The translations under genes and the position numbers were made by a program. 64,000 bases of DNA, taken from the NCBI GenBank assembly GCA_030526485.1, contig JAUNCS010000002.1, positions 1 through 64,000 of the forward strand, written 5' to 3'. The notes below the pieces were generated by a model. That model saw only the letters and a list, made by a program, of their open reading frames with translations, had not been told where the DNA came from and made no database searches. Within the stretch, counting starts at the first letter, position 1, and each line of letters begins with the position of its first letter. Below, in pieces: positions 1 through 64,000 of the stretch. This DNA comes from Erysipelotrichaceae bacterium. GTDB taxonomy: Bacteria; Bacillota_I; Bacilli_A; Erysipelotrichales; Erysipelotrichaceae.

Positions 1-29
1 TGTCAATTAAAGATTTCTTTTCTGACATA
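1..29 (-). CDS. Partial CDS, probable next PTS component (truncated by window edge)
   Basis: Only nine codons are visible, reading MSEKKSLID, from an ATG at 29 to the window edge. A purine-rich ribosome binding site (GAAAGGGAAAAC) precedes the ATG. It starts 17 bases after the stop of the PTS IIB gene on the same strand, so it is probably the next gene of that operon, such as a IIC or IIA subunit. That identity comes from position only; the visible residues are too few to assign a family. Confidence 0.45.
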
Positions 30-46
30 ATGTTTTCCCTTTCAAA

Positions 47-358
47 TTATTTGTTTTTTAAATCATTTCTAACTAGATCTAACACACCTTTACCATTACA
101 TCTACCAAAATCAATAGCTGGAACGTTAAGGATAGTGATCTGTGGAATGTCTTTGCAAAGTTCTTTAACCATATTAGTCTGGAACTTTACCTGTGGAGCC
201 ATAAGCACGTAATCATATAAGCCAAACTTTGTTTTAGCTTCAGATACTGATAAAGCTTCAATCTTCCAATCTGCTTCATCTGCGCTTAAGTTGTCTTTCA
301 TGTTCTGCATCAATAAAGATGTAGACGCACCACATGCACATACCAATAAAATGTTCAT
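47..358 (-). CDS. PTS sugar transporter subunit IIB (lactose/cellobiose family)
   Basis: A cytoplasmic phosphocarrier that passes phosphate from IIA to the sugar bound in the IIC membrane channel. The 103 residues fit the usual IIB length. The N-terminus shows the family's P-loop-like phosphocysteine loop, LVCACGASTSLL, with Cys7 aligned to the phosphorylated cysteine of cellobiose IIB proteins. A strong AGGAGGT site precedes the ATG. It is the first visible gene of an operon running off the left edge, behind a long control region (359-667) and the SorC-type regulator. The sugar cannot be told from IIB alone; the family covers lactose, chitobiose, cellobiose and related sugars. Confidence 0.9.
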   Translation of the reverse strand: MNILLVCACGASTSLLMQNMKDNLSADEADWKIEALSVSEAKTKFGLYDYVLMAPQVKFQTNMVKELCKDIPQITILNVPAIDFGRCNGKGVLDLVRNDLKNK

Positions 359-388
359 ATTATGACCTCCTTACAAAACTTATTGCTT

Positions 389-402
389 TGTTTACGCTTT
401 CA
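389..402 (-). promoter_or_regulatory. Probable CcpA cre site in the PTS operon leader
   Basis: The minus strand reads TGAAAGCGTAAACA, which fits the cre consensus WTGNAANCGNWNNCW including the flanking W bases. It lies between the presumed promoter (-10 near 442-447) and the IIB start, where CcpA would block elongating polymerase. The match is seen directly; CcpA binding is inference. Confidence 0.5.
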
Positions 403-441
403 TTCTAATAAAAGCAAAAAATCGTTGTAGGAAACTTTCGT

Positions 442-507
442 ATTATAGTAAGTGCAATTTTTTTCCAATTTATTCTAATAGTAAGTGCAACTCATTAATA
501 AGTGCAA
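442..507 (-). promoter_or_regulatory. PTS operon promoter region with three TAAGTGCAA repeats
   Basis: A perfect TATAAT on the minus strand lies at 442-447, but no good -35 box sits upstream (best is TTGGAA, 15 bp away), as expected for an activator-dependent promoter. Three exact direct copies of TAAGTGCAA (plus-strand sense) lie at 449-457, 482-490 and 499-507, the first abutting the -10 box. They are likely protein-binding sites, perhaps for the SorC-type regulator encoded just upstream. Confidence 0.5.
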
Positions 508-522
508 ATGTTTTCCCATTCT

Positions 523-620
523 CATTAACATTTTTCCGCATCATTAACATAAAAATGTTAATGTTATCAATTTATGTTAATGACACTCATTTCTGTTAAT
601 GATGTTGATTTATGTTAATG
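523..620. repeat. Six-copy operator-like array, period 19 bp, around a perfect palindrome
   Basis: CATTAACAT occurs at 523-531 and 542-550. Its reverse complement ATGTTAATG occurs at 555-563, 574-582 and 612-620, with a one-base variant (CTGTTAATG) at 593-601. Successive starts within each orientation are 19 bp apart. The two orientations meet at 542-563 as a perfect palindrome with an AAAA centre. The array lies between the SorC regulator's terminator and the PTS promoter. It looks like a cooperative binding array for an oligomeric regulator, with SorC-family tetramers an obvious candidate. Confidence 0.75.
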
Positions 621-632
621 TTCCTTTCCAAA

Positions 633-658
633 TAAAAAACCAGCAATTTAATGCTGGC
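633..658 (-). terminator. Intrinsic terminator of the SorC-type regulator gene
   Basis: On the minus strand CCAGCA and TGCTGG form a stem (652-657 with 640-645) followed by a run of T. It lies 10 bases past the regulator's stop, so the regulator and the PTS operon are separate transcripts. Confidence 0.85.
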
Positions 659-667
659 TACTATATG

Positions 668-1624
668 TTATTTTTTCTTTTTACCTTTAGAAGCATCATC
701 CAAACGAATTATTTCATATGCGGTGCTGGTATTAGTTACCAGTGCATTAACCAAACCACCTCTTAATGCTGCTAAGACAGCGGTTGCCTTGTTTGGATTA
801 GCAGCTATCCCAAGTCTGAATAAAATATCAGAAAATATTTTATTGCCTGCGCAAATTGTGCGGTCATCCAGAACCGGCATTTCTAGCAGTTTGCCATCTG
901 CATCATAATAATGTCCACAAATATGGCCTACCGCTCCATGGTCCTTCAAATATTTAACTTCTTCTTTCTTTAAGAAACTAGACCATTCAGAAATTCCATA
1001 AATTCCTGTGACCATTACATTGGCATTCTCCGCTAATTGTAATGTTTCTTTGACATTCACATTATTAAGCAAAGAATCTCTAATAAGTTTATTTTCTACA
1101 GCTAATGGAACCGGAATATAGCGATACTTACTTCCATATTTATTAGCTACGCTATGCACAATATCCGGCCCATCGATTGATGGATTGCTTGCATCAACAG
1201 AACCGGCCATTTGCACAACATTTAAGCGTGGTAAATAATTTACCGGCTTTAATTCTTTTAGAGTAGCACTGACACTTTTGCCCCAAGTTACGCCAAGAAC
1301 CATATCATCTCTTAAAAGCGAATTAACATAAGAAGCGCCCATCTTAGTTACCGCACTAAAGTCTTCATCTTCATCCATGTTTTCTGAATCAGAAATGCGA
1401 ATATCATCTAAATGGAATCGATTTTGAAACTCATATTCTAAAATTCTCATTCGGTCATAAGGATAATGGATCGTGATTTCCACCACTCCCGTTTCTCTTG
1501 CTTCCTTAATTAGTCTAGAAACTGAAGATCTTGATATAAATAATCTATTTGAAATATCCTGTTGCGTTAGACCCTGTTCATAGTACAATCTGGCAACTTC
1601 ACATAATAATTCTTTTTCTTTCAT
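668..1624 (-). CDS. SorC/DeoR-type sugar-responsive transcriptional regulator
   Basis: A regulator of about 318 residues, the usual length for the SorC family. An N-terminal helix-turn-helix (about residues 18-41, with SRSSVSRLIKEA as recognition helix) is followed by the C-terminal phosphosugar-binding domain that senses a metabolite and drives oligomerisation. The extreme C-terminus is a lysine tail, KGKKKK. GAGGGCGG precedes the ATG. It is transcribed toward the PTS genes but has its own terminator, and the 309-bp region between them carries repeated operator-like motifs, so it probably controls the PTS operon. Effector and sugar are unknown. Confidence 0.88.
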   Translation of the reverse strand: MKEKELLCEVARLYYEQGLTQQDISNRLFISRSSVSRLIKEARETGVVEITIHYPYDRMRILEYEFQNRFHLDDIRISDSENMDEDEDFSAVTKMGASYVNSLLRDDMVLGVTWGKSVSATLKELKPVNYLPRLNVVQMAGSVDASNPSIDGPDIVHSVANKYGSKYRYIPVPLAVENKLIRDSLLNNVNVKETLQLAENANVMVTGIYGISEWSSFLKKEEVKYLKDHGAVGHICGHYYDADGKLLEMPVLDDRTICAGNKIFSDILFRLGIAANPNKATAVLAALRGGLVNALVTNTSTAYEIIRLDDASKGKKKK

Positions 1625-1694
1625 ATACCGCCCTCATTATTATTCCTACAGATTAATATTATTGTTTATATTCTATCAAAAGCTCAATGCATAT

Positions 1695-1720
1695 AAAAAC
1701 CTCGGTAACCCGAGGTTTTG
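1695..1720 (-). terminator. Intrinsic terminator of the rpmG-secE-nusG operon
   Basis: A stem of ACCTCGG (1699-1705) with CCGAGGT (1710-1716), four-base loop, and a T-rich tail on the minus strand just past the nusG stop. Confidence 0.88.
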
Positions 1721-1723
1721 TCA

Positions 1724-2275
1724 TTATAATGCTACTTCTAAATCAACGTAGTTGATATCAGTAGGAGTTTCTCTGCCGAATAAGATGATTAGAACAGTTG
1801 CAATCTGAGTCTGATCATTCATTGATTCAACTGTACCTTCCATACCTGAGAATGGACCAGAAAGAATCTTAACGATATCACCAACCTTGAAGCTTACTTC
1901 AACAGCCTTATCAGACTGGCCGATACGACGAAGGATAGCTTCGATTTCAGGATCCTTAACTGGAATTGGCTTAGCACCACCACCTGATGAACCTATGAAT
2001 CCTGTTACACCTGGAGTATTTCTTACTACGTACCAAGCTTCATCAGTCATAATCATTTCTACGAATAAGTAACCAGGGAAGATGTTTCTAACAACTTCTT
2101 TAGTCTTTTCATTCTTAACTTCAATCTGTGTTTCTTCAGCTACAACGATTCTGAATAGATTATCAGAAATACCCATTGTAGAAAGTCTCTTTTCAAGGTT
2201 TTCCTTTACTCTGTTTTCATGACCTGCGTATGTATTAACTACATACCACTGTTTCTTTTCACTTACGTCGCTCAT
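1724..2275 (-). CDS. nusG: Transcription elongation/antitermination factor NusG
   Basis: NusG binds RNA polymerase, modulates pausing and termination, and couples transcription to translation. The 183 residues have the family layout: an N-terminal NGN domain starting WYVVNTYAGHE, with the PGYLFVEM core, then a C-terminal KOW domain (FKVGDIVKILSGPFSGMEG, from about residue 128). The start codon overlaps the secE stop (TAATGA), so the two are translationally coupled. Order rpmG-secE-nusG is the standard Firmicutes arrangement. The ribosomal protein operon that usually follows nusG is absent; a SorC-type regulator follows instead. Confidence 0.97.
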   Translation of the reverse strand: MSDVSEKKQWYVVNTYAGHENRVKENLEKRLSTMGISDNLFRIVVAEETQIEVKNEKTKEVVRNIFPGYLFVEMIMTDEAWYVVRNTPGVTGFIGSSGGGAKPIPVKDPEIEAILRRIGQSDKAVEVSFKVGDIVKILSGPFSGMEGTVESMNDQTQIATVLIILFGRETPTDINYVDLEVAL

Positions 2276-2457
2276 TAGTTCATTACTCCAATCAATTTAA
2301 GACATACAGATACCAGGAATTGGCATAAGTAGAAGAAGGCAGCAAAGAAAGCTGTGAAAATAACAACCTGAACACTGTTAGTTGCTAAATCCTTTTTCTT
2401 TGGCCATCTGATCTTAGAAATTTCTTTGAAGATAGCTTGTGGACTAAACCATTTCAT
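2275..2457 (-). CDS. secE: Preprotein translocase subunit SecE
   Basis: A 60-residue single-span subunit of the SecYEG protein-conducting channel in the membrane. The amphipathic N-terminal helix carries the conserved EISKIRWPKKKDL segment, followed by one transmembrane helix (about residues 30-52), the short Gram-positive form of SecE. AGGAGG precedes the ATG. It is co-transcribed with rpmG upstream and overlaps nusG downstream. Confidence 0.95.
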   Translation of the reverse strand: MKWFSPQAIFKEISKIRWPKKKDLATNSVQVVIFTAFFAAFFYLCQFLVSVCLKLIGVMN

Positions 2458-2469
2458 ATTACATTCCTC

Positions 2470-2625
2470 CTATTTAGTTTCTTTGTGTAAAGTATGCTTA
2501 TTGCACTTAGGGCAATATTTCATTAGTTCCAAACGTTCCTTAGCGCCTGTTCTATTCTTATTAGTAGAATAGTTTCTAGATAAACATTCGCTACAAGTTA
2601 AAATAATTCTTTTCTTATCTTTCAT
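2470..2625 (-). CDS. rpmG: 50S ribosomal protein L33
   Basis: A 51-residue protein beginning [14 protein letters not shown] and ending [10 protein letters not shown]. It contains the two CxxC pairs (Cys11/14 and Cys37/40) of the zinc-binding form of L33, and the NYSTNKN segment typical of the family. The gene is too short for many ORF callers but lies exactly where rpmG is expected, directly upstream of secE. It follows a strong promoter (2673-2701). No clear Shine-Dalgarno sequence precedes the ATG. Confidence 0.95.
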
Positions 2626-2643
2626 AATTTTGAGTATTTAAAA

Positions 2644-2664
2644 AGTTATTGCCAACCAATAACT
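2644..2664 (-). other. Hairpin at the 5' end of the rpmG mRNA, and probable terminator for the upstream operon
   Basis: AGTTATTG (2644-2651) pairs with CAATAACT (2657-2664) around a five-base loop, followed on the minus strand by five T. The predicted rpmG start site is near 2666, so the rpmG transcript would begin with this hairpin. For transcripts arriving from the phosphatase gene it would act as a terminator; for rpmG mRNA it could protect the 5' end. Confidence 0.55.
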
Positions 2665-2672
2665 TCTTAATT

Positions 2673-2701
2673 ATTATCACACTGCAAGTAAATGGTGTCA
2701 A
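2673..2701 (-). promoter_or_regulatory. Strong sigma-A-type promoter of rpmG-secE-nusG
   Basis: The minus strand carries a perfect TTGACA (2696-2701), a 17-bp spacer and GATAAT (2673-2678) with an upstream TG (extended -10). It begins 3 bp beyond the stop codon of the upstream phosphatase gene. Confidence 0.85.
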
Positions 2702-2703
2702 CT

Positions 2704-3252
2704 TTATTCATCTAATTTAGATATTAACTGATTAAAGAAGAAACCACTGCCATCATAATCCAGATCAAATAAAGCACAGTTTGGCACATGCTTTGGAACA
2801 TCCTGTCCAATATATTCGATAAAAGCCTTAAAAGCTGAAGCATGACCAACAACAAGTACCATATCACCGCTTTGATGCATAATTTCCATTAAACGCTGAT
2901 AGTATCTTTCGCCAACCTGTTTACGACTCTCACCACCTACTTCACTAAAATCAAAGTGATAAGGTCTTGTCAGTTCATAATCAAGTCCATCTAAAGAACC
3001 ATAGTCCTGTTCAATTAATTCATCATATACAACAGGTTCAAGATCCGAAACAATTCTGGCAGTTACTATTGCTCTATTAAGAGGAGATGAATAAACATCT
3101 GAAAACTCCAGACCCATCTTCTTTAGATTTTCAGCAACTTTATAGGCCTGATTTAAACCAGCATCACTCAAAGGCTCGTCAATTCTGCCCTGGGTAATGC
3201 CCTTACTGTTTAGTTTTGTTTCTCCGTGTCTTAATAGATATAGCTTTTTCAT
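2704..3252 (-). CDS. Histidine phosphatase family protein
   Basis: A 182-residue cytoplasmic phosphatase or mutase of the phosphoglycerate-mutase-like fold. The catalytic RHGE motif is at residues 8-11 (phospho-accepting His9), the YSSPLNRAIVTA segment follows, and the second catalytic histidine is in VVGHASAF (about His137). The family ranges from phosphoglycerate mutase-like enzymes to alpha-ribazole and nucleotide phosphatases, so the substrate is open. Its start overlaps the ribU stop by one base (TAATG), so it is expressed under the FMN riboswitch. This suggests a flavin-related role, which is inference. Confidence 0.88.
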   Translation of the reverse strand: MKKLYLLRHGETKLNSKGITQGRIDEPLSDAGLNQAYKVAENLKKMGLEFSDVYSSPLNRAIVTARIVSDLEPVVYDELIEQDYGSLDGLDYELTRPYHFDFSEVGGESRKQVGERYYQRLMEIMHQSGDMVLVVGHASAFKAFIEYIGQDVPKHVPNCALFDLDYDGSGFFFNQLISKLDE

Positions 3253-3842
3253 TATTTCTTTAGAATTGGTGATATACGTTTATACACTATCATTGTAACA
3301 ATACTTAACAGTACACCCTTAATTAAATTGAATGGAGTTGTACATAAAAGTACGAAAGTGAATAAAGATGTAACAGCTGGGAAAATCTTGCCACCCATGC
3401 CAACAATAACATCTAGTGGGATATTCATGAATTTTACATATGCTGGAATTACTACGAAGTAGTTTACAAAGGCACCAGCTGCAGCTAAAGCAAGAGTACC
3501 AGCAATTAAAGAGATAAGAGCACCCTTCTTAGTATGCTTCTTCTGATAGATGATGCTGGCAGTACAAGTAAATGCACAAGAAACTAAAAAGTTTGCTAGT
3601 TCACCAACATAAGCTGTTGAAGTACCTTTTAAGATAATATGTAAAATGTTTTTGATTAGGGAAATTAGGACAGCTGCCCATGGGCCCATTGCGAAGGCAC
3701 CTACAAGTGCAGCAGTATCTGAGAAATCAACCTTGTAGAAAGGTGGAGCCACTGGTAGTGGGAATTCAAAATACATTAAGACAGCAGCTAATGCACCTAA
3801 TACTGCTACCTTAACTAGAAATTGGGTCTTTGACTTGTTCAT
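3252..3842 (-). CDS. ribU: Riboflavin ECF transporter S component RibU
   Basis: The substrate-binding membrane subunit that captures riboflavin and works with a shared EcfA-EcfA'-EcfT module; such a module is encoded at 61483-64000, though whether it serves RibU is unknown. The 196 residues are strongly hydrophobic with about six membrane spans and include the FPLPVAPPFYKVDFSD segment seen in RibU proteins. An FMN riboswitch lies directly upstream, which strongly supports the assignment. A ribosome binding site (GGAAGGAGA) sits 10 bases from the ATG and forms part of the riboswitch's closing stem. It is translationally coupled to the phosphatase gene downstream. Confidence 0.93.
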   Translation of the reverse strand: MNKSKTQFLVKVAVLGALAAVLMYFEFPLPVAPPFYKVDFSDTAALVGAFAMGPWAAVLISLIKNILHIILKGTSTAYVGELANFLVSCAFTCTASIIYQKKHTKKGALISLIAGTLALAAAGAFVNYFVVIPAYVKFMNIPLDVIVGMGGKIFPAVTSLFTFVLLCTTPFNLIKGVLLSIVTMIVYKRISPILKK

Positions 3843-3850
3843 TAAAAAAA

Positions 3851-3957
3851 ATCTCCTTCCATCCAGACTTTACTGTCGCCACTTGAATTTCACAAGTTCA
3901 GCTTTCGCTCGTGGGGTTTACCACCGGTCGGGAATTACACCCTGCCCTGAAAATCTA
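3851..3957 (-). promoter_or_regulatory. FMN riboswitch (RFN element)
   Basis: On the minus strand the conserved RFN blocks appear in order: CAGGGCAGGGTG, AATTCCCGACCGGTGGT, CCCACGAGCG, and GTGGCGACAGTAAAGTCTGG. The 5' strand AUUUUC can pair with GGAGAU at the 3' end, which contains the ribU Shine-Dalgarno sequence, so FMN binding should hide the ribosome binding site. Eight T follow before the ATG, so a transcriptional contribution cannot be excluded. It controls ribU and the phosphatase gene. Confidence 0.95.
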
Positions 3958-4001
3958 TTTATATTCTAATACTAAATAACAATATTTCTATCAACTATTT
4001 G

Positions 4002-4595
4002 TTATATTTGTTGGATTAACTGTTTGTTTTCTTTTAAATACTGCTTCTTTAATCTGAAAAGACGATTATCAATTCGCTTCTTTTTGATATTAAGCTTTTG
4101 AGCAATTTCCTCATAACTGTAGTTATTGATTCTAAGCATAATGATTTCTCTATCCTGTTCCCTTAACTTGGACAGTTTTTCCTGAATAGCCTCATTTCTT
4201 TCCTGCCTTGCATGATAAGCAATCGGATTATCACAAACATATTGAGTAGCTATATTACTGCAATGATCACTAAGACTTATATTGTCCAAAGAATAAGTTT
4301 CCATCTGATAAGTCAAAAGACTCTTCTTATAAGCCAGACTGATTCTTCTTTTAATCAGTACATAAACATAGGTTGAAAACTTCACATCGCGGTCAAAGGT
4401 ATAGCTAAAGCAGGCATCATATAAGGCAATACAGCCTTCCTGAAATAAGTCTTCTCTATTCACCTTATAATCGCCATAATCCGTTTCATAAGTATTGATA
4501 ATGGAATAAATCATGTTCTTATACTGTTTCAAGAGTTCTTCATAAGCATCTGGTAAATTGTTTCTTACTCTTTTTATTAAGTCGTTATCTTGCAT
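4002..4595 (-). CDS. sigH: RNA polymerase sigma factor, SigH-like by position
   Basis: A 197-residue sigma-70-family factor. Region 2 is visible in the EDLFQEGCIALYDAC and VKFSTYVYVLIKRRI segments, and region 4 in REQDREIIMLRINNYS followed by a helix-turn-helix. Position between rlmB and rpmG-secE-nusG matches Bacillus sigH, although yacP is missing. In sporeformers SigH drives entry into sporulation and competence; in a lineage without visible spore genes it may control competence or another programme, which is inference. GGAG lies only 2 bases from the ATG, too close for a good ribosome site. A GATAAT -10 box ends 6 bases before the ATG, so the transcript may be leaderless. Confidence 0.82.
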   Translation of the reverse strand: MQDNDLIKRVRNNLPDAYEELLKQYKNMIYSIINTYETDYGDYKVNREDLFQEGCIALYDACFSYTFDRDVKFSTYVYVLIKRRISLAYKKSLLTYQMETYSLDNISLSDHCSNIATQYVCDNPIAYHARQERNEAIQEKLSKLREQDREIIMLRINNYSYEEIAQKLNIKKKRIDNRLFRLKKQYLKENKQLIQQI

Positions 4596-4601
4596 GGCTC
4601 C

Positions 4602-4607
4602 ATTATC
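4602..4607 (-). promoter_or_regulatory. Candidate -10 box for leaderless sigH
   Basis: The minus strand reads GATAAT, six bases, ATG. It follows the T-tract of the rlmB terminator by four bases. There is no recognisable -35 box at the right spacing. Confidence 0.45.
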
Positions 4608-4610
4608 AAA

Positions 4611-4643
4611 TAAAAAAGAAATCCAAAATTAGCGGATTTCTTT
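4611..4643 (-). terminator. Intrinsic terminator of the cysS-mrnC-rlmB operon
   Basis: A 10-bp perfect stem, AAAGAAATCC (4615-4624) with GGATTTCTTT (4634-4643), and a T-tract on the minus strand. A second, weaker hairpin (about 4657-4681) abuts the rlmB stop. Confidence 0.85.
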
Positions 4644-4681
4644 CAAAATTCAATCATTTTCCACTTGATAAGTGTGGAAAA

Positions 4682-5380
4682 CTAAGCGCCACGCTTATCT
4701 AGTACGTTATAAATCATAATGCCAGCAGCAACTGAAGCATTCAAAGAATTGATATGACCAAACATTGGCATCTTCACCATAAAGTCACATTCTTCCTTAA
4801 CAAGACGGCTCATACCCTCACCTTCTGAACCGATAATCAGAACAGTATTCATATTGTAGTCAATCTTGTTGTACATATCTCTTGCTGAACCATCAGTACC
4901 TACTACCCAGTAACCCTTCTGTTTTAAGTCCTTGATAGTATTTACCAGATTATTAACTTCAGCTACCTTTACATATTCCACTGCGCCACAGGCAACCTTG
5001 GCAACTGTATCATTTAGATGCACCGCATTATGTTTCTTATAGATGACACCATCAACACCTGCACATTCGCAAGTTCTGATGATAGCTCCTAAATTATGCG
5101 GATCCTTTAAACCATCAAGCATAACGATTAAACCATTTTCTGATTTGATCATATCTTCAACCTTAGACAGTTTAAATTCCTTTACTTCAGCCACATAACC
5201 CTGATGATTACCGCTTCTGGTTAATGAATCCAGTTTACTGCGACTGACAATTTCGTATCTGATATTCTTTTCCTGAAGCTTTTTGGCAATATTATCATTA
5301 TTAGCTAAATAAGCCCTGATAATACGGCCATTCTGAAGGGCTTCCACAAAGCTATTCTTTCCGAATACGATTTCACTCAT
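4682..5380 (-). CDS. rlmB: 23S rRNA (guanosine-2'-O-)-methyltransferase RlmB (TrmH/SpoU family)
   Basis: A SAM-dependent ribose methyltransferase of the SPOUT fold that modifies 23S rRNA. The 232 residues contain an N-terminal substrate-binding domain (about 1-70) and the three SpoU motifs: DPHNLGAIIRT, IGSEGEGM and SLNASVA, which form the knot that binds SAM. Family assignment is firm; the exact target position is taken from Bacillus and E. coli relatives. The start overlaps mrnC by 8 bases. The order cysS-mrnC-rlmB-sigH is conserved in Firmicutes. Confidence 0.93.
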   Translation of the reverse strand: MSEIVFGKNSFVEALQNGRIIRAYLANNDNIAKKLQEKNIRYEIVSRSKLDSLTRSGNHQGYVAEVKEFKLSKVEDMIKSENGLIVMLDGLKDPHNLGAIIRTCECAGVDGVIYKKHNAVHLNDTVAKVACGAVEYVKVAEVNNLVNTIKDLKQKGYWVVGTDGSARDMYNKIDYNMNTVLIIGSEGEGMSRLVKEECDFMVKMPMFGHINSLNASVAAGIMIYNVLDKRGA

Positions 5381-5756
5381 TTTCTTGTCCTCCCTTAAAG
5401 ACTTCTGTAAAAAATTCTTCCAGTCTTTCCTTATCAGTTAAATATAAATAACCAGTAATTGCTTCTAAGCCACTGGCAATCTGATAAGAAATTAGATCAC
5501 CATTCTTAGGAATATGCGAAATCGCATTTCTGCCCCTCTTAAAAGCCTCTAACTCATCTTCTTTAAAGAAGTTCATACTGTTTAGTCTTTCAAAAGTATG
5601 CATCTGTCCCTTGGCACAGTTATAGCGGGTACACAGCTTCTGCAACATCTTAGGACTCTGGTATTTATTTGCGATATAGAATTCTCTAACTCTTAAAGTA
5701 TAGACGGCATCACCGATAAAACTTAAAGAATTAGCACTAAGTTCCTTAATATTCAT
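5373..5756 (-). CDS. mrnC: Mini-ribonuclease III (MrnC)
   Basis: A 127-residue RNase III catalytic domain without the double-stranded-RNA-binding domain, as in Bacillus MrnC, which trims 23S rRNA precursors. The signature NSLSFIGDAVYTLRVREF near the N-terminus and the later EAITGYLYL segment supply the acidic metal-binding residues. Its start overlaps the cysS stop (TAATG) and its end overlaps rlmB, giving a tightly coupled translation operon. Confidence 0.93.
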   Translation of the reverse strand: MNIKELSANSLSFIGDAVYTLRVREFYIANKYQSPKMLQKLCTRYNCAKGQMHTFERLNSMNFFKEDELEAFKRGRNAISHIPKNGDLISYQIASGLEAITGYLYLTDKERLEEFFTEVFKGGQENE

Positions 5757-7084
5757 TAAAGAATTCCTTTTTCAGTTAATTCAGCTCTTAACTTATCAGC
5801 AGTTTCAAAGTCCTTATTAGCCTTAGCCTCATTCCACTTGGCATATAGCTCTTTATCCTCAGCGCTTAAATTAATTTCAGGATATGCAATACCTAAAACA
5901 TTTAAAGACTTCTTTAAAGCATTCACATCACTGCTTAAAGCAGCGTAATCAATTTCTCTTACTCTTAACTTCTGATTGATAGTCTTAGTAATTTCAAAGA
6001 TAACTGCATAAGCATTTGGTGTATTTAAGTCATCTTCCATAGCAGATAAGAACTTGTCATATAAGTCCTTTGTATATTCATCTGAGCTGTAATCAGCAAT
6101 CTGCAGCTTAATTAACGCCTGCTTTAATGGAGTTAAAACCTTGTTTAATTCAACTCTTGAATTTTCAATGATTTCATCAGAAACATTCACATCAGCGCGA
6201 TAATGAGTACCTAATAAGAACCATCTAAGAACCATTGGGTCAACCTTGCTTAAGATATCCTTGGCAGTAATGAAATTACCTAAAGACTTAGACATCTTTA
6301 CACCATCGATATCAATCATACCTGAATGCATCCAGTAGTTAGCTAAAGATGAACCATTTAGAGCCATTGACTGTGCTCTTTCATTTTCATGGTGAGGGAA
6401 TCTTAAGTCTTTACCACCACCATGGATATCAATTAAAGAACCAAGTTCCTTATTAATCATTACGACACACTCTGTATGCCAGCCTGGTCTACCAACTGAA
6501 TATCTGGTTGGCCACTTAATACCCATATCTGTCTTCTTCCATAAAGCGAAATCCAGTGGAGATTCCTTCTTGTCATTTTCTTCAATACGGGCACCGACCT
6601 GTAAATCATCAATATTCTGGTTTGATAAAGAACCATAATCCTTAACAGAAGAAGTTCTAAAGTAAACATCGCCATCAGCCTCATAAGCATTGCCATTGTC
6701 AACTAAGGCATCAATGAAAGCGATGATTTCATCCATTGTTTCCGTAACTCTTGGAGTCTTATATAAATCAGCAGCATTTAACTGATGTCTAACCTTGTTG
6801 TAGGCCTCAATCATTTCATCAGTTAATTCTTTTTCTGAAATACCTCTTTCATTACTTCTCTTGATAATCTTGTCATCAACGTCAGTATAGTTAGAAACAT
6901 ACTTAACGTTATAACCTAAAGCCTCAAAAGTTCTTCTTAAAGTATCAAATACAACTACTGGTCTAACATTGCCGATATGCACATTGTCATAAACAGTTGG
7001 ACCACAGACATACATTTTTACTTCATTTTCATCTATTGGCTTAAACTCTTCTACTTTTAAAGTCTTAGTATTATAAATTTTCAT
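5756..7084 (-). CDS. cysS: Cysteinyl-tRNA synthetase
   Basis: A class I aminoacyl-tRNA synthetase that charges tRNA-Cys. The 442 residues show the zinc-binding Cys27 in VCGPTVYDN, the HIGN form of the HIGH motif (36-39), the zinc-ligand region GWHTECVVM, and the KMSKSLGN loop. Length is slightly below the family's common 460-470. GAGGAAG precedes the ATG. The start overlaps the small GYF-like gene upstream by 14 bases, and mrnC follows with overlap. Confidence 0.97.
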   Translation of the reverse strand: MKIYNTKTLKVEEFKPIDENEVKMYVCGPTVYDNVHIGNVRPVVVFDTLRRTFEALGYNVKYVSNYTDVDDKIIKRSNERGISEKELTDEMIEAYNKVRHQLNAADLYKTPRVTETMDEIIAFIDALVDNGNAYEADGDVYFRTSSVKDYGSLSNQNIDDLQVGARIEENDKKESPLDFALWKKTDMGIKWPTRYSVGRPGWHTECVVMINKELGSLIDIHGGGKDLRFPHHENERAQSMALNGSSLANYWMHSGMIDIDGVKMSKSLGNFITAKDILSKVDPMVLRWFLLGTHYRADVNVSDEIIENSRVELNKVLTPLKQALIKLQIADYSSDEYTKDLYDKFLSAMEDDLNTPNAYAVIFEITKTINQKLRVREIDYAALSSDVNALKKSLNVLGIAYPEINLSAEDKELYAKWNEAKANKDFETADKLRAELTEKGIL

Positions 7085-7268
7085 TTTCTTCCTCCAAATA
7101 AAACTGATAAATAGTATCTATAACCCTCATCCAGGTCTTTAGTTCCGTATTGGTAATAAAGTCATTACCATCAACTTCTTTTTCCTTAATCATTTTAATC
7201 AGTTCAGCATCCGAATAGTGATCACTTCTTCCTCTGACTGTCCAAATCTTATTATTCATTACCGGCAT
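7071..7268 (-). CDS. Small GYF-like (DUF4339-type) protein
   Basis: A 65-residue acidic protein. The pattern IWTVRGR, YSDAELIKMIKEKEV, DFI and ELKTWMRV resembles GYF_2/DUF4339 domains, small modules thought to mediate protein contacts; this is a weak pattern match, not a firm assignment. It overlaps the end of the RCC1-domain regulator upstream (17 bases if the first ATG is used) and the start of cysS downstream by 14. An alternative start is Met4. The overlaps suggest it is translated as part of one transcript linking the membrane regulator and cysS. Confidence 0.6.
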   Translation of the reverse strand: MPVMNNKIWTVRGRSDHYSDAELIKMIKEKEVDGNDFITNTELKTWMRVIDTIYQFYLEEENENL

Positions 7269-9006
7269 CGGGTTCTCTTTCTCTAATACGACAATAATTA
7301 TATGTCACAACTGCTTTACTTAAATCATTTCTTGAAATTTTCTGACCCTTAGAGATACCATCAACGGAAATAATCATAGTATTATCACCAACACACTCTA
7401 CAGGCTGTTCTATTCCCACCATATTATTGACGCCAATTGATCTTAGATATGCCTCAAATTCACCAATGGTCATTGTCTCAAAGTCTCTATCAATTTCGAC
7501 ATAGTCATCACTTACAATTTCTTCACGGTGATAAGCAAAATCCACTACCAAAGGTAAAGAATCAAGATATTCAATACCATCGCCCAGTGTTGTAATAGTA
7601 ATCTGATAAGTCTTATCATCTTCCATTTCATCAACATAGAAACTAACAGTCTGATTAGAACTTACACGATAAGTATTGCCCTCACCCACATTTAAGACAA
7701 TTTCATATCCTTGAGCATTGATTACTTTATCAAAAGAAACATCAATAGTAGAACTTACCGTAACCTTTACACCTGATACCTGAGCAAGTTTTACTGATTC
7801 AATACCAGCTGATTCAAACTGATGATAATCATTCTTCCCTGTACCATAGATATTTTCACCATCATAAGCCAGCAGATATTCATCACCCGAAGCAATCGCA
7901 ATGATATTGTTCCACTCAGCCACCGTCTTCTTCATTAAGATATCAGCAGTATCGATATAGACCTTGCCCTCAGAATTTAAAGCCGCAATAAAGTTATCAC
8001 CACAGGCTACATCGACAATATCACGCCACTTATAGATATTTAAGAAGTTTGCGGTCTTGGCAATATAGTCAACAGTTCCATCCTTGGTTAATAAAACCAG
8101 ATTGTCATTACTTGTATCCAGATCCAGGATGCCGTTGTAGTTCTTTAACTGACCAGAACCAATAAATTCACCTCTACAGTAAAGATCGCCATTATAGCCA
8201 AGAAGAATAGTGCCATTCTTTGTCGCATATACCTTGGAAATTTTTCTGTAATCATCTACTTCACACTGGCCATACTTATTATCACCAAAGGCATAAACTC
8301 TGCCCTTAATATCTACCGCTACAATATGGTTATCACCAGAAGCGATATCAATAATATCTTTAAGTTCAGCTAAACCTTCAGCCAAAGTATCTGTTAAACC
8401 CTTAGAATCAACAGTTCCATCATTATTTAAGATAACAGTATAAGTAGAACCCTCTGCTACCTTTACAGCATTTCGGCTAGGAAGATTAGAAATCTGCCCA
8501 TTGGCATTATCACCACTGCCTCTAACCGAACCTAATTCATCAATATAGACAGCAGTCGTATTGGAAACAGCCAGTCTATTAATATCATCAAGCTTAATTA
8601 CATCTACTAAACCAGTATTGCCACCAGAACCAAATACACTAATAACAATTATTCCTAAAATAATTACCCCAAACATCACGCCTAAAAGAATTGAATGCTT
8701 TTCGACAAATTCCCTTGAGTGATCCTTAAAAGTCTTAGGTGGCAAAAAGTATTCAATATTTAATTCATCGGTTTTTGTCTTAGAAACATCATATAAAGTA
8801 ACCTTTTCGCTGTTTTTGAAGACCTCATCGACCCCAATATGGTATAAATTTGCAATTTTTTTGCATTGATTGAAATTTAGGACTTTACGTCCGTTCTCAT
8901 ATGCCATATAATCTACTACGTCGACTCCTAGCACTTCTGCCAGGTAAGACTGCGAATAGTTGTAATGCTTTCTAAGCTTTAATAATTTCGTTGGAAGATA
9001 ATTCAC
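7252..9006 (-). CDS. Membrane-bound XRE-type regulator with extracellular RCC1-like, Fn3-like and PASTA-like domains
   Basis: A protein of 584 residues from the GTG at 9006. Residues about 7-60 form an XRE helix-turn-helix (LRKHYNYSQSYLAEVLGV...YENGRK). A single transmembrane helix follows at about 105-125 (ILLGVMFGVIILGIIVISVF). Outside lie RCC1-like repeats such as GRVYAFGDNKYGQC (about 130-410), a fibronectin-III-like stretch, and a C-terminal region resembling a PASTA domain. Topology predicts a DNA-binding domain inside and a sensor outside. I chose the GTG because an earlier in-frame GTG (9042) lies upstream of a TATAAT at 9013-9018, while 9006 is 6 bases after that box; MNYLPTKLLKLRKHY also starts like other XRE proteins. 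The ligand and targets are unknown. Confidence 0.75.
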   Translation of the reverse strand: MNYLPTKLLKLRKHYNYSQSYLAEVLGVDVVDYMAYENGRKVLNFNQCKKIANLYHIGVDEVFKNSEKVTLYDVSKTKTDELNIEYFLPPKTFKDHSREFVEKHSILLGVMFGVIILGIIVISVFGSGGNTGLVDVIKLDDINRLAVSNTTAVYIDELGSVRGSGDNANGQISNLPSRNAVKVAEGSTYTVILNNDGTVDSKGLTDTLAEGLAELKDIIDIASGDNHIVAVDIKGRVYAFGDNKYGQCEVDDYRKISKVYATKNGTILLGYNGDLYCRGEFIGSGQLKNYNGILDLDTSNDNLVLLTKDGTVDYIAKTANFLNIYKWRDIVDVACGDNFIAALNSEGKVYIDTADILMKKTVAEWNNIIAIASGDEYLLAYDGENIYGTGKNDYHQFESAGIESVKLAQVSGVKVTVSSTIDVSFDKVINAQGYEIVLNVGEGNTYRVSSNQTVSFYVDEMEDDKTYQITITTLGDGIEYLDSLPLVVDFAYHREEIVSDDYVEIDRDFETMTIGEFEAYLRSIGVNNMVGIEQPVECVGDNTMIISVDGISKGQKISRNDLSKAVVTYNYCRIREREPDAGNE

Positions 9007-9012
9007 AAAATT

Positions 9013-9018
9013 ATTATA
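9013..9018 (-). promoter_or_regulatory. Extended -10 box for a leaderless XRE-RCC1 transcript
   Basis: The minus strand reads TGTTATAAT, six bases, then GTG. The start site predicted from the -10 box coincides with the start codon. The promoter is back to back with the tRNA promoter on the other strand, and their -35 regions overlap. Confidence 0.6.
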
Positions 9019-9036
9019 ACAAATTGAAAAAAAGTA

Positions 9037-9065
9037 TTGCACAAATAAAAATCATATGTTATTAT
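9037..9065 (+). promoter_or_regulatory. Promoter of the tRNA-Asn-Glu-Lys operon
   Basis: TTGCAC (9037-9042), 17-bp spacer and TATTAT (9060-9065) preceded by TG. The predicted start is near 9072, five bases before tRNA-Asn. Confidence 0.75.
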
Positions 9066-9076
9066 GATTAAGCGAT

Positions 9077-9152
9077 GCCCGAATAGCTCAGTCGGTAGAG
9101 CGTCCGGCTGTTAACCGGCAGGTCACAGGTTCGAGTCCTGTTTCGGGCGCCA
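9077..9152 (+). tRNA. tRNA-Asn (GTT)
   Basis: A 76-base cloverleaf with acceptor stem GCCCGAA/TTCGGGC, anticodon GTT in loop CTGTTAA, T-loop GGTTCGAGTCC and an encoded CCA end. Confidence 0.97.
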
Positions 9153-9158
9153 TATGAT

Positions 9159-9235
9159 GGTTAGTTGGTGAAGCGGCTTAACACACTGCCCTTTCACGGC
9201 AGCATTCACGGGTTCGAATCCCGTACTGGTCACCA
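9159..9235 (+). tRNA. tRNA-Glu (TTC)
   Basis: A 77-base cloverleaf resembling Bacillus tRNA-Glu, with anticodon TTC in loop CTTTCAC and an encoded CCA. The acceptor stem GGTTAGT/ACTGGTC contains three adjacent wobble pairs (2-71, 3-70, 4-69), which is unusual. Confidence 0.95.
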
Positions 9236-9239
9236 TTTT

Positions 9240-9315
9240 GATCCCCTAGCTCAGTTGGTAGAGCATCTGACTCTTAATCAGAGGGTCTAGGGTTCGAATC
9301 CCTAGGGGATCACCA
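9240..9315 (+). tRNA. tRNA-Lys (CTT)
   Basis: A 76-base cloverleaf with acceptor stem GATCCCC/GGGGATC, anticodon CTT in loop CTCTTAA, T-loop GGTTCGAATCC and an encoded CCA. Confidence 0.97.
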
Positions 9316-9329
9316 ATTTAAAGAACGCA

Positions 9330-9353
9330 AGCATACGAAAGTATGCTTTTTTT
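9330..9353 (+). terminator. Intrinsic terminator of the tRNA-Asn-Glu-Lys operon
   Basis: AGCATAC, GAAA tetraloop, GTATGCT and a seven-T tract. Confidence 0.93.
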
Positions 9354-9375
9354 CTGCTTTATAGAACACATAAAT

Positions 9376-9404
9376 TAAAAGACCAGCTTATCGCTGGCCC
9401 TTTA
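9376..9404 (-). terminator. Probable terminator of gltBD; the rest of 9354-9518 is non-coding
   Basis: CCAGC (9383-9387) pairs with GCTGG (9393-9397), extended by weaker pairs, with TCTTTT on the minus strand. It lies about 115 bases past the gltD stop. A second hairpin with arms ACAACG and CGTTGT (about 9448-9473) lies between, so gltD has a long structured 3' region. No gene is visible here. Confidence 0.6.
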
Positions 9405-9518
9405 ACCGATTGGAACAAAAACAAATTACTTAAACACAACACTTACAACGAATACTCTTGTATCCGTTGTTCATATTCTAATACATGCTATGTGCAATAT
9501 ATTGGACATAAGCTATTT

Positions 9519-10967
9519 TTATTCAAAATCTAAGAAATTATTTATTTTTTCAGCACACTGTAAACCACTGCTTATTGCCTTAACAACTAATGACTGACCA
9601 CTTAACATATCACCACAGGTAAATAGTTTGTCTTTAATCTGATAATCAAGAGCCAGTACTCTGCCTCTGTTTTCTTCAAGATTAAAGGCTTTTTTAATTT
9701 CTGCATTAAAGCCGACAAAGCCTGCCGCAATCAATAATAAGTCACAAGGAACTTTCTTGATGGTACTTTCATCTTTTTCAAAGACTACTTTTCCATCTTT
9801 GACCTTCTTGTAAATCTTAACGATTTCCACTTCCTTTAGATTATTCTTATCATCGGTAATAATTCTATTTACGGTAGTGTTATACACTCTAGGGTCCTTG
9901 CCAAAGACAGCGATAGCTTCCTTTTGGCCATAGTCAGTCTTCTTGACCAAAGGCCAGCAAGGCCATGGATTATTAGCCCCTCTTTCAAGTGGTGGTTCAT
10001 CCATCATTTCTAACTGTACAACCGATTTACAACCCATCCTCACACAAGTACCAACACAATCGTTACCGGTATCGCCACCACCAACAACTAAGACATTCTT
10101 GTTCTTGGCATTTACTTCAAAGTCTTTATTAGCCTTTAAGGCTTTAGTGGTTCTTGTAAGGAAATCAACTGCGAAATAAATATTATTGGCATTTTCATTC
10201 TCAACATTTAATTTACGAGGAACTTCACTGCCACAGGCTAAACAAACTGCATCATAATTCTTTAATAAGTCTTTACCTTTTTCCTTGGAATCGACATTGT
10301 AATTGGCTACAAAGTTAACTCCTTCAGCCTTTAATAAATCAATTCTTCTTTTAATGATTTTCTTTTCCAGTTTCATGTTAGGGATGCCATACATTAATAA
10401 ACCCCCAAAGTCATCATTCTTTTCAAATACTGTAACTTCATAGCCTAAAGAATTTAATTTGTAAGCACAAGCCAGTCCTGCAGGACCAGAACCAACTACT
10501 GCGACTTTCTTGCCATTACGGCTGATATCAGTTCTTTCTTTTATCAAGCCGTTTTCAAAGCCATATTCAATAATTTCATATTCATTATCCCTTGTAGTAA
10601 CTGGCTCAAAATTAAGGCCACTGACGCAGGCTTTTTCGCATAAGGCAGGACATACCCTGGAAGTAAATTCTGGAAAGGGATTGGTCTTCAAGAGTCTTTC
10701 AAGAGCCAGTTTGTATTGCCCCTTACATAGAGCATCATTAAATTCTGGACACATATTATGCAAAGGACAACCAACTGTCATACCCTCAATACTATTACCA
10801 AAGCCACAATAAGGAACACCACAATTCATACAGCGAGCTGCCTGCTTCTTACGTTCTTCACTTTTAAGAGGTGTATGAAACTCATTAAAGTTCTTAATTC
10901 TACTTAATTCATCCACTTCGACATTTTCTTTTCTGTCGACCTTTAAGAAAGCATCACTTATACCCAT
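9519..10967 (-). CDS. gltD: Glutamate synthase (NADPH) small subunit
   Basis: The flavoprotein subunit that passes electrons from NADPH to GltB for glutamate formation from glutamine and 2-oxoglutarate. In 482 residues it shows the N-terminal iron-sulfur cysteine cluster (CMNCGVPYC, then GCPLHNMCPEF and the ALCEKAC segment), the FAD-binding VGSGPAGLACAYKL, and the NADPH-binding VVGGGDTGNDCVGT. AAAGGAGC precedes the ATG, which lies directly at the gltB stop. It shares the T-box-controlled transcript with gltB. Confidence 0.95.
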   Translation of the reverse strand: MGISDAFLKVDRKENVEVDELSRIKNFNEFHTPLKSEERKKQAARCMNCGVPYCGFGNSIEGMTVGCPLHNMCPEFNDALCKGQYKLALERLLKTNPFPEFTSRVCPALCEKACVSGLNFEPVTTRDNEYEIIEYGFENGLIKERTDISRNGKKVAVVGSGPAGLACAYKLNSLGYEVTVFEKNDDFGGLLMYGIPNMKLEKKIIKRRIDLLKAEGVNFVANYNVDSKEKGKDLLKNYDAVCLACGSEVPRKLNVENENANNIYFAVDFLTRTTKALKANKDFEVNAKNKNVLVVGGGDTGNDCVGTCVRMGCKSVVQLEMMDEPPLERGANNPWPCWPLVKKTDYGQKEAIAVFGKDPRVYNTTVNRIITDDKNNLKEVEIVKIYKKVKDGKVVFEKDESTIKKVPCDLLLIAAGFVGFNAEIKKAFNLEENRGRVLALDYQIKDKLFTCGDMLSGQSLVVKAISSGLQCAEKINNFLDFE

Positions 10968-13900
10968 TATTTAGCTCCTTTCATATATTCAAAAGCCTCA
11001 AATTCAGCCTTTTCCTGGCTCATTCCCATAGCCTCAAACTTCTTGATAGTCTGTACCATTTCACGATACTTAACTGGTACTACTGTCTTAAAGTTATTTA
11101 TTTCATTTTCAATATTGATCAGTATTTCTCTGGCCTTAGTTGAATTAGTATAGCGGATATGTTTGATTAGCATATCAACAATCTTTTCCTTATCAGCCTT
11201 ATCAGCTACATATTCCATCTTAACCAGTTCACTGTTAAGTCTTGTATATAAACTGTTATCAGGGTCATAGATATAAGCTACACCTCCCGACATACCAGCA
11301 GCCACATTTCTACCTGTCTTACCAAGAATTAGAGCTGTGCCACCAGTCATGTATTCTAAGGCATGGTCTCCACATCCCTCACATACACAATCAGCACCAG
11401 AATTTCGTACACAGAATCTTTCACCAGCTACACCATTGATATAGGCTTCACCACTGGTCGCACCATACATTGCAACGTTACCAATAATGATATTTTCACT
11501 TTCTTTGAAGTCCTTAACCTTATTGCAGGCAACAGAAATTATGCCGCCACTTAGGCCCTTGCCCAGATAGTCGTTGGCATCACCTAATAGATTTAAAGTT
11601 AAGCCCTTAGGAATAAAGGCACCAAAAGACTGACCTGCTGAACCCTTGGCATTAATCACAAATGTATTATCCTCATGGTCTAAACCAGTTCTGGTGATTC
11701 TTGAACCAATCAAAGAAGCAAAGGCACGATCCGTATTTTCGATATGAACATCAACACTGGTCTTTTTATTATCTGAAATAGCTCTTTCTAAACCCTTGTT
11801 TAATAAAACAGAATCCAGCTTTTCTTCCAGCTTAAAGTTATAAAGATTCTTCTTAGAAATATTGATATCTTCCTTTCGATAATTAATGACATTTTCCAAA
11901 GAAATCTTATTGAAAGGATCACTTTCCTCATAATCCTTCTTCTTCAGCATTTCCACATGACCGCACATTTCATCCATGCTTCTAAAGCCCAGTTCAGCCA
12001 TGATTTCTCTTACTCTTCTGGCTGTAAACAACATAAAATTCATAACATGTTCAGGTTTACCCCTGAAGTATTTTCTAAGTTCTGGATTTTGCGTAGTAAT
12101 TCCTACTGGACAGGTATCAAGATTACATACTCTCATCATGACACAACCCATTGAAACAAGCGGTGCTGTCGCAAAGCCAAATTCTTCTGCACCTAATAGA
12201 CAAGCAATAACGACATCTCTACCAGTCATTAACTTACCATCGGTTTCCAGTGTTACCTTATCTCTTAGGCCATTGGCAATCAGTGCCTGATGGCTTTCTG
12301 ATAGACCAAGTTCCCATGGTAAACCAGCATTATAAATGGCATTTTTAGGAGCTGCACCAGTACCACCATCATAGCCAGAAATCAGGATAACCTGTGAGCC
12401 AGCCTTGGCTACACCACTGGCAACTGTACCAACACCAGCCTGCGATACCAGTTTAACGGAAATACGCGCCTTATCATTGGCACACTTTAAGTCATAAATA
12501 AGTTCGGCCAAGTCTTCAATTGAATAGATATCATGATGCGGAGGTGGTGAAATCAAAGATACACCAGCTGTTGAATGTCTGGCCTTGGCAACCCATGGAT
12601 AGACCTTGGTACCTGGAAGCTGACCACCCTCACCAGGCTTGGCACCCTGGGCCATCTTAATCTGGATTTCATCGCAATGATTCAAGTATTTGGAAGTAAC
12701 GCCAAAACGCCCACTGGCTACCTGTTTAATATGGCTTGAACAGTCATTTCCTTCTTCATCTGGAAGATATCTCGAATCCTCTTCGCCACCTTCACCAGAG
12801 TTTGACTTGCCATGCAGCTTATTCATCGCAATAGCCATGGTTCTATGAGCTTCAGGTGATAATGAACCAAAAGACATGGCACCAGTCTTAAATCTTTTTA
12901 CAATCTCATATTCTGATTCAACTTCATCAATACTCAATGGCTTTCTGGTCTTATTAAAGTCCATTAAACCTCTAAGATGACTTCTGCTGCCCTCATCATC
13001 AACCAGCTCGCTGTAACTTAGATAGCTTTTATAATCATTGTTTCTAACGGCCTTCTGTAACAAGTGAATAACTTCCGGATTATATAAATGTTCCTCTTTT
13101 TCAAAACGGGCACGGTGTTCGCCACGTGATTCTTCTACCAGATCGCTGTCTAAGCCAAGAGGATTGAAAGCTGAATCATGCAGCTTATCGGTTTCATTTT
13201 CAATATCTTTTAAATCAATGCCACCGATTCTGGAAATAGTCTGGCCAAAATGTTCTTTTACCAGATTCAAATCAATACCGATAGCTTCGAAATTCTGAGA
13301 ACCAAGATAAGACTGAATAGTCGAAATACCCATCTTAGAGGCAATCTTAACAATACCTTTTAAAATACCCAGATTATAGTCATGGACTGCAGCATAGTAG
13401 TCCTTATCCAAAACATTATTATCAACCAGTTCCTTAATAACATCCTGAGCCAGATAACCATTTACAGCGCTGGCACCATAGCCAAGAAGTGTTGCATAGT
13501 GATGCACTTCCTTAGGCTCACCACTTTCCAAGATAAGAGCACAAGACATTCTTCTTTTTGTTCTTAAAAGATACTGGTGGACGCTTGATACCGCTAATAA
13601 AGATGGCAATGGTACATGATATTCATCAACGCCTCTATCGCTCAATATTAAAATATTTGCCCCACTCTTAAGTGCCTTATCCACTTCTCTAAACAGATTC
13701 TGTAAGACTCTATCAATTGGTGTATGTTTATAGTAAAGCAATGATACTTCGCTTACCTTAAAGCCCTCATGTTTGATATTTTTAATTTTTAAAACATCAA
13801 GATTAGATAAGATTGGATTTTCAATCTTTAAGAGCTGACAGTTTTCAGCCTCATCTTTCAAAAGATTGCCATCCTTACCCAGATAAACATTTGTAGCAGT

Positions 13901-15457
13901 AACAATCTTTTCTCTAATCGCATCAATAGGCGGATTGGTTACCTGAGCAAAAAGCTGTTTAAAGTAATTAAACAGTGGCTGATGTTTCTTACTCATAACA
14001 GCCAAAGGAATATCAGCGCCCATTGATAAAACCTTTTCCTGGCCAGTTAAAGCTAATGAATAGATATAGTCATAGATATCTTCATAGCTGTAATCAAACA
14101 TCTTCTTTAAATGAGATAGTTCTTCGCTTCCATATTCAACAGTTTTCTTATTAGGCAAAGGAAGTTCCTTTAACTTGATCATATGGGTCTTTAGCCATTC
14201 ACCATATGGATGATTAGAAGCATATTTATCCTTGATTTCATCATCAGAAATAATACGCTTTTCCTTTGTATCAACCAAAAGCATTCTGCCTGGTTTTAAA
14301 CGATCCTTTAATAAGACATTATTATCATCAATGTCCAGAACACCAACTTCTGATGAAAGGATCAGATAATTATCCTTGGTGATATAGTATCTAGAAGGTC
14401 TAAGACCATTTCTATCAAGGACAGCTCCCATGATTTCCCCATCAGAAAAGATAATGCTGGCAGGACCATCCCAAGGTTCCATTAAAGTTGCATTATATTC
14501 GTAATAAGCCTTTTTCTTGGCACTGATATTTTCTTCATTCTGCCAAGGCTCAGGAATCAGCTTTAGCGCTGCTTCTTCCAAAGGAATACCAGCCATCATC
14601 ATAAATTCCAAAGTATTATCCAGCATGGCTGAATCAGAACCGGCATTATTGATTACCGGATAAACCTTATCGATATCATCTTTTAAGATATCGCTAGACA
14701 TGGTTTCTTCTCTTGAAAGCATCTTCCCAGAGTTGCCCTTAATCGTATTGATTTCACCATTATGCATGATGTAGCGGTTAGGATGAGCTCTATCCCAAGA
14801 TGGATTAGTATTAGTTGAAAAACGGCTATGAACAAGCGCAATGCTTGAACTGTAGTCCTCATTCATCAAGTCCAGATAAAATCTTCTTAACTGATCAACC
14901 AGAAACATGCCCTTGTAGACAATAGTTCTACTGGATAATGAACAGACATAGGTATTTACAGTAGATGATTCAAAAATACGTCTGACTACATATAATTTAC
15001 GGTCAAACAGTATGCCAGGTTCTTTGATATCCTTGATTGTTACAAAGGCCTGATAAATACTTGGACAGGAATTTAAGGCCTTCTTGGAAATAGCACTTTC
15101 ATTAACTGGTACTTTACGCCATTTTAAGAATTCAACACCTTCTTTTTTACAAATGACTTCAAAAAGCTTCATGTCCTGTTTTCGGCTCTTTTCGCCATTT
15201 GGAAAGAAAAACATACCAACCCCATAGCTTTCTGGTAAGTCCATTTCTTTTCTAAATAAGGCATCAGGAATCTGAGTTAAAATACCAACACCATCACCCG
15301 TTGTTCCTTCACCATCTCTACCGGCTCTATGATCCAGTTTTTCTACAATATGCAAGGCATTATCAACCGTTCCATGAGACTTAATTCCATCAATCGATAC
15401 AACAGCACCTATACCACAGTTATCGTGTTCATAAGCTTCATTTAATAATGTATTCAT
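10967..15457 (-). CDS. gltB: Glutamate synthase (NADPH) large subunit
   Basis: At 1,496 residues this is a full-length large subunit. After a short propeptide, Cys14 (in EHDNCGIGAV) would become the N-terminal nucleophile of the class II glutaminase domain. A central domain follows, then the FMN-binding synthase domain (KPGEGGQLPG, ISGYDGGTGA) and 3Fe-4S cysteines (GCVMMRVCNLDTCPVGI), and a C-terminal GXGXG beta-helix domain. Ammonia from glutamine is channelled to 2-oxoglutarate. GGGGTG acts as ribosome site before a run of seven T and the ATG. A T-box leader lies upstream, so expression should follow the charging of one tRNA. Confidence 0.97.
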   Translation of the reverse strand: MNTLLNEAYEHDNCGIGAVVSIDGIKSHGTVDNALHIVEKLDHRAGRDGEGTTGDGVGILTQIPDALFRKEMDLPESYGVGMFFFPNGEKSRKQDMKLFEVICKKEGVEFLKWRKVPVNESAISKKALNSCPSIYQAFVTIKDIKEPGILFDRKLYVVRRIFESSTVNTYVCSLSSRTIVYKGMFLVDQLRRFYLDLMNEDYSSSIALVHSRFSTNTNPSWDRAHPNRYIMHNGEINTIKGNSGKMLSREETMSSDILKDDIDKVYPVINNAGSDSAMLDNTLEFMMMAGIPLEEAALKLIPEPWQNEENISAKKKAYYEYNATLMEPWDGPASIIFSDGEIMGAVLDRNGLRPSRYYITKDNYLILSSEVGVLDIDDNNVLLKDRLKPGRMLLVDTKEKRIISDDEIKDKYASNHPYGEWLKTHMIKLKELPLPNKKTVEYGSEELSHLKKMFDYSYEDIYDYIYSLALTGQEKVLSMGADIPLAVMSKKHQPLFNYFKQLFAQVTNPPIDAIREKIVTATNVYLGKDGNLLKDEAENCQLLKIENPILSNLDVLKIKNIKHEGFKVSEVSLLYYKHTPIDRVLQNLFREVDKALKSGANILILSDRGVDEYHVPLPSLLAVSSVHQYLLRTKRRMSCALILESGEPKEVHHYATLLGYGASAVNGYLAQDVIKELVDNNVLDKDYYAAVHDYNLGILKGIVKIASKMGISTIQSYLGSQNFEAIGIDLNLVKEHFGQTISRIGGIDLKDIENETDKLHDSAFNPLGLDSDLVEESRGEHRARFEKEEHLYNPEVIHLLQKAVRNNDYKSYLSYSELVDDEGSRSHLRGLMDFNKTRKPLSIDEVESEYEIVKRFKTGAMSFGSLSPEAHRTMAIAMNKLHGKSNSGEGGEEDSRYLPDEEGNDCSSHIKQVASGRFGVTSKYLNHCDEIQIKMAQGAKPGEGGQLPGTKVYPWVAKARHSTAGVSLISPPPHHDIYSIEDLAELIYDLKCANDKARISVKLVSQAGVGTVASGVAKAGSQVILISGYDGGTGAAPKNAIYNAGLPWELGLSESHQALIANGLRDKVTLETDGKLMTGRDVVIACLLGAEEFGFATAPLVSMGCVMMRVCNLDTCPVGITTQNPELRKYFRGKPEHVMNFMLFTARRVREIMAELGFRSMDEMCGHVEMLKKKDYEESDPFNKISLENVINYRKEDINISKKNLYNFKLEEKLDSVLLNKGLERAISDNKKTSVDVHIENTDRAFASLIGSRITRTGLDHEDNTFVINAKGSAGQSFGAFIPKGLTLNLLGDANDYLGKGLSGGIISVACNKVKDFKESENIIIGNVAMYGATSGEAYINGVAGERFCVRNSGADCVCEGCGDHALEYMTGGTALILGKTGRNVAAGMSGGVAYIYDPDNSLYTRLNSELVKMEYVADKADKEKIVDMLIKHIRYTNSTKAREILINIENEINNFKTVVPVKYREMVQTIKKFEAMGMSQEKAEFEAFEYMKGAK

Positions 15458-15469
15458 AAAAAAACACCC

Positions 15470-15722
15470 CTTTTTTAGCTACTCATCCTATCGTCAGGAC
15501 GAACGACTAAATCCGCGGTGCCACCTGTTTTGCCTAAAGCCACTTGTTCAATGGTCTAATAACCATCTCTCTACTAACGTAAGATATCCGGCTCCTCTAC
15601 TTGTATCCGTTCAAGTCGCAGCTCATGAGGGTCTTTTCATAAGTATTCCTATACCGGTTTTCACCAGACACCGGCTCTCTTTGATAGAAACAGTTATTAC
15701 TTTTCTCAATCATCGCCTATAA
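15470..15722 (-). promoter_or_regulatory. T-box leader upstream of gltBD
   Basis: The T-box core reads AGGTGGCACCGCGG (15513-15526). Upstream are a Stem I with an AGTA/GAA S-turn, a 14-bp helix with one mismatch, a distal loop near CCGGTG, and later stems. The specifier strand around 15630-15638 reads GAAAAGACC; aligned to known Stem I layouts the codon could be read as GAC (Asp), AGA (Arg) or GAA (Glu), and I cannot decide. A competing hairpin (UUCGUCCU with AGGAUGAG) follows the T-box core but is not followed by a U-tract; seven U lie only just before the start codon. The switch may act partly on translation. Confidence 0.85.
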
Positions 15723-15735
15723 GAAATATGTTTTT

Positions 15736-15764
15736 ATAATAATTCTCTTTTTTTCTCATTACAA
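15736..15764 (-). promoter_or_regulatory. Promoter of the T-box-gltB-gltD transcript
   Basis: TTGTAA (15759-15764), 17-bp spacer and TATTAT (15736-15741) on the minus strand; predicted start near 15729, just before Stem I. Confidence 0.65.
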
Positions 15765-15771
15765 TACATAA

Positions 15772-15808
15772 TTGAAAAAATTTCATATGAATATGAAAAT
15801 TTTTTCAA
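15772..15808. repeat. 37-bp AT-rich inverted repeat upstream of the gltBD promoter
   Basis: TTGAAAAAATTTCATAT and its reverse complement (with one extra base) flank a GA centre. It is centred about 60 bp upstream of the predicted gltBD start, a usual activator position. It could instead be an A-tract UP-like element or part of the hsp20 terminator region. Confidence 0.6.
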
Positions 15809-15823
15809 ATGAAATTATTTCAA

Positions 15824-15850
15824 AGAAAAACCTGCACAATGTACAGGTTC
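15824..15850 (-). terminator. Intrinsic terminator of the hsp20 gene
   Basis: A 9-bp stem, AACCTGCAC (15829-15837) with GTACAGGTT (15841-15849), three-base loop, T-rich tail on the minus strand. Confidence 0.85.
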
Positions 15851-15855
15851 ATAGT

Positions 15856-16287
15856 TTATTCAATCATGATACGATTGTTCTCAATTTGTTTAGTTACTTC
15901 TTTCTTTGGTACTGCAATACTTAAGACACCGCCTTCATATTTAGCTTTAATGTCCTCATTACCAATATTGTCACCAACATAGAAGCCTCGAGACATAGTA
16001 CCATAATATCTTTCCTGACGGATAAGCTTACCACTCTTGTTTTCTTCATCTTCCCTTAAGCCCTTGGCAGCTGTAATGTTCAGATAACCATTTTCCAGTT
16101 CAATAGAAATATCTTCTTTCTTAAATCCTGGTAAGTCAATTAAGACATCATAGTGGTCTTCATGTTCCTTAATGTCGGTCAACATTTCACGATTGGCGTG
16201 CTTTCCATAAAGCTTGCGTTCCACATCAGGGAATCCCTTAAAGAAATCATTAAATAAATCTTCAGTAAATAATCTAGGTGCTAACAT
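15856..16287 (-). CDS. Hsp20/alpha-crystallin family small heat shock protein
   Basis: A 143-residue ATP-independent chaperone that holds unfolding proteins in a refoldable state. The alpha-crystallin domain runs from about residue 38 (DHYDVLIDLPGFKKEDI) to the C-terminus and includes GVLSIAVPKKE; the final residues NRIMIE supply a short I-x-I-like tail used in oligomer assembly. AGGAGG precedes the ATG. A CIRCE operator overlaps the promoter, so HrcA likely represses it, which is less usual for small heat shock proteins than for groE or dnaK. Confidence 0.93.
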   Translation of the reverse strand: MLAPRLFTEDLFNDFFKGFPDVERKLYGKHANREMLTDIKEHEDHYDVLIDLPGFKKEDISIELENGYLNITAAKGLREDEENKSGKLIRQERYYGTMSRGFYVGDNIGNEDIKAKYEGGVLSIAVPKKEVTKQIENNRIMIE

Positions 16288-16389
16288 AGTACATACCTCC
16301 TTTTTCTAATCACTGTTCATCAATAATGAACTATGTTATCAAGGGGAATGGTTAAGTTATTGGCTTGATCATTTCTCTTTACACTTACT

Positions 16390-16417
16390 GTTATACTACT
16401 CTAATTAGCAGTGTCAA
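16390..16417 (-). promoter_or_regulatory. Promoter of hsp20
   Basis: Perfect TTGACA (16412-16417), 16-bp spacer and TATAAC (16390-16395) on the minus strand. The -35 box lies inside the CIRCE element, so HrcA binding would exclude polymerase. Confidence 0.75.
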
Positions 16418-16431
16418 TATTAAAGTGCTAA
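16405..16431. promoter_or_regulatory. CIRCE operator (HrcA-binding site)
   Basis: TTAGCAGTG, nine bases, AAGTGCTAA matches the CIRCE consensus TTAGCACTC-N9-GAGTGCTAA at 15 of 18 positions with exact spacing. Confidence 0.85.
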
Positions 16432-16438
16432 TTATTTT

Positions 16439-16465
16439 AAAAAAGAAAAGTGGGTTACCCCACTT
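16439..16465 (-). terminator. Intrinsic terminator of the BI-1 family gene
   Basis: AAGTGGG (16448-16454) pairs with CCCACTT (16459-16465); the hairpin begins inside the stop codon of the gene it ends. Confidence 0.85.
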
Positions 16466-17168
16466 AGTTACGATCTCTGCTCATGCTTAGAATGCGTAAG
16501 ATTCTAATGAACAAGTTAATGAAATCAAGATACAGCTGGAAGGCTCCGATTACCATAGCCTTCTCACCAAGTTCATTACTGTAGAAACCCATAGTGTAGT
16601 AGTTTCTTAAAGTCTGAATATCATAGGCGATTATAAACATGAAGATAATAATACCGGCATAACTGACAAGCCAGGTCATAGTATCGCTTTGAAAGAACAT
16701 ATTCACAAGACTGGCGATAATTAAGCCAATAAGACCAGTTCTTACAATACCACCAAACTGAGTTAAATCAGTTTTGGTATTATGACCAATAAAGGCCATT
16801 GTCGCAAACATTAAAGCTGTTAAACCAAAGCTTAGCCAAAGCACTACATCTGTATATAATACAAAGATGCTGCTAAGTGATAAGCCGGTTAAAACACAAT
16901 AACCATAATAATAAGCCTTAGTATTGGTATTGCTTAGGCTGTTAAGTGATGAGCTTAATTTATAGGCACAGAACAATTCAGCCAGCAATAAGCCAAACGA
17001 TAACCAGGTATATGCACCTCTTAGAAACATCACAATATCAATAAAGAAGAAAGAAAAGACAAAGGCTACAAGTGTTGTAATTGTTAAACCCTTAGTCATT
17101 TCTACAAAGGTCTTTACCAGATATTCATTAAAAGTTAAATCATTATTATAAGTTTTATATTGAGTCAT
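16464..17168 (-). CDS. Bax inhibitor-1 (BI-1/YccA) family membrane protein
   Basis: A 234-residue integral membrane protein with about seven hydrophobic helices. The family signature is visible in AFIGHNTKTDLTQFGGI and in the C-terminal IIAYDIQTLRNYY and ALQLYLDFINLFIRILRIL-like segments (here GAFQLYLDFINLF). Bacterial relatives include YccA, which modulates FtsH, and the calcium-leak channel BsYetJ; the exact role here is unknown. It starts one base after the pepF stop with a GGAGG site and ends in a terminator, closing an operon with miaA, the MBL hydrolase and pepF. Confidence 0.88.
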   Translation of the reverse strand: MTQYKTYNNDLTFNEYLVKTFVEMTKGLTITTLVAFVFSFFFIDIVMFLRGAYTWLSFGLLLAELFCAYKLSSSLNSLSNTNTKAYYYGYCVLTGLSLSSIFVLYTDVVLWLSFGLTALMFATMAFIGHNTKTDLTQFGGIVRTGLIGLIIASLVNMFFQSDTMTWLVSYAGIIIFMFIIAYDIQTLRNYYTMGFYSNELGEKAMVIGAFQLYLDFINLFIRILRILSMSRDRN

Positions 17169-17169
17169 A

Positions 17170-18867
17170 TTATTCCTCCACTAAGAGACTTTCATATTTT
17201 TCCATCTCTTCTTTGATAGTGCCAGCAATTGAAGAAAGACAGCCATCTTCAAAAGGTGATTTTAAACCAGCTTCCCTAACCAGCCCTACAAATGTCTTTG
17301 TACCACCAAGTCTGCAGATTTGTAAATAGTCATTAAAGTAATTTTCATCCTTATCCACAAAACGCTTATAGAACTGTAGGGCACAAACTTGAGCTAAAGT
17401 ATAGTCAATATAATAGAACGGATTTTCAAAGATGTGGCCCTGCTTAAAGAAGAAGGCTCCTCTTTCAAAGACGGCGATATCGTCATAACTTAAATGTGGC
17501 TTATACATCTTTTCCAGTCTTCGCCAAAGTTCTTTTCTCTCTTTTGGACTTAATTCAGGATTTGCGTAAACCTCATGCTGGAAGTGATCCACCAGACAAC
17601 CATAAGGTAAGAAAGTTAAGGCCCCACTTAATTCTTCATAAGCGTACTTATCACCATCCTTACCAAAGAAATCATTAAGATATGGGAAGGCAAAGAATTC
17701 CATACTCATCGAATGAATTTCGCAGCTTTCCATACTAGGGAAAGTCAGATCAGGAATATCAATTTCTTTTAAAGACAGATAAGACTGTAGAGCGTGACCT
17801 GCCTCATGCGTTAAAACATTGACGTCACCTGATTCACCATTAAAGTTGGAAAAGATAAATGGCACCTTATAGTCAAGCAGTTCCGTACAATAACCACCCA
17901 TCTGTTTATGAGGCTTGGTAGTTAAATCAAATAAATCATTTTCAACCATTACATTAAAGAATTCAGCGGTTTCCTTAGACATCTCTTCATACATCTTTAA
18001 GGCCTTATTCACTAAAGTCTTTTCATCACCTACCGGCTTTGGATTACCACTTCTAAACTTATAGTTGACATCATAGGCCTCAAGTCTATCTACACCAATT
18101 CTCTTGGCCTGTTTTTCATAAATCTCTGTAGCGATTGGTACAATGACATCCACTACCTGTTTGCGGTAATTGGATACCATTTCTTTATCGTAATCAAAAC
18201 GATTCATTCTTAAATAGCCAAGTTCAATAAAAGACTCATAACCCAGCTTTTTAGCCATTCTATCTCTTACTTTGACTAATTTATCGTAGATATCGTCAAA
18301 CTTGTCTTCATTATCTTCAAAGAACTTTGCATAAGCTTTGTATGCTTCTTGACGGATATTTCGATCGCTGCTTGAAAACTGGCTTTCAATTGAAGCCAGA
18401 TTATAAACTTCACCATTAAATTCAATCTTGGCACTGGCCTTTAATTTGCCATATTCACTGCTTAAACGATTTTCTTCCTGCAGGTCTTCAATAATCTTTT
18501 CATCAAAAGTCTTTAAAGAATATTCAGCCTGTTTAAAGAAAACTTCCGGAATTTTTAATTCACTTCTTTTTTTGAAATTTAAACAGATCTTAAAGAAGTC
18601 AGTTTCATATACCTGTACTTCAGGTAAGGTATTGTCCCAATAGGACTGTTCCTCATCATAGAAAGTATCGCTGGTATCAATTGAATGGCGGATATAACAT
18701 AACTGCACCATGGTATTTAAATGAGCACGATACTTATTTATTCTTTTAAAGACTTCATTAAAAGAATCCACATCAGTACATTCTTTTAGCTCATTTAAAA
18801 GACTGCCATATTCATTTTTAATGTCTTCTAAATCAAGTCTTTCATACTTAAATTCATTAAATTTCAT
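17170..18867 (-). CDS. pepF: M3 family oligoendopeptidase (PepF-like)
   Basis: A 565-residue cytoplasmic zinc metallopeptidase that degrades oligopeptides. The HExxH zinc motif is seen as THEAGHALQSYL in the middle of the C-terminal half, with the third ligand in the downstream segment PSMESCEIHSMSMEFFA. Length matches the shorter pepF-like M3B group. GAGGG precedes the ATG, which follows the MBL-fold gene by one base. BI-1 follows. PepF in lactococci trims peptides for nutrition; the substrate range here is not known. Confidence 0.92.
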   Translation of the reverse strand: MKFNEFKYERLDLEDIKNEYGSLLNELKECTDVDSFNEVFKRINKYRAHLNTMVQLCYIRHSIDTSDTFYDEEQSYWDNTLPEVQVYETDFFKICLNFKKRSELKIPEVFFKQAEYSLKTFDEKIIEDLQEENRLSSEYGKLKASAKIEFNGEVYNLASIESQFSSSDRNIRQEAYKAYAKFFEDNEDKFDDIYDKLVKVRDRMAKKLGYESFIELGYLRMNRFDYDKEMVSNYRKQVVDVIVPIATEIYEKQAKRIGVDRLEAYDVNYKFRSGNPKPVGDEKTLVNKALKMYEEMSKETAEFFNVMVENDLFDLTTKPHKQMGGYCTELLDYKVPFIFSNFNGESGDVNVLTHEAGHALQSYLSLKEIDIPDLTFPSMESCEIHSMSMEFFAFPYLNDFFGKDGDKYAYEELSGALTFLPYGCLVDHFQHEVYANPELSPKERKELWRRLEKMYKPHLSYDDIAVFERGAFFFKQGHIFENPFYYIDYTLAQVCALQFYKRFVDKDENYFNDYLQICRLGGTKTFVGLVREAGLKSPFEDGCLSSIAGTIKEEMEKYESLLVEE

Positions 18868-18868
18868 C

Positions 18869-19483
18869 TTAACCCTCTATTAATAATCTGACTTCAATAT
18901 CTTTATTAACCAAATCCTTAAAGTTTTGGCCATCTTCCTTATTACCAGCTACACTGCCATAGTGAGTTGGAATAGCCAGTTTAGGCTTAATGGTATTTAC
19001 CAACTTGGCAGCTTCTTCAAAGTTCATGGTGTATCTACCTCCAACCGGAATCAGCGCCACATCAACTTTTAAAGAAAGGTTGTCCTCAGTCATATCGCTA
19101 TCGCCAGCTACATAGACAGTCTGATTTTCAATAGTCACAATATAGCCTAAATTGCCCTTATCCTTAGGATGGAACTTTTTAGTGTTATTGTAGGCAGGAA
19201 TAGTTCTAACATCAAGGCCCTCTAAATTAGTCTTTTCATTAGGACATAAGACCACAACATTTTCACCACCCAGCAGGTTATACATATTATCAGGGATGAC
19301 ATAGACAGTATCTTCTTTTTCAATCTTCTTAATATCTTCAATAGAAAAGTGATCAAAGTGGTCATGCGTAATAAAGATTAAATCTGCATCATGACACTCT
19401 ACACTTATTTCAAAGGGATCAAAATAAATTGTCTTATTAGACTTGATTTTGATACTGCTGTGTTTGTTTATACTTATTTCCAT
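18869..19483 (-). CDS. MBL-fold metallo-hydrolase (UlaG-like)
   Basis: A 204-residue metallo-beta-lactamase-fold hydrolase. The metal-binding motif THDHFDHF occurs at about residues 39-46, the GDSDMT aspartate later, and IPTHYG near the C-terminus. This short form resembles the UlaG/YtkL-type group, which includes L-ascorbate-6-phosphate lactonase and many uncharacterised enzymes. The start overlaps miaA by 10 bases. Function is not predictable beyond hydrolysis of an ester, lactone or phosphodiester. Confidence 0.85.
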   Translation of the reverse strand: MEISINKHSSIKIKSNKTIYFDPFEISVECHDADLIFITHDHFDHFSIEDIKKIEKEDTVYVIPDNMYNLLGGENVVVLCPNEKTNLEGLDVRTIPAYNNTKKFHPKDKGNLGYIVTIENQTVYVAGDSDMTEDNLSLKVDVALIPVGGRYTMNFEEAAKLVNTIKPKLAIPTHYGSVAGNKEDGQNFKDLVNKDIEVRLLIEG

Positions 19484-20355
19484 TTTTCAATATCCTCTAT
19501 TGCCATATTTATATCTTCATACCAGTGAATAGGCATCTGGTTATTAAACCAGGTATACTGCCTTTTCGCAAAGTGACGGGTATTTCTTTTAACATCCATT
19601 AGACACTCTTCAAGAGACTTTTCTTTATTGAAGTAAGGTCTAAATTCCTTATAGCCAATACCCTGCATTGACTGATTATCAAAGCTAATTCCCTTATCTA
19701 ATAAACCCTGGATTTCTTCCAACAAGCCTTCATTAATCATCTTGTCTACTCTTTGATCAATTCTTTGATAAAGCAGTTCTCTATCCAGAGTTACACCAAC
19801 AAGATAAGCATCATATAGCATCTTGTGCTCCTGTCTGTCTTTAATAGAAGAAATACCTTCACCATTCTTTCTTAAAATGTTTAAGGCTCTAACCAGTCTT
19901 TTACGATTGTTGATATGGATTTTCTCTAAAGCCTTTGGATCTTCTTTTAATAAGATCTTATAGATATCTTCATTGCTTAATTCATCATATGGATTATCTT
20001 CTTCAGTCTCATTAGAGAATTCATAATCATATAAAAGAGCCTTGATATATAAACCAGTGCCACCAACAATAATTGGCAGCTTCCCTCTTTTACTGATGTC
20101 ATCAATAAGTTGTCTGCCCAGTTCCTGGAATTCCTTAACTGAGTAGTTTTCATTTGCTTCTTTAATATCAATTAAATGATGCTTAGCCTCACTAAGTTCT
20201 TCTTCATTAGCCTTGGCACTGCCAATATCCAATCCCTTATAAATCTGGATAGAATCACCAGATATAATTTCGCCATTAAAAAGCTTGGCACACTTAATGC
20301 CTAAACTTGTTTTACCTGCCGCTGTTGGGCCTACTATTACTAATACTTTCTGCAT
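19474..20355 (-). CDS. miaA: tRNA dimethylallyltransferase MiaA
   Basis: The enzyme transfers a dimethylallyl group to A37 of tRNAs reading UNN codons. The 293 residues show the Walker A-like VGPTAAGKTSLG at residues 8-19, the GDSIQIYKGLDIGSAK segment, GGTGLYIKALLYD and the KRNTRHFAKRQYTWF tail that contacts tRNA. It begins six bases after the secreted-protein gene and overlaps the MBL hydrolase gene. Confidence 0.96.
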   Translation of the reverse strand: MQKVLVIVGPTAAGKTSLGIKCAKLFNGEIISGDSIQIYKGLDIGSAKANEEELSEAKHHLIDIKEANENYSVKEFQELGRQLIDDISKRGKLPIIVGGTGLYIKALLYDYEFSNETEEDNPYDELSNEDIYKILLKEDPKALEKIHINNRKRLVRALNILRKNGEGISSIKDRQEHKMLYDAYLVGVTLDRELLYQRIDQRVDKMINEGLLEEIQGLLDKGISFDNQSMQGIGYKEFRPYFNKEKSLEECLMDVKRNTRHFAKRQYTWFNNQMPIHWYEDINMAIEDIEKWK

Positions 20356-20361
20356 AATTAT

Positions 20362-21027
20362 TTAATATCCGCTGGCATATTCAAAAATATCGACAGCCGG
20401 TTTGTTTAACTTATCCTTTTCAAAAGTGATGTAGTCATCTCTTCTTTCATCCAATACTTTTTCAACACGGACTATCTTGCCTCTAAAGAGTTCATGATTG
20501 TTGTAGTTACCATTAAGAATGTAGTCATTAGATAAACGACCAAAGTAGTCCATGGCATAACCCTTATGAATGACAAACTCAATGATGGAACCATCCTGGG
20601 AATGGTAGCAGCCACTGGGGTCAGTATGAATATCAGCTTTTTCATCGCTTTTTACTACCGGTAAAACTACCCCTGAATCCAAAGTTATATAGTATCTATC
20701 ACCGATAACACCAAAGTATGAACCAAGGGCTACCGCTACAAAGCCATCCTCATCATATAGAAAACCAGTTGTCTCATCGACGGTCAAATGGTCCTTGATA
20801 AACCAGTACTGTTTGCTTGATCTTGAAGTTACTGCACGATAATCCATGTAGGTTTTTGTCGCATTGCTGGCACAGACTTCAATGTCTTCGCTTTTGAACT
20901 TTCGTTGGTAATCATAGAAGTCATTAATATTAAAAGATGTTCCCTCGTCTGCCTTTTCTTCATAGGTAAAGGCCAGACAGAGAAGGCTCAGCAAACAGAC
21001 ACTTATTAGGATTAAGAATTTTCTCAT
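20362..21027 (-). CDS. Secreted or lipid-free exported protein of unknown function
   Basis: A 221-residue protein with an N-terminal signal peptide (about residues 1-20, LILISVCLLSLLCLAFT), no lipobox and no other membrane segment. The mature part has a compact segment, TYMDYRAVTSRSSKQY ... FVAVALGSYFG ... RYYITLDSGVVLPV ... DEKADIHT, which looks like a folded beta-rich extracellular domain, possibly of the 3D/double-psi-barrel type; I do not recognise it with confidence. A TATGAT -10 box with TTAACA at 17 bp puts the predicted start about 3 bases before the ATG, and no Shine-Dalgarno sequence is visible. It heads the miaA-MBL-pepF-BI-1 operon. Confidence 0.7.
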   Translation of the reverse strand: MRKFLILISVCLLSLLCLAFTYEEKADEGTSFNINDFYDYQRKFKSEDIEVCASNATKTYMDYRAVTSRSSKQYWFIKDHLTVDETTGFLYDEDGFVAVALGSYFGVIGDRYYITLDSGVVLPVVKSDEKADIHTDPSGCYHSQDGSIIEFVIHKGYAMDYFGRLSNDYILNGNYNNHELFRGKIVRVEKVLDERRDDYITFEKDKLNKPAVDIFEYASGY

Positions 21028-21036
21028 TGCGTATTA

Positions 21037-21065
21037 ATCATATCATTCTTGCGTATAAGTGTTAA
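21037..21065 (-). promoter_or_regulatory. Promoter of the secreted protein-miaA operon, near-leaderless
   Basis: TTAACA (21060-21065), 17-bp spacer and TATGAT (21037-21042) on the minus strand. The gap to the ATG is 9 bases, leaving a leader of roughly 3 bases. Confidence 0.55.
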
Positions 21066-21077
21066 CTTTGTTAACAT

Positions 21078-21210
21078 TAGTGTACTGAGGGAGTAGCGAA
21101 CCTATTGGTTGCAAGTCAACATCCTGGTATTTACCTGGCTTGCATTAAATCGCGAGACTCATGTATTTTCATACATGGGTAAGTAGCTTGTGTATGACAC
21201 AAGTTTTTTT
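21078..21210 (+). promoter_or_regulatory. yybP-ykoY manganese riboswitch with terminator
   Basis: The conserved blocks GGGAGTAGCGAACC and TCGCGAGACTCATG of the yybP-ykoY aptamer are present with a CATGTAT/ATACATG stem between them and the closing helix. The expression platform is a hairpin CTTGTG/CACAAG (21187-21203) with seven T (21204-21210). Family members bind Mn2+ and turn expression on. It precedes mntP, a manganese exporter, which fits. Confidence 0.92.
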
Positions 21211-21228
21211 ATTTGTTGGAGAAGAATT

Positions 21229-21798
21229 ATGTTATTACTAATAAACGCTGTTTTACTGGGCGTAGGACTGGCTATGGATGCCTTCTCAGTATCCTTGGCT
21301 AATGGACTAAATGAACCAGATATGAAAAAGAGTAAGCTATCAGGCATTGCCGGCATATTCGCTCTATTTCAGTTTGCTATGCCGCTTATTGGCTGGTTCT
21401 GTGTTCACAGCCTTTTAGAAAAATTTAAAGCCTTTGAAAAATTCATTCCTTGGATTGCCTTAATATTATTACTTTATATTGGTGGCAAGATGCTTATTGA
21501 AGGAATTAAAGGCAATGATGAAGAAGAAACACCAGCCTTAACATTTACCGACTTAATGGTACAGGGTGTTGCAACTTCCATTGACGCCTTATCAGTTGGC
21601 TTTACGATTGCTGAACTAAATTTAGGCTTAGCCTTAGTGGAATCAGTGATTATTGGTCTAGTAACATTTGTAATCTGTGCAATTGGCTTACTTATCGGCA
21701 AGAAGGCTGGTTCCAAGTTATCAAACAAGGCCAGCATCCTTGGCGGTGTAATCTTAATTGCGATTGGAATTGAAATATTTATTAAAGGAGTATTCTAA
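21229..21798 (+). CDS. mntP: Manganese efflux pump MntP
   Basis: A 189-residue membrane protein with six predicted helices that exports Mn2+. The duplicated motif of the family appears as AMDAFSVSLANG near the start and SIDALSVGFTIAEL in the second half; their aspartates are needed for transport in characterised MntP proteins. The ATG at 21229 is chosen because GGAGAAG lies 6 bases upstream; a longer frame begins at 21190 but runs through the riboswitch terminator. The stop overlaps the next ATG (TAATG), so it is coupled to the CaCA exchanger. Confidence 0.94.
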   Translation: MLLLINAVLLGVGLAMDAFSVSLANGLNEPDMKKSKLSGIAGIFALFQFAMPLIGWFCVHSLLEKFKAFEKFIPWIALILLLYIGGKMLIEGIKGNDEEETPALTFTDLMVQGVATSIDALSVGFTIAELNLGLALVESVIIGLVTFVICAIGLLIGKKAGSKLSNKASILGGVILIAIGIEIFIKGVF

Positions 21799-22775
21799 TG
21801 TTTAATTCTTATATCATTAAGGCCGTTGTCTTATTTGTCATCGGTCTTATCTGTTTAATCAAGGGTGGTGACTACTTTGTAGATGGTGCTACTGGCATCG
21901 CCAAAAAGTTTCATGTACCTGAAATTCTGATTGGTGCCACTATCGTATCAATCGGTACAACACTGCCAGAAGTCATGGTTTCTGCCAATGGTGCCCTAAA
22001 GGGTGTCAGTGCTATCTCATATGGTAATGCGATTGGTTCTATCATCTGTAATACCGCTTTGATTGCTGCCGTTACAATTGCTGTTGCACCAGCACTTATC
22101 AATAAGAAAGAATTATATGTACCTGTATCATTCTTCTTTGTATCAGCTGCAATTTTCGCTTTAAATGCTTATATCTTTAAGGGTTTCTCAAGAATTACTG
22201 GTATTATCTTCCTTGTAATCTTTGTAGTTTATATTGCTTTACAGCTAAAAGATGCTTTATCTAATAAGAACAAGCCTCAAGAAGATGATGAAGAAGAGGA
22301 AAAGCCTCTAAGCAAGAATATTATTTTATTATTAATCGGTGCAGCGTTAATTGCGATCGGTGCTGATTTACTGGTAGATAACGGTATCATCATCGCCAAT
22401 GCTCTAGGTGTTCCTGAATCAGTAATTGCCTTAACATTTGTAGCTCTTGGTACTTCTTTACCAGAACTGGTTACAGCTATTACATCTTTAGCCAAGGGCC
22501 ATGGTTCTCTGTCACTTGGTAATGTCATTGGTGCTAACTTATTCAATATTGTCTTAGTAAGTGGTATTTCTATCACTCTGGCACCTTTCTCTATTCCAAG
22601 TGCTAAAACATTATTTGGAATGAATGCTTCACTGCTGGTTGATATTCCTGTAATGCTAGCGGTTATGGGAATCCTTACTGTTCCAGCACTATTAAATGGC
22701 AAATTAAAAAGAAGTCAGGGTATTTCGCTTCTTGTAATCTATTTTGCCTTTATCATCTTCCAGTTATTTATCTAG
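21798..22775 (+). CDS. CaCA family cation exchanger (YrbG-like calcium/sodium antiporter)
   Basis: A 325-residue membrane protein with two homologous halves. The alpha repeats are visible as IGTTLPEVMVSANGA...GNAIGSIICNT in the first half and LGTSLPELVTAITSL...GNVIGANLFN in the second. An acidic loop (EDDEEEEK) separates the halves. Family members exchange Ca2+ or other cations for Na+ or H+. Translational coupling to mntP behind a Mn2+-sensing riboswitch suggests that it exports Mn2+ or relieves stress from excess divalent cations. Confidence 0.92.
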   Translation: MFNSYIIKAVVLFVIGLICLIKGGDYFVDGATGIAKKFHVPEILIGATIVSIGTTLPEVMVSANGALKGVSAISYGNAIGSIICNTALIAAVTIAVAPALINKKELYVPVSFFFVSAAIFALNAYIFKGFSRITGIIFLVIFVVYIALQLKDALSNKNKPQEDDEEEEKPLSKNIILLLIGAALIAIGADLLVDNGIIIANALGVPESVIALTFVALGTSLPELVTAITSLAKGHGSLSLGNVIGANLFNIVLVSGISITLAPFSIPSAKTLFGMNASLLVDIPVMLAVMGILTVPALLNGKLKRSQGISLLVIYFAFIIFQLFI

Positions 22776-22778
22776 CAC

Positions 22779-22810
22779 AAAGGGATGCGCACGCATCCCT
22801 TTTCTTTTAC
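22779..22810 (+). terminator. Intrinsic terminator of mntP-CaCA
   Basis: AAAGGGATGC and GCATCCCTTT around a GCAC loop (22779-22802), followed by a T-rich tail, between convergent genes. Confidence 0.85.
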
Positions 22811-22813
22811 TTA

Positions 22814-23911
22814 TTAATAACTGTACAGTGTATAGCCATCTGGCACTTCGAACAGTTTGTCATCTACCTTGTACGAGAAGTTTACAATCTTGATACGGCT
22901 CACACTGTCTGGAATTTCGGTGATGATGTAAACCAGGGTGTCACCATCAAAGCACAGTGTAGTAGTTCCTTCTGGTTCATCCCAAGACTCAGTATAGTAA
23001 ACCTTGCCTTCTACTTCCTTGCTGCCAACCCTGAAAGTTTCTTCATTGATGTCTTCCTGTACTGGCATAGCCTGTAATAGGCCTTCATATTCTGACTGCA
23101 GGGCCATTTCAAAGACCATCATACTTTCATCGGAAATCATATACATCTTGTCATTTTCGATAATCAGTTTTACACCGCCATCCTGGGTTGTAGTATCTAT
23201 ATAAGTCTTTGTGCCCTTTACCGCTAAGGTCATTAAACCACTTTCATCATCGGTTTCTACTTCATATTCCATATACATTTCGCCACCTTCAAACTGGCTG
23301 TAGAACTTAATAGCACGGCTGTCCTTAAACTTTGATGTTTCACCACCAATAATAACTGGTTCACTTGTTTCAGTTTTTGCCTCTACTTCAAAGAAAGTCA
23401 GATTGTAAGTGTACATATCTTTGCGGGCTTCTGAGCTCCACTTATTGTCATACTGATTTTGAACGATAACTAAGCCTTTGCCATCTTTTTTAATAGCAAA
23501 CTTATTGTAAGTTAATAGTTCATTATCAAGAACTTCTTCAAACCATTCCTGATCAAATTCATCATTGGTATAAACCTTGCCATCATCTGCTAAAGTCTTA
23601 AAGTAATCAACAAATGACTGCATGTCACTTAAACGACCCTGATTATCTTTTCCTTCTTCAAGGAAGAAATAAAGTTCATCTCTATCAGGTTTTTCTTCAC
23701 CTTCACATACTGCATAGTCTTTATAGATAGCATCGATTTTTACACCATATTTATCAGCGATTTTCTTGGCAGTATCAGTTACTTTTTTAGAACTGTTATT
23801 TGTGTTTGTATTGTTGGTATTTGTATTGTTATTGTTGTTTTCCTTAGAACCACAGGCAGCTAATCCTACACACAGTAAGATGGCCAGTAGTATAGTAATA
23901 ATCTTTTTCAT
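22814..23911 (-). CDS. Lipoprotein of unknown function with Asn/Thr-rich linker
   Basis: A 365-residue exported lipoprotein. The signal peptide ends in the lipobox LAAC with lipid-modified Cys20, and is followed by a low-complexity tether of Asn and Thr residues (about 24-41). The folded part includes a segment typical of lipoproteins that bind a surface or ligand (DMQSFVDYFKTL, FYSQFEGGEMYMEY, FSYKVDDKLFEVPDGY) but I do not recognise a family. AGAGGAG precedes the ATG. It follows another lipoprotein gene on the same strand with 13 bases between them. Confidence 0.8.
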   Translation of the reverse strand: MKKIITILLAILLCVGLAACGSKENNNNNTNTNNTNTNNSSKKVTDTAKKIADKYGVKIDAIYKDYAVCEGEEKPDRDELYFFLEEGKDNQGRLSDMQSFVDYFKTLADDGKVYTNDEFDQEWFEEVLDNELLTYNKFAIKKDGKGLVIVQNQYDNKWSSEARKDMYTYNLTFFEVEAKTETSEPVIIGGETSKFKDSRAIKFYSQFEGGEMYMEYEVETDDESGLMTLAVKGTKTYIDTTTQDGGVKLIIENDKMYMISDESMMVFEMALQSEYEGLLQAMPVQEDINEETFRVGSKEVEGKVYYTESWDEPEGTTTLCFDGDTLVYIITEIPDSVSRIKIVNFSYKVDDKLFEVPDGYTLYSY

Positions 23912-23924
23912 TTTTTATTCTCCT

Positions 23925-24761
23925 CTAATAGTCCTCTGATGGAGCTGGATGATATTCCAGCAAGATCTGAAGTGATGCATCATGGAATTCAAGAATAGTG
24001 ATTCGCATCGCTTCACCATTAAATTCATAATCAGCGATGTAATTCTTAGTGTATTCACTTGATAAGTCACCATCACCATAGATGCCATTTTCATTTAAGA
24101 TGTTTACAAATTCTTCGATATGACTGGTTTCCGGTTCAGCATCATACATAATGCCCTCTTCAGCTTCCAGTCCACCAATCCAGTCAGTCCCACTGATTTC
24201 GATATAGCCAACATCTTCGATATGTAAATCAGGAATGCCCCACTTAGCCCATTCTTCCGCACTAGGCCAAGAACCCTGGTTGGTATAGCCATCGAAGTTA
24301 TAAATATCCATCGAACCTGTTCCCACTGGCACCGTATTAACCGTGCAGCTGCTTGAGAAGCTATATTCCGGTTCTTCACCAACCCATTGGCTAACTATTT
24401 TCAAAGTCTCATCGCCATTGACGATATCGTCACCCAGCTTATGCCAGCCATTCCAGTTAAAGCCGGTTTCAATCCATTCATTCATGGTGCAGCCAAATTC
24501 CATTACCAGGAAATATGGGTATTCAACACCATTTTCTTCAATATAGAATGGGCAGATATTCTTGCCTGGGAACTTCTCTTGCCAGTAATCCATACTGTAT
24601 TGTATTGGATCACCATCAATCTCAACATTACTGTCTAATGTGTTGTTGATGTTTTCACTTGAAGTGTTTGGTTTTTCCTCCTTTATCTCTTCTTTAGACT
24701 TACAGGCCGCTAAGCTAAGTGCCAGAAAGCCTGTAAGCAAAAATATTATTATCTTTTTCAT
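23925..24761 (-). CDS. Lipoprotein of unknown function
   Basis: A 278-residue lipoprotein with lipobox LAAC (Cys20) followed by a charged, Ser/Asn-rich tether. The mature part is acidic and rich in Trp and Tyr (MDYWQEKFPGKNICPFY, WIETGFNWNGWHKLGDD). No family recognised. AGGAGG precedes the ATG. It forms a two-gene operon with the next lipoprotein gene and lies just downstream of the terminator of the beta-helix/LuxR regulator, which may control it; this is inference from position. Confidence 0.8.
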   Translation of the reverse strand: MKKIIIFLLTGFLALSLAACKSKEEIKEEKPNTSSENINNTLDSNVEIDGDPIQYSMDYWQEKFPGKNICPFYIEENGVEYPYFLVMEFGCTMNEWIETGFNWNGWHKLGDDIVNGDETLKIVSQWVGEEPEYSFSSSCTVNTVPVGTGSMDIYNFDGYTNQGSWPSAEEWAKWGIPDLHIEDVGYIEISGTDWIGGLEAEEGIMYDAEPETSHIEEFVNILNENGIYGDGDLSSEYTKNYIADYEFNGEAMRITILEFHDASLQILLEYHPAPSEDY

Positions 24762-24820
24762 TTCGCTTCCTCCTAACAGGAATAATATTTATACCTAAAG
24801 TATTCCATTATTGAGCAAGC

Positions 24821-24858
24821 TAAAACACCTACCACAGGTAGGGCTAGTGGTAGGTGTT
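24821..24858 (-). terminator. Intrinsic terminator of the beta-helix/LuxR regulator gene
   Basis: A 12-bp stem, AACACCTACCAC (24824-24835) with GTGGTAGGTGTT (24847-24858), ending in TTTTAG on the minus strand. Confidence 0.8.
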
Positions 24859-24862
24859 GTCC

Positions 24863-26845
24863 TTATTTCTTATATATTAATTCCGAATACTTCTTTAATA
24901 AGTCTTCCTTATTGGCACAATCCAGCTTGTCATAGATCTTGCGATAGTAATCCTTAACCGTTGTAATGCCAATACCCAGTTCATAGGCGATTTCTTTTTG
25001 TTTCTTACCAGAAAGCATTTCCATCAGTACTTCAAATTCTCTATTGGTCAGGGTCTGAATCTTAGGATCGATATTCTTTAATCGTTCTATCTCTTCTTCA
25101 TTAAACCAGGCCTTAACAATCTTCTGATTATTGGCCTTAAAGCCTTCCTTGTTTTTGTAACATAAGAAGCCAATCATCACAAGTGCGCCAATTATTACTG
25201 CATAGACACTGATACTTACCTTGGATTTACCACTGTATAGACTTTCATCATAATTAGAACCAAGAACAAATTTCTTGATATTATATCTTCCATTAATCAT
25301 TTTCATTCCAATTTCAGCCGGTATTGTTGTATCAATATTTCCTTTAGATTTAATAACTAAATGATTATTATCAACATCAATTTCCAAACCATCTTCTTTA
25401 GCCTTAGAAGGTGAAGCCAGGTAGTTATAGTTACTAGTATCAGATCTTGCAAAGTCTTTTTCAAAAGTCTCATCAATGATGATATTGCCACTGTAGCTAA
25501 AGTGTGGAATAGCGAAGACATCAGCAGGATGAGATGCCCAAAGCATATAGAAGTCGGGATTTACATAGTTATATTCACTGTCACAGGTATTGCCAATATA
25601 AGTTGAAAGGTTCATTTCCAGATAAGTGACATCCATTTCTTCCATAGCCTCGTTATAGTAAGAATAAATACCACCATAAGCATTTTCGGCACTGTTTCCA
25701 TAAATACTGGAATTGATAATACTTATTTTGGAGCCATTTATTCCTTCGTGATACAAAGCGCCACCCTGGGCCATATTGGACCATGGACCCTTGTCTTCGT
25801 AAGTTCCATCCGTATGAGCCTCAGCTCGATTATCTTTGATTACACAGCCATCAATCTCACCATTTGAATTAGTAAAGGCTAGGCCACCACCCATGGAAGA
25901 TGTATTAGAACTAATTAAGGTATTTCTTAAAACTAGTTCGCCATTATAGGCATAGATTGCTCCGCCCTTAGTTGTATCCATATCAGATAAATAGGCATCC
26001 ATAAAAATATGATTGCTGAGATTATTTTCAAATAGAGAGTCTTCAATAAGCGTTTTGCAACCTGACAGGTAAATAGCGCCACCACCCATACTAAACTGGC
26101 CAGCACCGCTCTTATTGCCCTTAAACGTAGAATTATTGATAGATAATTCAATATTATTGTTTCCTTCAATATACAGGGCTCCACCATCATATCTAGCAAC
26201 GTTATCACTAAACAGACAATCATCAAACGCAATATTCAAATGACAGGCAGAATAATCACCAAACATCTCCATTAAAATCGGAATACTTGTATAGTCCCCA
26301 TAATGAATATTCATAATTGGGCCATATTCATGCATATAGTTTTTAAACTCACACTTATTAAAACTTGAATCAACATTGCCCTTATAGGTAATTGCCTGTT
26401 GAGCCATCAAAGGTTCATCATGAGTATATCTTTCCTCATTTTCATCATATGGCCAGTCAAAGTCTCTATCTGATAAGTTAGCTGTATCAACTCCACCATC
26501 AAAGACTATTCCCTCAAAATTAACAATTATTGATGCACCGCTCTTATCTCCGCTTAAGATAAAAGCTCCATTTTTAAATACTGATTTATCATTAGCACTC
26601 TTTATAGTTAAACTCTTATTGATTTCGATACGCATCCAGGAATTAAAGACATCACCTGGTGGCGTAAAATCAATATCCCCCACTAGCAAGACATCCCCAC
26701 TTTTAGCTGCCTGAATAGCTGACTTTAATTCACTATATGAAGAAATGGTCTTTTCCTTAGCGCTAAGACTAACTGAAAAAGACATCATAAAAACAAATAC
26801 TAAAAAACAACTTAGAATTTTCTTGTATAAACCATTATTATGCAT
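24863..26845 (-). CDS. Transmembrane regulator: extracellular beta-helix domain, one TM helix, cytoplasmic LuxR-type HTH
   Basis: A 660-residue protein with a signal peptide (about 1-29), then some 450 residues of right-handed beta-helix repeats of the pectate-lyase/polymorphic outer membrane protein type (GGALYIEGNNNIELSINNS, GGAIYLSGCKTLIEDSLFEN, GGAIYAYNGELVLRNT). A single membrane helix lies at about 543-563, and a LuxR/GerE helix-turn-helix at about 599-655 (LTNREFEVLMEMLSGKKQKEI ... ITTVKDYYRKIYDKL). The outer domain faces out and the DNA-binding domain in, so signals pass across the membrane in one polypeptide. GGAGGATC precedes the ATG. Ligand and targets are unknown; the two lipoprotein genes downstream are candidates. 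Confidence 0.85.
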   Translation of the reverse strand: MHNNGLYKKILSCFLVFVFMMSFSVSLSAKEKTISSYSELKSAIQAAKSGDVLLVGDIDFTPPGDVFNSWMRIEINKSLTIKSANDKSVFKNGAFILSGDKSGASIIVNFEGIVFDGGVDTANLSDRDFDWPYDENEERYTHDEPLMAQQAITYKGNVDSSFNKCEFKNYMHEYGPIMNIHYGDYTSIPILMEMFGDYSACHLNIAFDDCLFSDNVARYDGGALYIEGNNNIELSINNSTFKGNKSGAGQFSMGGGAIYLSGCKTLIEDSLFENNLSNHIFMDAYLSDMDTTKGGAIYAYNGELVLRNTLISSNTSSMGGGLAFTNSNGEIDGCVIKDNRAEAHTDGTYEDKGPWSNMAQGGALYHEGINGSKISIINSSIYGNSAENAYGGIYSYYNEAMEEMDVTYLEMNLSTYIGNTCDSEYNYVNPDFYMLWASHPADVFAIPHFSYSGNIIIDETFEKDFARSDTSNYNYLASPSKAKEDGLEIDVDNNHLVIKSKGNIDTTIPAEIGMKMINGRYNIKKFVLGSNYDESLYSGKSKVSISVYAVIIGALVMIGFLCYKNKEGFKANNQKIVKAWFNEEEIERLKNIDPKIQTLTNREFEVLMEMLSGKKQKEIAYELGIGITTVKDYYRKIYDKLDCANKEDLLKKYSELIYKK

Positions 26846-26887
26846 CAGGGGATCCTCCCACCTATTGATGACATTATTCTACAAAAT

Positions 26888-26914
26888 AAAACAAAGGCTT
26901 GTCTAAACAAGCCT
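26888..26914 (-). terminator. Intrinsic terminator of the PD-(D/E)XK nuclease gene
   Basis: AGGCTTG (26895-26901) with CAAGCCT (26908-26914) and a T-rich tail on the minus strand. Confidence 0.85.
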
Positions 26915-26920
26915 CATAAA

Positions 26921-27817
26921 CTATTTATTTTCATTAAGTTTTGCCAGAATCAAATCAGCAGTAGAATCATCAACAGCCAACCTGCTTAAAGCCTCTTCAA
27001 CAGGCATACCTGTTTCAACCAGCTTCAACACATTATCAACAGTCGCATTCCTGGCACCATCTTCAAGCCCATACTGATAACCAGCAATTTTCCATTCTTC
27101 CAGAATTATTGGCATATTAGTTGAATCCTCCTTTTTAAACATTATATCGAAATTCTCATTCAGAATATCTATCTTGCATTCCGGTAAAAGAGTTTTCTCT
27201 AAAAAGATTATTCTAAACATATCCAGGATGTCATAAAAAGCGGAACTATCCATTGTTTTCTTTTTACCAACATTCATCATTATGATATGAGGTATATCAT
27301 AATTATCCTTATGTTCATGATACTCACCTTTAAGATGTTCCTCAGATAAGCAATAATGATTAATAGTATCCTCACTATTTTTACCAGGATTAAAACAAAT
27401 CCAGATGGTATATACTTTCCTTAATTTTCCATAATCTGATCCACTAAAACTTTCATTCTTCTGTCTGGCTATCAATCTTGAAGAGTAATAAATTGCTCTT
27501 TTCAATAAGGGATATCCTGGATTTACAACATTCTGGGATTCAACATCAATATATAGTCCTATTGAATCTTCGCTGTTTGGTAACTTAGCTGTAAATAAGA
27601 CATCATAAATAATCTTGGCGCCCTCTACCCTAATATCCTCGTTCTGAATGCCTTTTACATTTCTTGAATCACCGCCATCTTCAATCAGTTCTACTATCTC
27701 GCTAATGCTTAGATTTTGATATTCAGGAATTACAGCCTTCATTACATTTGCCAGTACTCTTTTATTGGATAAGATATTTCTGCTTCTTTCATCTACTAGC
27801 ATTTCTTGTGAATTCAT
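26921..27817 (-). CDS. Rpn family / PD-(D/E)XK nuclease-transposase-like protein
   Basis: A 298-residue protein of the PDDEXK_2 (Rpn-like) group, which promotes recA-independent recombination in E. coli and is often annotated as a transposase. The nuclease core is seen as LYIDVESQNVVNPGYPL, and a C-terminal part (GYQYGLEDGARNATVDNVLKLVETGMPVEEAL, shortened here) is the helical tail common in Clostridia copies. It is a lone gene with its own terminator and no inverted repeats beside it, so there is no sign of an active element. GGAGG precedes the ATG. A candidate promoter is TTGGAG (27906-27911), 17 bp, TATACT (27883-27888). Similar genes occur in multiple copies in gut Firmicutes. Confidence 0.85.
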   Translation of the reverse strand: MNSQEMLVDERSRNILSNKRVLANVMKAVIPEYQNLSISEIVELIEDGGDSRNVKGIQNEDIRVEGAKIIYDVLFTAKLPNSEDSIGLYIDVESQNVVNPGYPLLKRAIYYSSRLIARQKNESFSGSDYGKLRKVYTIWICFNPGKNSEDTINHYCLSEEHLKGEYHEHKDNYDIPHIIMMNVGKKKTMDSSAFYDILDMFRIIFLEKTLLPECKIDILNENFDIMFKKEDSTNMPIILEEWKIAGYQYGLEDGARNATVDNVLKLVETGMPVEEALSRLAVDDSTADLILAKLNENK

Positions 27818-27983
27818 CTATTCACCTCCTATACTTCTTTATTGTGAAAATACTTTTAAAAATCCTCACTTTATAAGAAAAAAGTATAAAAAGTTTTAAA
27901 TTCTTCTCCAAAACTTCTCCAAAAAAGAATATGACAATTATTAAGAATTAATTAACTAGTTCAATCCCGCCCTTCCAGAACGC

Positions 27984-28009
27984 GAAAAAAAGGATTCTTT
28001 CGAACCCTT
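27984..28009 (-). terminator. Intrinsic terminator of the tRNA-Ile-Ala operon
   Basis: AAGGATTC (27990-27997) and GAACCCTT (28002-28009) with a seven-T tract on the minus strand. Confidence 0.88.
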
Positions 28010-28020
28010 AAATTTCAACT

Positions 28021-28096
28021 TGGTGGAGCATAGCGGGATCGAACCGCTGACCTCCTGCGTGCAAAGCAGGCGCTCTCCCAGCTGAGCTAATGCCCC
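28021..28096 (-). tRNA. tRNA-Ala (TGC)
   Basis: A 76-base cloverleaf on the minus strand with acceptor stem GGGGCAT/ATGCTCC, anticodon TGC, T-loop GGTTCGATCCC and an encoded CCA. Confidence 0.97.
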
Positions 28097-28104
28097 AAGT
28101 TTTA

Positions 28105-28181
<77 letters not shown>

Positions 28182-28229
28182 ATATATTTCAACGCTGTAA
28201 GTAGCTGAGCTACTTTACTGCGCTCATTA

Positions 28230-28257
28230 ATAATACCATATCCACAGAACTTTGCAA
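28230..28257 (-). promoter_or_regulatory. Promoter of the tRNA-Ile-Ala operon
   Basis: TTGCAA (28252-28257), 16-bp spacer and TATTAT (28230-28235) with TG upstream, on the minus strand. The leader contains a perfect 8-bp inverted repeat (28199-28215, AAGTAGCT, G, AGCTACTT), perhaps a processing hairpin. Confidence 0.75.
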
Positions 28258-28261
28258 TAGG

Positions 28262-28302
28262 TTTTTTAAAATTTTTTTAATTTTTTTAAAATTTTTATTT
28301 TT
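28262..28302 (-). promoter_or_regulatory. Phased A-tracts (UP-like element) upstream of the tRNA promoter
   Basis: Runs of 5-7 T on the plus strand begin at 28262, 28272, 28281 and 28292, about one helical turn apart, directly upstream of the tRNA -35 box. Such curved A-tracts usually bind the alpha subunit and boost stable-RNA promoters. The same DNA also precedes the phosphohexomutase gene on the plus strand. The remaining gap DNA (27818-27983) shows only the nuclease gene's probable promoter. Confidence 0.65.
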
Positions 28303-28364
28303 GACCCGCAAAACTGCTTCTATCGGTATGGGTCTAGTATACAATAAATTCGAGGATAAAACAT

Positions 28365-30059
28365 ATGAATTATAAAGAAAAGTATAATGAATGGCTAAAT
28401 TATCTTAAAGATGATAGCGCTCTTAAGCAACAGCTATTAGCTATTAAAGATGATGAAGCCGAAATTGAAGACCGCTTCTACCAGCATTTAACATTCGGTA
28501 CTGCGGGTCTTAGAGGCAAGATTGGTGCCGGTACCAACCGTATGAATGTTTATACAGTAGCCCGTGCAACTCAAGGTATTGCCAACTACATCATTGAACA
28601 TGGAAAAGAAGCTATGGACAAGGGTGTAGCTATTGCCTATGACTCTCGTCATTATTCTAAAGAATTCTCAATCCTTACGGCGAGAATTCTGGCTGCCAAT
28701 GGTATTAAGGTTTACGTCTTCCCAGACCTAAGACCTACACCAGAACTGGCCTTTGTCATTAGAAAACTAGGCTGTACTTCTGGTATTAATATCACTGCTT
28801 CTCATAACCCAAAAGACTATAACGGTTATAAGGCATACTGGAGTGATGGCTGCCAGGTTGCCAGTGATGTTGCCAAGGGTATGTTAGACAAGATTAATGA
28901 AGTAGATTTCTTTGAAGGTGCTAAGGGCATGCCATATGAAGAAGCTATTGCCTCAGGTATGATTACTGTCTTAGGTGAAGAAATGGACAGAGCTTACCTT
29001 GATTGTATCGAAGGCTTAGCCATCCATTCAGGCGATGAATTAGACCTGGATATTCCACTTGTCTATACACCACTAAATGGTGCTGGTTCTATTCCATTTA
29101 GAACTATGCTGAAGGATAGAGGCTTTAAAAACTGGCATATCGTTAAGGAACAGGAAATGCCAGATCCTGATTTCACTACTGTTGGCTATCCTAACCCTGA
29201 AAGCCCTGCAGCTTTCAAGATGGCTGAAGAACTTGGTAAACAGACAGGTGCTGAACTATTAATGGCTACTGACCCAGACTCAGACCGTTTCGCTATTGAA
29301 ATCAGAGATGACGAAGGAAACTATATCCCACTAAATGGTAATCAGACTGGTTATCTATTGGTTAACTATATTCTTGAAGGTCACCATGATGCAGGAACTC
29401 TTCCAAAGAATGGCGCCATGGTTAAATCGATTGTTACAAGTAATATGTCTACTATCATGGCTGAAAGCTATGGTGTAAAGATGATTGAATCCTTAACTGG
29501 TTTCAAGAACATCTGCGGACGTATCCCATATCTTGAAGAAAACAATCTGGTTTATTTATTTGGCTATGAAGAATCAGTTGGCTATGGTGCTTGCAAGGAT
29601 ATCCGCGATAAAGATGGTATCTCTGCTGGTATGCTGGTAGCTGAAGCTGCTGCTTACTACCGCAAACAGGGTAAGACTTTATGGCAGGTTCTTGAATCTT
29701 TATTTGAAAAATATGGCTATTTCGCTGAAGATGAACCAAATCTAATCCTTGAAGGTGTTGAGGGTTCTAATAGATTCAAGAGAATGATGACTGCTGTTAG
29801 AAATAATCCGCCAATGGAAATTGCCGGCTATAAAGTTACGCAATTAATCGACTACATCAACGGTTATGAAGATATTGAAGCTTCTAATGTTCTAAAGTTT
29901 GTCTTAGACAACAACAGCTGGTTTGCAATCAGACCTAGTGGTACTGAACCTAAGATTAAGTTCTACTTCTATACCTGCCAAAACAGTAGAGAAGAAGCAT
30001 TGGCTGTAAATAAAAAGATAAAAGAAGCAATTCTTGAAATTGTTAATGCGATTGACTAA
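28365..30059 (+). CDS. Phosphoglucomutase/phosphomannomutase (alpha-D-phosphohexomutase)
   Basis: A 564-residue enzyme interconverting hexose 1- and 6-phosphates, resembling Bacillus PgcA. The active-site serine loop is TASHNPKDYNGYK (about residues 143-155), the metal-binding loop is DPDSDR, the sugar-binding loop GYEESVGYG, and the phosphate-binding loop RPSGTEPKIKFY is near the C-terminus. All four domains are complete. CGAGG precedes the ATG. The gene stands alone with a strong terminator. Confidence 0.96.
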   Translation: MNYKEKYNEWLNYLKDDSALKQQLLAIKDDEAEIEDRFYQHLTFGTAGLRGKIGAGTNRMNVYTVARATQGIANYIIEHGKEAMDKGVAIAYDSRHYSKEFSILTARILAANGIKVYVFPDLRPTPELAFVIRKLGCTSGINITASHNPKDYNGYKAYWSDGCQVASDVAKGMLDKINEVDFFEGAKGMPYEEAIASGMITVLGEEMDRAYLDCIEGLAIHSGDELDLDIPLVYTPLNGAGSIPFRTMLKDRGFKNWHIVKEQEMPDPDFTTVGYPNPESPAAFKMAEELGKQTGAELLMATDPDSDRFAIEIRDDEGNYIPLNGNQTGYLLVNYILEGHHDAGTLPKNGAMVKSIVTSNMSTIMAESYGVKMIESLTGFKNICGRIPYLEENNLVYLFGYEESVGYGACKDIRDKDGISAGMLVAEAAAYYRKQGKTLWQVLESLFEKYGYFAEDEPNLILEGVEGSNRFKRMMTAVRNNPPMEIAGYKVTQLIDYINGYEDIEASNVLKFVLDNNSWFAIRPSGTEPKIKFYFYTCQNSREEALAVNKKIKEAILEIVNAID

Positions 30060-30089
30060 GATGATTGGCTTATGCCAGTCATCTTTTTT
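30059..30089 (+). terminator. Intrinsic terminator of the phosphohexomutase gene
   Basis: An 11-bp stem, AGATGATTGGC (30059-30069) with GCCAGTCATCT (30074-30084), and a T-tract that runs directly into the -10 box of the next gene. Confidence 0.92.
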
Positions 30090-30094
30090 ATAAT
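30065..30094 (+). promoter_or_regulatory. Promoter of leaderless DUF1294 gene, overlapping a terminator
   Basis: TATAAT (30089-30094) ends 6 bases before the ATG at 30101. TTGGCT (30065-30070) lies 18 bp upstream, inside the terminator stem of the phosphohexomutase gene. No Shine-Dalgarno sequence is present. Confidence 0.6.
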
Positions 30095-30100
30095 GAATTC

Positions 30101-30370
30101 ATGTTTTATTACTTACTGTTTATCAATATCTTCGCCTTTTTAATGTTTGGTCTGGATAAGTATCGCGCCATTAAGAAATTATGGCGTACCAGCGAAAAGA
30201 CCCTCTTTCTTTTAGCTATGCTTGGTGGAGCCTATGGATCATTACTTGGCATGTATATCTTTCATCACAAAACAAAAAAGGCCATATTTAATTACGGCCT
30301 TCCCATTCTATGTATTATTGAAATGTTTGTCTTAGCGATAATCTCTAATTCTTTCAATAGCCTTTTCTAA
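30101..30370 (+). CDS. DUF1294 family small membrane protein
   Basis: An 89-residue protein with two or three membrane helices. The family hallmark GLDKYRAIKKLWRTSEKTLF and LGGAYGSLLGMYIFHHKTKK, a motif shared by many DUF1294 proteins, is clear; function is unknown. The ATG at 30101 is preferred over an earlier one at 30065 because the earlier one lies inside the upstream terminator. Its last 39 bases overlap the convergent aminotransferase gene. Confidence 0.85.
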   Translation: MFYYLLFINIFAFLMFGLDKYRAIKKLWRTSEKTLFLLAMLGGAYGSLLGMYIFHHKTKKAIFNYGLPILCIIEMFVLAIISNSFNSLF

Positions 30371-31483
30371 TGTAGCCATTGGTGAAGCGATAGAGAAACG
30401 GATGTAATTATCCCATTCCTCGCCAAAAGTAACACCAGGAGTAGCTACAATACCTACTTTTTCTAATAGATCATCACAGAATTCAATAGACTTCTTACCA
30501 GAAGCCGAAATATCTACCCAGTAATAGAAACTGCACTTAGGGCACTTACCATTAAAATATGGGTGTTTATTTAGTTCGGTATGGAAGTAATTCATTCTCT
30601 CTTCCAGATAATCATTGTATGGTTCAATATGATCCCAAGGATGATTATAGATAGCTAAAGCACCATACTGCATTGGTGTTGAAGTATTAGTGATAGTCTG
30701 TTGAGCATATAGAGCCATCTTCTTAGTTAATTTACTGTTAGCTAAGGCATAACCTAAACGATAACCAGTCATTGAATGTGACTTTGAATAACCATTTACC
30801 ACAACCAGTCTGTCCTTTAATTCTTTAACAGAAATAAATGAATGATGAATCTGTCCACGATAAATCAGCTTTTCATATACTTCATCAGAAATGACATAAG
30901 TATTTGGATGTTTTAAAGCGATTCTGGCAATAACCTCTACTTCTTCCTTAGTAAACATTGATCCAGCCGGATTATTAGGCGAGTTTACAAGGATGGCCTT
31001 AGTATTATCATTTACCGCCTTATCTAAAGCTTCTTCATTTAAAGTTAAATCTTCATTTAAGCAGACATAAACCATCTTAGCTGTTGGCTCAGCCAAAGCT
31101 ACATTGCTTGGATAGCTTAAGTAATATGGCGAAATGATAACAACTTCATCATTTGGTTCAAGTAATGAACATAAAGCGAAATAAGAAGCTGGCTTTACAC
31201 CCGGTGTAATCATTACTTCACTGGCATCATAATCTGAGCCATAAGTCTTATTTACATCGTTGGCGATAGCTTCTCTTAACTCCTTAACACCCTGACAGTT
31301 ACTGTATCTTGTCTTGCCTGATTTCATAGCTTCATAGATACCTTCAATGACATATTCTGGTGTCTTCATATCAGGCTCACCTACACATAATGAAATGATG
31401 TCTCTACCCTGAGCCTTCATCTCATCTGCCATATCTGAGTATTTATGATTTAATGCTTCCTTAACATCTTCTGTAAAATGCAT
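30332..31483 (-). CDS. PLP-dependent class I/II aminotransferase
   Basis: A 383-residue fold-type I aminotransferase. The PLP lysine lies in the VVNGYSKSHSMTGYRLGY segment (SKS), with the SPNNPAGS aspartate-region motif and the C-terminal RFSIASP arginine that binds the substrate carboxylate. It resembles aspartate/aromatic-type aminotransferases; the amino donor cannot be set from sequence. TGAGG precedes the ATG. It stands alone between murI and the convergent DUF1294 gene. Confidence 0.92.
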   Translation of the reverse strand: MHFTEDVKEALNHKYSDMADEMKAQGRDIISLCVGEPDMKTPEYVIEGIYEAMKSGKTRYSNCQGVKELREAIANDVNKTYGSDYDASEVMITPGVKPASYFALCSLLEPNDEVVIISPYYLSYPSNVALAEPTAKMVYVCLNEDLTLNEEALDKAVNDNTKAILVNSPNNPAGSMFTKEEVEVIARIALKHPNTYVISDEVYEKLIYRGQIHHSFISVKELKDRLVVVNGYSKSHSMTGYRLGYALANSKLTKKMALYAQQTITNTSTPMQYGALAIYNHPWDHIEPYNDYLEERMNYFHTELNKHPYFNGKCPKCSFYYWVDISASGKKSIEFCDDLLEKVGIVATPGVTFGEEWDNYIRFSIASPMATLEKAIERIRDYR

Positions 31484-31552
31484 AATAAATTTACCTCATT
31501 TATTCAAGGATACCACTTCTGATATTTTGAAACAAATTCAAACCTTTTAATT

Positions 31553-31581
31553 TAAAAAAGTAAGCTAATGATTGCTTACTT
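31553..31581 (-). terminator. Intrinsic terminator of murD-murI
   Basis: AAGTAAGC (31558-31565) with GCTTACTT (31574-31581) and a T-tract on the minus strand; the hairpin includes the murI stop codon. Confidence 0.85.
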
Positions 31582-32311
31582 CCTCTAATTCCCTAACATT
31601 TAGAAACATACTGGCATTCTTCTTGAAGATATCCACATCCCCAGAGACATAAAACTCCAGTACCGGTTCCTTTTTATTGCCATTAGACAATTCTCTTGAA
31701 AGCACATTGCCACTGTTTACCAGCTTAACCTTGCCATCCAGATACTTATCAATCTTTTCCGCAATAATTGGATAATGGGTACAACCCAGAATCAAAGTAT
31801 CAATGCCCTCTTTCTTTAAAGGAGCCAGATATTCATCGATAGCTTCATCCATTACCTTGGTATCAAGCTTGCCCTGTTCAATTAAAACTGCAAACTTAGG
31901 ACAAGGCATTTCATAGACCTCATAGCCCTTTAATTTATTCTTAAAAGCGTGAGAAGCGATTGTCGCATTAGTAGCGATAACCCCAATCTTTCTATTTTGA
32001 GTTAACTCTTCAGCTTCAATGCAGGCTGCATCAATAATGCCCAGAATATTGAAATCATATTCTTTCTTTAATGGCTCCAAGACATTAGAACTAACCGTAC
32101 CACAGGCAGCGATAATTTCATCGGCACCCTTCTTTCTTAAGAATTCCACGTTCTGCTTGGCCAATTCAAAAAGAGTAGCCCTATCCTTTTCACCATATGG
32201 GACATTAATGGTATCCCCATAGAAAATTATTTTGTCATAGGTATTGTTTTTTAAGATCTCTTTTAAGACAGTAAGACCACCCAGTCCACTATCAAAAATA
32301 CCTAAATTCAT
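31565..32311 (-). CDS. murI: Glutamate racemase
   Basis: Makes D-glutamate for peptidoglycan. In 248 residues the two catalytic cysteines are visible in AACGTVSSNV (about Cys69) and LGCTHYP (about Cys178), and the N-terminal FDSGLGGLTVLKEI is typical. The start overlaps the murD stop (TAATG), so MurI and MurD, which adds D-glutamate, are made from one transcript. Confidence 0.96.
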   Translation of the reverse strand: MNLGIFDSGLGGLTVLKEILKNNTYDKIIFYGDTINVPYGEKDRATLFELAKQNVEFLRKKGADEIIAACGTVSSNVLEPLKKEYDFNILGIIDAACIEAEELTQNRKIGVIATNATIASHAFKNKLKGYEVYEMPCPKFAVLIEQGKLDTKVMDEAIDEYLAPLKKEGIDTLILGCTHYPIIAEKIDKYLDGKVKLVNSGNVLSRELSNGNKKEPVLEFYVSGDVDIFKKNASMFLNVRELEEVSNH

Positions 32312-33612
32312 TATTTAAACTCCCTGACAAGGTCCTTAAAGATTCTGCCACGTTCCTCAAAGTTCTTAAACTGGTCATAGCTTGAACAAGCTGGTGAAAG
32401 TAATACAACATCACCTTCAACTGCGATTTCTCTAGCCTTATTTAAAGCTTCTTTCATATCTTCACAGATAATCGCATCATCCTTTAATTTAGCCAGTTCA
32501 TACTTTGTTTCGCCAAAAGTAATAATCTTCTTAATCTTATTGTCATATTCTTCCAGGGCCTTAAAACCAGTATGCTTATCATGACCACCAGCCAATAGAA
32601 TAACTGCCTGATCAAAGGCTCTTAAAGCTGTAACAGTACTATCGGTATTAGTACCCTTGGAATCGTTATAGTAAGATACACCATCAATAGTATCGACATA
32701 TTCAATACGGTGTTCAACACCCTTAAATGTTGAAATGACATGTTTAATACTATTTACACTGGCACCTAATTTATAAGCCATGGCAACAGCTACCATCGCA
32801 TTCTGCAGATTGTGTCTGCCAATAATCTTTAAATCATTTTTATTAAATAAAGTTTCACCAAACAGTTTAACTTCATCGCCATCCAGCATTAAGTCAGCTT
32901 CTTTTTCAAGTGAATAGTCTACAACCTTACACTTGATATCCTTGATATAACCACAAACTACTTCATCATCAATATTTCTTAAATACCAGTCATTTTCATT
33001 CATGTTGGTATAAATAAGATTCTTAGCCTGGTAGTATTCATCAAGAGTAGCGAAGTAGTCCAAATGGTCTGGCGTTAAATTAGTGATAACCGCTACATCC
33101 GGATGGAAACTTGGTGCTCCCAAAAGCTGGAAAGCACTGATTTCCAAAGCCAGCTTAGCCTCTTCATCTTCATGATCATAAACGATTTCTGATAAAGCAG
33201 TACCGATATTACCGCAGGCAAAAGAATTAAATTCTTCCTTTAAGATTTCATTTACCAATGTAGTAATTGTAGTCTTGCCATTGGTACCAGTAATAGCTGC
33301 AATACCATAATGCTTAGGATATCTTAAAGCTACTTCAATTTCTGTTAAGATAGGAACCTTCTTATCATTGAAATACTTAACAAATTCATTTGTATAAGGG
33401 ATACCCGGATTCTTTACAATAAAAGCCCAGTTTTCTTCTTTTAAACAATCAGGATGACCATTATCAAAGACCTTAATACCTAAAGACTCCAGTTCTTCTT
33501 TTTCCTTGATAGCCCTCATATCAGTGATTGTCACATTATATTCTTTTTTATTTAAGAGTTTCGCAACCCAATAGCCACTTCTAGCGCAGCCAATTACTAA
33601 TACATTTTCCAT
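32311..33612 (-). CDS. murD: UDP-N-acetylmuramoyl-L-alanine--D-glutamate ligase
   Basis: Adds D-glutamate to the peptidoglycan precursor using ATP. In 433 residues the N-terminal Rossmann domain (VIGCARSGYWVAKLL), the ATP loop TGTNGKTTIT, the central HRIEYV segment and the C-terminal domain (LLSPACSSYDQFKNFEERG) are all present. It forms an operon with murI. No Shine-Dalgarno sequence is seen; a GATAAA box ending 10 bases before the ATG and preceded by TG suggests a very short leader. Confidence 0.96.
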   Translation of the reverse strand: MENVLVIGCARSGYWVAKLLNKKEYNVTITDMRAIKEKEELESLGIKVFDNGHPDCLKEENWAFIVKNPGIPYTNEFVKYFNDKKVPILTEIEVALRYPKHYGIAAITGTNGKTTITTLVNEILKEEFNSFACGNIGTALSEIVYDHEDEEAKLALEISAFQLLGAPSFHPDVAVITNLTPDHLDYFATLDEYYQAKNLIYTNMNENDWYLRNIDDEVVCGYIKDIKCKVVDYSLEKEADLMLDGDEVKLFGETLFNKNDLKIIGRHNLQNAMVAVAMAYKLGASVNSIKHVISTFKGVEHRIEYVDTIDGVSYYNDSKGTNTDSTVTALRAFDQAVILLAGGHDKHTGFKALEEYDNKIKKIITFGETKYELAKLKDDAIICEDMKEALNKAREIAVEGDVVLLSPACSSYDQFKNFEERGRIFKDLVREFK

Positions 33613-33635
33613 ACTTATTTAGTTTATCACACAAG

Positions 33636-33664
33636 ACAAAACGAAAACCCTCGCTGGAGGGTTA
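33636..33664 (-). terminator. Intrinsic terminator of the holB-to-substrate-binding-protein transcript
   Basis: AACCCTC (33646-33652) with GAGGGTT (33657-33663) and a T-rich tail on the minus strand, starting inside the stop codon. Confidence 0.85.
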
Positions 33665-34552
33665 ATCGCTAATTAATTCTTCATTTAATTCCATACCAAA
33701 GAGATTTAAGAAAGAAGTAATCTCTTCTTTTACATCTTTGGCGTCTTTATAATTCAAAGCCATCTTAGAATAGGCCTTCTTAATCAGATCAGCATTCTTA
33801 AAGCCCAGGATGTTCAAATCAACATCATCGATTCTTGCGCTTAACTTATCAGAATCACTGTTGTAGTTTTCAATGCTTACTTTAATTTCTTCTTTTAAAA
33901 CATTCAGATATTCATCATTTAAAAGATTTACATTTACAAACATGGCAGCCTGAGGATAAGATGAGTAACCAGTCTTGTTTTCATAAACCTTTTGAACATC
34001 CATGATTTCATAGATTGTTCCCTCATACTTGCCCTTAGTCATTGTAAGGAAGGGTTCAGCCAGGATAGCTGTATCTACTGTGCCATTGATTAAGGCAGCA
34101 CTGGTTTCGCTAACTTCGGCAAACCATTCAATTTCTTCAATATTTAACTCTTCCTTTAAGAAGTTAATTACCTTGCCTGGAACGGCTGCTTCACCAAAAG
34201 CCGCAATCTTAGAACTTCCATCAGAATTTGTACTGACTAGATGCAGGTTACCCCACGTTAAGACAGATGCCAGCTTATAGTTGCCAGTCTTTTCTGAAAG
34301 CTTTAAGCCTAAATTAACAGGAGCGATGATGATATCAGCTTCACCATTTACAAATTCAGCCTGCAATACTTCCGCACCATCTACGATATCAAGACTAAGA
34401 TTTTCCTTGTCCATGATACTTAATAAAGAAAGGGCTGGTGCACCATTAGGAGCCACAATCTTTAAATCTCTTTCTTCTATTTTTTCAGTCTTATTTGCTG
34501 AACAGCCAAATAAGACACATAAAGCCAATAATATACCAACTATTTTTTTCAT
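33662..34552 (-). CDS. Orphan ABC transporter substrate-binding lipoprotein (NMT1/SsuA-like)
   Basis: A 296-residue lipoprotein with lipobox LFGC (Cys17). The fold is that of SsuA/THI5 (NMT1)-like periplasmic-binding proteins: NGAPALSLLSI, NGEADIIIAPVNLGLKL, AILAEPF. These bind alkanesulfonates, nitrate, or thiamine precursors. No permease or ATPase gene is near; it follows rsmI by four bases, so it is co-transcribed with translation genes. The ligand is unknown and the transporter partner must lie elsewhere, or the protein acts as a sensor. Confidence 0.82.
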   Translation of the reverse strand: MKKIVGILLALCVLFGCSANKTEKIEERDLKIVAPNGAPALSLLSIMDKENLSLDIVDGAEVLQAEFVNGEADIIIAPVNLGLKLSEKTGNYKLASVLTWGNLHLVSTNSDGSSKIAAFGEAAVPGKVINFLKEELNIEEIEWFAEVSETSAALINGTVDTAILAEPFLTMTKGKYEGTIYEIMDVQKVYENKTGYSSYPQAAMFVNVNLLNDEYLNVLKEEIKVSIENYNSDSDKLSARIDDVDLNILGFKNADLIKKAYSKMALNYKDAKDVKEEITSFLNLFGMELNEELISD

Positions 34553-34555
34553 TCT

Positions 34556-35386
34556 CTAACTCTTGTGATAGAAGTCATATAAGTCATTCTTGGAAACCTT
34601 GTACTGGCTGGCCACCTGACTTATAGCTTCCTTCTTCTTCATTCCTTCTTTTACTAATTCATCGACTTCTTCTTTTAAGTCGTTAAAGTCTACTTCGACT
34701 TCTTCCTTTTCCTTGCCCTCAATCAGCAAGACAATTTCACCCTTTAAACTCTCAATTTCACAAAGTTCTTCTAATGTACCCCTTAGATATTCTTCATGAA
34801 GTTTAGTAAGTTCTCTGGCCACTACCGCTCTACGGTTACCCAATTCTTCCAAACACAGTCTTAAAGTCTTAGTTATACGATGAGGAGCTTCATAGAAGAT
34901 CATTGTATAAGGGAAGTCCTTTAAGTCTCTTAATTCTTTGCGGGCAGCTGATGGTTTAGAATTCAAAAAACCATAAAACAGATAATGATTGGTATTTAGA
35001 CCGCTGGCCACCAAAGCATTTAGGGCAGCATTAGGTCCTGATACCGTATTGATAGTATAGCCCTTGGCAGCTACTTCATTTACCAAAGTGTAACCAGGAT
35101 CAGATATCAATGGATAACCGGCATCTGATACTAAGGCCACTGACTTTCCTTCATCCAAAAAGGCAATAATGTCCTGACTAGCCTTTTCTTCATTGAACTT
35201 GTGATAGCTGATCATACGGGTATGAATATCAAAATGAGTAAGCAGCTTTAAAGTATTGCGGGTATCTTCACACGCAATAATATCAACATTCTTTAAGGTT
35301 TCAATAACTCGTGGTGACGCTTCGCTTAAATTACCGATTGGGGTAGCGACAAGAAAAAGTGTCACCTTATTTAGATTCTGGGACAC
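34556..35386 (-). CDS. rsmI: 16S rRNA (cytidine1402-2'-O)-methyltransferase RsmI
   Basis: A SAM-dependent tetrapyrrole-methylase-fold enzyme that methylates 16S rRNA C1402. In 276 residues the LVATPIGNLSEASPR start, ACEDTRNTLKLL, VSDAGYPLISDPGY and VSGPNAALNALVASGL motifs are typical, with a C-terminal helical extension. The start overlaps ricT by 20 bases. The order holB-ricT-rsmI follows Bacillus (yabA and yabB are missing here). Confidence 0.95.
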   Translation of the reverse strand: MSQNLNKVTLFLVATPIGNLSEASPRVIETLKNVDIIACEDTRNTLKLLTHFDIHTRMISYHKFNEEKASQDIIAFLDEGKSVALVSDAGYPLISDPGYTLVNEVAAKGYTINTVSGPNAALNALVASGLNTNHYLFYGFLNSKPSAARKELRDLKDFPYTMIFYEAPHRITKTLRLCLEELGNRRAVVARELTKLHEEYLRGTLEELCEIESLKGEIVLLIEGKEKEEVEVDFNDLKEEVDELVKEGMKKKEAISQVASQYKVSKNDLYDFYHKS

Positions 35387-36224
35387 TTTCTTTCACACTT
35401 TCTTTATCTTGAGGCTTCTGGTAAACACCCTTTTTCTTTAAATCATCCAAAGTGATATAAATCGCATGGTCATGATTTTCCAGCTTACAAGTCTTAGCGA
35501 TGACATTCATTGAAGTAAGACGGAATTTTTCTCCCTCATATTCAACGACACCATTCATCTTTGGTAAACCTTTTCTAAGTTCCTTATAAGCTTCATCTTC
35601 ATACTTTAAACAACACATCAGGTTACCGCACTGACCAGACAGTTTCTGAACATTTAAGGCCAGTAACTGGTTCTTAGCCATATTGATAGATACTCTATCA
35701 AATTCCGAAATGTATTTGGCACAACATAATTCTCTGCCACATGGACCAACACCGGAAACCATCTTAGCCTTATCTCTGGTGCCGATTTGTCTTAAATCAA
35801 TACGACAGCGGAAAATAGAAGCTAAAACTTTTAATAGTTCTCTAAAGTCAACACGATCATCAGCCAGATAGATAAAAGTAATCTTTGAACGGTCCAGTGT
35901 GTATTCAGCTGAAACAATATTCATACCAAGATTTAACTTATCAGCTTCTTCCTGGCACTGTCTTTTAGCTTCTTCACAATCAACCAGATTCTTTTCATAC
36001 TGGGCTAAGTCGTTTTGATCAGCCTTTCTGGTAATAGGCTTAATTTCCATTGAAATATTTGGTTTATCAAATGGATCAGCTATTACACGAGCATATTCTA
36101 ATCCGCGCTGTGTTTCCACAACGACTGCATCACCATTCACAATAGAGTGATCTACTGTCGAAAAAGTGTAGGTTTTATTAGTAGTCTGAAATCTTACAGA
36201 CAAGTATTTTAAAGTCTCACTCAT
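35367..36224 (-). CDS. ricT: PSP1-domain protein RicT (YaaT)
   Basis: A 285-residue protein with the PSP1 domain. In Bacillus RicT joins RicA and RicF in an iron-sulfur complex that guides RNase Y. The cysteine-rich segment GVGPCGRELCCAKY and, later, SGQCGNLMCCLKYE supplies the cluster ligands. It lies between holB and rsmI as in Bacillus. The C-terminal tail DKESVKESVPESK is charged and low-complexity. Confidence 0.9.
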   Translation of the reverse strand: MSETLKYLSVRFQTTNKTYTFSTVDHSIVNGDAVVVETQRGLEYARVIADPFDKPNISMEIKPITRKADQNDLAQYEKNLVDCEEAKRQCQEEADKLNLGMNIVSAEYTLDRSKITFIYLADDRVDFRELLKVLASIFRCRIDLRQIGTRDKAKMVSGVGPCGRELCCAKYISEFDRVSINMAKNQLLALNVQKLSGQCGNLMCCLKYEDEAYKELRKGLPKMNGVVEYEGEKFRLTSMNVIAKTCKLENHDHAIYITLDDLKKKGVYQKPQDKESVKESVPESK

Positions 36225-36228
36225 ATAT

Positions 36229-37185
36229 CTATGATATTATTTCGTAAGCAATTTGGTCAAACAAGAGGCTGCGGGAAATCGGCAAATTGCACTTGTCCTT
36301 GGCATTTAAAATCACTTCATATAAATGGTTCTTATCATACTTATCAAGTGTTCTTAAATAGGCGTTATATTCTTCATCAGCCGTCACTTTAGAAAGATTG
36401 CTGTCAGAAATAAGTAAAGCCATTATATCCAAGTAAAGACCACTGCATTCCTTAAAGTTATCCTTGCCTGCTGTATTATAGAATTCTCTATTAAATAAAA
36501 TTGGCAGGTATTCAGGATCACTTAGATTATCAATTGTTTTATAAACAAATTCTTTGGCCAATCCAAAATTATCCAAAAGTTCATCATCATTGATTAATTC
36601 ATGTTTAATCTGACTTAGAAGATAACTATCAATAGCTGAATAACCCAGCTTTTCATATTCTTCAATCAGATAAGAAAAATCCTTGGAAACAAAAGGAATC
36701 TTCTTGCATCTGGAAACAACCGTTTCTAAAAGGGTATCGATATTATCCGAAATAAAGATACCGTAGGTATTACTGTTACCAGGTTCTTCCATGAACTTTA
36801 GAATCATATTTAAAACCTTATCAGTTGAATTGTTAATATTATCGATAATATAAATCTTCTTTTCCTGAGCTTCTAAAGAAGTCTTATTGAACTCTTCAAC
36901 GATGTGATCAATCTGTTCCTTCTTGATTGTTTCCTTATGACCATCAACATAGATGACATCGAAGTACTTGCCATCTCTGATTCTTTGACAGGTGGTGCAA
37001 GTCTCACAGGCAAAGTCATTCTTCCCTTCGACAATACTTTGCGCTAATAAAAAAGCCACCTCTGTTTTAAAGGGGTTAAGCTCTCCATACAATAAATAAC
37101 TATGTGCAATATGGCCGCTATTTAAGTCATTTTTCAGACTTAAATAGGCCACAGTTTCTTTTTCTTTTAATTTGTCCTTAATCAT
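36229..37185 (-). CDS. holB: DNA polymerase III delta' subunit
   Basis: A 318-residue clamp-loader subunit. The N-terminal AAA-like domain has HSYLLYGE in place of a working Walker A, a zinc-type cysteine cluster (CETCTTCQRI), and the SRCKK arginine-finger region. The start overlaps tmk by 8 bases, and ricT follows after four bases, the conserved order. Confidence 0.9.
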   Translation of the reverse strand: MIKDKLKEKETVAYLSLKNDLNSGHIAHSYLLYGELNPFKTEVAFLLAQSIVEGKNDFACETCTTCQRIRDGKYFDVIYVDGHKETIKKEQIDHIVEEFNKTSLEAQEKKIYIIDNINNSTDKVLNMILKFMEEPGNSNTYGIFISDNIDTLLETVVSRCKKIPFVSKDFSYLIEEYEKLGYSAIDSYLLSQIKHELINDDELLDNFGLAKEFVYKTIDNLSDPEYLPILFNREFYNTAGKDNFKECSGLYLDIMALLISDSNLSKVTADEEYNAYLRTLDKYDKNHLYEVILNAKDKCNLPISRSLLFDQIAYEIIS

Positions 37186-37801
37186 TAATACTATCCAAAA
37201 TAAGCTTTAAGGTATCAGATACAACAGTATCCAGATCTCTTGTCGCATCGACAATCTTGGTTTCCTTAAATCTATCCAGAACTTCACGATAACCCTCGTT
37301 AACTAAACGATGGAAGTTCACGCTTTCCGCATCAAGTCTATCCTTGCTGGTACGGGAATTGATACGCTTTTGACCAGTTTCCTCATCAACATCCAGGAAT
37401 ATTGTCACATCTGGATATGTGCCATTTATCGCAAATTCATTAATACTTATAATCGGATCAAAGCCAATACCTCTGGCCTTACCCTGATAAGCTAAAGAAG
37501 AATATAAAAATCTTTCGCAGATTACAATCTTGCCACTACTAACAGCTGGTATTACTTTTTCAACCAGGTGCTGTCTTCGGCTAGCTGCATATAAAAGAGC
37601 TTCGGTTCGAGCATCCATTGCCGTATTATCTGGATTTAGAATGACACTTCTAATCTGTTCTGCAATATCGATGCCACCCGGTTCTCTGGTATGCACAATT
37701 TCATAGCCCTTTTCACATAACCTGTCACAAACGATGTCCGCAACAGTAGTTTTACCAGAACCATCAGGTCCTTCCAGTACAATAAATAGTCCTTTTTTCA
37801 T
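37178..37801 (-). CDS. tmk: Thymidylate kinase
   Basis: Phosphorylates dTMP to dTDP. The 207-residue enzyme shows Walker A GPDGSGKTTVA, the DR-type motif HTREPGG, the LYAASRRQHL segment and the RINSRTSKDR lid. Its start overlaps the stop of the Phd-like gene (TAATG) and its end overlaps holB. Confidence 0.97.
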   Translation of the reverse strand: MKKGLFIVLEGPDGSGKTTVADIVCDRLCEKGYEIVHTREPGGIDIAEQIRSVILNPDNTAMDARTEALLYAASRRQHLVEKVIPAVSSGKIVICERFLYSSLAYQGKARGIGFDPIISINEFAINGTYPDVTIFLDVDEETGQKRINSRTSKDRLDAESVNFHRLVNEGYREVLDRFKETKIVDATRDLDTVVSDTLKLILDSIND

Positions 37802-38103
37802 TAGTTAAGATTCTCCGGTTTAGGTTTAAATACTTTTTCAAAAGCGTCATTAATCTGCTTCTTTACGCTTTCATATTCATCATAAGAAAGCTGGAAACCC
37901 TCTGGTCCAATTATTCTGATATGTGGATCAGCATTCAGGGTATCATTATCATCTATTAAACTGTTTTCCACTGATTCATATAAGCCAATAGGCATAATGA
38001 CATACTTGCTTGAGCCATCTTCATCCACATAGATGACATCATCTTTCTTTAAATCAGCCAGTTCCTTACTAATGTTTTCTAATTTTTTAATATCAATATT
38101 CAT
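37801..38103 (-). CDS. Phd/YefM antitoxin-like small protein without a toxin partner
   Basis: A 100-residue protein. The N-terminal pattern, ELADLKKDDVIYVDEDGSS followed by YVIMPIGLYESVENSL, resembles the Phd/YefM antitoxin fold (a short sheet ending in a VLM..DYE-type helix), but no toxin gene follows; the next gene is tmk, which it overlaps. The match is weak and may reflect a general small regulator. The first position in the tmk-holB-ricT-rsmI operon is unexpected: Bacillus has yaaQ and yaaR after tmk instead. An extended -10 TATAAT (38110-38115) ends 6 bases before the ATG and no ribosome site is seen. Confidence 0.6.
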   Translation of the reverse strand: MNIDIKKLENISKELADLKKDDVIYVDEDGSSKYVIMPIGLYESVENSLIDDNDTLNADPHIRIIGPEGFQLSYDEYESVKKQINDAFEKVFKPKPENLN

Positions 38104-38109
38104 ATCTTG

Positions 38110-38115
38110 ATTATA
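38110..38115 (-). promoter_or_regulatory. Extended -10 box for a leaderless Phd-like-tmk transcript
   Basis: The minus strand reads TGGTATAAT, six bases, ATG. It follows the T-tract of the upstream terminator by five bases. Confidence 0.6.
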
Positions 38116-38120
38116 CCAAT

Positions 38121-38152
38121 AAAAAAGGGACAGCTATTAAGTAACTGTCCCT
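38121..38152 (-). terminator. Intrinsic terminator of the 49-residue protein gene
   Basis: AGGGACAG (38126-38133) with CTGTCCCT (38145-38152) and six T on the minus strand. Confidence 0.88.
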
Positions 38153-38165
38153 GCATCTCTAACTC

Positions 38166-38315
38166 TTATTTAACTTTCCAGCCACACATCTTAACTTTTT
38201 TGTAGCCAAGACCTGTGAAATGATCAACCGCATCTAAAGCGATATTTTCTTTGTGGAAAATGCCCAGGAATTCCAGGTTTCCAACTGGTGAAACACCAAA
38301 TAATTCGTATCTCAT
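38166..38315 (-). CDS. Small protein of unknown function (49 residues)
   Basis: An ORF reading MRYELFGVSPVGNLEFLGIF at the start and ending GYKKVKMCGWKVK, with an excellent GAGGAG site nine bases before the ATG, its own promoter and its own terminator. The sequence is a plausible compact alpha/beta module with one cysteine and no membrane segment. I do not recognise a family. The complete transcription-unit layout argues that it is a real gene. Confidence 0.72.
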   Translation of the reverse strand: MRYELFGVSPVGNLEFLGIFHKENIALDAVDHFTGLGYKKVKMCGWKVK

Positions 38316-38351
38316 TTTTAATACTCCTCATACCCTTTCAGGTATATTCAA

Positions 38352-38380
38352 AATATACAGATATTAAAAACTCAATACAA
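38352..38380 (-). promoter_or_regulatory. Promoter of the 49-residue protein gene
   Basis: TTGTAT (38375-38380), 17-bp spacer and TATATT (38352-38357) on the minus strand. An imperfect AT-rich dyad (about 38393-38424) lies further upstream and may end the previous gene's transcript. Confidence 0.6.
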
Positions 38381-38433
38381 TACTTTTTAAAATGATTACG
38401 TTTTCATTTTTAATGAAAATGGTTACATTTTCT

Positions 38434-39756
38434 CTAGATGAATAATCCCAGACTCAATCCTCTTTCGATTTCCTCGAGAGTTTTCTCATCTCTATCTGAT
38501 ACTTTTAATAATTTCCGATTCTGATAATAGATTTCTGCCGAACCACCACCATCAAGATGTATGGCATTATTTAACCCCAGTGACTTACAGATCTTTACAG
38601 TCTCAAGTAATGAAGCGCCAGCTGAATCAAGACCATTTTGATAGCCAAATTTGCCTTTGCCTTCAATCCAGAGTACTACACCCTTATTGTCTTTGGTTCC
38701 AAGAATCATACGGGGAGCCTTGGACTTTTTAAAATTCAGAGGATACATGGAAGGAGGAAAAGACACCTTCCAAAACTTCAGGAAATTATAAAAAGAAGAT
38801 TTAAATTCTAAAGTTTCCTTATTGTCGATAAGTATACTGTTACCCACCTGAACCGCAAACTTGATATCGTTATAGCCCTGATAAGATACTTTTCTATCGT
38901 TTATTTCTATTTCTTTATCTAAAGAAATGACAAATCCTCCACTTGGTATTCTGGTCTTGCCACCCCTTTTAATAGAAACCACTTCATTTTCGACAATGAT
39001 TAAGTCCATAACCGATTCCTTAGTGAAAAGACAATCAGGTCGCATACAAATATGACAATTGTCTTTATTGAATACCTTATTATCAATAATGATTTCTAAA
39101 TCATTAATATTGGTTTTCTCTATCAAAAATGTTCCATCCTTTTTATAGATAAATGTTTCTCTATCAAAGAAAGACGGATTAATAATCTTTCCATCATCAA
39201 TACATAGACCAATATTAGTGCCAATGACATCATAAACAGAATCCACATCAAAAGAATCCATCACAAAAAAGTTGCTGTTGAAGCGAAGCATTGAATCTTT
39301 ATGACTTTCGCTTATAAAGCCAAGCTTATTGGATACTGGTAAAAACTTCAGATACTTTCTTTTACCTTTAGCTATCTTTAGACAATCCTTATTCACTAAA
39401 TCATTGAATATCTCTTCACTTCTTTCATTGTTAAAGACCAGTTCACCATTCTTCAAACAAATATGTTTTCTAAAATAAATATTCAATAAGGTTTCCTTAG
39501 AATATATAGTTCCATATTCAGTATTGTTATCTAAATTCAAAGGATAATCATCAGGTAAGGTGAACAGTATCAGCGTTCCAAAGATTTCTTTATATTTCTT
39601 AACAATATAGTTTTGATATAAGTTACACAGATTAATAAAGGCCTGATGGTCTTTCTTCATATTAAAAAAATGAAGACTATTAAAATCATCAAATTCGATC
39701 ATTTGAACTTTAATGATTTCATCTTCATTTTTAAAAGTATGAATACTGTTTTCCAT
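38434..39756 (-). CDS. NAGPA/phosphodiester-glycosidase-domain protein, apparently cytoplasmic
   Basis: A 440-residue protein. The C-terminal part (from about residue 270) matches the NAGPA (DUF2233) domain: APRMILGTKDNKGVVLW, GLDSAGASLLETVKICKSLG and the hallmark HLDGGGSAEIYY. Known members are exported and cleave phosphodiester-linked sugars. This one has no signal peptide or membrane helix, and its N-terminal 250 residues are unfamiliar, with a CHICMRPDC cysteine cluster that may bind a metal. It overlaps the helical gene upstream by one base and is the last gene of the PAS-NUDIX-helical operon. Confidence 0.75.
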   Translation of the reverse strand: MENSIHTFKNEDEIIKVQMIEFDDFNSLHFFNMKKDHQAFINLCNLYQNYIVKKYKEIFGTLILFTLPDDYPLNLDNNTEYGTIYSKETLLNIYFRKHICLKNGELVFNNERSEEIFNDLVNKDCLKIAKGKRKYLKFLPVSNKLGFISESHKDSMLRFNSNFFVMDSFDVDSVYDVIGTNIGLCIDDGKIINPSFFDRETFIYKKDGTFLIEKTNINDLEIIIDNKVFNKDNCHICMRPDCLFTKESVMDLIIVENEVVSIKRGGKTRIPSGGFVISLDKEIEINDRKVSYQGYNDIKFAVQVGNSILIDNKETLEFKSSFYNFLKFWKVSFPPSMYPLNFKKSKAPRMILGTKDNKGVVLWIEGKGKFGYQNGLDSAGASLLETVKICKSLGLNNAIHLDGGGSAEIYYQNRKLLKVSDRDEKTLEEIERGLSLGLFI

Positions 39757-40553
39757 TAAGAGAACATTCTTCTTTCTCTATTGTTGGCACACCATAAAAA
39801 GAAATTAGGCACAGCCAGCATTTCTTCCGAAGCCATTTCAATCGCATTATAAAAATATCGGGCTTCTTCATCATCAATATTTAATAAAGCCTTGGGTCTA
39901 TCCAGATACTTGGCATATTCATATTTAGAAAGCAGTTCGTTATATACTTCCTTGGCCACTTCATATCTTTCCAGCTTAATAGCGGTAATCATCATCAAAA
40001 GATAAGAAATCGCATCAGAGAAACCGACATCTTCATATAACTGATACATCGAATCCAAATCTTCCAACAGGCAATACAGATAAATCAGCCTATTTACATT
40101 AAGCACTGAATAAACAGCTTCCAGTTCAACCAGAAGCTTCACAATTCTGATAGCCTTCTTTAGATTATGAACCTCTGTCAGATACTGGATATAGATATTA
40201 AGTTCTGACTTATAAACTTCCTTTTTATAGACAGTCAGTTCTTCAAACATAAAGCTGTAGTTTTCTAAGGAAGAAAGGATACTGTGAACTACCAGGGGTT
40301 CATTGATACTGTAGGCCACAAAGAAAGCTTCTATGCAATAAGGATCATCCCTTAAGATCATATTGGCTCTTTCTTTAAGGCTGCAGTTATCGTCAAACAT
40401 CATTCTGATACTTTCGATTTCATCGCTATCCGCTCTTTTATCGATTAAATAATCATCGAAGTTTTCCGCCACAAAAACATTATTTAAATAATCAAATAAG
40501 TCTTCACCTTCCAGTGGTTCTGCCTCATACAGAATCTGCTCAAAACTAAGCAT
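39756..40553 (-). CDS. Helical, TPR-like protein of unknown function
   Basis: A 265-residue acidic, all-helical protein with no signal or membrane segment. Repeated amphipathic helices (LKKAIRIVKLLVELEAVY, YLYCLLEDLDSMYQLYEDVG, RYEVAKEVYNELLSKYEYAK) suggest a TPR-like superhelix. It overlaps the NUDIX gene by 8 bases and the NAGPA-type gene by one, so all three are made together. Relatives of this kind are annotated as tetratricopeptide or ST7-like proteins; no catalytic residues are visible. Confidence 0.65.
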   Translation of the reverse strand: MLSFEQILYEAEPLEGEDLFDYLNNVFVAENFDDYLIDKRADSDEIESIRMMFDDNCSLKERANMILRDDPYCIEAFFVAYSINEPLVVHSILSSLENYSFMFEELTVYKKEVYKSELNIYIQYLTEVHNLKKAIRIVKLLVELEAVYSVLNVNRLIYLYCLLEDLDSMYQLYEDVGFSDAISYLLMMITAIKLERYEVAKEVYNELLSKYEYAKYLDRPKALLNIDDEEARYFYNAIEMASEEMLAVPNFFLWCANNRERRMFS

Positions 40554-41079
40554 CCAGTCCTGCCATTTCTACGTAATACATTAAAGAAATAGTCTTGGCA
40601 TCATCGATTTCACCACTCTTGATCATGTCCTTAATTTCCTTGAATGTATATTTATATAAATCAATTCTTTCATTATCATCCAGGTGCTGGCCAACTTCCT
40701 TACCAGTTTCACCATAATACAGATGAATCTTTTCACTGCAGTAACCACAGGTTGGAATAATGGTGCCAAGCTTTCTTACATTGATTGCTTCATAGCCCAC
40801 TTCCTCCATTGCCTCACGAAGAATGGCTTCATCAGGATTTTCGCCCTTTTCAATCTTACCAGCACAGAATTCCAGCATATCTTTTTCCAAAGAATAGCGG
40901 TACTGCTTAACCATGTAGTATTTATTGTCTCTTGAATCCTTTAAGGCGATGCAGGCACCACCATGGTGATAGACTACTTCTCTTTTAGATTTTGTGCCAT
41001 CATCAAGTTCTACTTCATCGCATACGACATGGATGATCTTGCCATCATAGATTTCTTTTCTGCTTATCTGTTTTTCCAT
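40546..41079 (-). CDS. NUDIX hydrolase (ADP-ribose pyrophosphatase type)
   Basis: A 177-residue enzyme that hydrolyses ADP-ribose and similar nucleoside diphosphate derivatives. The complete Nudix box is GKIEKGENPDEAILREAMEEVGYE-like (from about residue 75), and the following CGYCSEKIHLYYG region is typical of ADP-ribose pyrophosphatases. AGAGGT precedes the ATG. Second gene of the PAS-NUDIX-helical-NAGPA operon. Confidence 0.92.
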   Translation of the reverse strand: MEKQISRKEIYDGKIIHVVCDEVELDDGTKSKREVVYHHGGACIALKDSRDNKYYMVKQYRYSLEKDMLEFCAGKIEKGENPDEAILREAMEEVGYEAINVRKLGTIIPTCGYCSEKIHLYYGETGKEVGQHLDDNERIDLYKYTFKEIKDMIKSGEIDDAKTISLMYYVEMAGLDA

Positions 41080-41081
41080 TA

Positions 41082-41450
41082 TTAGATACCTCTATAATTC
41101 TCTACACTTTCAAGTGTACGATATTCGTGCTTTTCATAATAGCCTATTAGCTTTCCATTATCATCTCTTAGGGCAATCATATAGACATCCTTATTGTCTT
41201 TTTCCTTATGGAAAGTAAACATGCGGTTATTATTCACATCTTTCTTAAACCATTCCACAACCTTTTCAATCATTTCATTAGAATGTTCATTATGACAATC
41301 CTTGATACAATAGCCAATCAGTTTTTCACCACCCCTTTTGGCATATCTTTCAATGGCCACCTTATTCATATAAATGATGGTGTGGTTTAAATCACAGACT
41401 ACCACTGGTACAATTTCTGCTTCAATAATTGCCTTAAAATATTTATCCAT
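41082..41450 (-). CDS. Single-domain PAS protein
   Basis: A 122-residue protein consisting of one PAS fold (IVPVVVCDLNHTIIYMNKVAIERY ... in shorter pieces; GEKLIGYCIKDCHN; MIALRDDNGKLIGYYEKHEY). Histidines and cysteines in the CIKDCHNEH segment could bind heme or a metal. No output domain is attached, so it may sense and act through a partner. CGGAGG precedes the ATG. First gene of the operon with the NUDIX hydrolase. Confidence 0.82.
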   Translation of the reverse strand: MDKYFKAIIEAEIVPVVVCDLNHTIIYMNKVAIERYAKRGGEKLIGYCIKDCHNEHSNEMIEKVVEWFKKDVNNNRMFTFHKEKDNKDVYMIALRDDNGKLIGYYEKHEYRTLESVENYRGI

Positions 41451-41463
41451 AATACCTCCGTAT

Positions 41464-41492
41464 AAAGAAAATAGCTTCCTTGGAAGCTATTT
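41464..41492 (-). terminator. Intrinsic terminator of the mnmE-to-divIC operon
   Basis: An 11-bp stem, AAATAGCTTCC (41469-41479) with GGAAGCTATTT (41482-41492), T-rich tail on the minus strand; it overlaps the divIC stop. Confidence 0.85.
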
Positions 41493-41816
41493 GTTAGTAT
41501 TGCCTGATGGTAAATAGAAGACCTTCTCATCACCCTTGGAAAACATATATTCACCCCTGGCATAGGTAGTGACATAGGCCGGATCTTCAAGCTTATTCTT
41601 GGTTGAAACCAAGGTAGCATTTTCATCCTGCAGGGCTTCAAGCTCTTTTTCAACTATTTCATACTGTTCCTTTAAGTTGTATACAGCATATAACTGCTTG
41701 CCGACATTAGAAAAAATCGCAATAGCAGCAATTATCATAATGATCGACAAAAGCTTACTTAAGGTTTTTCTATTTAATCTCTTTCTTCTTTTCTTTGTTT
41801 TCTTAATTTGAGACAT
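41487..41816 (-). CDS. divIC: Septum formation initiator family protein (DivIC/FtsB)
   Basis: A 109-residue bitopic membrane protein of the divisome. A basic cytoplasmic tail (KKTKKRRKRLNRK) is followed by one membrane helix (IIMIIAAIAIF), a coiled coil (LKEQYEIVEKELEALQDENATL) and a short C-terminal region, the DivIC layout. The longer frame starting at 41891 would overlap rqcP; the Met at 41816, eight bases after the rqcP stop, is preferred. Position after rqcP is as in Bacillus. Confidence 0.9.
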   Translation of the reverse strand: MSQIKKTKKRRKRLNRKTLSKLLSIIMIIAAIAIFSNVGKQLYAVYNLKEQYEIVEKELEALQDENATLVSTKNKLEDPAYVTTYARGEYMFSKGDEKVFYLPSGNTNK

Positions 41817-41823
41817 ACTATGA

Positions 41824-42087
41824 TTATACCTTATCGTTATTTTGTTCTTCAATAACCTCGTACATGCCCAAAGCATCCTGCTTTGACGCATTATCTCTGA
41901 TTTCCAGAACCCTTACTTTAAAGGTACGATGCCCAAATTCAATGGTAATAATATCGCCAACCTTAACTGCTGAACTGGCCTTAGCCTGACGGCCATTGAT
42001 TAAAAGACGCTCATTAATAGCCAACTCTTTACCAACCGTTCTTTTCTTTAAGATTCTTGCGACCTTTAAATATTTATCTATTCTCAT
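41824..42087 (-). CDS. rqcP: S4-domain RNA-binding protein RqcP
   Basis: An 87-residue protein consisting almost entirely of an S4 RNA-binding domain (MRIDKYLKVARILKKRTVGKEL..., then VKVGDIITIEFG). In Bacillus RqcP (YabO) works with RqcH in adding C-terminal alanine tails to stalled nascent chains. It lies between mfd and divIC, the Bacillus position minus the spore genes yabP and yabQ. The start overlaps mfd by four bases. Confidence 0.92.
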   Translation of the reverse strand: MRIDKYLKVARILKKRTVGKELAINERLLINGRQAKASSAVKVGDIITIEFGHRTFKVRVLEIRDNASKQDALGMYEVIEEQNNDKV

Positions 42088-45000
42088 TCTTTTTCCAACT
42101 CACTTAAATTATCTACCAGTTTTAATATCTTATTAACCGCATCCTTTTGATTTGTGACATATAATTCCAGACGCATATTCTTATAGGCAATCTTAATGTC
42201 TCTACTCAGGGTATTGCAGTATTCAAATAACTTGGCACCATCTATATTGTCTGAATAAGACTTGGTTAAGACAATAGTGAAAACACCAGCCTTATTTGTA
42301 ATTCTTTCAATACAGTTTAGATTATAAAGCAGTTCCAGACGCTTCTTATTAAATAAAGAAACAACCGCATCTGGCAGCTTACCATATTCGTCACTGATCT
42401 TCATGTAGTAATTTAAAAGATCCTTCTTATTATCAATTAAATCCAGTTCATGATAGATAGTCAGCTTTTCATAGTCATTATCCGAGAAATGCTCAGGAAT
42501 ATATGACTCAAGCGGAATATTCACATTGACCTTAGGCTTTTCTTCTTCAACAGTCTCACCCTTCTTGATTCGAATTGCCCTGTTAAGCATAGCCAGATAT
42601 AAGTCCAAACCAACATTATCGATAAAGCCTGACTGCTTAGGACCCAATAAGTCACCAGCACCTCTAATAGTTAAGTCACGCATGGCAATCTTATAGCCAC
42701 TGCCTAAGGCTGCAAATTCTTTAATAGCTTCTAAACGCTTGGTTGAAGCTTCCTTTAATTCCTTGTTTTCCGGAATTAACAGATAGGCATAGGCGATACG
42801 ATCACTTCTACCAACTCGACCCTTAATCTGATATAGTTGCGACAAGCCAAAGTTTTGGGCATTATCCACGATAATGGTATTGGCATTTGGAATATCCAGA
42901 CCTGTTTCCACAATGGTTGTACATACCAGAACATTAATCTCGTTATTATAGAATCTCAGCATAACATCTTCGATATCATCCCTGCTCATCTGACCATGAG
43001 CCACATCAACACGGGCATAAGGAATATCATTCTTTATCTTATTGGCAATGCGATTAATATGTTCAACATTGTTGTAAAGATAGAAGACCTGGCCATCTCT
43101 TTCCAGTTCTCTCATAATAACTTCCTTAACCAGATTATCATTCTTATTTACGACATAAGTCTGAACCGGATATCTGTTTAAAGGAGGAGTATCCAAAGTT
43201 GATAGACCTCTAATGCCAATTAAAGACATCTGCAGGGTTCTAGGAATTGGTGTCGCACTAAGTGATAAGACATCAATCGAAGACTTTAGTTCTCTAATCT
43301 TTTCCTTATGTTCAACACCAAAGCGCTGTTCCTCATCGATTATTAATAAGCCCAAATCTTTAAACTTCACATCCTTGGAAAGGATACGATGGGTACCAAT
43401 CAGGATATCGACCTTGCCTTCTTCCAAATCAACTAAGGTTTCTGTCTGCTTTTTTCCTTCAACGAAACGATTCAAAAGTTCTACCCTGACTGGGAACTTT
43501 TCTAAACGCGACTTAAAAGTATTAAAGTGTTGCAAAGAAAGGATAGTTGTAGGACATAGATATGCTACCTGCTTGCCATTAGATACTGCCTTAAAGGCTG
43601 CTCTAATCGCTACTTCAGTCTTACCAAAGCCAACATCTCCACAAATCAGCCTATCCATTGGTTTGGCTTTTTCCATATCAGCCTTAACTTCTTCAATCGC
43701 AATACGCTGATCATCAGTCAGATTGTAGATGAAAGTATCTTCAAACTCTTTCTGCATCTCATCATCAGGACCACAGGCAAAACCGATATCCGCTTCTCTT
43801 TCCGCATATAAATCAATCAGTCTTTCCGCAATATCATTTACGTTTTCTTCAACGCGTTTCTTGGTTTCTACCCATTCCTTAGAACCCAGTTTATGCAGTT
43901 TTGGTACAGCACCTTCCTTGGAAACATATTTTCTGACCAGGGAGAACTGCGATAAAGGAACCAGCAGTTCATCATTGCCCTTATAAACAATCTTTAAATA
44001 GTCTAAGGAAATGCCATTCATCATTCGGGTTTCAATGGCGACATACTGACCAATACCATACTGGTCATGAACCACGTAGTCACCAGGTTTTAATTCTTCA
44101 TAGCTGTTTAAAGTACGAGCTTCCGCATACTTGCTGGCGAAACGACCTACATGTTTTCTTTGTCTGAACAGTTCCGCACTGGTATAGACAATAAGGTCAA
44201 GATCCTTTACTTCAAAACCACCAAACATGTAACCAAAAGAAATATTAATACCTGGCTTTAATTCATCAGTATAGACATTATATTTGGTATTAAATTTTTC
44301 CAGTGTTTCCAGGAACTTTTCAAGTTCTTTATCCTGTAAAACCACCAGTTTATATTTTTTATTTTCTTTTTCAATCAGTGATAAAAGATAGTCAAGATTA
44401 CCACTTGGCATATCAATTTCACTTATCTTATTAGAAACATCAGAAAAGGCCTTGCCCTCAATGATATCAACCTGATTCTTTAGTCTTTCAAAGTCACCAT
44501 AGACATAGAACTTAAGAGGCAGTTTCTTTTCTTCATGCATTTCCTGAATATAAGAAATAGTCTCTTCACTAAGCATCTTAAGATGTTCCTTAATCTTATA
44601 GTCATCAGACATATAGACATAGGAATATAAGTAATCAGCTAAATGTTCCTTGTTGAAATAAGCATAGTAAAAGTATTGTGACTGCAGATAAGTGTCAGTC
44701 ATGATGTATTCCATATTGAGTTCCATTTCACCACCCAATATCTTTACATTTTCTTTTAAATATTCCTTTTCCTTCGCACTGAAGAAAACATCTTTCGCAA
44801 AGCAGATATCAATTTCATCTACTACTTCCAGTGTTCTTTGGGTATTGATATCAAAGAAACGGATTGAATCAATGACGTCATCAAAGAATTCAATACGTAA
44901 AGGCTTATCATAGTTAACACTGAACAAGTCAACAATATAGCCACGTGAGGCAAAGGTCATTGGTGTTTCCACATGGAAAACCTTCTCATAGCCCAGCTTT

Positions 45001-45455
45001 CTTAATGATTCAATTAATTCATCGCGGTCAAAGGTATCATCTTTCTTAAGATGAATGATACTGTCTCTTAAAACTGCTTTTTCTGGTAAGTGTCTGATAA
45101 AGCCATAAGGTGAAGTAATAACGACCTTCACATTTTTATCAGTAATTATCTTATATAACGCAAAAAGACGATCAGCTCTATTCTCAAAGGAAGTTGCAAT
45201 CTCTTCTGATCTTAGTGATTCTTCTGGCAGATAGGAAACAAGTTCTTCTTCATCGAAATAAGAAACCAGTATTTCTCTTAAGCGATTGGCCATGTAGTTA
45301 TTTTCCTTAACCACAATAATTGGCCTGTCACTCTTTCTGGCTCTTAAGGCCAGTTTTAAGGCTTCTTCACATAATGAGTTATAAGACAAAGAAAAACTGT
45401 CCGATTTGCCATCGAAAACAGTTTCTATTTTTTCTAATAAGTCTAATTGTTTCAT
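42084..45455 (-). CDS. mfd: Transcription-repair coupling factor Mfd
   Basis: A 1,123-residue ATP-dependent DNA translocase that removes stalled RNA polymerase and recruits UvrA. The N-terminal UvrB-like domain, the RNA-polymerase interaction domain (GDYVVHDQYGIGQY), the RecG-like helicase core (Walker A CGDVGFGKTEVAIRAA, DEEQRFGV, SATPIPRTL, GRVGRSDRIAYAY) and the C-terminal TRCF domain are all present. The start overlaps the pth stop (ATGA) and the end overlaps rqcP. Full length. Confidence 0.97.
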   Translation of the reverse strand: MKQLDLLEKIETVFDGKSDSFSLSYNSLCEEALKLALRARKSDRPIIVVKENNYMANRLREILVSYFDEEELVSYLPEESLRSEEIATSFENRADRLFALYKIITDKNVKVVITSPYGFIRHLPEKAVLRDSIIHLKKDDTFDRDELIESLRKLGYEKVFHVETPMTFASRGYIVDLFSVNYDKPLRIEFFDDVIDSIRFFDINTQRTLEVVDEIDICFAKDVFFSAKEKEYLKENVKILGGEMELNMEYIMTDTYLQSQYFYYAYFNKEHLADYLYSYVYMSDDYKIKEHLKMLSEETISYIQEMHEEKKLPLKFYVYGDFERLKNQVDIIEGKAFSDVSNKISEIDMPSGNLDYLLSLIEKENKKYKLVVLQDKELEKFLETLEKFNTKYNVYTDELKPGINISFGYMFGGFEVKDLDLIVYTSAELFRQRKHVGRFASKYAEARTLNSYEELKPGDYVVHDQYGIGQYVAIETRMMNGISLDYLKIVYKGNDELLVPLSQFSLVRKYVSKEGAVPKLHKLGSKEWVETKKRVEENVNDIAERLIDLYAEREADIGFACGPDDEMQKEFEDTFIYNLTDDQRIAIEEVKADMEKAKPMDRLICGDVGFGKTEVAIRAAFKAVSNGKQVAYLCPTTILSLQHFNTFKSRLEKFPVRVELLNRFVEGKKQTETLVDLEEGKVDILIGTHRILSKDVKFKDLGLLIIDEEQRFGVEHKEKIRELKSSIDVLSLSATPIPRTLQMSLIGIRGLSTLDTPPLNRYPVQTYVVNKNDNLVKEVIMRELERDGQVFYLYNNVEHINRIANKIKNDIPYARVDVAHGQMSRDDIEDVMLRFYNNEINVLVCTTIVETGLDIPNANTIIVDNAQNFGLSQLYQIKGRVGRSDRIAYAYLLIPENKELKEASTKRLEAIKEFAALGSGYKIAMRDLTIRGAGDLLGPKQSGFIDNVGLDLYLAMLNRAIRIKKGETVEEEKPKVNVNIPLESYIPEHFSDNDYEKLTIYHELDLIDNKKDLLNYYMKISDEYGKLPDAVVSLFNKKRLELLYNLNCIERITNKAGVFTIVLTKSYSDNIDGAKLFEYCNTLSRDIKIAYKNMRLELYVTNQKDAVNKILKLVDNLSELEKE

Positions 45456-46009
45456 CCGTTATAGTTACTCATGACCTTAGAAAAGTCATTGTCCAAGGCA
45501 TAGATAACAGCTTCAGCAGCTCTATTGATAGTTTCATCAAATAAAGGCTTGTCTTCTTTTGATACCTTGCCTAATACATAATCAACAACCGGGATACGGG
45601 CATCTTTGCCGATACCCACTCTTACCCTTTTGATTTCCTGGCTGCCTAAATGAGCGATAATACTACGCATACCATTCTGACCACCACATGAACCATTGGT
45701 TCTGATTCTAATCTTACCTACTGGTAAATCCAAATCGTCATGGATGACAATCAAGTCTTCCACATTTACACCATAGTACTTCATCAAAGGTGCTAAGGCC
45801 TCACCTGAATTATTCATATAAGTTAGAGGCTTTACAAAGATAACCTTTTCACCCTTGTGATTATAAATGGTATACATCGCCTTGAATTTTTCCTTATCAA
45901 GGGAAATATTTAATTTATTTAATACCGCGTCCAAGACCAAAAAGCCAGTATTGTGTCTGGTCTTTTCATATTCTTTTCCTGGATTTCCTAGTCCTGCAAT
46001 AATCTTCAT
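45452..46009 (-). CDS. pth: Peptidyl-tRNA hydrolase
   Basis: Recycles peptidyl-tRNAs released prematurely. In 185 residues, the GLGNPGKEYEKTRHNTGF motif carries the catalytic His20, HDDLDLP the conserved Asp, and GSCGGQNGMRSI the Asn-containing motif. The start overlaps the upstream gene (TAATG) and the end overlaps mfd. Confidence 0.97.
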   Translation of the reverse strand: MKIIAGLGNPGKEYEKTRHNTGFLVLDAVLNKLNISLDKEKFKAMYTIYNHKGEKVIFVKPLTYMNNSGEALAPLMKYYGVNVEDLIVIHDDLDLPVGKIRIRTNGSCGGQNGMRSIIAHLGSQEIKRVRVGIGKDARIPVVDYVLGKVSKEDKPLFDETINRAAEAVIYALDNDFSKVMSNYNG

Positions 46010-46761
46010 TACTCTTCTTCTTTTTCTTCCTCTTCAACAGTTTCTTCTTCAACGGTTAAGAACTTGTCGATAACTCCAAGGTTAGTCATAATTCTGGAAC
46101 CAACCTGTTTAGTAGCGAAAACCTTAAGATTTTCATTACCAAATTCATCCATTTCCTCGCCTGTCATAACTAAGATGCTGGCAGCGATATCCTTATACAT
46201 GCCAACCAGATTCTTATCATAGAAGTATTCTGCATACTCCGCATTCAATAGCTTAGTTAAAAATTCCTTACCAGTATCATCACCAGTAATACATTCATAT
46301 GCGCTCTTGATAACCTGATATTCCACAAAAGACTTCAGCTCTTCTTCAAGTTCCTTATACTTGCCATAGAATGTTTTAAGAACTTCCATATTTTCCAGAT
46401 TCTTAGTCTTAGCGATAACCATTAAAGCCCAGATAAAGCTTTCGGAATTAGCTAAAACACTTTCCTTGGTGATTTTACCATTTACACCGTAAACAGTTCT
46501 TATGTCCAGGCTCTTAAGTGTTTCATCAACACCGATACCATCAGTCAAGTCCTGATAAATCTTAACAATTAAGGCCTTATTCTTAATCTGATTATCAGTT
46601 TCATTTTCAATATATTTGTCCAGCTCCTCAGCTGCACCTTCTTCATTTCTTAATAGTTTAGAATAGATATTTACATATTCCTGATCTCTTCTAACTGTCT
46701 TGGCGCGTTTCATATTATTAAACAACATGATTACGACAAGGATTATTAAAATATAAATCAT
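46009..46761 (-). CDS. Membrane-anchored hypothetical protein
   Basis: A 250-residue protein with one N-terminal membrane helix (IYILIILVVIMLF), then a helical cytoplasmic or extracytoplasmic part and an acidic tail of Glu-rich sequence (EEETVEEEEKEEE). No known domain. AGGAGA precedes the ATG. It lies between tatD and pth in a tight operon; this position is usually without such a gene in Bacillus, so it may be lineage-specific. Confidence 0.72.
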   Translation of the reverse strand: MIYILIILVVIMLFNNMKRAKTVRRDQEYVNIYSKLLRNEEGAAEELDKYIENETDNQIKNKALIVKIYQDLTDGIGVDETLKSLDIRTVYGVNGKITKESVLANSESFIWALMVIAKTKNLENMEVLKTFYGKYKELEEELKSFVEYQVIKSAYECITGDDTGKEFLTKLLNAEYAEYFYDKNLVGMYKDIAASILVMTGEEMDEFGNENLKVFATKQVGSRIMTNLGVIDKFLTVEEETVEEEEKEEE

Positions 46762-46782
46762 AGCTTTCTCCTAGCCACCTAA

Positions 46783-47532
46783 TTATACATTGAACAGGCG
46801 GTCATAATTTTCGTTAATAGTCTTTAAGAACTCCTCTTCACTTACATCCAGTTCTTCCATAATCTTCTTGGCAGTATGTACCACATAAGAAGGTTCGTTG
46901 CGCTTGCCACGATTTGGCGCCGGTGTAAGATATGGACAATCTGTTTCAATCAGCAAGTGGTCTAAAGGAATGGCCTTGATTACTTCTAATGGTACCTTGG
47001 CATTTTTCCAGGTAACAGGACCAGCAATGGAAATATAGTAACCAAGTTTTACAAATTCCTTGGCCATTTCTGCACTGCCACTATAGCAGTGTAATACACC
47101 CTTATGACGATATTCTTTTAAGATGTCATAAGTATCCTGTAAGGCATCTCTGGCATGGACAATAATCGGTTTATTCAGCTCTTTGGCAATCTTTATCTGA
47201 CGAATAAATAATTCTTTTTGGGCTTCCTTGGTTTCCGGACTCCAGTGATAATCAAGGCCGATTTCGCCTACCGCATCGCAGGTTTTCATATATTCAACAT
47301 ATTTTTTAAAGTCTTCTTCACTGGTATTGGTATATTCAGGATAAACACCAATAGCCTTTTTGAATTTAATGCCTTCTTTTTCAATCTTTAAAGTTCTTTC
47401 ATAGTCCTCCAAGGAAACACAGATCACCATTGCCTTAGTAACCTTGTTTTCAAGCATTCTATTTAGAACTTCATCAAGATCTTCATTAAATTCTTCGCCA
47501 TTAATATGACAATGTGAATCTAAATAATTCAT
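46783..47532 (-). CDS. TatD family metal-dependent DNase/hydrolase
   Basis: A 249-residue TIM-barrel hydrolase. The metal-binding motifs are DSHCHI at the N-terminus, GEIGLDYH, IVHARDA, LHCYSG and LLIETDCPYL. TatD-type enzymes act as 3'-5' exonucleases or D-aminoacyl-tRNA-like deacylases. The start overlaps the mnmE stop (TAATG). Confidence 0.93.
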   Translation of the reverse strand: MNYLDSHCHINGEEFNEDLDEVLNRMLENKVTKAMVICVSLEDYERTLKIEKEGIKFKKAIGVYPEYTNTSEEDFKKYVEYMKTCDAVGEIGLDYHWSPETKEAQKELFIRQIKIAKELNKPIIVHARDALQDTYDILKEYRHKGVLHCYSGSAEMAKEFVKLGYYISIAGPVTWKNAKVPLEVIKAIPLDHLLIETDCPYLTPAPNRGKRNEPSYVVHTAKKIMEELDVSEEEFLKTINENYDRLFNV

Positions 47533-48842
47533 TATTTACCTAAACAGAAGTTTTTAAACATATGGTCGATTAAATCCTCCTGATATTCCCTTCCTAATAT
47601 TTCACAAAGATAATGGAAACTTTCTTCCAGGTTCAACATAATGACATCTACGCAGGTATCGTCAAAATGTCTAATCATCATCTTTAATTCATTTAAAGAC
47701 TGTTTCATTAAGGCAATCTGTCTTTCGTTGTTTAAGACATCTTCATTGACTAAAGAAACATCATCCTTATATTCATTTTCAATATATTCAACAAGCTCAT
47801 CGATATCGCCATTCTTAGCAGAAATTGATAAACCATCCATTTTCACTAAGTCAGACTTGTTGTAGACAACGATACGCTTTTTATCTTTAGTAAGTTCTAA
47901 AAGCTTTTCATCTTCTTCATCAATGCGCTGACTATCAAGTACCATGATGACCAGTTCAGCTTCATTTAGTGCTTCCTTGGACTTTTCAATACCAATCTGT
48001 TCAACGATATCTTCGCTCTCTCTTATACCGGCTGTATCAATCAGATTCAAGGTAATATTTTTTAGATTTACCTTACCTTCAACTAGGTCACGGGTTGTAC
48101 CAGCAATATCGGTAACAATCGCCTTGTCCTGTTTGATTAAGGCATTTAAAAGTGATGACTTACCAACATTAGGCTTACCGACAATAACGGTCTTAACACC
48201 ATCTTTAACTACTCTAAATCTTTCAGCCTTATCAATCATTTCTTCCATATCTTTAATCCACTTATAGACATGAGGCTTGATATTGGTATTAGTCATGATT
48301 TCCACATCATCATATTCAGGATAATCAATATTTACTTCAATCATGGAAATGACATCTTTCATTTCTTCCATAATTGGATTTAAGAGTTTTTCAATTGAAC
48401 CATCTAAGCCCTTTAAAGCGCTCTTGGCCTGAATCTTGGTTGTGGCATTGATTAAGTCGTTGGTAGATTCTGCTACCGCTAAATCAATACGACCATTTAA
48501 ATAAGCACGCTTGGTAAATTCACCAGCTTCTGCCAGACGGCAGCCCTTACTTAGTAATAGATTTAATATTGCCCTGGTAACATAAACACCACCATGGCAG
48601 TTTATTTCAACCATATCTTCTCTGGTAAAAGACTTAGGTCCCACAAAGAAAGACACCAGTACTTCATCAAGCATTTCTTCACCATCATAAATATGAGTGT
48701 ACTTAATGGTATTGGCTTCTATCTTTTTGATATCTGATATACTCTTTAAAATTTCAAAACTGTCTTCTCCAGACATTCTGACAATTGAGATAGCACCCTG
48801 TTTTAAACTGGTGCTGATAGCGCAAATAGTATCGTTTAACAT
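47532..48842 (-). CDS. mnmE: tRNA uridine-5-carboxymethylaminomethyl modification GTPase MnmE
   Basis: With MnmG it modifies wobble uridines. In 436 residues: an N-terminal tetrahydrofolate-binding domain, helical domain with the GTPase inserted (GKPNVGKSSLLNAL, DTAGIRES, NKSD), and the C-terminal FCLGK motif containing the conserved cysteine. TATAAT (48850-48855) ends 7 bases before the ATG and no Shine-Dalgarno sequence is visible, so the mRNA may be leaderless. It is the first gene of the mnmE-tatD-pth-mfd-rqcP-divIC operon. Confidence 0.97.
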   Translation of the reverse strand: MLNDTICAISTSLKQGAISIVRMSGEDSFEILKSISDIKKIEANTIKYTHIYDGEEMLDEVLVSFFVGPKSFTREDMVEINCHGGVYVTRAILNLLLSKGCRLAEAGEFTKRAYLNGRIDLAVAESTNDLINATTKIQAKSALKGLDGSIEKLLNPIMEEMKDVISMIEVNIDYPEYDDVEIMTNTNIKPHVYKWIKDMEEMIDKAERFRVVKDGVKTVIVGKPNVGKSSLLNALIKQDKAIVTDIAGTTRDLVEGKVNLKNITLNLIDTAGIRESEDIVEQIGIEKSKEALNEAELVIMVLDSQRIDEEDEKLLELTKDKKRIVVYNKSDLVKMDGLSISAKNGDIDELVEYIENEYKDDVSLVNEDVLNNERQIALMKQSLNELKMMIRHFDDTCVDVIMLNLEESFHYLCEILGREYQEDLIDHMFKNFCLGK

Positions 48843-48849
48843 ATCTTTA

Positions 48850-48855
48850 ATTATA
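48850..48855 (-). promoter_or_regulatory. Candidate -10 box for leaderless mnmE
   Basis: The minus strand reads TATAAT, seven bases, ATG, just past the stop codon of the upstream gene. No good -35 box is seen. Confidence 0.5.
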
Positions 48856-48857
48856 GT

Positions 48858-50195
48858 TTATAAAATTTCCCAATAACCGGTTTTTCTTGAACCCACTCTT
48901 CTCAGTACTCCATTTTTACTTAGTTCCAGCAAATGACGGGCAATTGTTGGCTCTGATTTACCGGTTTTCTCAGCAAGCTCTACAGTTGTAATATACTTAT
49001 TACCTCTAATATGCCTAAGCATTTCATCGTCAAGTTTTCCAAATGTGTGATAAGTAAAACCGATATCATTGACCACATTATTTATCTTTCTTTCAAAAAC
49101 AAAGGTAAAACCAAATTCATCATTCTGATAATGATAGTCCAAATTATTTTGTGAACACAGGCTAAAGGTTCTATCAAAGCCAGTACCAAAGGCGTCAATG
49201 TAACCATACTTATACAAGACACTGCTTATTAATAAATTTCTAATCTTGCTGCCAACATTGCCAGAAGCAAATCTTCTTGGATCAATATCCTGATAGATTG
49301 GGCCAGGATTATAAATTCTTATTGATGACTTATAAATGATAATCTGATTATAGTCGCCCTCAATTCCATAATTACAATGAGCAAATGAATTAAGCAGTAT
49401 TTCCCTTAAAGCCCTTAAAGGAATTTCTGGTTCTTCTATTCTTTGTAGGCCCTCAATCTTTGACTTAAATTCAATATGGTTTTGGATATAGAAATAAGCT
49501 TCTTTAATGCATTCAAAGATATTGCCTCTAAACTCTTTAATTTCACCAAATTCTACTCTTGAATCAGTTGGATAAGATGCTTCCTTGATAGTTAAAGGCT
49601 TATTCTTACCGAACAAATACCAGCCAGCATTGTTTAGTTTGCCATTATCTGTCAATAAGCCCAAACGATTCAGTGTGTCTTCAGCATTGCGGTAAACATA
49701 ATCAATACGACCCTTTTCATTGGCGGTTCTTACAAAGTCCAGCAGCAAATCTTCATCAACATCATCTATGCCATACTTTGTTTCCTTATTTTCCCAACGG
49801 CTGTAGTTAACTTCTTTTCGTTCAAAATAATGTTGTAACTCATTAGAAGACATCAGAATATCAGTATCATTAATACGAATATAGTATCGACCATAAGCAG
49901 AATAAGGACTATCGTCACCCTCAACACTCACTTTTAATACAGTTTTATTATCTTCATTTACTTCTGTTATTTTTACACCACTAGGAAGTGGTTTTAAATT
50001 ATTCTGTATTTCGTGAGTAATATCCACAATTGTTTTCTTGCCTACATCTAAGCCAACAACAGTGCCATCATCCTTTATGCCAAAGTAAACAGTTCCCTTT
50101 TTAGACTTATTTAACATTGAGCCTAAAGAAATAATCCCTTCTCTTAACTGTGCCAAAGACTTTTTTAATTCAATAGTTTCATTCTCTTTATACAT
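48858..50195 (-). CDS. AlbA-type (Schlafen-like) DNA-binding/GHKL ATPase regulator with winged helix
   Basis: A 445-residue protein of the AlbA_2-HATPase_c_4 architecture. The N-terminal AlbA_2 domain (ETIELKKSLAQLREGI, YFGIKDDGTVVGLDVGKK) is followed by a GHKL-like ATPase region (LREILLNSFAHCNY) and a C-terminal winged helix (ELAEKTGKSEPTIARHLLEL). Relatives are transcription regulators of uncertain signal. It is divergent from the SWIM-domain gene with a 75-bp intergenic region holding repeated CTATCA motifs, which suggests autoregulation and control of the partner. AGGAT precedes the ATG. Confidence 0.82.
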   Translation of the reverse strand: MYKENETIELKKSLAQLREGIISLGSMLNKSKKGTVYFGIKDDGTVVGLDVGKKTIVDITHEIQNNLKPLPSGVKITEVNEDNKTVLKVSVEGDDSPYSAYGRYYIRINDTDILMSSNELQHYFERKEVNYSRWENKETKYGIDDVDEDLLLDFVRTANEKGRIDYVYRNAEDTLNRLGLLTDNGKLNNAGWYLFGKNKPLTIKEASYPTDSRVEFGEIKEFRGNIFECIKEAYFYIQNHIEFKSKIEGLQRIEEPEIPLRALREILLNSFAHCNYGIEGDYNQIIIYKSSIRIYNPGPIYQDIDPRRFASGNVGSKIRNLLISSVLYKYGYIDAFGTGFDRTFSLCSQNNLDYHYQNDEFGFTFVFERKINNVVNDIGFTYHTFGKLDDEMLRHIRGNKYITTVELAEKTGKSEPTIARHLLELSKNGVLRRVGSRKTGYWEIL

Positions 50196-50204
50196 CTATT
50201 TATC

Positions 50205-50251
50205 CTATCAATATTCTATCATTTAATCTATCACTTTTATGATGATAGAAT
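50205..50251. promoter_or_regulatory. Candidate operator between AlbA regulator and SWIM gene
   Basis: CTATCA occurs at 50205-50210, 50216-50221 and 50228-50233 (11-12 bp apart, one helical turn), and as its inverse TGATAG at 50243-50248. ATTCTATCAT (50213-50222) and ATGATAGAAT (50242-50251) form an exact inverted repeat. Confidence 0.55.
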
Positions 50252-50270
50252 AATTTTAAAGAGGTATTTT

Positions 50271-51863
50271 ATGCGTTTCCTACAACAAGCCAGCAGTGAA
50301 TCAGTTTCAAGAGGATTCGGTTATTATGAAGATAATCGTGTTTCTGATATTGAACAAACTGACAAAATTATTTATTCTGCTACCGTAATTGGGAGTGGTA
50401 ATAAGGTCTATGAAGTGGATATCAATTTAGATAAGCCAAGAACTTCTTTATGTACATGCCCATACGCCAGTGGCTCTTATATCATATGCAAACATATGGT
50501 AGCAACATATTTTAAACTTTTTGAAGATCAGGCTGAGGACTTTAAAGCCAGCCGTTATTCACGTACTTATCTTTGTTATGAAGATGATGAAGATGATTAT
50601 TACGAAGATAGAGATTATTATGATGATTATTATTCAGACTATTCTCCAAATCGTGAAATTCCGGAAATCTACGATCAGTTACTTGATAATTATGTAAACA
50701 ATTTAGATAAAAAAGAATTGATTGGACTGGCTAAGAAAAGATTAAATTCTGATCCGGATGATAAATTCAAAGCTTATCTACGTACCGAATATAACAGATA
50801 TAAAGAAAAATATGGTCTTGATTATAAAACTTTTAAGACTGTAGAAAATGAGATTGATCATCTTAAAAACAATACTGATTTTAATTATGAACATTTCAAT
50901 AAATCTTTCTTTTCCAAGGAACTAAAAAAAGATATTTTAAAGATTCTGGCTAAGAAAAATGAATTCTCTACCAAAATACTAAAAGAACTTAGAAGTCCGT
51001 TTTTAGCTGCCTATGATGATTATGACTGGATTATTGAAAATGTTGTTCCACTTCTAAGTGAAAAAGAAAAAGAAACATTAAAACTTGCGATTGAAGATTT
51101 ATTTGCTGCCTTAAGATATTACAGATTTAATGCCTATTATCCTAAATGTAATTTGTTAATCAATATTTATAAATTAAGTAACTTTACGCTGGAGGAAACT
51201 CTTTCATCTTTATTAGATAAATGTAAATATGACGAATATCTTAAATACGTAATAGAAGACTGCGATGATAAAAACGCACTATTAAAACTTCTTATTCAGA
51301 AGTTGGAAGACAAGGAATACCCCGTATACAAAAAAGGTGTCTCTAGCATCTTTCTGTATATTGCTGGGACAGACTTATACAAATATTCATATCTTCTAGA
51401 ATATGTCGATTATTATGATTTCCTGTTAAACCACGACGATAAATCCTACAAACACTTAGTTGATAAGTCTTCTAAAATGTTACAAAAACTAAAAGATGAA
51501 AATCTGGATAATGAACACGCCTTAGTTATTTATTCTGTAACTGATGATGTGGATAATCTTTATAAACTGGTTTCGAGCCTTAATAAGCGCTATCTCTACG
51601 ACAAATATCTTTTACAGTTAAAGGATAAATACAGCGAGGAATTATATAACTATTACTATGACTATTCTTTGGATTTATTGGAAAAATCAGAAGGTACAGA
51701 AAACTATAAATACGTTGTAGATGTTGCTAAGAAAGTTAAAAAACTGGATGGTGACAAAGTCTACATAAAACGTTTTGTGAACGATCTTTACAACAGTAAA
51801 TTTGCAAAACGTCGTACACTTTTTGAAAGAATCCGAAAAGAATGCAATCTAAAAAGCAGATAA
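50271..51863 (+). CDS. SWIM zinc finger protein
   Basis: A 530-residue protein. The N-terminal SWIM finger is CTCPYASGSYIICKHMVATYF, shortened here to CTC...CKH, with the CxCxnCxH zinc ligands at about residues 63-79; SWIM domains bind DNA or proteins. A Tyr/Asp/Glu-rich acidic stretch follows (about 105-135), then long helical repeats to the C-terminus. No nuclease or helicase motif is present. AGAGGT precedes the ATG. The divergent gene encodes an AlbA-type regulator. In other Firmicutes SWIM proteins can adjoin Snf2 helicases, but none is seen here. Confidence 0.82.
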   Translation: MRFLQQASSESVSRGFGYYEDNRVSDIEQTDKIIYSATVIGSGNKVYEVDINLDKPRTSLCTCPYASGSYIICKHMVATYFKLFEDQAEDFKASRYSRTYLCYEDDEDDYYEDRDYYDDYYSDYSPNREIPEIYDQLLDNYVNNLDKKELIGLAKKRLNSDPDDKFKAYLRTEYNRYKEKYGLDYKTFKTVENEIDHLKNNTDFNYEHFNKSFFSKELKKDILKILAKKNEFSTKILKELRSPFLAAYDDYDWIIENVVPLLSEKEKETLKLAIEDLFAALRYYRFNAYYPKCNLLINIYKLSNFTLEETLSSLLDKCKYDEYLKYVIEDCDDKNALLKLLIQKLEDKEYPVYKKGVSSIFLYIAGTDLYKYSYLLEYVDYYDFLLNHDDKSYKHLVDKSSKMLQKLKDENLDNEHALVIYSVTDDVDNLYKLVSSLNKRYLYDKYLLQLKDKYSEELYNYYYDYSLDLLEKSEGTENYKYVVDVAKKVKKLDGDKVYIKRFVNDLYNSKFAKRRTLFERIRKECNLKSR

Positions 51864-51885
51864 GATTTTACTTATCTGCTTTTCT
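51854..51885. terminator. Bidirectional terminator shared by the SWIM gene and msrA
   Basis: An 11-bp stem, AAGCAGATAAG (51854-51864) with CTTATCTGCTT (51871-51881). The SWIM stop codon lies in one arm and the msrA stop codon in the loop. Confidence 0.88.
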
Positions 51886-52362
51886 TCCTGATTCAATTAA
51901 TTCTTTTTCAAAGTCTTCTGGATTCTTTAAGTAATAATCCTGGTGATAGTCTTCAGCTTCATAGAAAGACTTATAAGGTTCAATTGCGATATATGTTTTC
52001 TTGGAAGATTCTACTTCCAGTTTCTTAATCTTTTCTTCAGCTATATTTTTCTCAATTTCATTTTGATAATAAATAGCCAATGTATAAGAGAAGCCTCGAT
52101 CGATGAATTGACCACCCTCATCAAAGGGATCAACATTACACAAAAAGATATCAACTAATTTATCATAAGAAACTACTTCATCATCATAATAAATAGCGAT
52201 AGTTTCTCTGTGTCCTGTTCTTTGTTTCTTGACATCTTCATAAGTAGGATTTACTTCATTGCCACCTGAATAACCACAGACAACTTTTTCAGCTTTATAC
52301 ATTTTGAATATTGGCGTGATGCACCAGAAACAGCCACCCGCAAAATATGCAATCTTTTTCAT
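51868..52362 (-). CDS. msrA: Peptide methionine sulfoxide reductase MsrA
   Basis: Reduces S-form methionine sulfoxide in proteins. The 164 residues carry the catalytic GGCFWC motif (Cys12) and the YEDVKKQRTGHRE segment. There is no fused MsrB domain. TATAAT (52370-52375) ends 7 bases before the ATG with no Shine-Dalgarno sequence, a leaderless candidate. The promoter is divergent from the NiCo-riboswitch promoter of the CDF gene. Confidence 0.95.
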   Translation of the reverse strand: MKKIAYFAGGCFWCITPIFKMYKAEKVVCGYSGGNEVNPTYEDVKKQRTGHRETIAIYYDDEVVSYDKLVDIFLCNVDPFDEGGQFIDRGFSYTLAIYYQNEIEKNIAEEKIKKLEVESSKKTYIAIEPYKSFYEAEDYHQDYYLKNPEDFEKELIESGRKADK

Positions 52363-52369
52363 AATTTAA

Positions 52370-52375
52370 ATTATA
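52370..52375 (-). promoter_or_regulatory. Candidate -10 box for leaderless msrA
   Basis: The minus strand reads TATAAT, seven bases, ATG. Confidence 0.5.
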
Positions 52376-52386
52376 ATCAAATTTAT

Positions 52387-52414
52387 TTGACAGAATATTC
52401 TCATTTGGTATTAT
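52387..52414 (+). promoter_or_regulatory. Promoter of the NiCo riboswitch-CDF gene
   Basis: Perfect TTGACA (52387-52392), 16-bp spacer and TATTAT (52409-52414) with TG upstream. Confidence 0.82.
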
Positions 52415-52450
52415 TAGAATAATCTTTGCACTGCATATATGCTACAGTAC

Positions 52451-52536
52451 AAACTGATCAGGCCTTTTGGAGCCGGGTTACATTAGTAACAGTGGATTTT
52501 CACCCCACGGGACAGATAACTGTTTTGTGGGGTTTT
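52451..52536 (+). promoter_or_regulatory. NiCo (czcD) riboswitch with terminator
   Basis: The conserved blocks ACTGATCAGGCC, GGAGCCGGGTTAC, AACAGTGG and CACGGGACAGATAACTG match the NiCo/czcD RNA, in which Co2+ and Ni2+ bind cooperatively and turn on expression. The 3' part of the aptamer is also one arm of the terminator: CCCCAC (52503-52508) pairs with GTGGGG (52527-52532) before TTTT. The resemblance to the Erysipelotrichaceae example used for structure work is close. Confidence 0.88.
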
Positions 52537-52568
52537 ATATTACCCCTGGCAAAGTAAAAGGAGTAATT

Positions 52569-53447
52569 ATGAAAAATCAATCATTTGAAAAAGTAGCTGT
52601 AAAAGTCTCGCTTATTTCTATCATTGGCAACTTCGTCTTATCAGGCCTTAAACTGTTAGCAGGTTTTCTTGCACATTCAGGCGCTATGATTTCCGATGCG
52701 GTACATTCAGCTAGTGATGTCTTTAGCTCTATTGTTGTCTTAATCGGTATTAAATTATCTAGTAAAGACTCTGATAAGGAACATCCATATGGCCATGACC
52801 GCTTAGAGTGTGTAGCCGCTATTGTCTTGGCGATTATGTTACTGGTAACTGGCTTATTTATAGGCCATGGGGCTATTGAAAAACTGTCATCTGGCAATCT
52901 TAACAACTTAGAAGTTCCTGGTGCTCTGGCTCTTGTAGCTGCCATAGTATCAATCGCTTGCAAAGAAGCAATGTACTGGTATACAAGATTCTATGCCAAG
53001 GCCTATGACTCTAATGCCCTAATGGCTGATGCCTGGCACCATCGTTCTGATGCCCTGTCTTCTATTGGTGCCTTAATTGGTATCTATGGGGCACGTAAGG
53101 GTTATGCGTGGCTGGATGCTGCTGCATCACTTGTAATCTGTTTATTTATCGCCAAAGCTGCTTATGATATCTTTGTGGACGCCATTGAAAAGATGGTTGA
53201 CCATTCATTAAGTGCTGAAGAAGAAAATAAGATTAAAGAATGTGTGCTTAAAAATAGCGATGTGAAAGGTTTGGGAGAACTTACTACCAGAGAATTTGGT
53301 AATAAGGCCTATGTCGATATTGAAATACTGCTGGATGGAAGTCTTTCCTTAAAACAGAGTCATCTGATCAGAGAAACCATTCATGAAGATATTGAAAAAG
53401 TATTTCCTAAAATTAAACACATAAATATTCACATTCGACCATTTTAA
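52569..53447 (+). CDS. Cation diffusion facilitator (CDF) family metal exporter
   Basis: A 292-residue membrane protein with six helices that exports divalent metals in exchange for protons. The metal-site motifs are HSASDVFSS in helix 2 and the HHRSD motif (DAWHHRSDALSS) in helix 5, and the C-terminal cytoplasmic domain (TREFGNKAYVDIEILLDG, HINIHIRPF) is present. The ATG at 52569 is chosen because GGAG precedes it and because a longer frame upstream crosses the riboswitch. Control by a NiCo riboswitch points to Co2+/Ni2+ export. Confidence 0.95.
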   Translation: MKNQSFEKVAVKVSLISIIGNFVLSGLKLLAGFLAHSGAMISDAVHSASDVFSSIVVLIGIKLSSKDSDKEHPYGHDRLECVAAIVLAIMLLVTGLFIGHGAIEKLSSGNLNNLEVPGALALVAAIVSIACKEAMYWYTRFYAKAYDSNALMADAWHHRSDALSSIGALIGIYGARKGYAWLDAAASLVICLFIAKAAYDIFVDAIEKMVDHSLSAEEENKIKECVLKNSDVKGLGELTTREFGNKAYVDIEILLDGSLSLKQSHLIRETIHEDIEKVFPKIKHINIHIRPF

Positions 53448-53486
53448 AAATAGAGAGATTGAATTATTCAATCTCTCTATTTCTTT
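53448..53486. terminator. Bidirectional terminator shared by the CDF and metI genes
   Basis: A 16-bp perfect stem, AAATAGAGAGATTGAA (53448-53463) with TTCAATCTCTCTATTT (53467-53482), with T-rich flanks on both strands. The metI stop codon is the loop. Confidence 0.9.
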
Positions 53487-54132
53487 TATCAAGCTTTCTA
53501 GCCAGTGTATTACCAGTGTACTGGAACAACTGTACGATAATTACGATGATGATTACGGTAGTAAACATAATCGCTGATTCATAACGGTAGTAACCATAAC
53601 GAATAGCGATATCACCAAGACCGCCACCACCAACAGTACCAGCCATGGCTGAATAACCAATGATAGTACCGATAGCGATAGTTGCACCAGTAATCAAAGA
53701 AATTCTAGATTCGCCAATTAAAACCTTAATGATGATAGTTAGAGTTGGAGCACCCATTGATTGAGCCGCTTCAATAACGCCATGGTCAACTTCTTTTAAA
53801 GAAGATTCAACCATTCTGCCAATAAAAGGGATAGCAGAAACGGTTAATGGCACAATAGTTGCGATAGTACCATATGACTTACCAACCAGCATCTTAGTAA
53901 ATGGGATGATTAGAATCAATAAGATAATGAATGGAATAGAACGGCCGATGTTTACAATAACATCCAGTATTCTATAAACTGTTGCATTTGGTTTAATACC
54001 ATTCTTATCAGTAACGGTTAAAGCTACACCTAGTGGTAAACCAAAGACATATCCCAAAGCTGTAGAAGCCAGCACCATTAATAGTGTTTCGCCAATACCG
54101 CGGATAATTAAACCTACCATTGCACTACTCAT
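53464..54132 (-). CDS. metI: Methionine ABC transporter permease MetI
   Basis: A 222-residue permease with five membrane helices. The cytoplasmic EAA loop (EAAQSMGAPTLTIIIKVLIGES) contacts MetN. Order metQ-metN-metI on one transcript is a common arrangement. The start overlaps metN by 8 bases. Confidence 0.94.
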   Translation of the reverse strand: MSSAMVGLIIRGIGETLLMVLASTALGYVFGLPLGVALTVTDKNGIKPNATVYRILDVIVNIGRSIPFIILLILIIPFTKMLVGKSYGTIATIVPLTVSAIPFIGRMVESSLKEVDHGVIEAAQSMGAPTLTIIIKVLIGESRISLITGATIAIGTIIGYSAMAGTVGGGGLGDIAIRYGYYRYESAIMFTTVIIIVIIVQLFQYTGNTLARKLDKRNREIE

Positions 54133-55150
54133 GTACTACTTCCTCCACTGTTACTTCTGCTTTCTTTTGCAGATAAGCAATCATCTTATTTGCCTTATCT
54201 TCATCATCTGGAAGTCTTAGCAACATCTGGCCATTACTCTTACCATTTAAGTCAGTGATTTCTGACTGTAAGATTGATACCGGTGTCTTAAATTCCAGAA
54301 TCATATTGCCAACAATTGGTTCACCTGCTGCTACTTCTGAGAAAGTAACTCTGACAAGCTTACCATTACTCATTTCCTTGACTGTCTTAGATGCTGAGAA
54401 GATCAAACGCTTAGCGGCACTAGTCTTAGGATGTCTGAACAGTTCTTCAACATTATTCTGTTCAACCAGCTTACCATTTTCCAGAACAATACACTGATCA
54501 CAGATTTCCTGAATAACTGACATTTCATGAGTGATTACAACAACAGTAATGTTGTATTTACGATTGATATCCTTAATCAGATTTAAGATAGACTTGGTAG
54601 TTTCCGGGTCTAGTGCTGAAGTAGCTTCATCACATAATAGAATTTCAGGATTAGAAGCCAGGACTCTTGCGATAGCTACTCTTTGTTTCTGACCACCTGA
54701 TAATTGTGCTGGGAAGGCATTAGCCTTAGCTTCCAGACCAACAATCTTTAAGTATTCTAAAGCTTTCTTTTTGGCCTCAGCCTTAGGCACGCCAGCAATT
54801 TCCATAGGGAACATGACATTCTTTACAACTGAAATCTGCATTAACAGATTAAAGTGCTGGAAAATCATACCAATCTTTCTTCTGGCCTGTCTTAAATCTT
54901 TTTCACTTAAAGACATTAAATCCTGGCCCTGTACAACTACTGAACCAGAACTAGGCTTTTCCAGTAAGTTTAAACATCTAACCAGTGTAGACTTACCAGC
55001 GCCTGATAAACCGATGATTCCAAATATTTCGCCCTTGTTTATGTTGAAAGATACATCATTAACAGCGTGTAAAACACCATCATCTGTATCGAACGACTTA
55101 ACAAGATTTTTTACTTGAATAATAGGTTCCATATTTTCCTCCTTCGACAA
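54125..55150 (-). CDS. metN: Methionine ABC transporter ATP-binding protein MetN
   Basis: A 341-residue ATPase. Walker A GLSGAGKST, signature LSGGQKQR and Walker B EILLCDEAT are intact, and the C-terminal NIL (ACT-like) domain, which senses methionine and inhibits uptake in E. coli, is present from about residue 260. GAAGGAGG precedes the ATG. A hairpin (55153-55176) lies between metQ and metN. Confidence 0.95.
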   Translation of the reverse strand: MSKEENMEPIIQVKNLVKSFDTDDGVLHAVNDVSFNINKGEIFGIIGLSGAGKSTLVRCLNLLEKPSSGSVVVQGQDLMSLSEKDLRQARRKIGMIFQHFNLLMQISVVKNVMFPMEIAGVPKAEAKKKALEYLKIVGLEAKANAFPAQLSGGQKQRVAIARVLASNPEILLCDEATSALDPETTKSILNLIKDINRKYNITVVVITHEMSVIQEICDQCIVLENGKLVEQNNVEELFRHPKTSAAKRLIFSASKTVKEMSNGKLVRVTFSEVAAGEPIVGNMILEFKTPVSILQSEITDLNGKSNGQMLLRLPDDEDKANKMIAYLQKKAEVTVEEVVHE

Positions 55151-55152
55151 CG

Positions 55153-55176
55153 AAATCCACTCAAGCGAGTGGATTT
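55153..55176 (-). other. Hairpin between metQ and metN
   Basis: A 10-bp stem, AAATCCACTC (55153-55162) with GAGTGGATTT (55167-55176), followed on the minus strand by a weak T-rich stretch. It may stop part of the transcription or protect metQ mRNA, raising MetQ relative to MetN and MetI. Confidence 0.6.
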
Positions 55177-55201
55177 GATATTAGCTTAATTATTGTAATT
55201 A

Positions 55202-56029
55202 TTATTTAACAAATGGGATTACTGAACCATCATATGTTTCATTGATGAAATCTACGATAGCCTGTGACTGTAATACATCGCATAGAGCCTTAACGCCTTC
55301 GTTATTTTCGTTACCAGCCTTAACAGAGATTACGTTTACATATGTTTCAGCAGCATTTGAAGTAGATGTTTCATAAGCGATTGAATCCTTCGCAACACTT
55401 AAGCCAGCAGCTAATGCATAGTTACCATTTAAGACAACAACTGCAGCCTGATCTCTTAATCTAGAAATCTGAGCAGCTTCAACTTCCTTAATAACAACCT
55501 TAGCACCTGTTGGAGTAGCATCTAATGCAGTTACAAGTGAGAATACATCAGTACCTTCTGGTAGAGTGATGATGCCATTATCCTGAAGAAGTAATAATGC
55601 ACGAGTTTCGTTTGTACCATCATTTGGAACTAAGATTTCATCACCATCCTGTAAATCAGCTAAAGAAGCTCTTGTACCAGGATAGATACCATAAGGTTCA
55701 TAGTGGATACCAGCAACAACTGTCTGAGTAGTACCCTTTTCAGCATTGTAGTTATTTAGATATGGAGTATGAGCGAAGTAGTTGCAATCGATATCACCTG
55801 ATTCAACAACTTCAATTGGCTGTACGTAATCTTCGAATTCCTTAACTTCAAGAGTCCAACCCTGTTCCTTAAGAATTTCGCCAGCCTTTTCAAGAATTAC
55901 TGCATGAGGTACTGGAGAAGCAGCAACTGTGATTTTCTTTTCATCAGTCTTTGTTTCACCCTTAGATCCACAAGCAGTTAAGCCTACTACTAATAAGCAA
56001 GCAAATAAAATTGATAATAATTTTTTCAT
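55202..56029 (-). CDS. metQ: Methionine-binding lipoprotein MetQ
   Basis: A 275-residue substrate-binding lipoprotein of the NlpA/MetQ family with lipobox LTAC (Cys20). Family segments DCNYFAHTPYLN, DGTNETRALLLLQ and the VVLNGNYALAAGL motif are present. AAGGAAGG precedes the ATG. The upstream gap (56030-56141) shows no S-box or T-box; a weak TTGTAC/TAACAT promoter and an AT-rich hairpin (about 56113-56136) ending the MATE transcript are all that I see. Confidence 0.95.
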   Translation of the reverse strand: MKKLLSILFACLLVVGLTACGSKGETKTDEKKITVAASPVPHAVILEKAGEILKEQGWTLEVKEFEDYVQPIEVVESGDIDCNYFAHTPYLNNYNAEKGTTQTVVAGIHYEPYGIYPGTRASLADLQDGDEILVPNDGTNETRALLLLQDNGIITLPEGTDVFSLVTALDATPTGAKVVIKEVEAAQISRLRDQAAVVVLNGNYALAAGLSVAKDSIAYETSTSNAAETYVNVISVKAGNENNEGVKALCDVLQSQAIVDFINETYDGSVIPFVK

Positions 56030-56141
56030 AACATTTACCTTCCTTTTTAAATGTCTTCCTTTGACACTTCTTATGTTACAGGGGTAAATGATATTTGTAC
56101 AATTGATAATAAATATAGTTAGTTATAAATATTTTTTATAA

Positions 56142-57470
56142 CTACAACTTACGATAAACTGTCAGATACATCGTGATAAAACAAGCAAGACCACCAATCA
56201 CATTAGATATTGGTTCAGCCACAAAGACGCCGGCTACTCCCATTTTCATTGGTAACAGTATCGTTAAAGGTACAACGATGAAGGCTTTTCTTAATAAAGA
56301 AAAGAAAACTGCCTTCTTGGAATACTTAAGAGCCTGGAAAGTTGTCTGTCCAGCAAACTGAAAGGCCATAAAGACAAAGCCAAAGAAGTAGATCTTTACC
56401 ATCCTGCTTCCAGCTTCCAATAGAGAACTATCGTTATTAAATATTGAAATAAGGAAATCTGACTTATAGAAAACAAAGATCCAAGCCAGCAACGTATAAA
56501 CAAAACCAATAAAAGCAGTAAATCTGATTCCTTCTTTGACGCGGTCACTTCGCTTAGCTCCATAGTTATAACTGATAACCGGTTGCGCACCATTGGTAAT
56601 GCCAGAAACCGGCAGTTCCAGTATTGAACGGATAGAAGAAATAACCGTCATGATACCAATATATAAGTCGCCACCATAGAATTTCAAAGTCTTATTGCAG
56701 GCAATCTGCACAAAGAAGTTGGTGCAGGACATAATGAAACCCGCAAAACCAATACTGATTATTTCTTTTACTAAAGATAGTTCAATCTGCATATTTTCTT
56801 TCTTAATTCTTAACTGAGACTTAAAGAAAAGAAAATGCATAACCCAGACAAAGGATACAAACTGAGCAATTAGGGTTGCGATAGCTGCACCCTTTACACC
56901 CATATTCAGTACAAAGATAAATAATGGATCAAGTATCAGATTGATAATGGCACCAATCATCGTTGTCAGCATGCCCACCTTAGGATAGCCCTGGGCATTT
57001 ATTAAGCCGTTTAAACCCACCGACAACATAATAAAAGTAGTTCCAAATAGATAAATACTTAAGTACTGATTGCCATAAATATAGGACTCAGGGCTGGCAC
57101 CAAAGGCATATAAAATATCTTTCTTAAAGATAAATGAGAAGACAAACAGAATAAAAGAGCTCAATAATAAAAGACTAAAGGTATTACCCAGTATCTTTTC
57201 AGCCCTTTTGTCATCACCTTCACCCCTGGCAATTGCGAATAAGGGAGCTGCACCTGTTCCAAATAATGATGTAAAGGCCTGAACTAAAGTGACTAAAGGA
57301 AAGACTAAACCAATACCGGTTAGAGCCATAGTACTGGCATTGTTTAAATGACCGATATAGATTCTGTCGACAACGTTATATAAAAGTTGTACCAGACCAG
57401 CAATCATTAAAGGAATTGCCTGGTTAATGATATTAGTCGATACTTTTCCCTTTGTATAATTTCCATTCAT
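56142..57470 (-). CDS. MATE family efflux transporter
   Basis: A 442-residue, 12-helix multidrug/toxin exporter of the DinF/NorM type (start NQAIPLMIAGLVQLLYNVVDRIYIGHL is the family's first helix pair; later PVISYNYGAKRSDR). The substrate is unknown. TATAAT (57478-57483) ends 7 bases before the ATG and there is no Shine-Dalgarno sequence. The upstream lipoprotein terminator sits directly before that box. Confidence 0.93.
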   Translation of the reverse strand: MNGNYTKGKVSTNIINQAIPLMIAGLVQLLYNVVDRIYIGHLNNASTMALTGIGLVFPLVTLVQAFTSLFGTGAAPLFAIARGEGDDKRAEKILGNTFSLLLLSSFILFVFSFIFKKDILYAFGASPESYIYGNQYLSIYLFGTTFIMLSVGLNGLINAQGYPKVGMLTTMIGAIINLILDPLFIFVLNMGVKGAAIATLIAQFVSFVWVMHFLFFKSQLRIKKENMQIELSLVKEIISIGFAGFIMSCTNFFVQIACNKTLKFYGGDLYIGIMTVISSIRSILELPVSGITNGAQPVISYNYGAKRSDRVKEGIRFTAFIGFVYTLLAWIFVFYKSDFLISIFNNDSSLLEAGSRMVKIYFFGFVFMAFQFAGQTTFQALKYSKKAVFFSLLRKAFIVVPLTILLPMKMGVAGVFVAEPISNVIGGLACFITMYLTVYRKL

Positions 57471-57477
57471 ATTCTAG

Positions 57478-57483
57478 ATTATA
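57478..57483 (-). promoter_or_regulatory. Candidate -10 box for leaderless MATE gene
   Basis: The minus strand reads TATAAT, seven bases, ATG, shortly after the tail of the lipoprotein gene's terminator. Confidence 0.55.
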
Positions 57484-57489
57484 AAGCTA

Positions 57490-57516
57490 AAAGAAAAGTT
57501 GGCCTTAACCAACTTA
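57490..57516 (-). terminator. Intrinsic terminator of the nucleoside hydrolase-lipoprotein operon
   Basis: AAGTTGG (57496-57502) with CCAACTT (57509-57515) and a T-rich tail on the minus strand; it overlaps the stop codon. Confidence 0.82.
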
Positions 57517-57954
57517 ATCATTTGCGTAATTATAATGAATTTCTATACGATCCACCCTATCAGTATTATCATCCAGTAAATCACCATAGATAACGACATA
57601 GTTTTCTCTATTCTTTACTACCTTAGAAATAAGACAGGCTGTACCATTCTTTTCAATCAGTTCACCCTTAAAATGTTCACAGGTATTCTTAATGCCATTT
57701 CTTAAATCATAGCCATCAAGAGAAACATAATCCGATACATCACTTAAGTAGAATTCCAGATCACTTAAATAAGTGTTTTCTTTTTCATCGGTATAATAGT
57801 TTACTTCTTCCACCTTGATACCTTCATCCAAAGAAGAATCATAGCCAACTGTCACATCGATGCCATTGACATTTACTCGATATAAATCTTCTTTTTTGAC
57901 CTTGCTTGAACAGCCACTCAAGAGCAATAATCCGATAAGTAATAACTTTCTCAT
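57514..57954 (-). CDS. Small lipoprotein of unknown function
   Basis: A 146-residue lipoprotein with lipobox LSGC (Cys15). The mature part is acidic with a beta-rich pattern; no family recognised. It overlaps the nucleoside hydrolase gene by four bases, so the two are made together. Confidence 0.75.
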   Translation of the reverse strand: MRKLLLIGLLLLSGCSSKVKKEDLYRVNVNGIDVTVGYDSSLDEGIKVEEVNYYTDEKENTYLSDLEFYLSDVSDYVSLDGYDLRNGIKNTCEHFKGELIEKNGTACLISKVVKNRENYVVIYGDLLDDNTDRVDRIEIHYNYAND

Positions 57955-58850
57955 CGATATACTTCCAGCATTCCTTTCATCATCTTATAGTAGCCATCTA
58001 AATTAACTGCTGTTGCCACACGGGTATTTGGTGTCTTGCTGTTAAAGTCGCAAACAGTCTGACCATTTCTTTCTTCACCATTTAATTCAATATAGACAAA
58101 GGCATCTTCAAAAGTCAGATAGTCTTCAATCATTGAACCGATAGCTACCGCATCATGCATAGCTTCGCCATTTCTAAAATCGATCAGTTTCTGCATAACT
58201 TCTCTGATATATGGATTAGAACCCTCAGAAATCACATCAAAGACTTCTCTTGGCATAACTGACTTTAAAGTAACATTTAGGCCAATCATATCGATAGGAA
58301 TACCACTCTTAAATAAGATGTTTGCTGCCTTATAGTCGTGATAGATATTAGCCTCAGCATATGGTGTGATATTACCCTTATCAGTAGAACCACCCATCAT
58401 CACGATCTTCTTAATCATCTTAGTGATATCAGGATACTTTAATATTGCCTTGGCAACATTAGTTGTAGGACCAACAGTAACCAGAATCAGTTCACCATTA
58501 CATTCCTTGGCTACTTCATAAATCTTGTCGCAGGCCTTTAAGTCAATCGCCTTTTTGTCAGTGTGTGGGATTTCAACATTGCCCAGACCATTTAAGCCAT
58601 GGAAGGCTACACCCGGTTCACCAAATTCTTCTTCCAGATAAGAAGTCTCACCTGCTGCTACTGGCACATCATCTCTTTTACATAAATGCAGGATGTCCAG
58701 GGCATTTCTGGTAGTTACCTCAGTAGCGTTATTGCCACCAATTGTTGTGACAGCTTTCAAATCAAAAATATCACTATAGGCTGCCCCAATAGCGATACAG
58801 AAAAAATCATCTACACCTGGATCGGTGTCAATTATAATTGGATATCTCAT
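57951..58850 (-). CDS. Nucleoside hydrolase (inosine-uridine preferring family)
   Basis: Cleaves the N-glycosidic bond of ribonucleosides. The N-terminal IDTDPGVDD motif binds the calcium ion, and the AVTTIGGNN, ILVTVGPTTNVA, IVMMGG and EANIYHDYKAA segments are typical; the C-terminal catalytic-region histidine lies in AMHDAVAIG. At 299 residues from the ATG at 58850 it is of usual size. A longer reading from a TTG at 58877 lies upstream of the TACAAT box (58857-58862) that ends 6 bases before the chosen ATG, so the mRNA may be leaderless. Confidence 0.93.
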   Translation of the reverse strand: MRYPIIIDTDPGVDDFFCIAIGAAYSDIFDLKAVTTIGGNNATEVTTRNALDILHLCKRDDVPVAAGETSYLEEEFGEPGVAFHGLNGLGNVEIPHTDKKAIDLKACDKIYEVAKECNGELILVTVGPTTNVAKAILKYPDITKMIKKIVMMGGSTDKGNITPYAEANIYHDYKAANILFKSGIPIDMIGLNVTLKSVMPREVFDVISEGSNPYIREVMQKLIDFRNGEAMHDAVAIGSMIEDYLTFEDAFVYIELNGEERNGQTVCDFNSKTPNTRVATAVNLDGYYKMMKGMLEVYR

Positions 58851-58856
58851 ATTTTC

Positions 58857-58862
58857 ATTGTA
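58857..58862 (-). promoter_or_regulatory. Candidate -10 box for leaderless nucleoside hydrolase gene
   Basis: The minus strand reads TACAAT, six bases, ATG. One mismatch to the consensus; no Shine-Dalgarno sequence. Confidence 0.45.
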
Positions 58863-58916
58863 GATTATTTTAGCCAAAAATATATAATTACATCTGTATG
58901 AAACGGGAGAACTTGA

Positions 58917-59765
58917 ATGAATAAAACAGCAAATTTTATCAAAGAATATTTCATGATTACGCTCGGCTCCTTTATCGTAGCCTGCTCAGTCTTTTTCTTT
59001 TTAGTGCCATCACACTTAACAATAGCTTCTATTTCAGGTTTAGCTATCATCATCTCAAACTTTGTAAACCTGCCAGTATCTTGGATTACTCTGATTCTAA
59101 ATATTATCTGTCTGGTATTGGGCTACTTTTTGATTGGTAAGGAATTTGGTGGTAAGACAGCCTATTCATCAATTGTCTTTCCATTATTTATGGCAATGTT
59201 TGAACAGTTATTACCTAACTATACATCAGTATTAGGTGACCCCGCCCTGGATATGGTTTGTTACTTATTTGTGGTGAGCTTAGGCCAAAGCATCCTGTTT
59301 AAAGTTAATGCTTCATCAGGTGGTATTGATATCTTAGGTAAGATTTTAAACAAATATACTTATATGGATTTAGGTAAGTCTATCAGCTCAATTGGCTTAG
59401 TCATTGCCGTATCAAGTGTTTTCCTGTACGATGCGAAAACCGCTATCTTATCAGTTCTGGGCTCATATCTAAATGGCATTGTTCTGGACTACTTCTTATA
59501 CCAGTCAATCAACATTAAGCGTGTATCAATTGTTTCACCAAAGTATGAAGAAATTCGAAAATATATTGTTGATGAAATAGTATCGGGTGCTACCTTATAT
59601 GAAGGAATAGGTGCCTACTCCCTGGAAAAGAAAATGGAAATAGTTACCCTGGTTGATAAAAGAGAATATGCTCTATTAATGGACTTTGTAAAGAAAACCG
59701 ATCCAAAAGCCTTTGTGACTGTTTATAACTGTAAAGAAATCATGTATAACCCAAAGAAAAAATAG
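58917..59765 (+). CDS. YitT family membrane protein
   Basis: A 282-residue protein with five or six membrane helices (DUF161) and a C-terminal cytoplasmic DUF2179 domain (from about residue 220, SVVSPKYEEIRKYIVDE-like, GATLYEGIGAYSLEKK). Function is not established; relatives are found beside transport and sugar genes. GGGAG precedes the ATG. It is divergent from the nucleoside hydrolase gene with 66 bases between them. Confidence 0.88.
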   Translation: MNKTANFIKEYFMITLGSFIVACSVFFFLVPSHLTIASISGLAIIISNFVNLPVSWITLILNIICLVLGYFLIGKEFGGKTAYSSIVFPLFMAMFEQLLPNYTSVLGDPALDMVCYLFVVSLGQSILFKVNASSGGIDILGKILNKYTYMDLGKSISSIGLVIAVSSVFLYDAKTAILSVLGSYLNGIVLDYFLYQSINIKRVSIVSPKYEEIRKYIVDEIVSGATLYEGIGAYSLEKKMEIVTLVDKREYALLMDFVKKTDPKAFVTVYNCKEIMYNPKKK

Positions 59766-59789
59766 CTTAGACGATTGTCTAAGCTATTT
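59760..59789. terminator. Terminator shared by yitT-like and SAM-hydrolase-family genes, holding both stop codons
   Basis: A 13-bp perfect stem, AAATAGCTTAGAC (59760-59772) with GTCTAAGCTATTT (59777-59789). Each arm contains the TAG stop of one of the convergent genes. The T-tract is strong only for the minus strand. Confidence 0.9.
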
Positions 59790-60621
59790 TAGTCATTGTG
59801 ATAGTCCAGTCTTTGCCAACCCCGATATCATAGGCCTTGGCAAATGAACCCTGGTTAATTGCGACCGCAATATGATAAGAAGAATTCATATAAATGATTG
59901 GTGTAAAGATTGGTACATCCGCAAAAGATTTACCATAGTTGATAGTAGAACTATAAGCTAAAGTACCTCTATTGAAGATTTCTACCTTGATATTATCACC
60001 GAAAGCGAAGCCGCATGCCTTAAAGTCTTCATAAGGAATTGAAGTCCATAATGAACCAAATCTAACATCAAGAATATCAATCTGACCCATTACGCCATTT
60101 TCAATCTTCTTGCAGCCAAACAGTTCAATCTTTTCAATATCTTCTAGTTCCATCTTAGGACCAACTTCTTCAAAAGTGATAGTGTCGCTGGCAAGTCTGG
60201 CACCTGTATAAGCATATACGTCACGACCATGGAAAGTATATGATAATTCAGAGTCTTTTAATCGGTTAACTCTTTCTTCGATTTCACGCATTTCCACGAT
60301 ACCGATGAATTTAGCAATATGTGTTAAAGTACCATTGTTTGGTGTAACAATATACTGATTTGTCTTGGTCTTGGCAACCACTGACTTACGGGCAGAACCT
60401 ACACCTGGGTCTACTACTGATACAAAAGTAGTACCCTCAGGCCAGTAGTTAATTGCTTGATATAGACGATATGAAGCATCAAAGATGTTGTACTGTGGAA
60501 TATTATGAGTTAAGTGACGGATGTTTAATTCGCTGGAAACAGTGAAAGAAACACCTTCCATGGCACTGATAGCACCATCATCTAGACCGAAGTCTGTCTG
60601 GAAAACTAATAATTTATTCAT
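59779..60621 (-). CDS. SAM hydroxide adenosyltransferase family protein (DUF62), copy 2
   Basis: A 280-residue protein of the family that includes the SAM-dependent chlorinase/fluorinase and the SAM hydrolases that split SAM into adenosine and methionine. Residues expected for binding hydroxide (Asp and Arg in VVDPGVGSARK, His in FHGRDVY) are present, as is the N-terminal TDFGLDDG. It starts one base after the paralog's stop. AGAGAGG precedes the ATG. A hydrolase is far more likely than a halogenase because the latter are rare. Confidence 0.9.
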   Translation of the reverse strand: MNKLLVFQTDFGLDDGAISAMEGVSFTVSSELNIRHLTHNIPQYNIFDASYRLYQAINYWPEGTTFVSVVDPGVGSARKSVVAKTKTNQYIVTPNNGTLTHIAKFIGIVEMREIEERVNRLKDSELSYTFHGRDVYAYTGARLASDTITFEEVGPKMELEDIEKIELFGCKKIENGVMGQIDILDVRFGSLWTSIPYEDFKACGFAFGDNIKVEIFNRGTLAYSSTINYGKSFADVPIFTPIIYMNSSYHIAVAINQGSFAKAYDIGVGKDWTITMTKIA

Positions 60622-60622
60622 A

Positions 60623-61471
60623 TTAACCTCTCTTGAATGTTACTTCGTATTCTGGGCCAAAGCCTAAATTATAATTCTTCGCAAAGTTATCGATAACCTG
60701 AGCCATCGCAATCTTATTTACTTCATTGTTGTAGATCATTACTGTATGATCAGCTGCCATACCAAATGACTGGTAGTAGAATAATTCATCATTAAATACT
60801 TCTGTTCCATTATGCTTGATAACTGTCTTAATCTTGTCACCGTGCTTGAAACCGAATTCTTCAAAAGACTTCTTAGTGATATTAGTCCATAAGTTACCAA
60901 AGTTAGGGTCATTGATTTCAATGATGCCATGGATTTCATTATCAGTGAAAGTAGGTTCTTTTAGGTCGTGAGTAACAACTTCACTTACATCATACTTAGG
61001 GCCAACTTCTTCAAAAGAGATGATGCCACTAGCAAGTCGAGCTGCACAATAGCCAAATAAGTCACGACCATGGAAGATAGATACTTCTTCATTATTACCA
61101 TTTCTTAATCTGTTGATTGTTTCATCAATTTCTCTGATTTCTTCAATACCAAAGAACTTAGCTACATGAGTTAAAGAACCATTATCTGGACTTACTACAT
61201 AGTAACCATTAGCAGTTCTGGCAACAGAAGCTCTACGTTTAGTACCAACACCTGGGTCACATACTGATACAAAAACAGTACCCTTTGGCCAGTAATTCAT
61301 GTACTGGAATAAACGATATGAAGCACTGTAAGTGTCATACTGTGGTAACTGATGAGTTGCGTCAATAATTTCTAATGAACGGTCAACACTCTTAACTACG
61401 CCATACATGGCAGCTACTGCACCTTCAGCATAAGTGAAGTCAGTCTGAAATACTAAAATTGGTTTTTCCAT
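60623..61471 (-). CDS. SAM hydroxide adenosyltransferase family protein (DUF62), copy 1
   Basis: A 282-residue paralog of the next gene. The core motifs CDPGVGTKRRA and FHGRDLFGY keep the Asp, Arg and His of the family, but the N-terminal TDFG..D motif is changed to TDFTYAEGA. This may alter catalysis or reflect pairing with the other copy. AGGAGA precedes the ATG. It follows ecfT by 11 bases, in an operon with an ECF transport module, suggesting that the transported compound feeds or comes from SAM hydrolysis. Confidence 0.88.
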   Translation of the reverse strand: MEKPILVFQTDFTYAEGAVAAMYGVVKSVDRSLEIIDATHQLPQYDTYSASYRLFQYMNYWPKGTVFVSVCDPGVGTKRRASVARTANGYYVVSPDNGSLTHVAKFFGIEEIREIDETINRLRNGNNEEVSIFHGRDLFGYCAARLASGIISFEEVGPKYDVSEVVTHDLKEPTFTDNEIHGIIEINDPNFGNLWTNITKKSFEEFGFKHGDKIKTVIKHNGTEVFNDELFYYQSFGMAADHTVMIYNNEVNKIAMAQVIDNFAKNYNLGFGPEYEVTFKRG

Positions 61472-61482
61472 AATTTTCTCCT

Positions 61483-62316
61483 TTAAATAAATGGGTTATA
61501 GTACATAGATTTAACTACGACAAAGCGCATAAACAATGAAATCGCAAAGATAACAGCTGATACCGCAATAGATAAGTAGTCTTCCTTATTTAGAGCTCTA
61601 AATGAATACCAGGTTCTCTTTGGTTTCTTGGCATATCCTCTTAAATCCATCGCATTAGTAATAAGTTCTACTCTATCTAATGTCGAAAAGATCAGAGGAA
61701 TAATAATCTTGGTTGTATTAATGATACGGTCTTTCATCGGAGCTTTTTCCGAGTTATCCAAACCTCTGGCTTGTTGAGCGAAAGATACATCATTAAAATC
61801 TTTCTGAATATCTGGGAAGTATCTTAAAGTCAGTGACAGAGATGTACAAGCCTTATAAGGTACTTTGATATTGTTTAAACTTGAAGCAAATTCACTAGGA
61901 TTAGTTGTAAGAAAGAAAATAAATCCCAGAGGAATAGCACTTAAGTACTTCATGATTTTAGTGAACTGATAAAGCAATTGTTCCTTGGTAACAATATAGT
62001 TGCCAAAGAAAGAAAACAGTTCATGACGACTTCCATATAATTCCGGACCATGTCCTGGGGCAAAAATGAAAGTCAGGATAAAGTTAAGCAACAGGAAGAT
62101 ACTTACATATATCAGCATAGGCTTAACCTGTTTTAGCGAAATCTGAGCAACCTTAACCATCACCAGTGAGAATAAGAAGACACAGACAATTACTCTTAAG
62201 TCATAGGTAAACATTACCGCACTGGTTAAAAGTAAGAAACAGATTAACTTGGTAACACCAGAAAGGCGATGAACGAAAGTATCCAACTGGTTATAACTGA
62301 ATAATTTAACCTTCAT
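61483..62316 (-). CDS. ecfT: Energy-coupling factor transporter transmembrane protein EcfT
   Basis: A 277-residue membrane subunit. Five helices and the C-terminal coupling segment with the Ala-Arg-Gly motif (QQARGLDNS) are present. The ATG at 62316 is preferred to an earlier one at 62337 because AAAGGAG lies nine bases before it; the earlier ATG falls inside the ATPase gene with no ribosome site. It overlaps the ATPase gene by 11 bases. Confidence 0.9.
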   Translation of the reverse strand: MKVKLFSYNQLDTFVHRLSGVTKLICFLLLTSAVMFTYDLRVIVCVFLFSLVMVKVAQISLKQVKPMLIYVSIFLLLNFILTFIFAPGHGPELYGSRHELFSFFGNYIVTKEQLLYQFTKIMKYLSAIPLGFIFFLTTNPSEFASSLNNIKVPYKACTSLSLTLRYFPDIQKDFNDVSFAQQARGLDNSEKAPMKDRIINTTKIIIPLIFSTLDRVELITNAMDLRGYAKKPKRTWYSFRALNKEDYLSIAVSAVIFAISLFMRFVVVKSMYYNPFI

Positions 62317-64000
62317 TTCTGTTTCTCCTTTCCGCATTTATATAAGATTCTGTTAAAGCGATTGGATCTTCATCAACCATCTCAGCCAGCATATATAAAG
62401 AAGTCTTCTTTAAATTAGCCTTTTCAACAATATCATCATTTACCAGAACCTCAGCACATGAACCATCAAAAATCTTTTCACCATCCAGGATGGTTACACA
62501 ACGATCGCAATACTCCAACATCAGATGCATGTCATGAGTAATCATAATGATTGTCTGACCAAGCTTATTTAAAGACTTCAGGAAATTCATGATTTCAGTA
62601 TAATGTCTAAAATCCTGACCAGCTGTTGGTTCATCAAGAATGATAATATCCGGCTTCATAACAATAATTGAAGCGATGGTTACTCTTTTTCTTTGGCCAT
62701 AACTTAAAGCGCTGATTGGCCAGTTTCTAAATGGATATAGACCACAGACCTTTAAAACCTCTTCAACTCTTTCCTTGATTTCCGTTTCTGGTACCTTCAT
62801 ATTCTTAAGCCCATAAGCAACTTCATCAAAGATCATTGTGTTACAGATCATCTGGTTAGAATTCTGTAATACCAGGCCAATCTTCTGGCCTCTTTCAAAG
62901 ATGGTATCGCCACCAATACCCTTGCCATTAAGGTAGATATTGCCACTATCAAGTTTTAAGAAACCAGACAGCAATTTGGAAATAGTTGATTTACCAGCAC
63001 CATTTTTACCAACGATAGCCAGCATTTCGCCCTTATACACTTCAAAGGAAACATCCTTTACATTAGGCTTTAAGCCATCATATGAGAAGTTCAGATTATC
63101 CAGCTTTAATACCACTTCGCCCTTTTCTTTTTGACTAGGAGCATTTTCCTTAACCCAAACCTTTATATTCTCTTTTTCCAAACCATTCAAAGTAAACTTG
63201 TTGATATCACTTGGAAAGTTTTCTTCCTTAACAGATACATCAGCGAACTTGCAGGCTGAAATATATAATGGTTCTCTAATACCACTTTCAATTAAAATAT
63301 TTGAAGCTAATAATTTATCAGGTGTGGTATCCGCCTTGATTTCACCATCCTCAAAGAGAATTACACGGTCAACATGTCTGTGTAAAACATCTTCAATACG
63401 GTGTTCAATAATGACGATAGTCGCACCTGTTTCCTTGGAAATTTCATCAATCAGTTCAATAGTATTTTTACCAGTAGCGGGATCCAGATTGGCTAAAGGT
63501 TCATCAAACAATAGAATCTTTACATCGTCAACCATGACGCCAGCCAAAGAAACTCTTTGTTTCTGACCACCCGATAATTCACCAGGGACCTTTTCCAACA
63601 GGTCTTCAATACAAATCTTTTTAGAAATATCCAAGACTCTATCATGCATAGACTTAACATCCACACAATCATTTTCCATGGCGAAGGCAATGTCTTCACC
63701 AACGGTTAAGCCAACAAACTGGCCGTCAGAATCCTGCAATACAGTACCAACAATTTTAGATAATTCAGGAACTGACATCTTGGACTGGTCCTTACCATCA
63801 ATGATGCACTGGCCACTTACTTCGCCCTCATAGACAAAGGGAATTAAACCATTAATACAGTTGCCCAGTGTTGATTTACCAGAACCAGAAAGGCCACAGA
63901 TTAAAACCTTTTCACCCTGATTAATAGTCAGGTTGATGTTTTTCAGAGTGGGATTTTTTTGCGAGAAATATTGAAAGGAAAAATCTTTAAATTCAATAAT
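62306..64000 (-). CDS. ecfA: ECF transporter ATPase, fused EcfA-EcfA' (5' end beyond the window)
   Basis: At least 564 codons are visible, and the frame is open to the window edge at 64000. Two ABC domains are fused: the first with Walker A GLSGSGKST (outside the usual ORF start at 63778) and signature LSGGQKQR, the second with Walker A GKNGAGKST and signature LSYGQRKR. Both carry Walker B Glu (LLFDEPLAN, IILDEPTAG). This double ATPase is usual in ECF systems of this group. An S component is probably just beyond the window, but it is not seen. Confidence 0.92.
   Translation of the reverse strand: MIEFKDFSFQYFSQKNPTLKNINLTINQGEKVLICGLSGSGKSTLGNCINGLIPFVYEGEVSGQCIIDGKDQSKMSVPELSKIVGTVLQDSDGQFVGLTVGEDIAFAMENDCVDVKSMHDRVLDISKKICIEDLLEKVPGELSGGQKQRVSLAGVMVDDVKILLFDEPLANLDPATGKNTIELIDEISKETGATIVIIEHRIEDVLHRHVDRVILFEDGEIKADTTPDKLLASNILIESGIREPLYISACKFADVSVKEENFPSDINKFTLNGLEKENIKVWVKENAPSQKEKGEVVLKLDNLNFSYDGLKPNVKDVSFEVYKGEMLAIVGKNGAGKSTISKLLSGFLKLDSGNIYLNGKGIGGDTIFERGQKIGLVLQNSNQMICNTMIFDEVAYGLKNMKVPETEIKERVEEVLKVCGLYPFRNWPISALSYGQRKRVTIASIIVMKPDIIILDEPTAGQDFRHYTEIMNFLKSLNKLGQTIIMITHDMHLMLEYCDRCVTILDGEKIFDGSCAEVLVNDDIVEKANLKKTSLYMLAEMVDEDPIALTESYINAERRNRNEG

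Follow-up and report, generated by a model that had tools for sequence, protein, structure and literature searches.

The open reading frame (ORF) at 24863-26845 of the window, i.e., the whole 64,000-nucleotide stretch of DNA that was analyzed, probably encodes a one-component transmembrane transcription regulator with a Pmp/adhesin-like outer beta-helix and a LuxR/GerE output, acting on adjacent genes for exported proteins. This role is supported by the domain order, two membrane segments, a canonical HTH, conserved ends joined by an unconserved connector, exported neighbors, and a palindrome present in two loci (Table 1). Counting against it are the absence of the protein from 35 congeners, the orphan status of the first lipoprotein, and the overlap of the palindrome with a terminator-like hairpin. 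Most proposals for how bacteria turn surface contact into gene expression call for several proteins. In this case, the predicted sensor and output lie in one chain, both are conserved between bacterial classes, and a single candidate operator adjoins the gene; the whole path could thus be tested with the purified tail, a DNA fragment, and a reporter.

Table 1. Features of the regulator locus, in window coordinates
Feature	Position	Strand	Basis or remarks
Second lipoprotein, 365 aa; candidate target	22814..23911	-	Lipobox; no Pfam match above curated cut-off
Orphan lipoprotein, 278 aa, first gene after palindrome; candidate target	23925..24761	-	Lipobox LSLAAC
Near-palindrome, 29 bp, ACCTACCAC-N11-GTGGTAGGT; candidate operator, also terminator-like hairpin	24827..24855	.	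Shared with L136:8071-8099, same position
Single-pass membrane regulator gene, 660 aa	24863..26845	-	Order signal peptide, beta-helix ectodomain, TM, LuxR HTH; Pfam, hydropathy, full-length homologues
C-terminal LuxR/GerE HTH, residues 597-649	24899..25057	-	PF00196; PDB profile matches; 61% identity to L136
Basic cytoplasmic linker, residues 564-596, unconserved	25058..25156	-	Regional identity comparison
Single transmembrane helix (TM), residues ~541-563	25157..25225	-	Hydropathy maximum 2.47
Predicted extracellular domain, residues 30-540	25226..26758	-	Between both hydrophobic segments; 42% identity to L136, residues 29-475
Chlam_PMP/GGA(I,L)-type beta-helix repeats, residues ~221-395	25661..26185	-	PF02415; motif count versus shuffles; profile match to solved chains
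N-terminal signal peptide, predicted (cleaved or anchor), residues 1-29	26759..26845	-	Hydropathy
Promoter-like TAGACA-18-TAGAAT upstream of regulator gene	26876..26905	-	Weak; consensus scan only; such sites occur in the region in chance number
PD-(D/E)XK_2 (Rpn-like transposase family) gene, upstream, own terminator; context, outside the system	26921..27817	-	PF12784

The strand and coordinates of the ORF proved exact on re-check. Hydropathy analysis found only two strongly hydrophobic segments in the 660-residue protein, at residues ~9 to 28 (the signal peptide) and ~541 to 563. The ectodomain matched PF02415 (Chlam_PMP) with 41.6 bits (7.1e-11; curated cut-off, 20.6), and the C terminus matched PF00196 (GerE) with 49 bits (4.8e-13; curated cut-off, 23.5). 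Pfam and hydropathy thus support the original prediction of a one-protein layout, in which outer beta-helix-type repeats are followed by one TM and a LuxR-type HTH. Neither a kinase domain (Pfam, NCBIfam) nor a receiver domain with a phospho-acceptor Asp (Pfam) was matched, and the NCBIfam response-regulator matches, each far below its cut-off, spanned the HTH region. The beta-helix had been assigned to the "pectate-lyase/adhesin type"; the adhesin half of that description stands, given the Pmp-type repeats, and the pectate lyase half does not, since lyase families gave no Pfam match at E values up to 1. Four GGA[ILV] motifs occur in the ectodomain, a count reached by none of 20,000 composition-preserving shuffles; the strict FxxN motif was not enriched there (three occurrences, reached by 7114 of 20,000 shuffles).

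A profile built from the repeats and three other proteins matched two chains of known structure, 7w5z and 9cdu (Rhombotarget A), with values of 3.6e-9 and 2e-4, respectively, and motifs of this repeat type build beta-helix coils in predicted Pmp structures (PMC11166332). AlphaFold2 run on the single sequence without homologues yielded no usable model (pLDDT of 33 for the full length and 31 for the ectodomain), so we infer the beta-helix fold from the sequence, namely, from repeat similarity. When all three full-length members described below were used as a profile, only LuxR/NarL-type DNA-binding domains were matched, at the tail (DesR, GerE, VraR, and NarL). An outside-TM-inside topology, with the repeat domain predicted outside and the HTH predicted in the cytoplasm, is indicated by the signal peptide together with the basic sequence YKNKEGFKANNQK that flanks the TM on its C-terminal side. 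GC3 is higher in the TM-HTH tail (0.44 to 0.46) than in the ectodomain (0.25 to 0.31; mean of window genes, 0.32). The recent fusion that this difference could indicate was rejected because other bacterial classes carry the same fusion.

No full-length relative of the 660-residue protein turned up among 35 congeners, in 316 genomes from across the order, in a 392-genome sample of the phylum, or in an initial scan of 84,980 species genomes for which the protein served as the single query. Two viral scans and a phage scan detected no relatives, and tblastn searches of plasmids returned repeat-level beta-helix matches only. A full-length homologue of 606 residues, 30% identical end to end, was found in a 395-genome sample of the class (G675:C75:11217-13001), in a genome from a different family of the same class. 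It has a signal peptide, a repeat-like ectodomain, a TM at ~464 to 490, and a GerE domain (5.7e-10), with no reported match to PF02415. An alignment of these two proteins then led to a third member in an Oscillospiraceae MAG (SVME01000047.1; locus L136), which is up to 710 residues long and shares 42% identity with the window protein in the ectodomain and 49% in the tail. In this protein, both PF02415 (23.5 bits) and PF00196 exceed their cut-offs, and a Pro-rich stalk longer than that of the window protein precedes the TM; plasmid tblastn with it gave no matches. The search for the same architecture in other genomes that had been suggested as a check was therefore successful. The architecture is thus real and occurs in at least three species, in two classes by record titles, and its patchy spread suggests horizontal transfer or repeated loss. 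A chance fusion or assembly chimera was rejected, since each of the two full-length homologues lies in a different assembly from that of the window. With these relatives, the protein seems to make up a new family of surface sensors, small in size.

Compared region by region with the L136 protein, the ectodomain is 50% identical in its N-terminal half and 38% identical in its repeats; identity then falls to 18% for the stalk, 30% for the TM, and 18% for the linker and reaches 61% for the HTH, the most conserved region. The LuxR signature is kept in all three members, and the HTH of the G675 homologue is more diverged. By these alignments, the outer domain and the HTH are constrained, while the connector (stalk, TM, and linker) is free, as expected if selection acts on both the outer sensor and the HTH. 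Such a pattern would fit signaling by clustering, dimerization, or cleavage, which need little connector sequence, and it argues against an adhesin with a dead tail.

From the predicted topology, we infer a mechanism with putative ligand sensing, a candidate operator, and presumed regulated genes. The signal peptide would export the protein and display the Pmp/adhesin-like right-handed beta-helix outside, and the single TM crossing would keep the LuxR/GerE HTH in the cytoplasm. An external partner, whether a surface polymer, a protein, another cell, or a molecule from the host or the diet, may bind the beta-helix and change clustering or dimerization or lead to cleavage. The HTH would then bind DNA near its own gene, most likely the palindrome at 24827-24855, and control the neighboring genes for exported proteins, here the two lipoproteins. 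A broader interpretation, which we offer tentatively as a possibility rather than an expectation, is that of a small family of contact sensors that has spread horizontally among gut-type Firmicutes, in which an adhesin-like beta-helix, one TM, and a LuxR domain act through a dedicated palindrome next to the regulator gene on neighboring surface or exported proteins. If true, adhesion would be reported directly to transcription without a kinase, a sigma factor, or a second messenger.

The candidate operator lies between the regulator gene and the next gene in the window (ACCTACCACTAGCCCTACCTGTGGTAGGT, 24827-24855), and a counterpart occupies the same place in the Oscillospiraceae locus (ACCTACCACTTTACCTCCCAGTGGCAGGT, 8071-8099). 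Just behind the regulator gene, both loci thus have the consensus ACCTACCAC-N11-GTGGYAGGT, with 23 of 29 positions equal despite the different GC contents of the loci (~37% versus ~52%). Eight of 5000 shuffles attained this identity, as did two of 5000 real pieces taken at random, and the shuffle figure overstates the significance because both copies are palindromic, so that a match in one arm brings the other. Allowing up to three mismatches, the site is the only one in the whole window, and no second copy was found in a scan of 0.93 Mb (48%) of its genome; no counterpart was found beside the G675 homologue.

It is quite conceivable, although we lean against it, that the palindrome serves only as a transcription terminator and that the regulator acts elsewhere in the genome. 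The window element can fold as a hairpin (-19.7 kcal/mol) with a short stretch rich in T behind it, which leaves room for a dual or purely terminator role, and the operator scan covered the 0.93 Mb given above. The L136 element, however, comes after a canonical terminator distinct from it, lacks a T-run, and is followed ~18 nt later by a -10-like TATAAT, and the conservation is in the sequence itself, beyond pairing alone.

Genes for exported proteins adjoin the regulator gene in all three genomes. In the window, these are the two lipoprotein genes; among 95 other genomes of the family, the product of the first resembled other proteins only in its signal peptide. A gene for a 2282-residue membrane-anchored surface protein ends 79 bp before the G675 homologue, and the L136 homologue, near a tRNA-Leu gene, is followed by a gene for a small soluble GerE protein and a surface ORF with a signal peptide. 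No genes for CAZymes, transporters, or sugar uptake adjoin the window ORF. tRNA-Ala and tRNA-Ile genes also stand in front of it, and the region at 22814-28181 occupies a slot between a CaCA exchanger gene and these tRNA genes. In congener G002, the slot between the exchanger gene and the tRNA-Ile/Ala pair is filled by an unrelated secreted protein with List_Bact repeats, and the same protein adjoins the exchanger gene of congener G001; the slot is thus variable. Small soluble proteins of ~95 to 108 residues that consist of GerE alone (L136:8272-8556 and L122:3854-4177) are alike, occur in two unrelated loci, and in each adjoin a membrane LuxR gene; they are possible partner proteins.

An alternative that we regard as rather unlikely is regulated proteolysis, in which the protein would be held inactive at the membrane until a signal from outside, or shear acting on the beta-helix, triggers site-1/site-2 cleavage and the freed linker-HTH diffuses to its targets. 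An unconserved stalk, TM, and linker fit a severable connector, as does the longer, Pro-rich stalk of the L136 protein. Yet no cleavage motif was identified, a lone HTH often needs help to dimerize, and ToxR/CadC-type regulators are active while still tethered to the membrane. A precedent for cleavage exists in the RsgI anti-sigma factors of Clostridium, which are cut within the TM by RseP (PMC12203970).

The original prediction went further in proposing direct sensing of polysaccharide; that the protein is such a sensor and controls glycan use is a reading we consider unlikely. Many polysaccharide-acting proteins are beta-helices, and single-protein sugar sensors such as SusR are known in gut bacteria. 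Nonetheless, no polysaccharide-lyase or carbohydrate-binding family was matched in Pfam, no CAZyme or transporter genes are nearby, and the repeats are of the adhesin type. Conserved aromatic or His positions, taken as the signature of a glycan site, were not enriched (p = 0.41), and this signature was dropped. Domain matches, gene context, and aromatic positions thus gave no positive evidence for the glycan hypothesis. The reading that the protein is an adhesin of the cell surface, with a LuxR-like tail that is a relic or just an anchor and has no transcriptional role, for which the adhesin-like repeats, the orphan status within the genus, and the lack of known targets would speak, is very improbable, given that the HTH is the best-conserved part and retains the LuxR signature in three of three members when a relic would decay, and that Gram-positive anchors are normally short sortase-type tails.

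The preferred reading, a one-component transmembrane regulator, places the protein in the broad class of transmembrane transcription regulators, of which a survey of ~11,300 species counted more than 50,000 (PMC10269533). It has a DNA-binding domain and at least one TM in one chain (PF00196; TM, 541-563), with the GerE HTH at the C terminus and, like the PF02415 repeats, above cut-off. The remark that most LuxR regulators are soluble or work with a kinase is true, though membrane-bound one-component versions were already documented (PMC9734109) and polytopic ones are common in the order. DadR, HcdR, and CadR of Eggerthella lenta are LuxR regulators with 10 to 12 TMs that activate adjacent genes (PMC9734109). 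The window protein resembles these and the polytopic LuxR proteins of the order in being one-component, in carrying a C-terminal LuxR HTH inside after the last TM, and in often standing beside possible targets. It differs in having one TM and a 510-residue outer domain instead of 10 to 12 N-terminal TMs and no large outer domain; many polytopic LuxR proteins of the order share a linker of 24 to 37 residues between the last TM and the HTH.

ToxR, TcpP, and CadC likewise combine an outer sensor, one TM, and a cytoplasmic DNA-binding domain in one chain (PMC10269533, PMC5430869), but with an N-terminal OmpR-type winged helix and the C terminus outside, whereas the order is reversed here and the HTH is of the GerE type. 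SusR of Bacteroides, another protein of gut bacteria, also unites an external sensing part and C-terminal DNA binding in a single protein; its DNA-binding domain, however, is not of the LuxR type, and its ligand, bound in the periplasm, is maltose (PMC3878776). Chlamydial Pmp adhesins share the GGA(I,L,V)-type repeats (PF02415) that build beta-helix coils (PMC11166332), yet they are autotransporters with a C-terminal beta-barrel, for which no Pfam match was obtained here, the C terminus consisting of the TM and HTH instead. Finally, the RsgI anti-sigma-I factors of Clostridium are membrane proteins of Firmicutes that link an external substrate-sensing domain to transcription (PMC12203970, PMC4711584), but they act via a sigma factor in the reverse orientation, and the window protein has no RsgI domain. 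It thus shows none of the DadR-type 10 to 12 TMs, a ToxR-type winged helix, a receiver domain, an autotransporter barrel, or a lyase family. Membrane-bound LuxR regulators are known, and the single-pass beta-helix version is new; a literature search, mostly outside subscription journals, found no paper on a LuxR-beta-helix regulator.

Within this bacterial order, the membrane sensors to which LuxR output domains have been fused differ greatly, being either polytopic or a single-pass beta-helix. All the other membrane LuxR proteins examined there are of the polytopic kind and have 6 to 14 hydrophobic segments. The window's own genome (1.95 Mb, 72 contigs) encodes two GerE proteins, the one described here and a polytopic one on contig C56 (35233-36600; locus L096, 35233-39046). 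Three consecutive lipoprotein genes stand behind this second LuxR gene, the only further one in the genome, and their products have no detectable relation to the two lipoproteins behind ORF 24863-26845. Membrane LuxR genes had exported-protein genes as 7 of 29 neighbors versus a background of 10% (p = 0.02; 15 loci, related loci counted twice), a weak hint that such adjacency is a rule of the order. In congeners G027 and G031 (L113:5117-8275 and L115:754-3951), a polytopic LuxR gene diverges, at ~140 bp, from a gene for a secreted protein with beta-helix-like repeats and weak MBG-domain matches, an unfused LuxR/surface-repeat pair within the genus.

The second membrane regulator reported in the window, with the opposite topology, is real. 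It occupies 7252-9042 on the minus strand and consists of an N-terminal HTH_3 domain, one TM, and RCC1 repeats, with the N terminus inside and the propeller outside. Homologue alignments suggest a start near residue 13 of this ORF (~9006), in agreement with the 7252-9006 given originally. Of 245 genomes searched in the family, 161 gave matches, many of these to the RCC1 or HTH part only, and nearly every genome of the genus has the regulator conserved; it is thus ordinary and widespread in the group.
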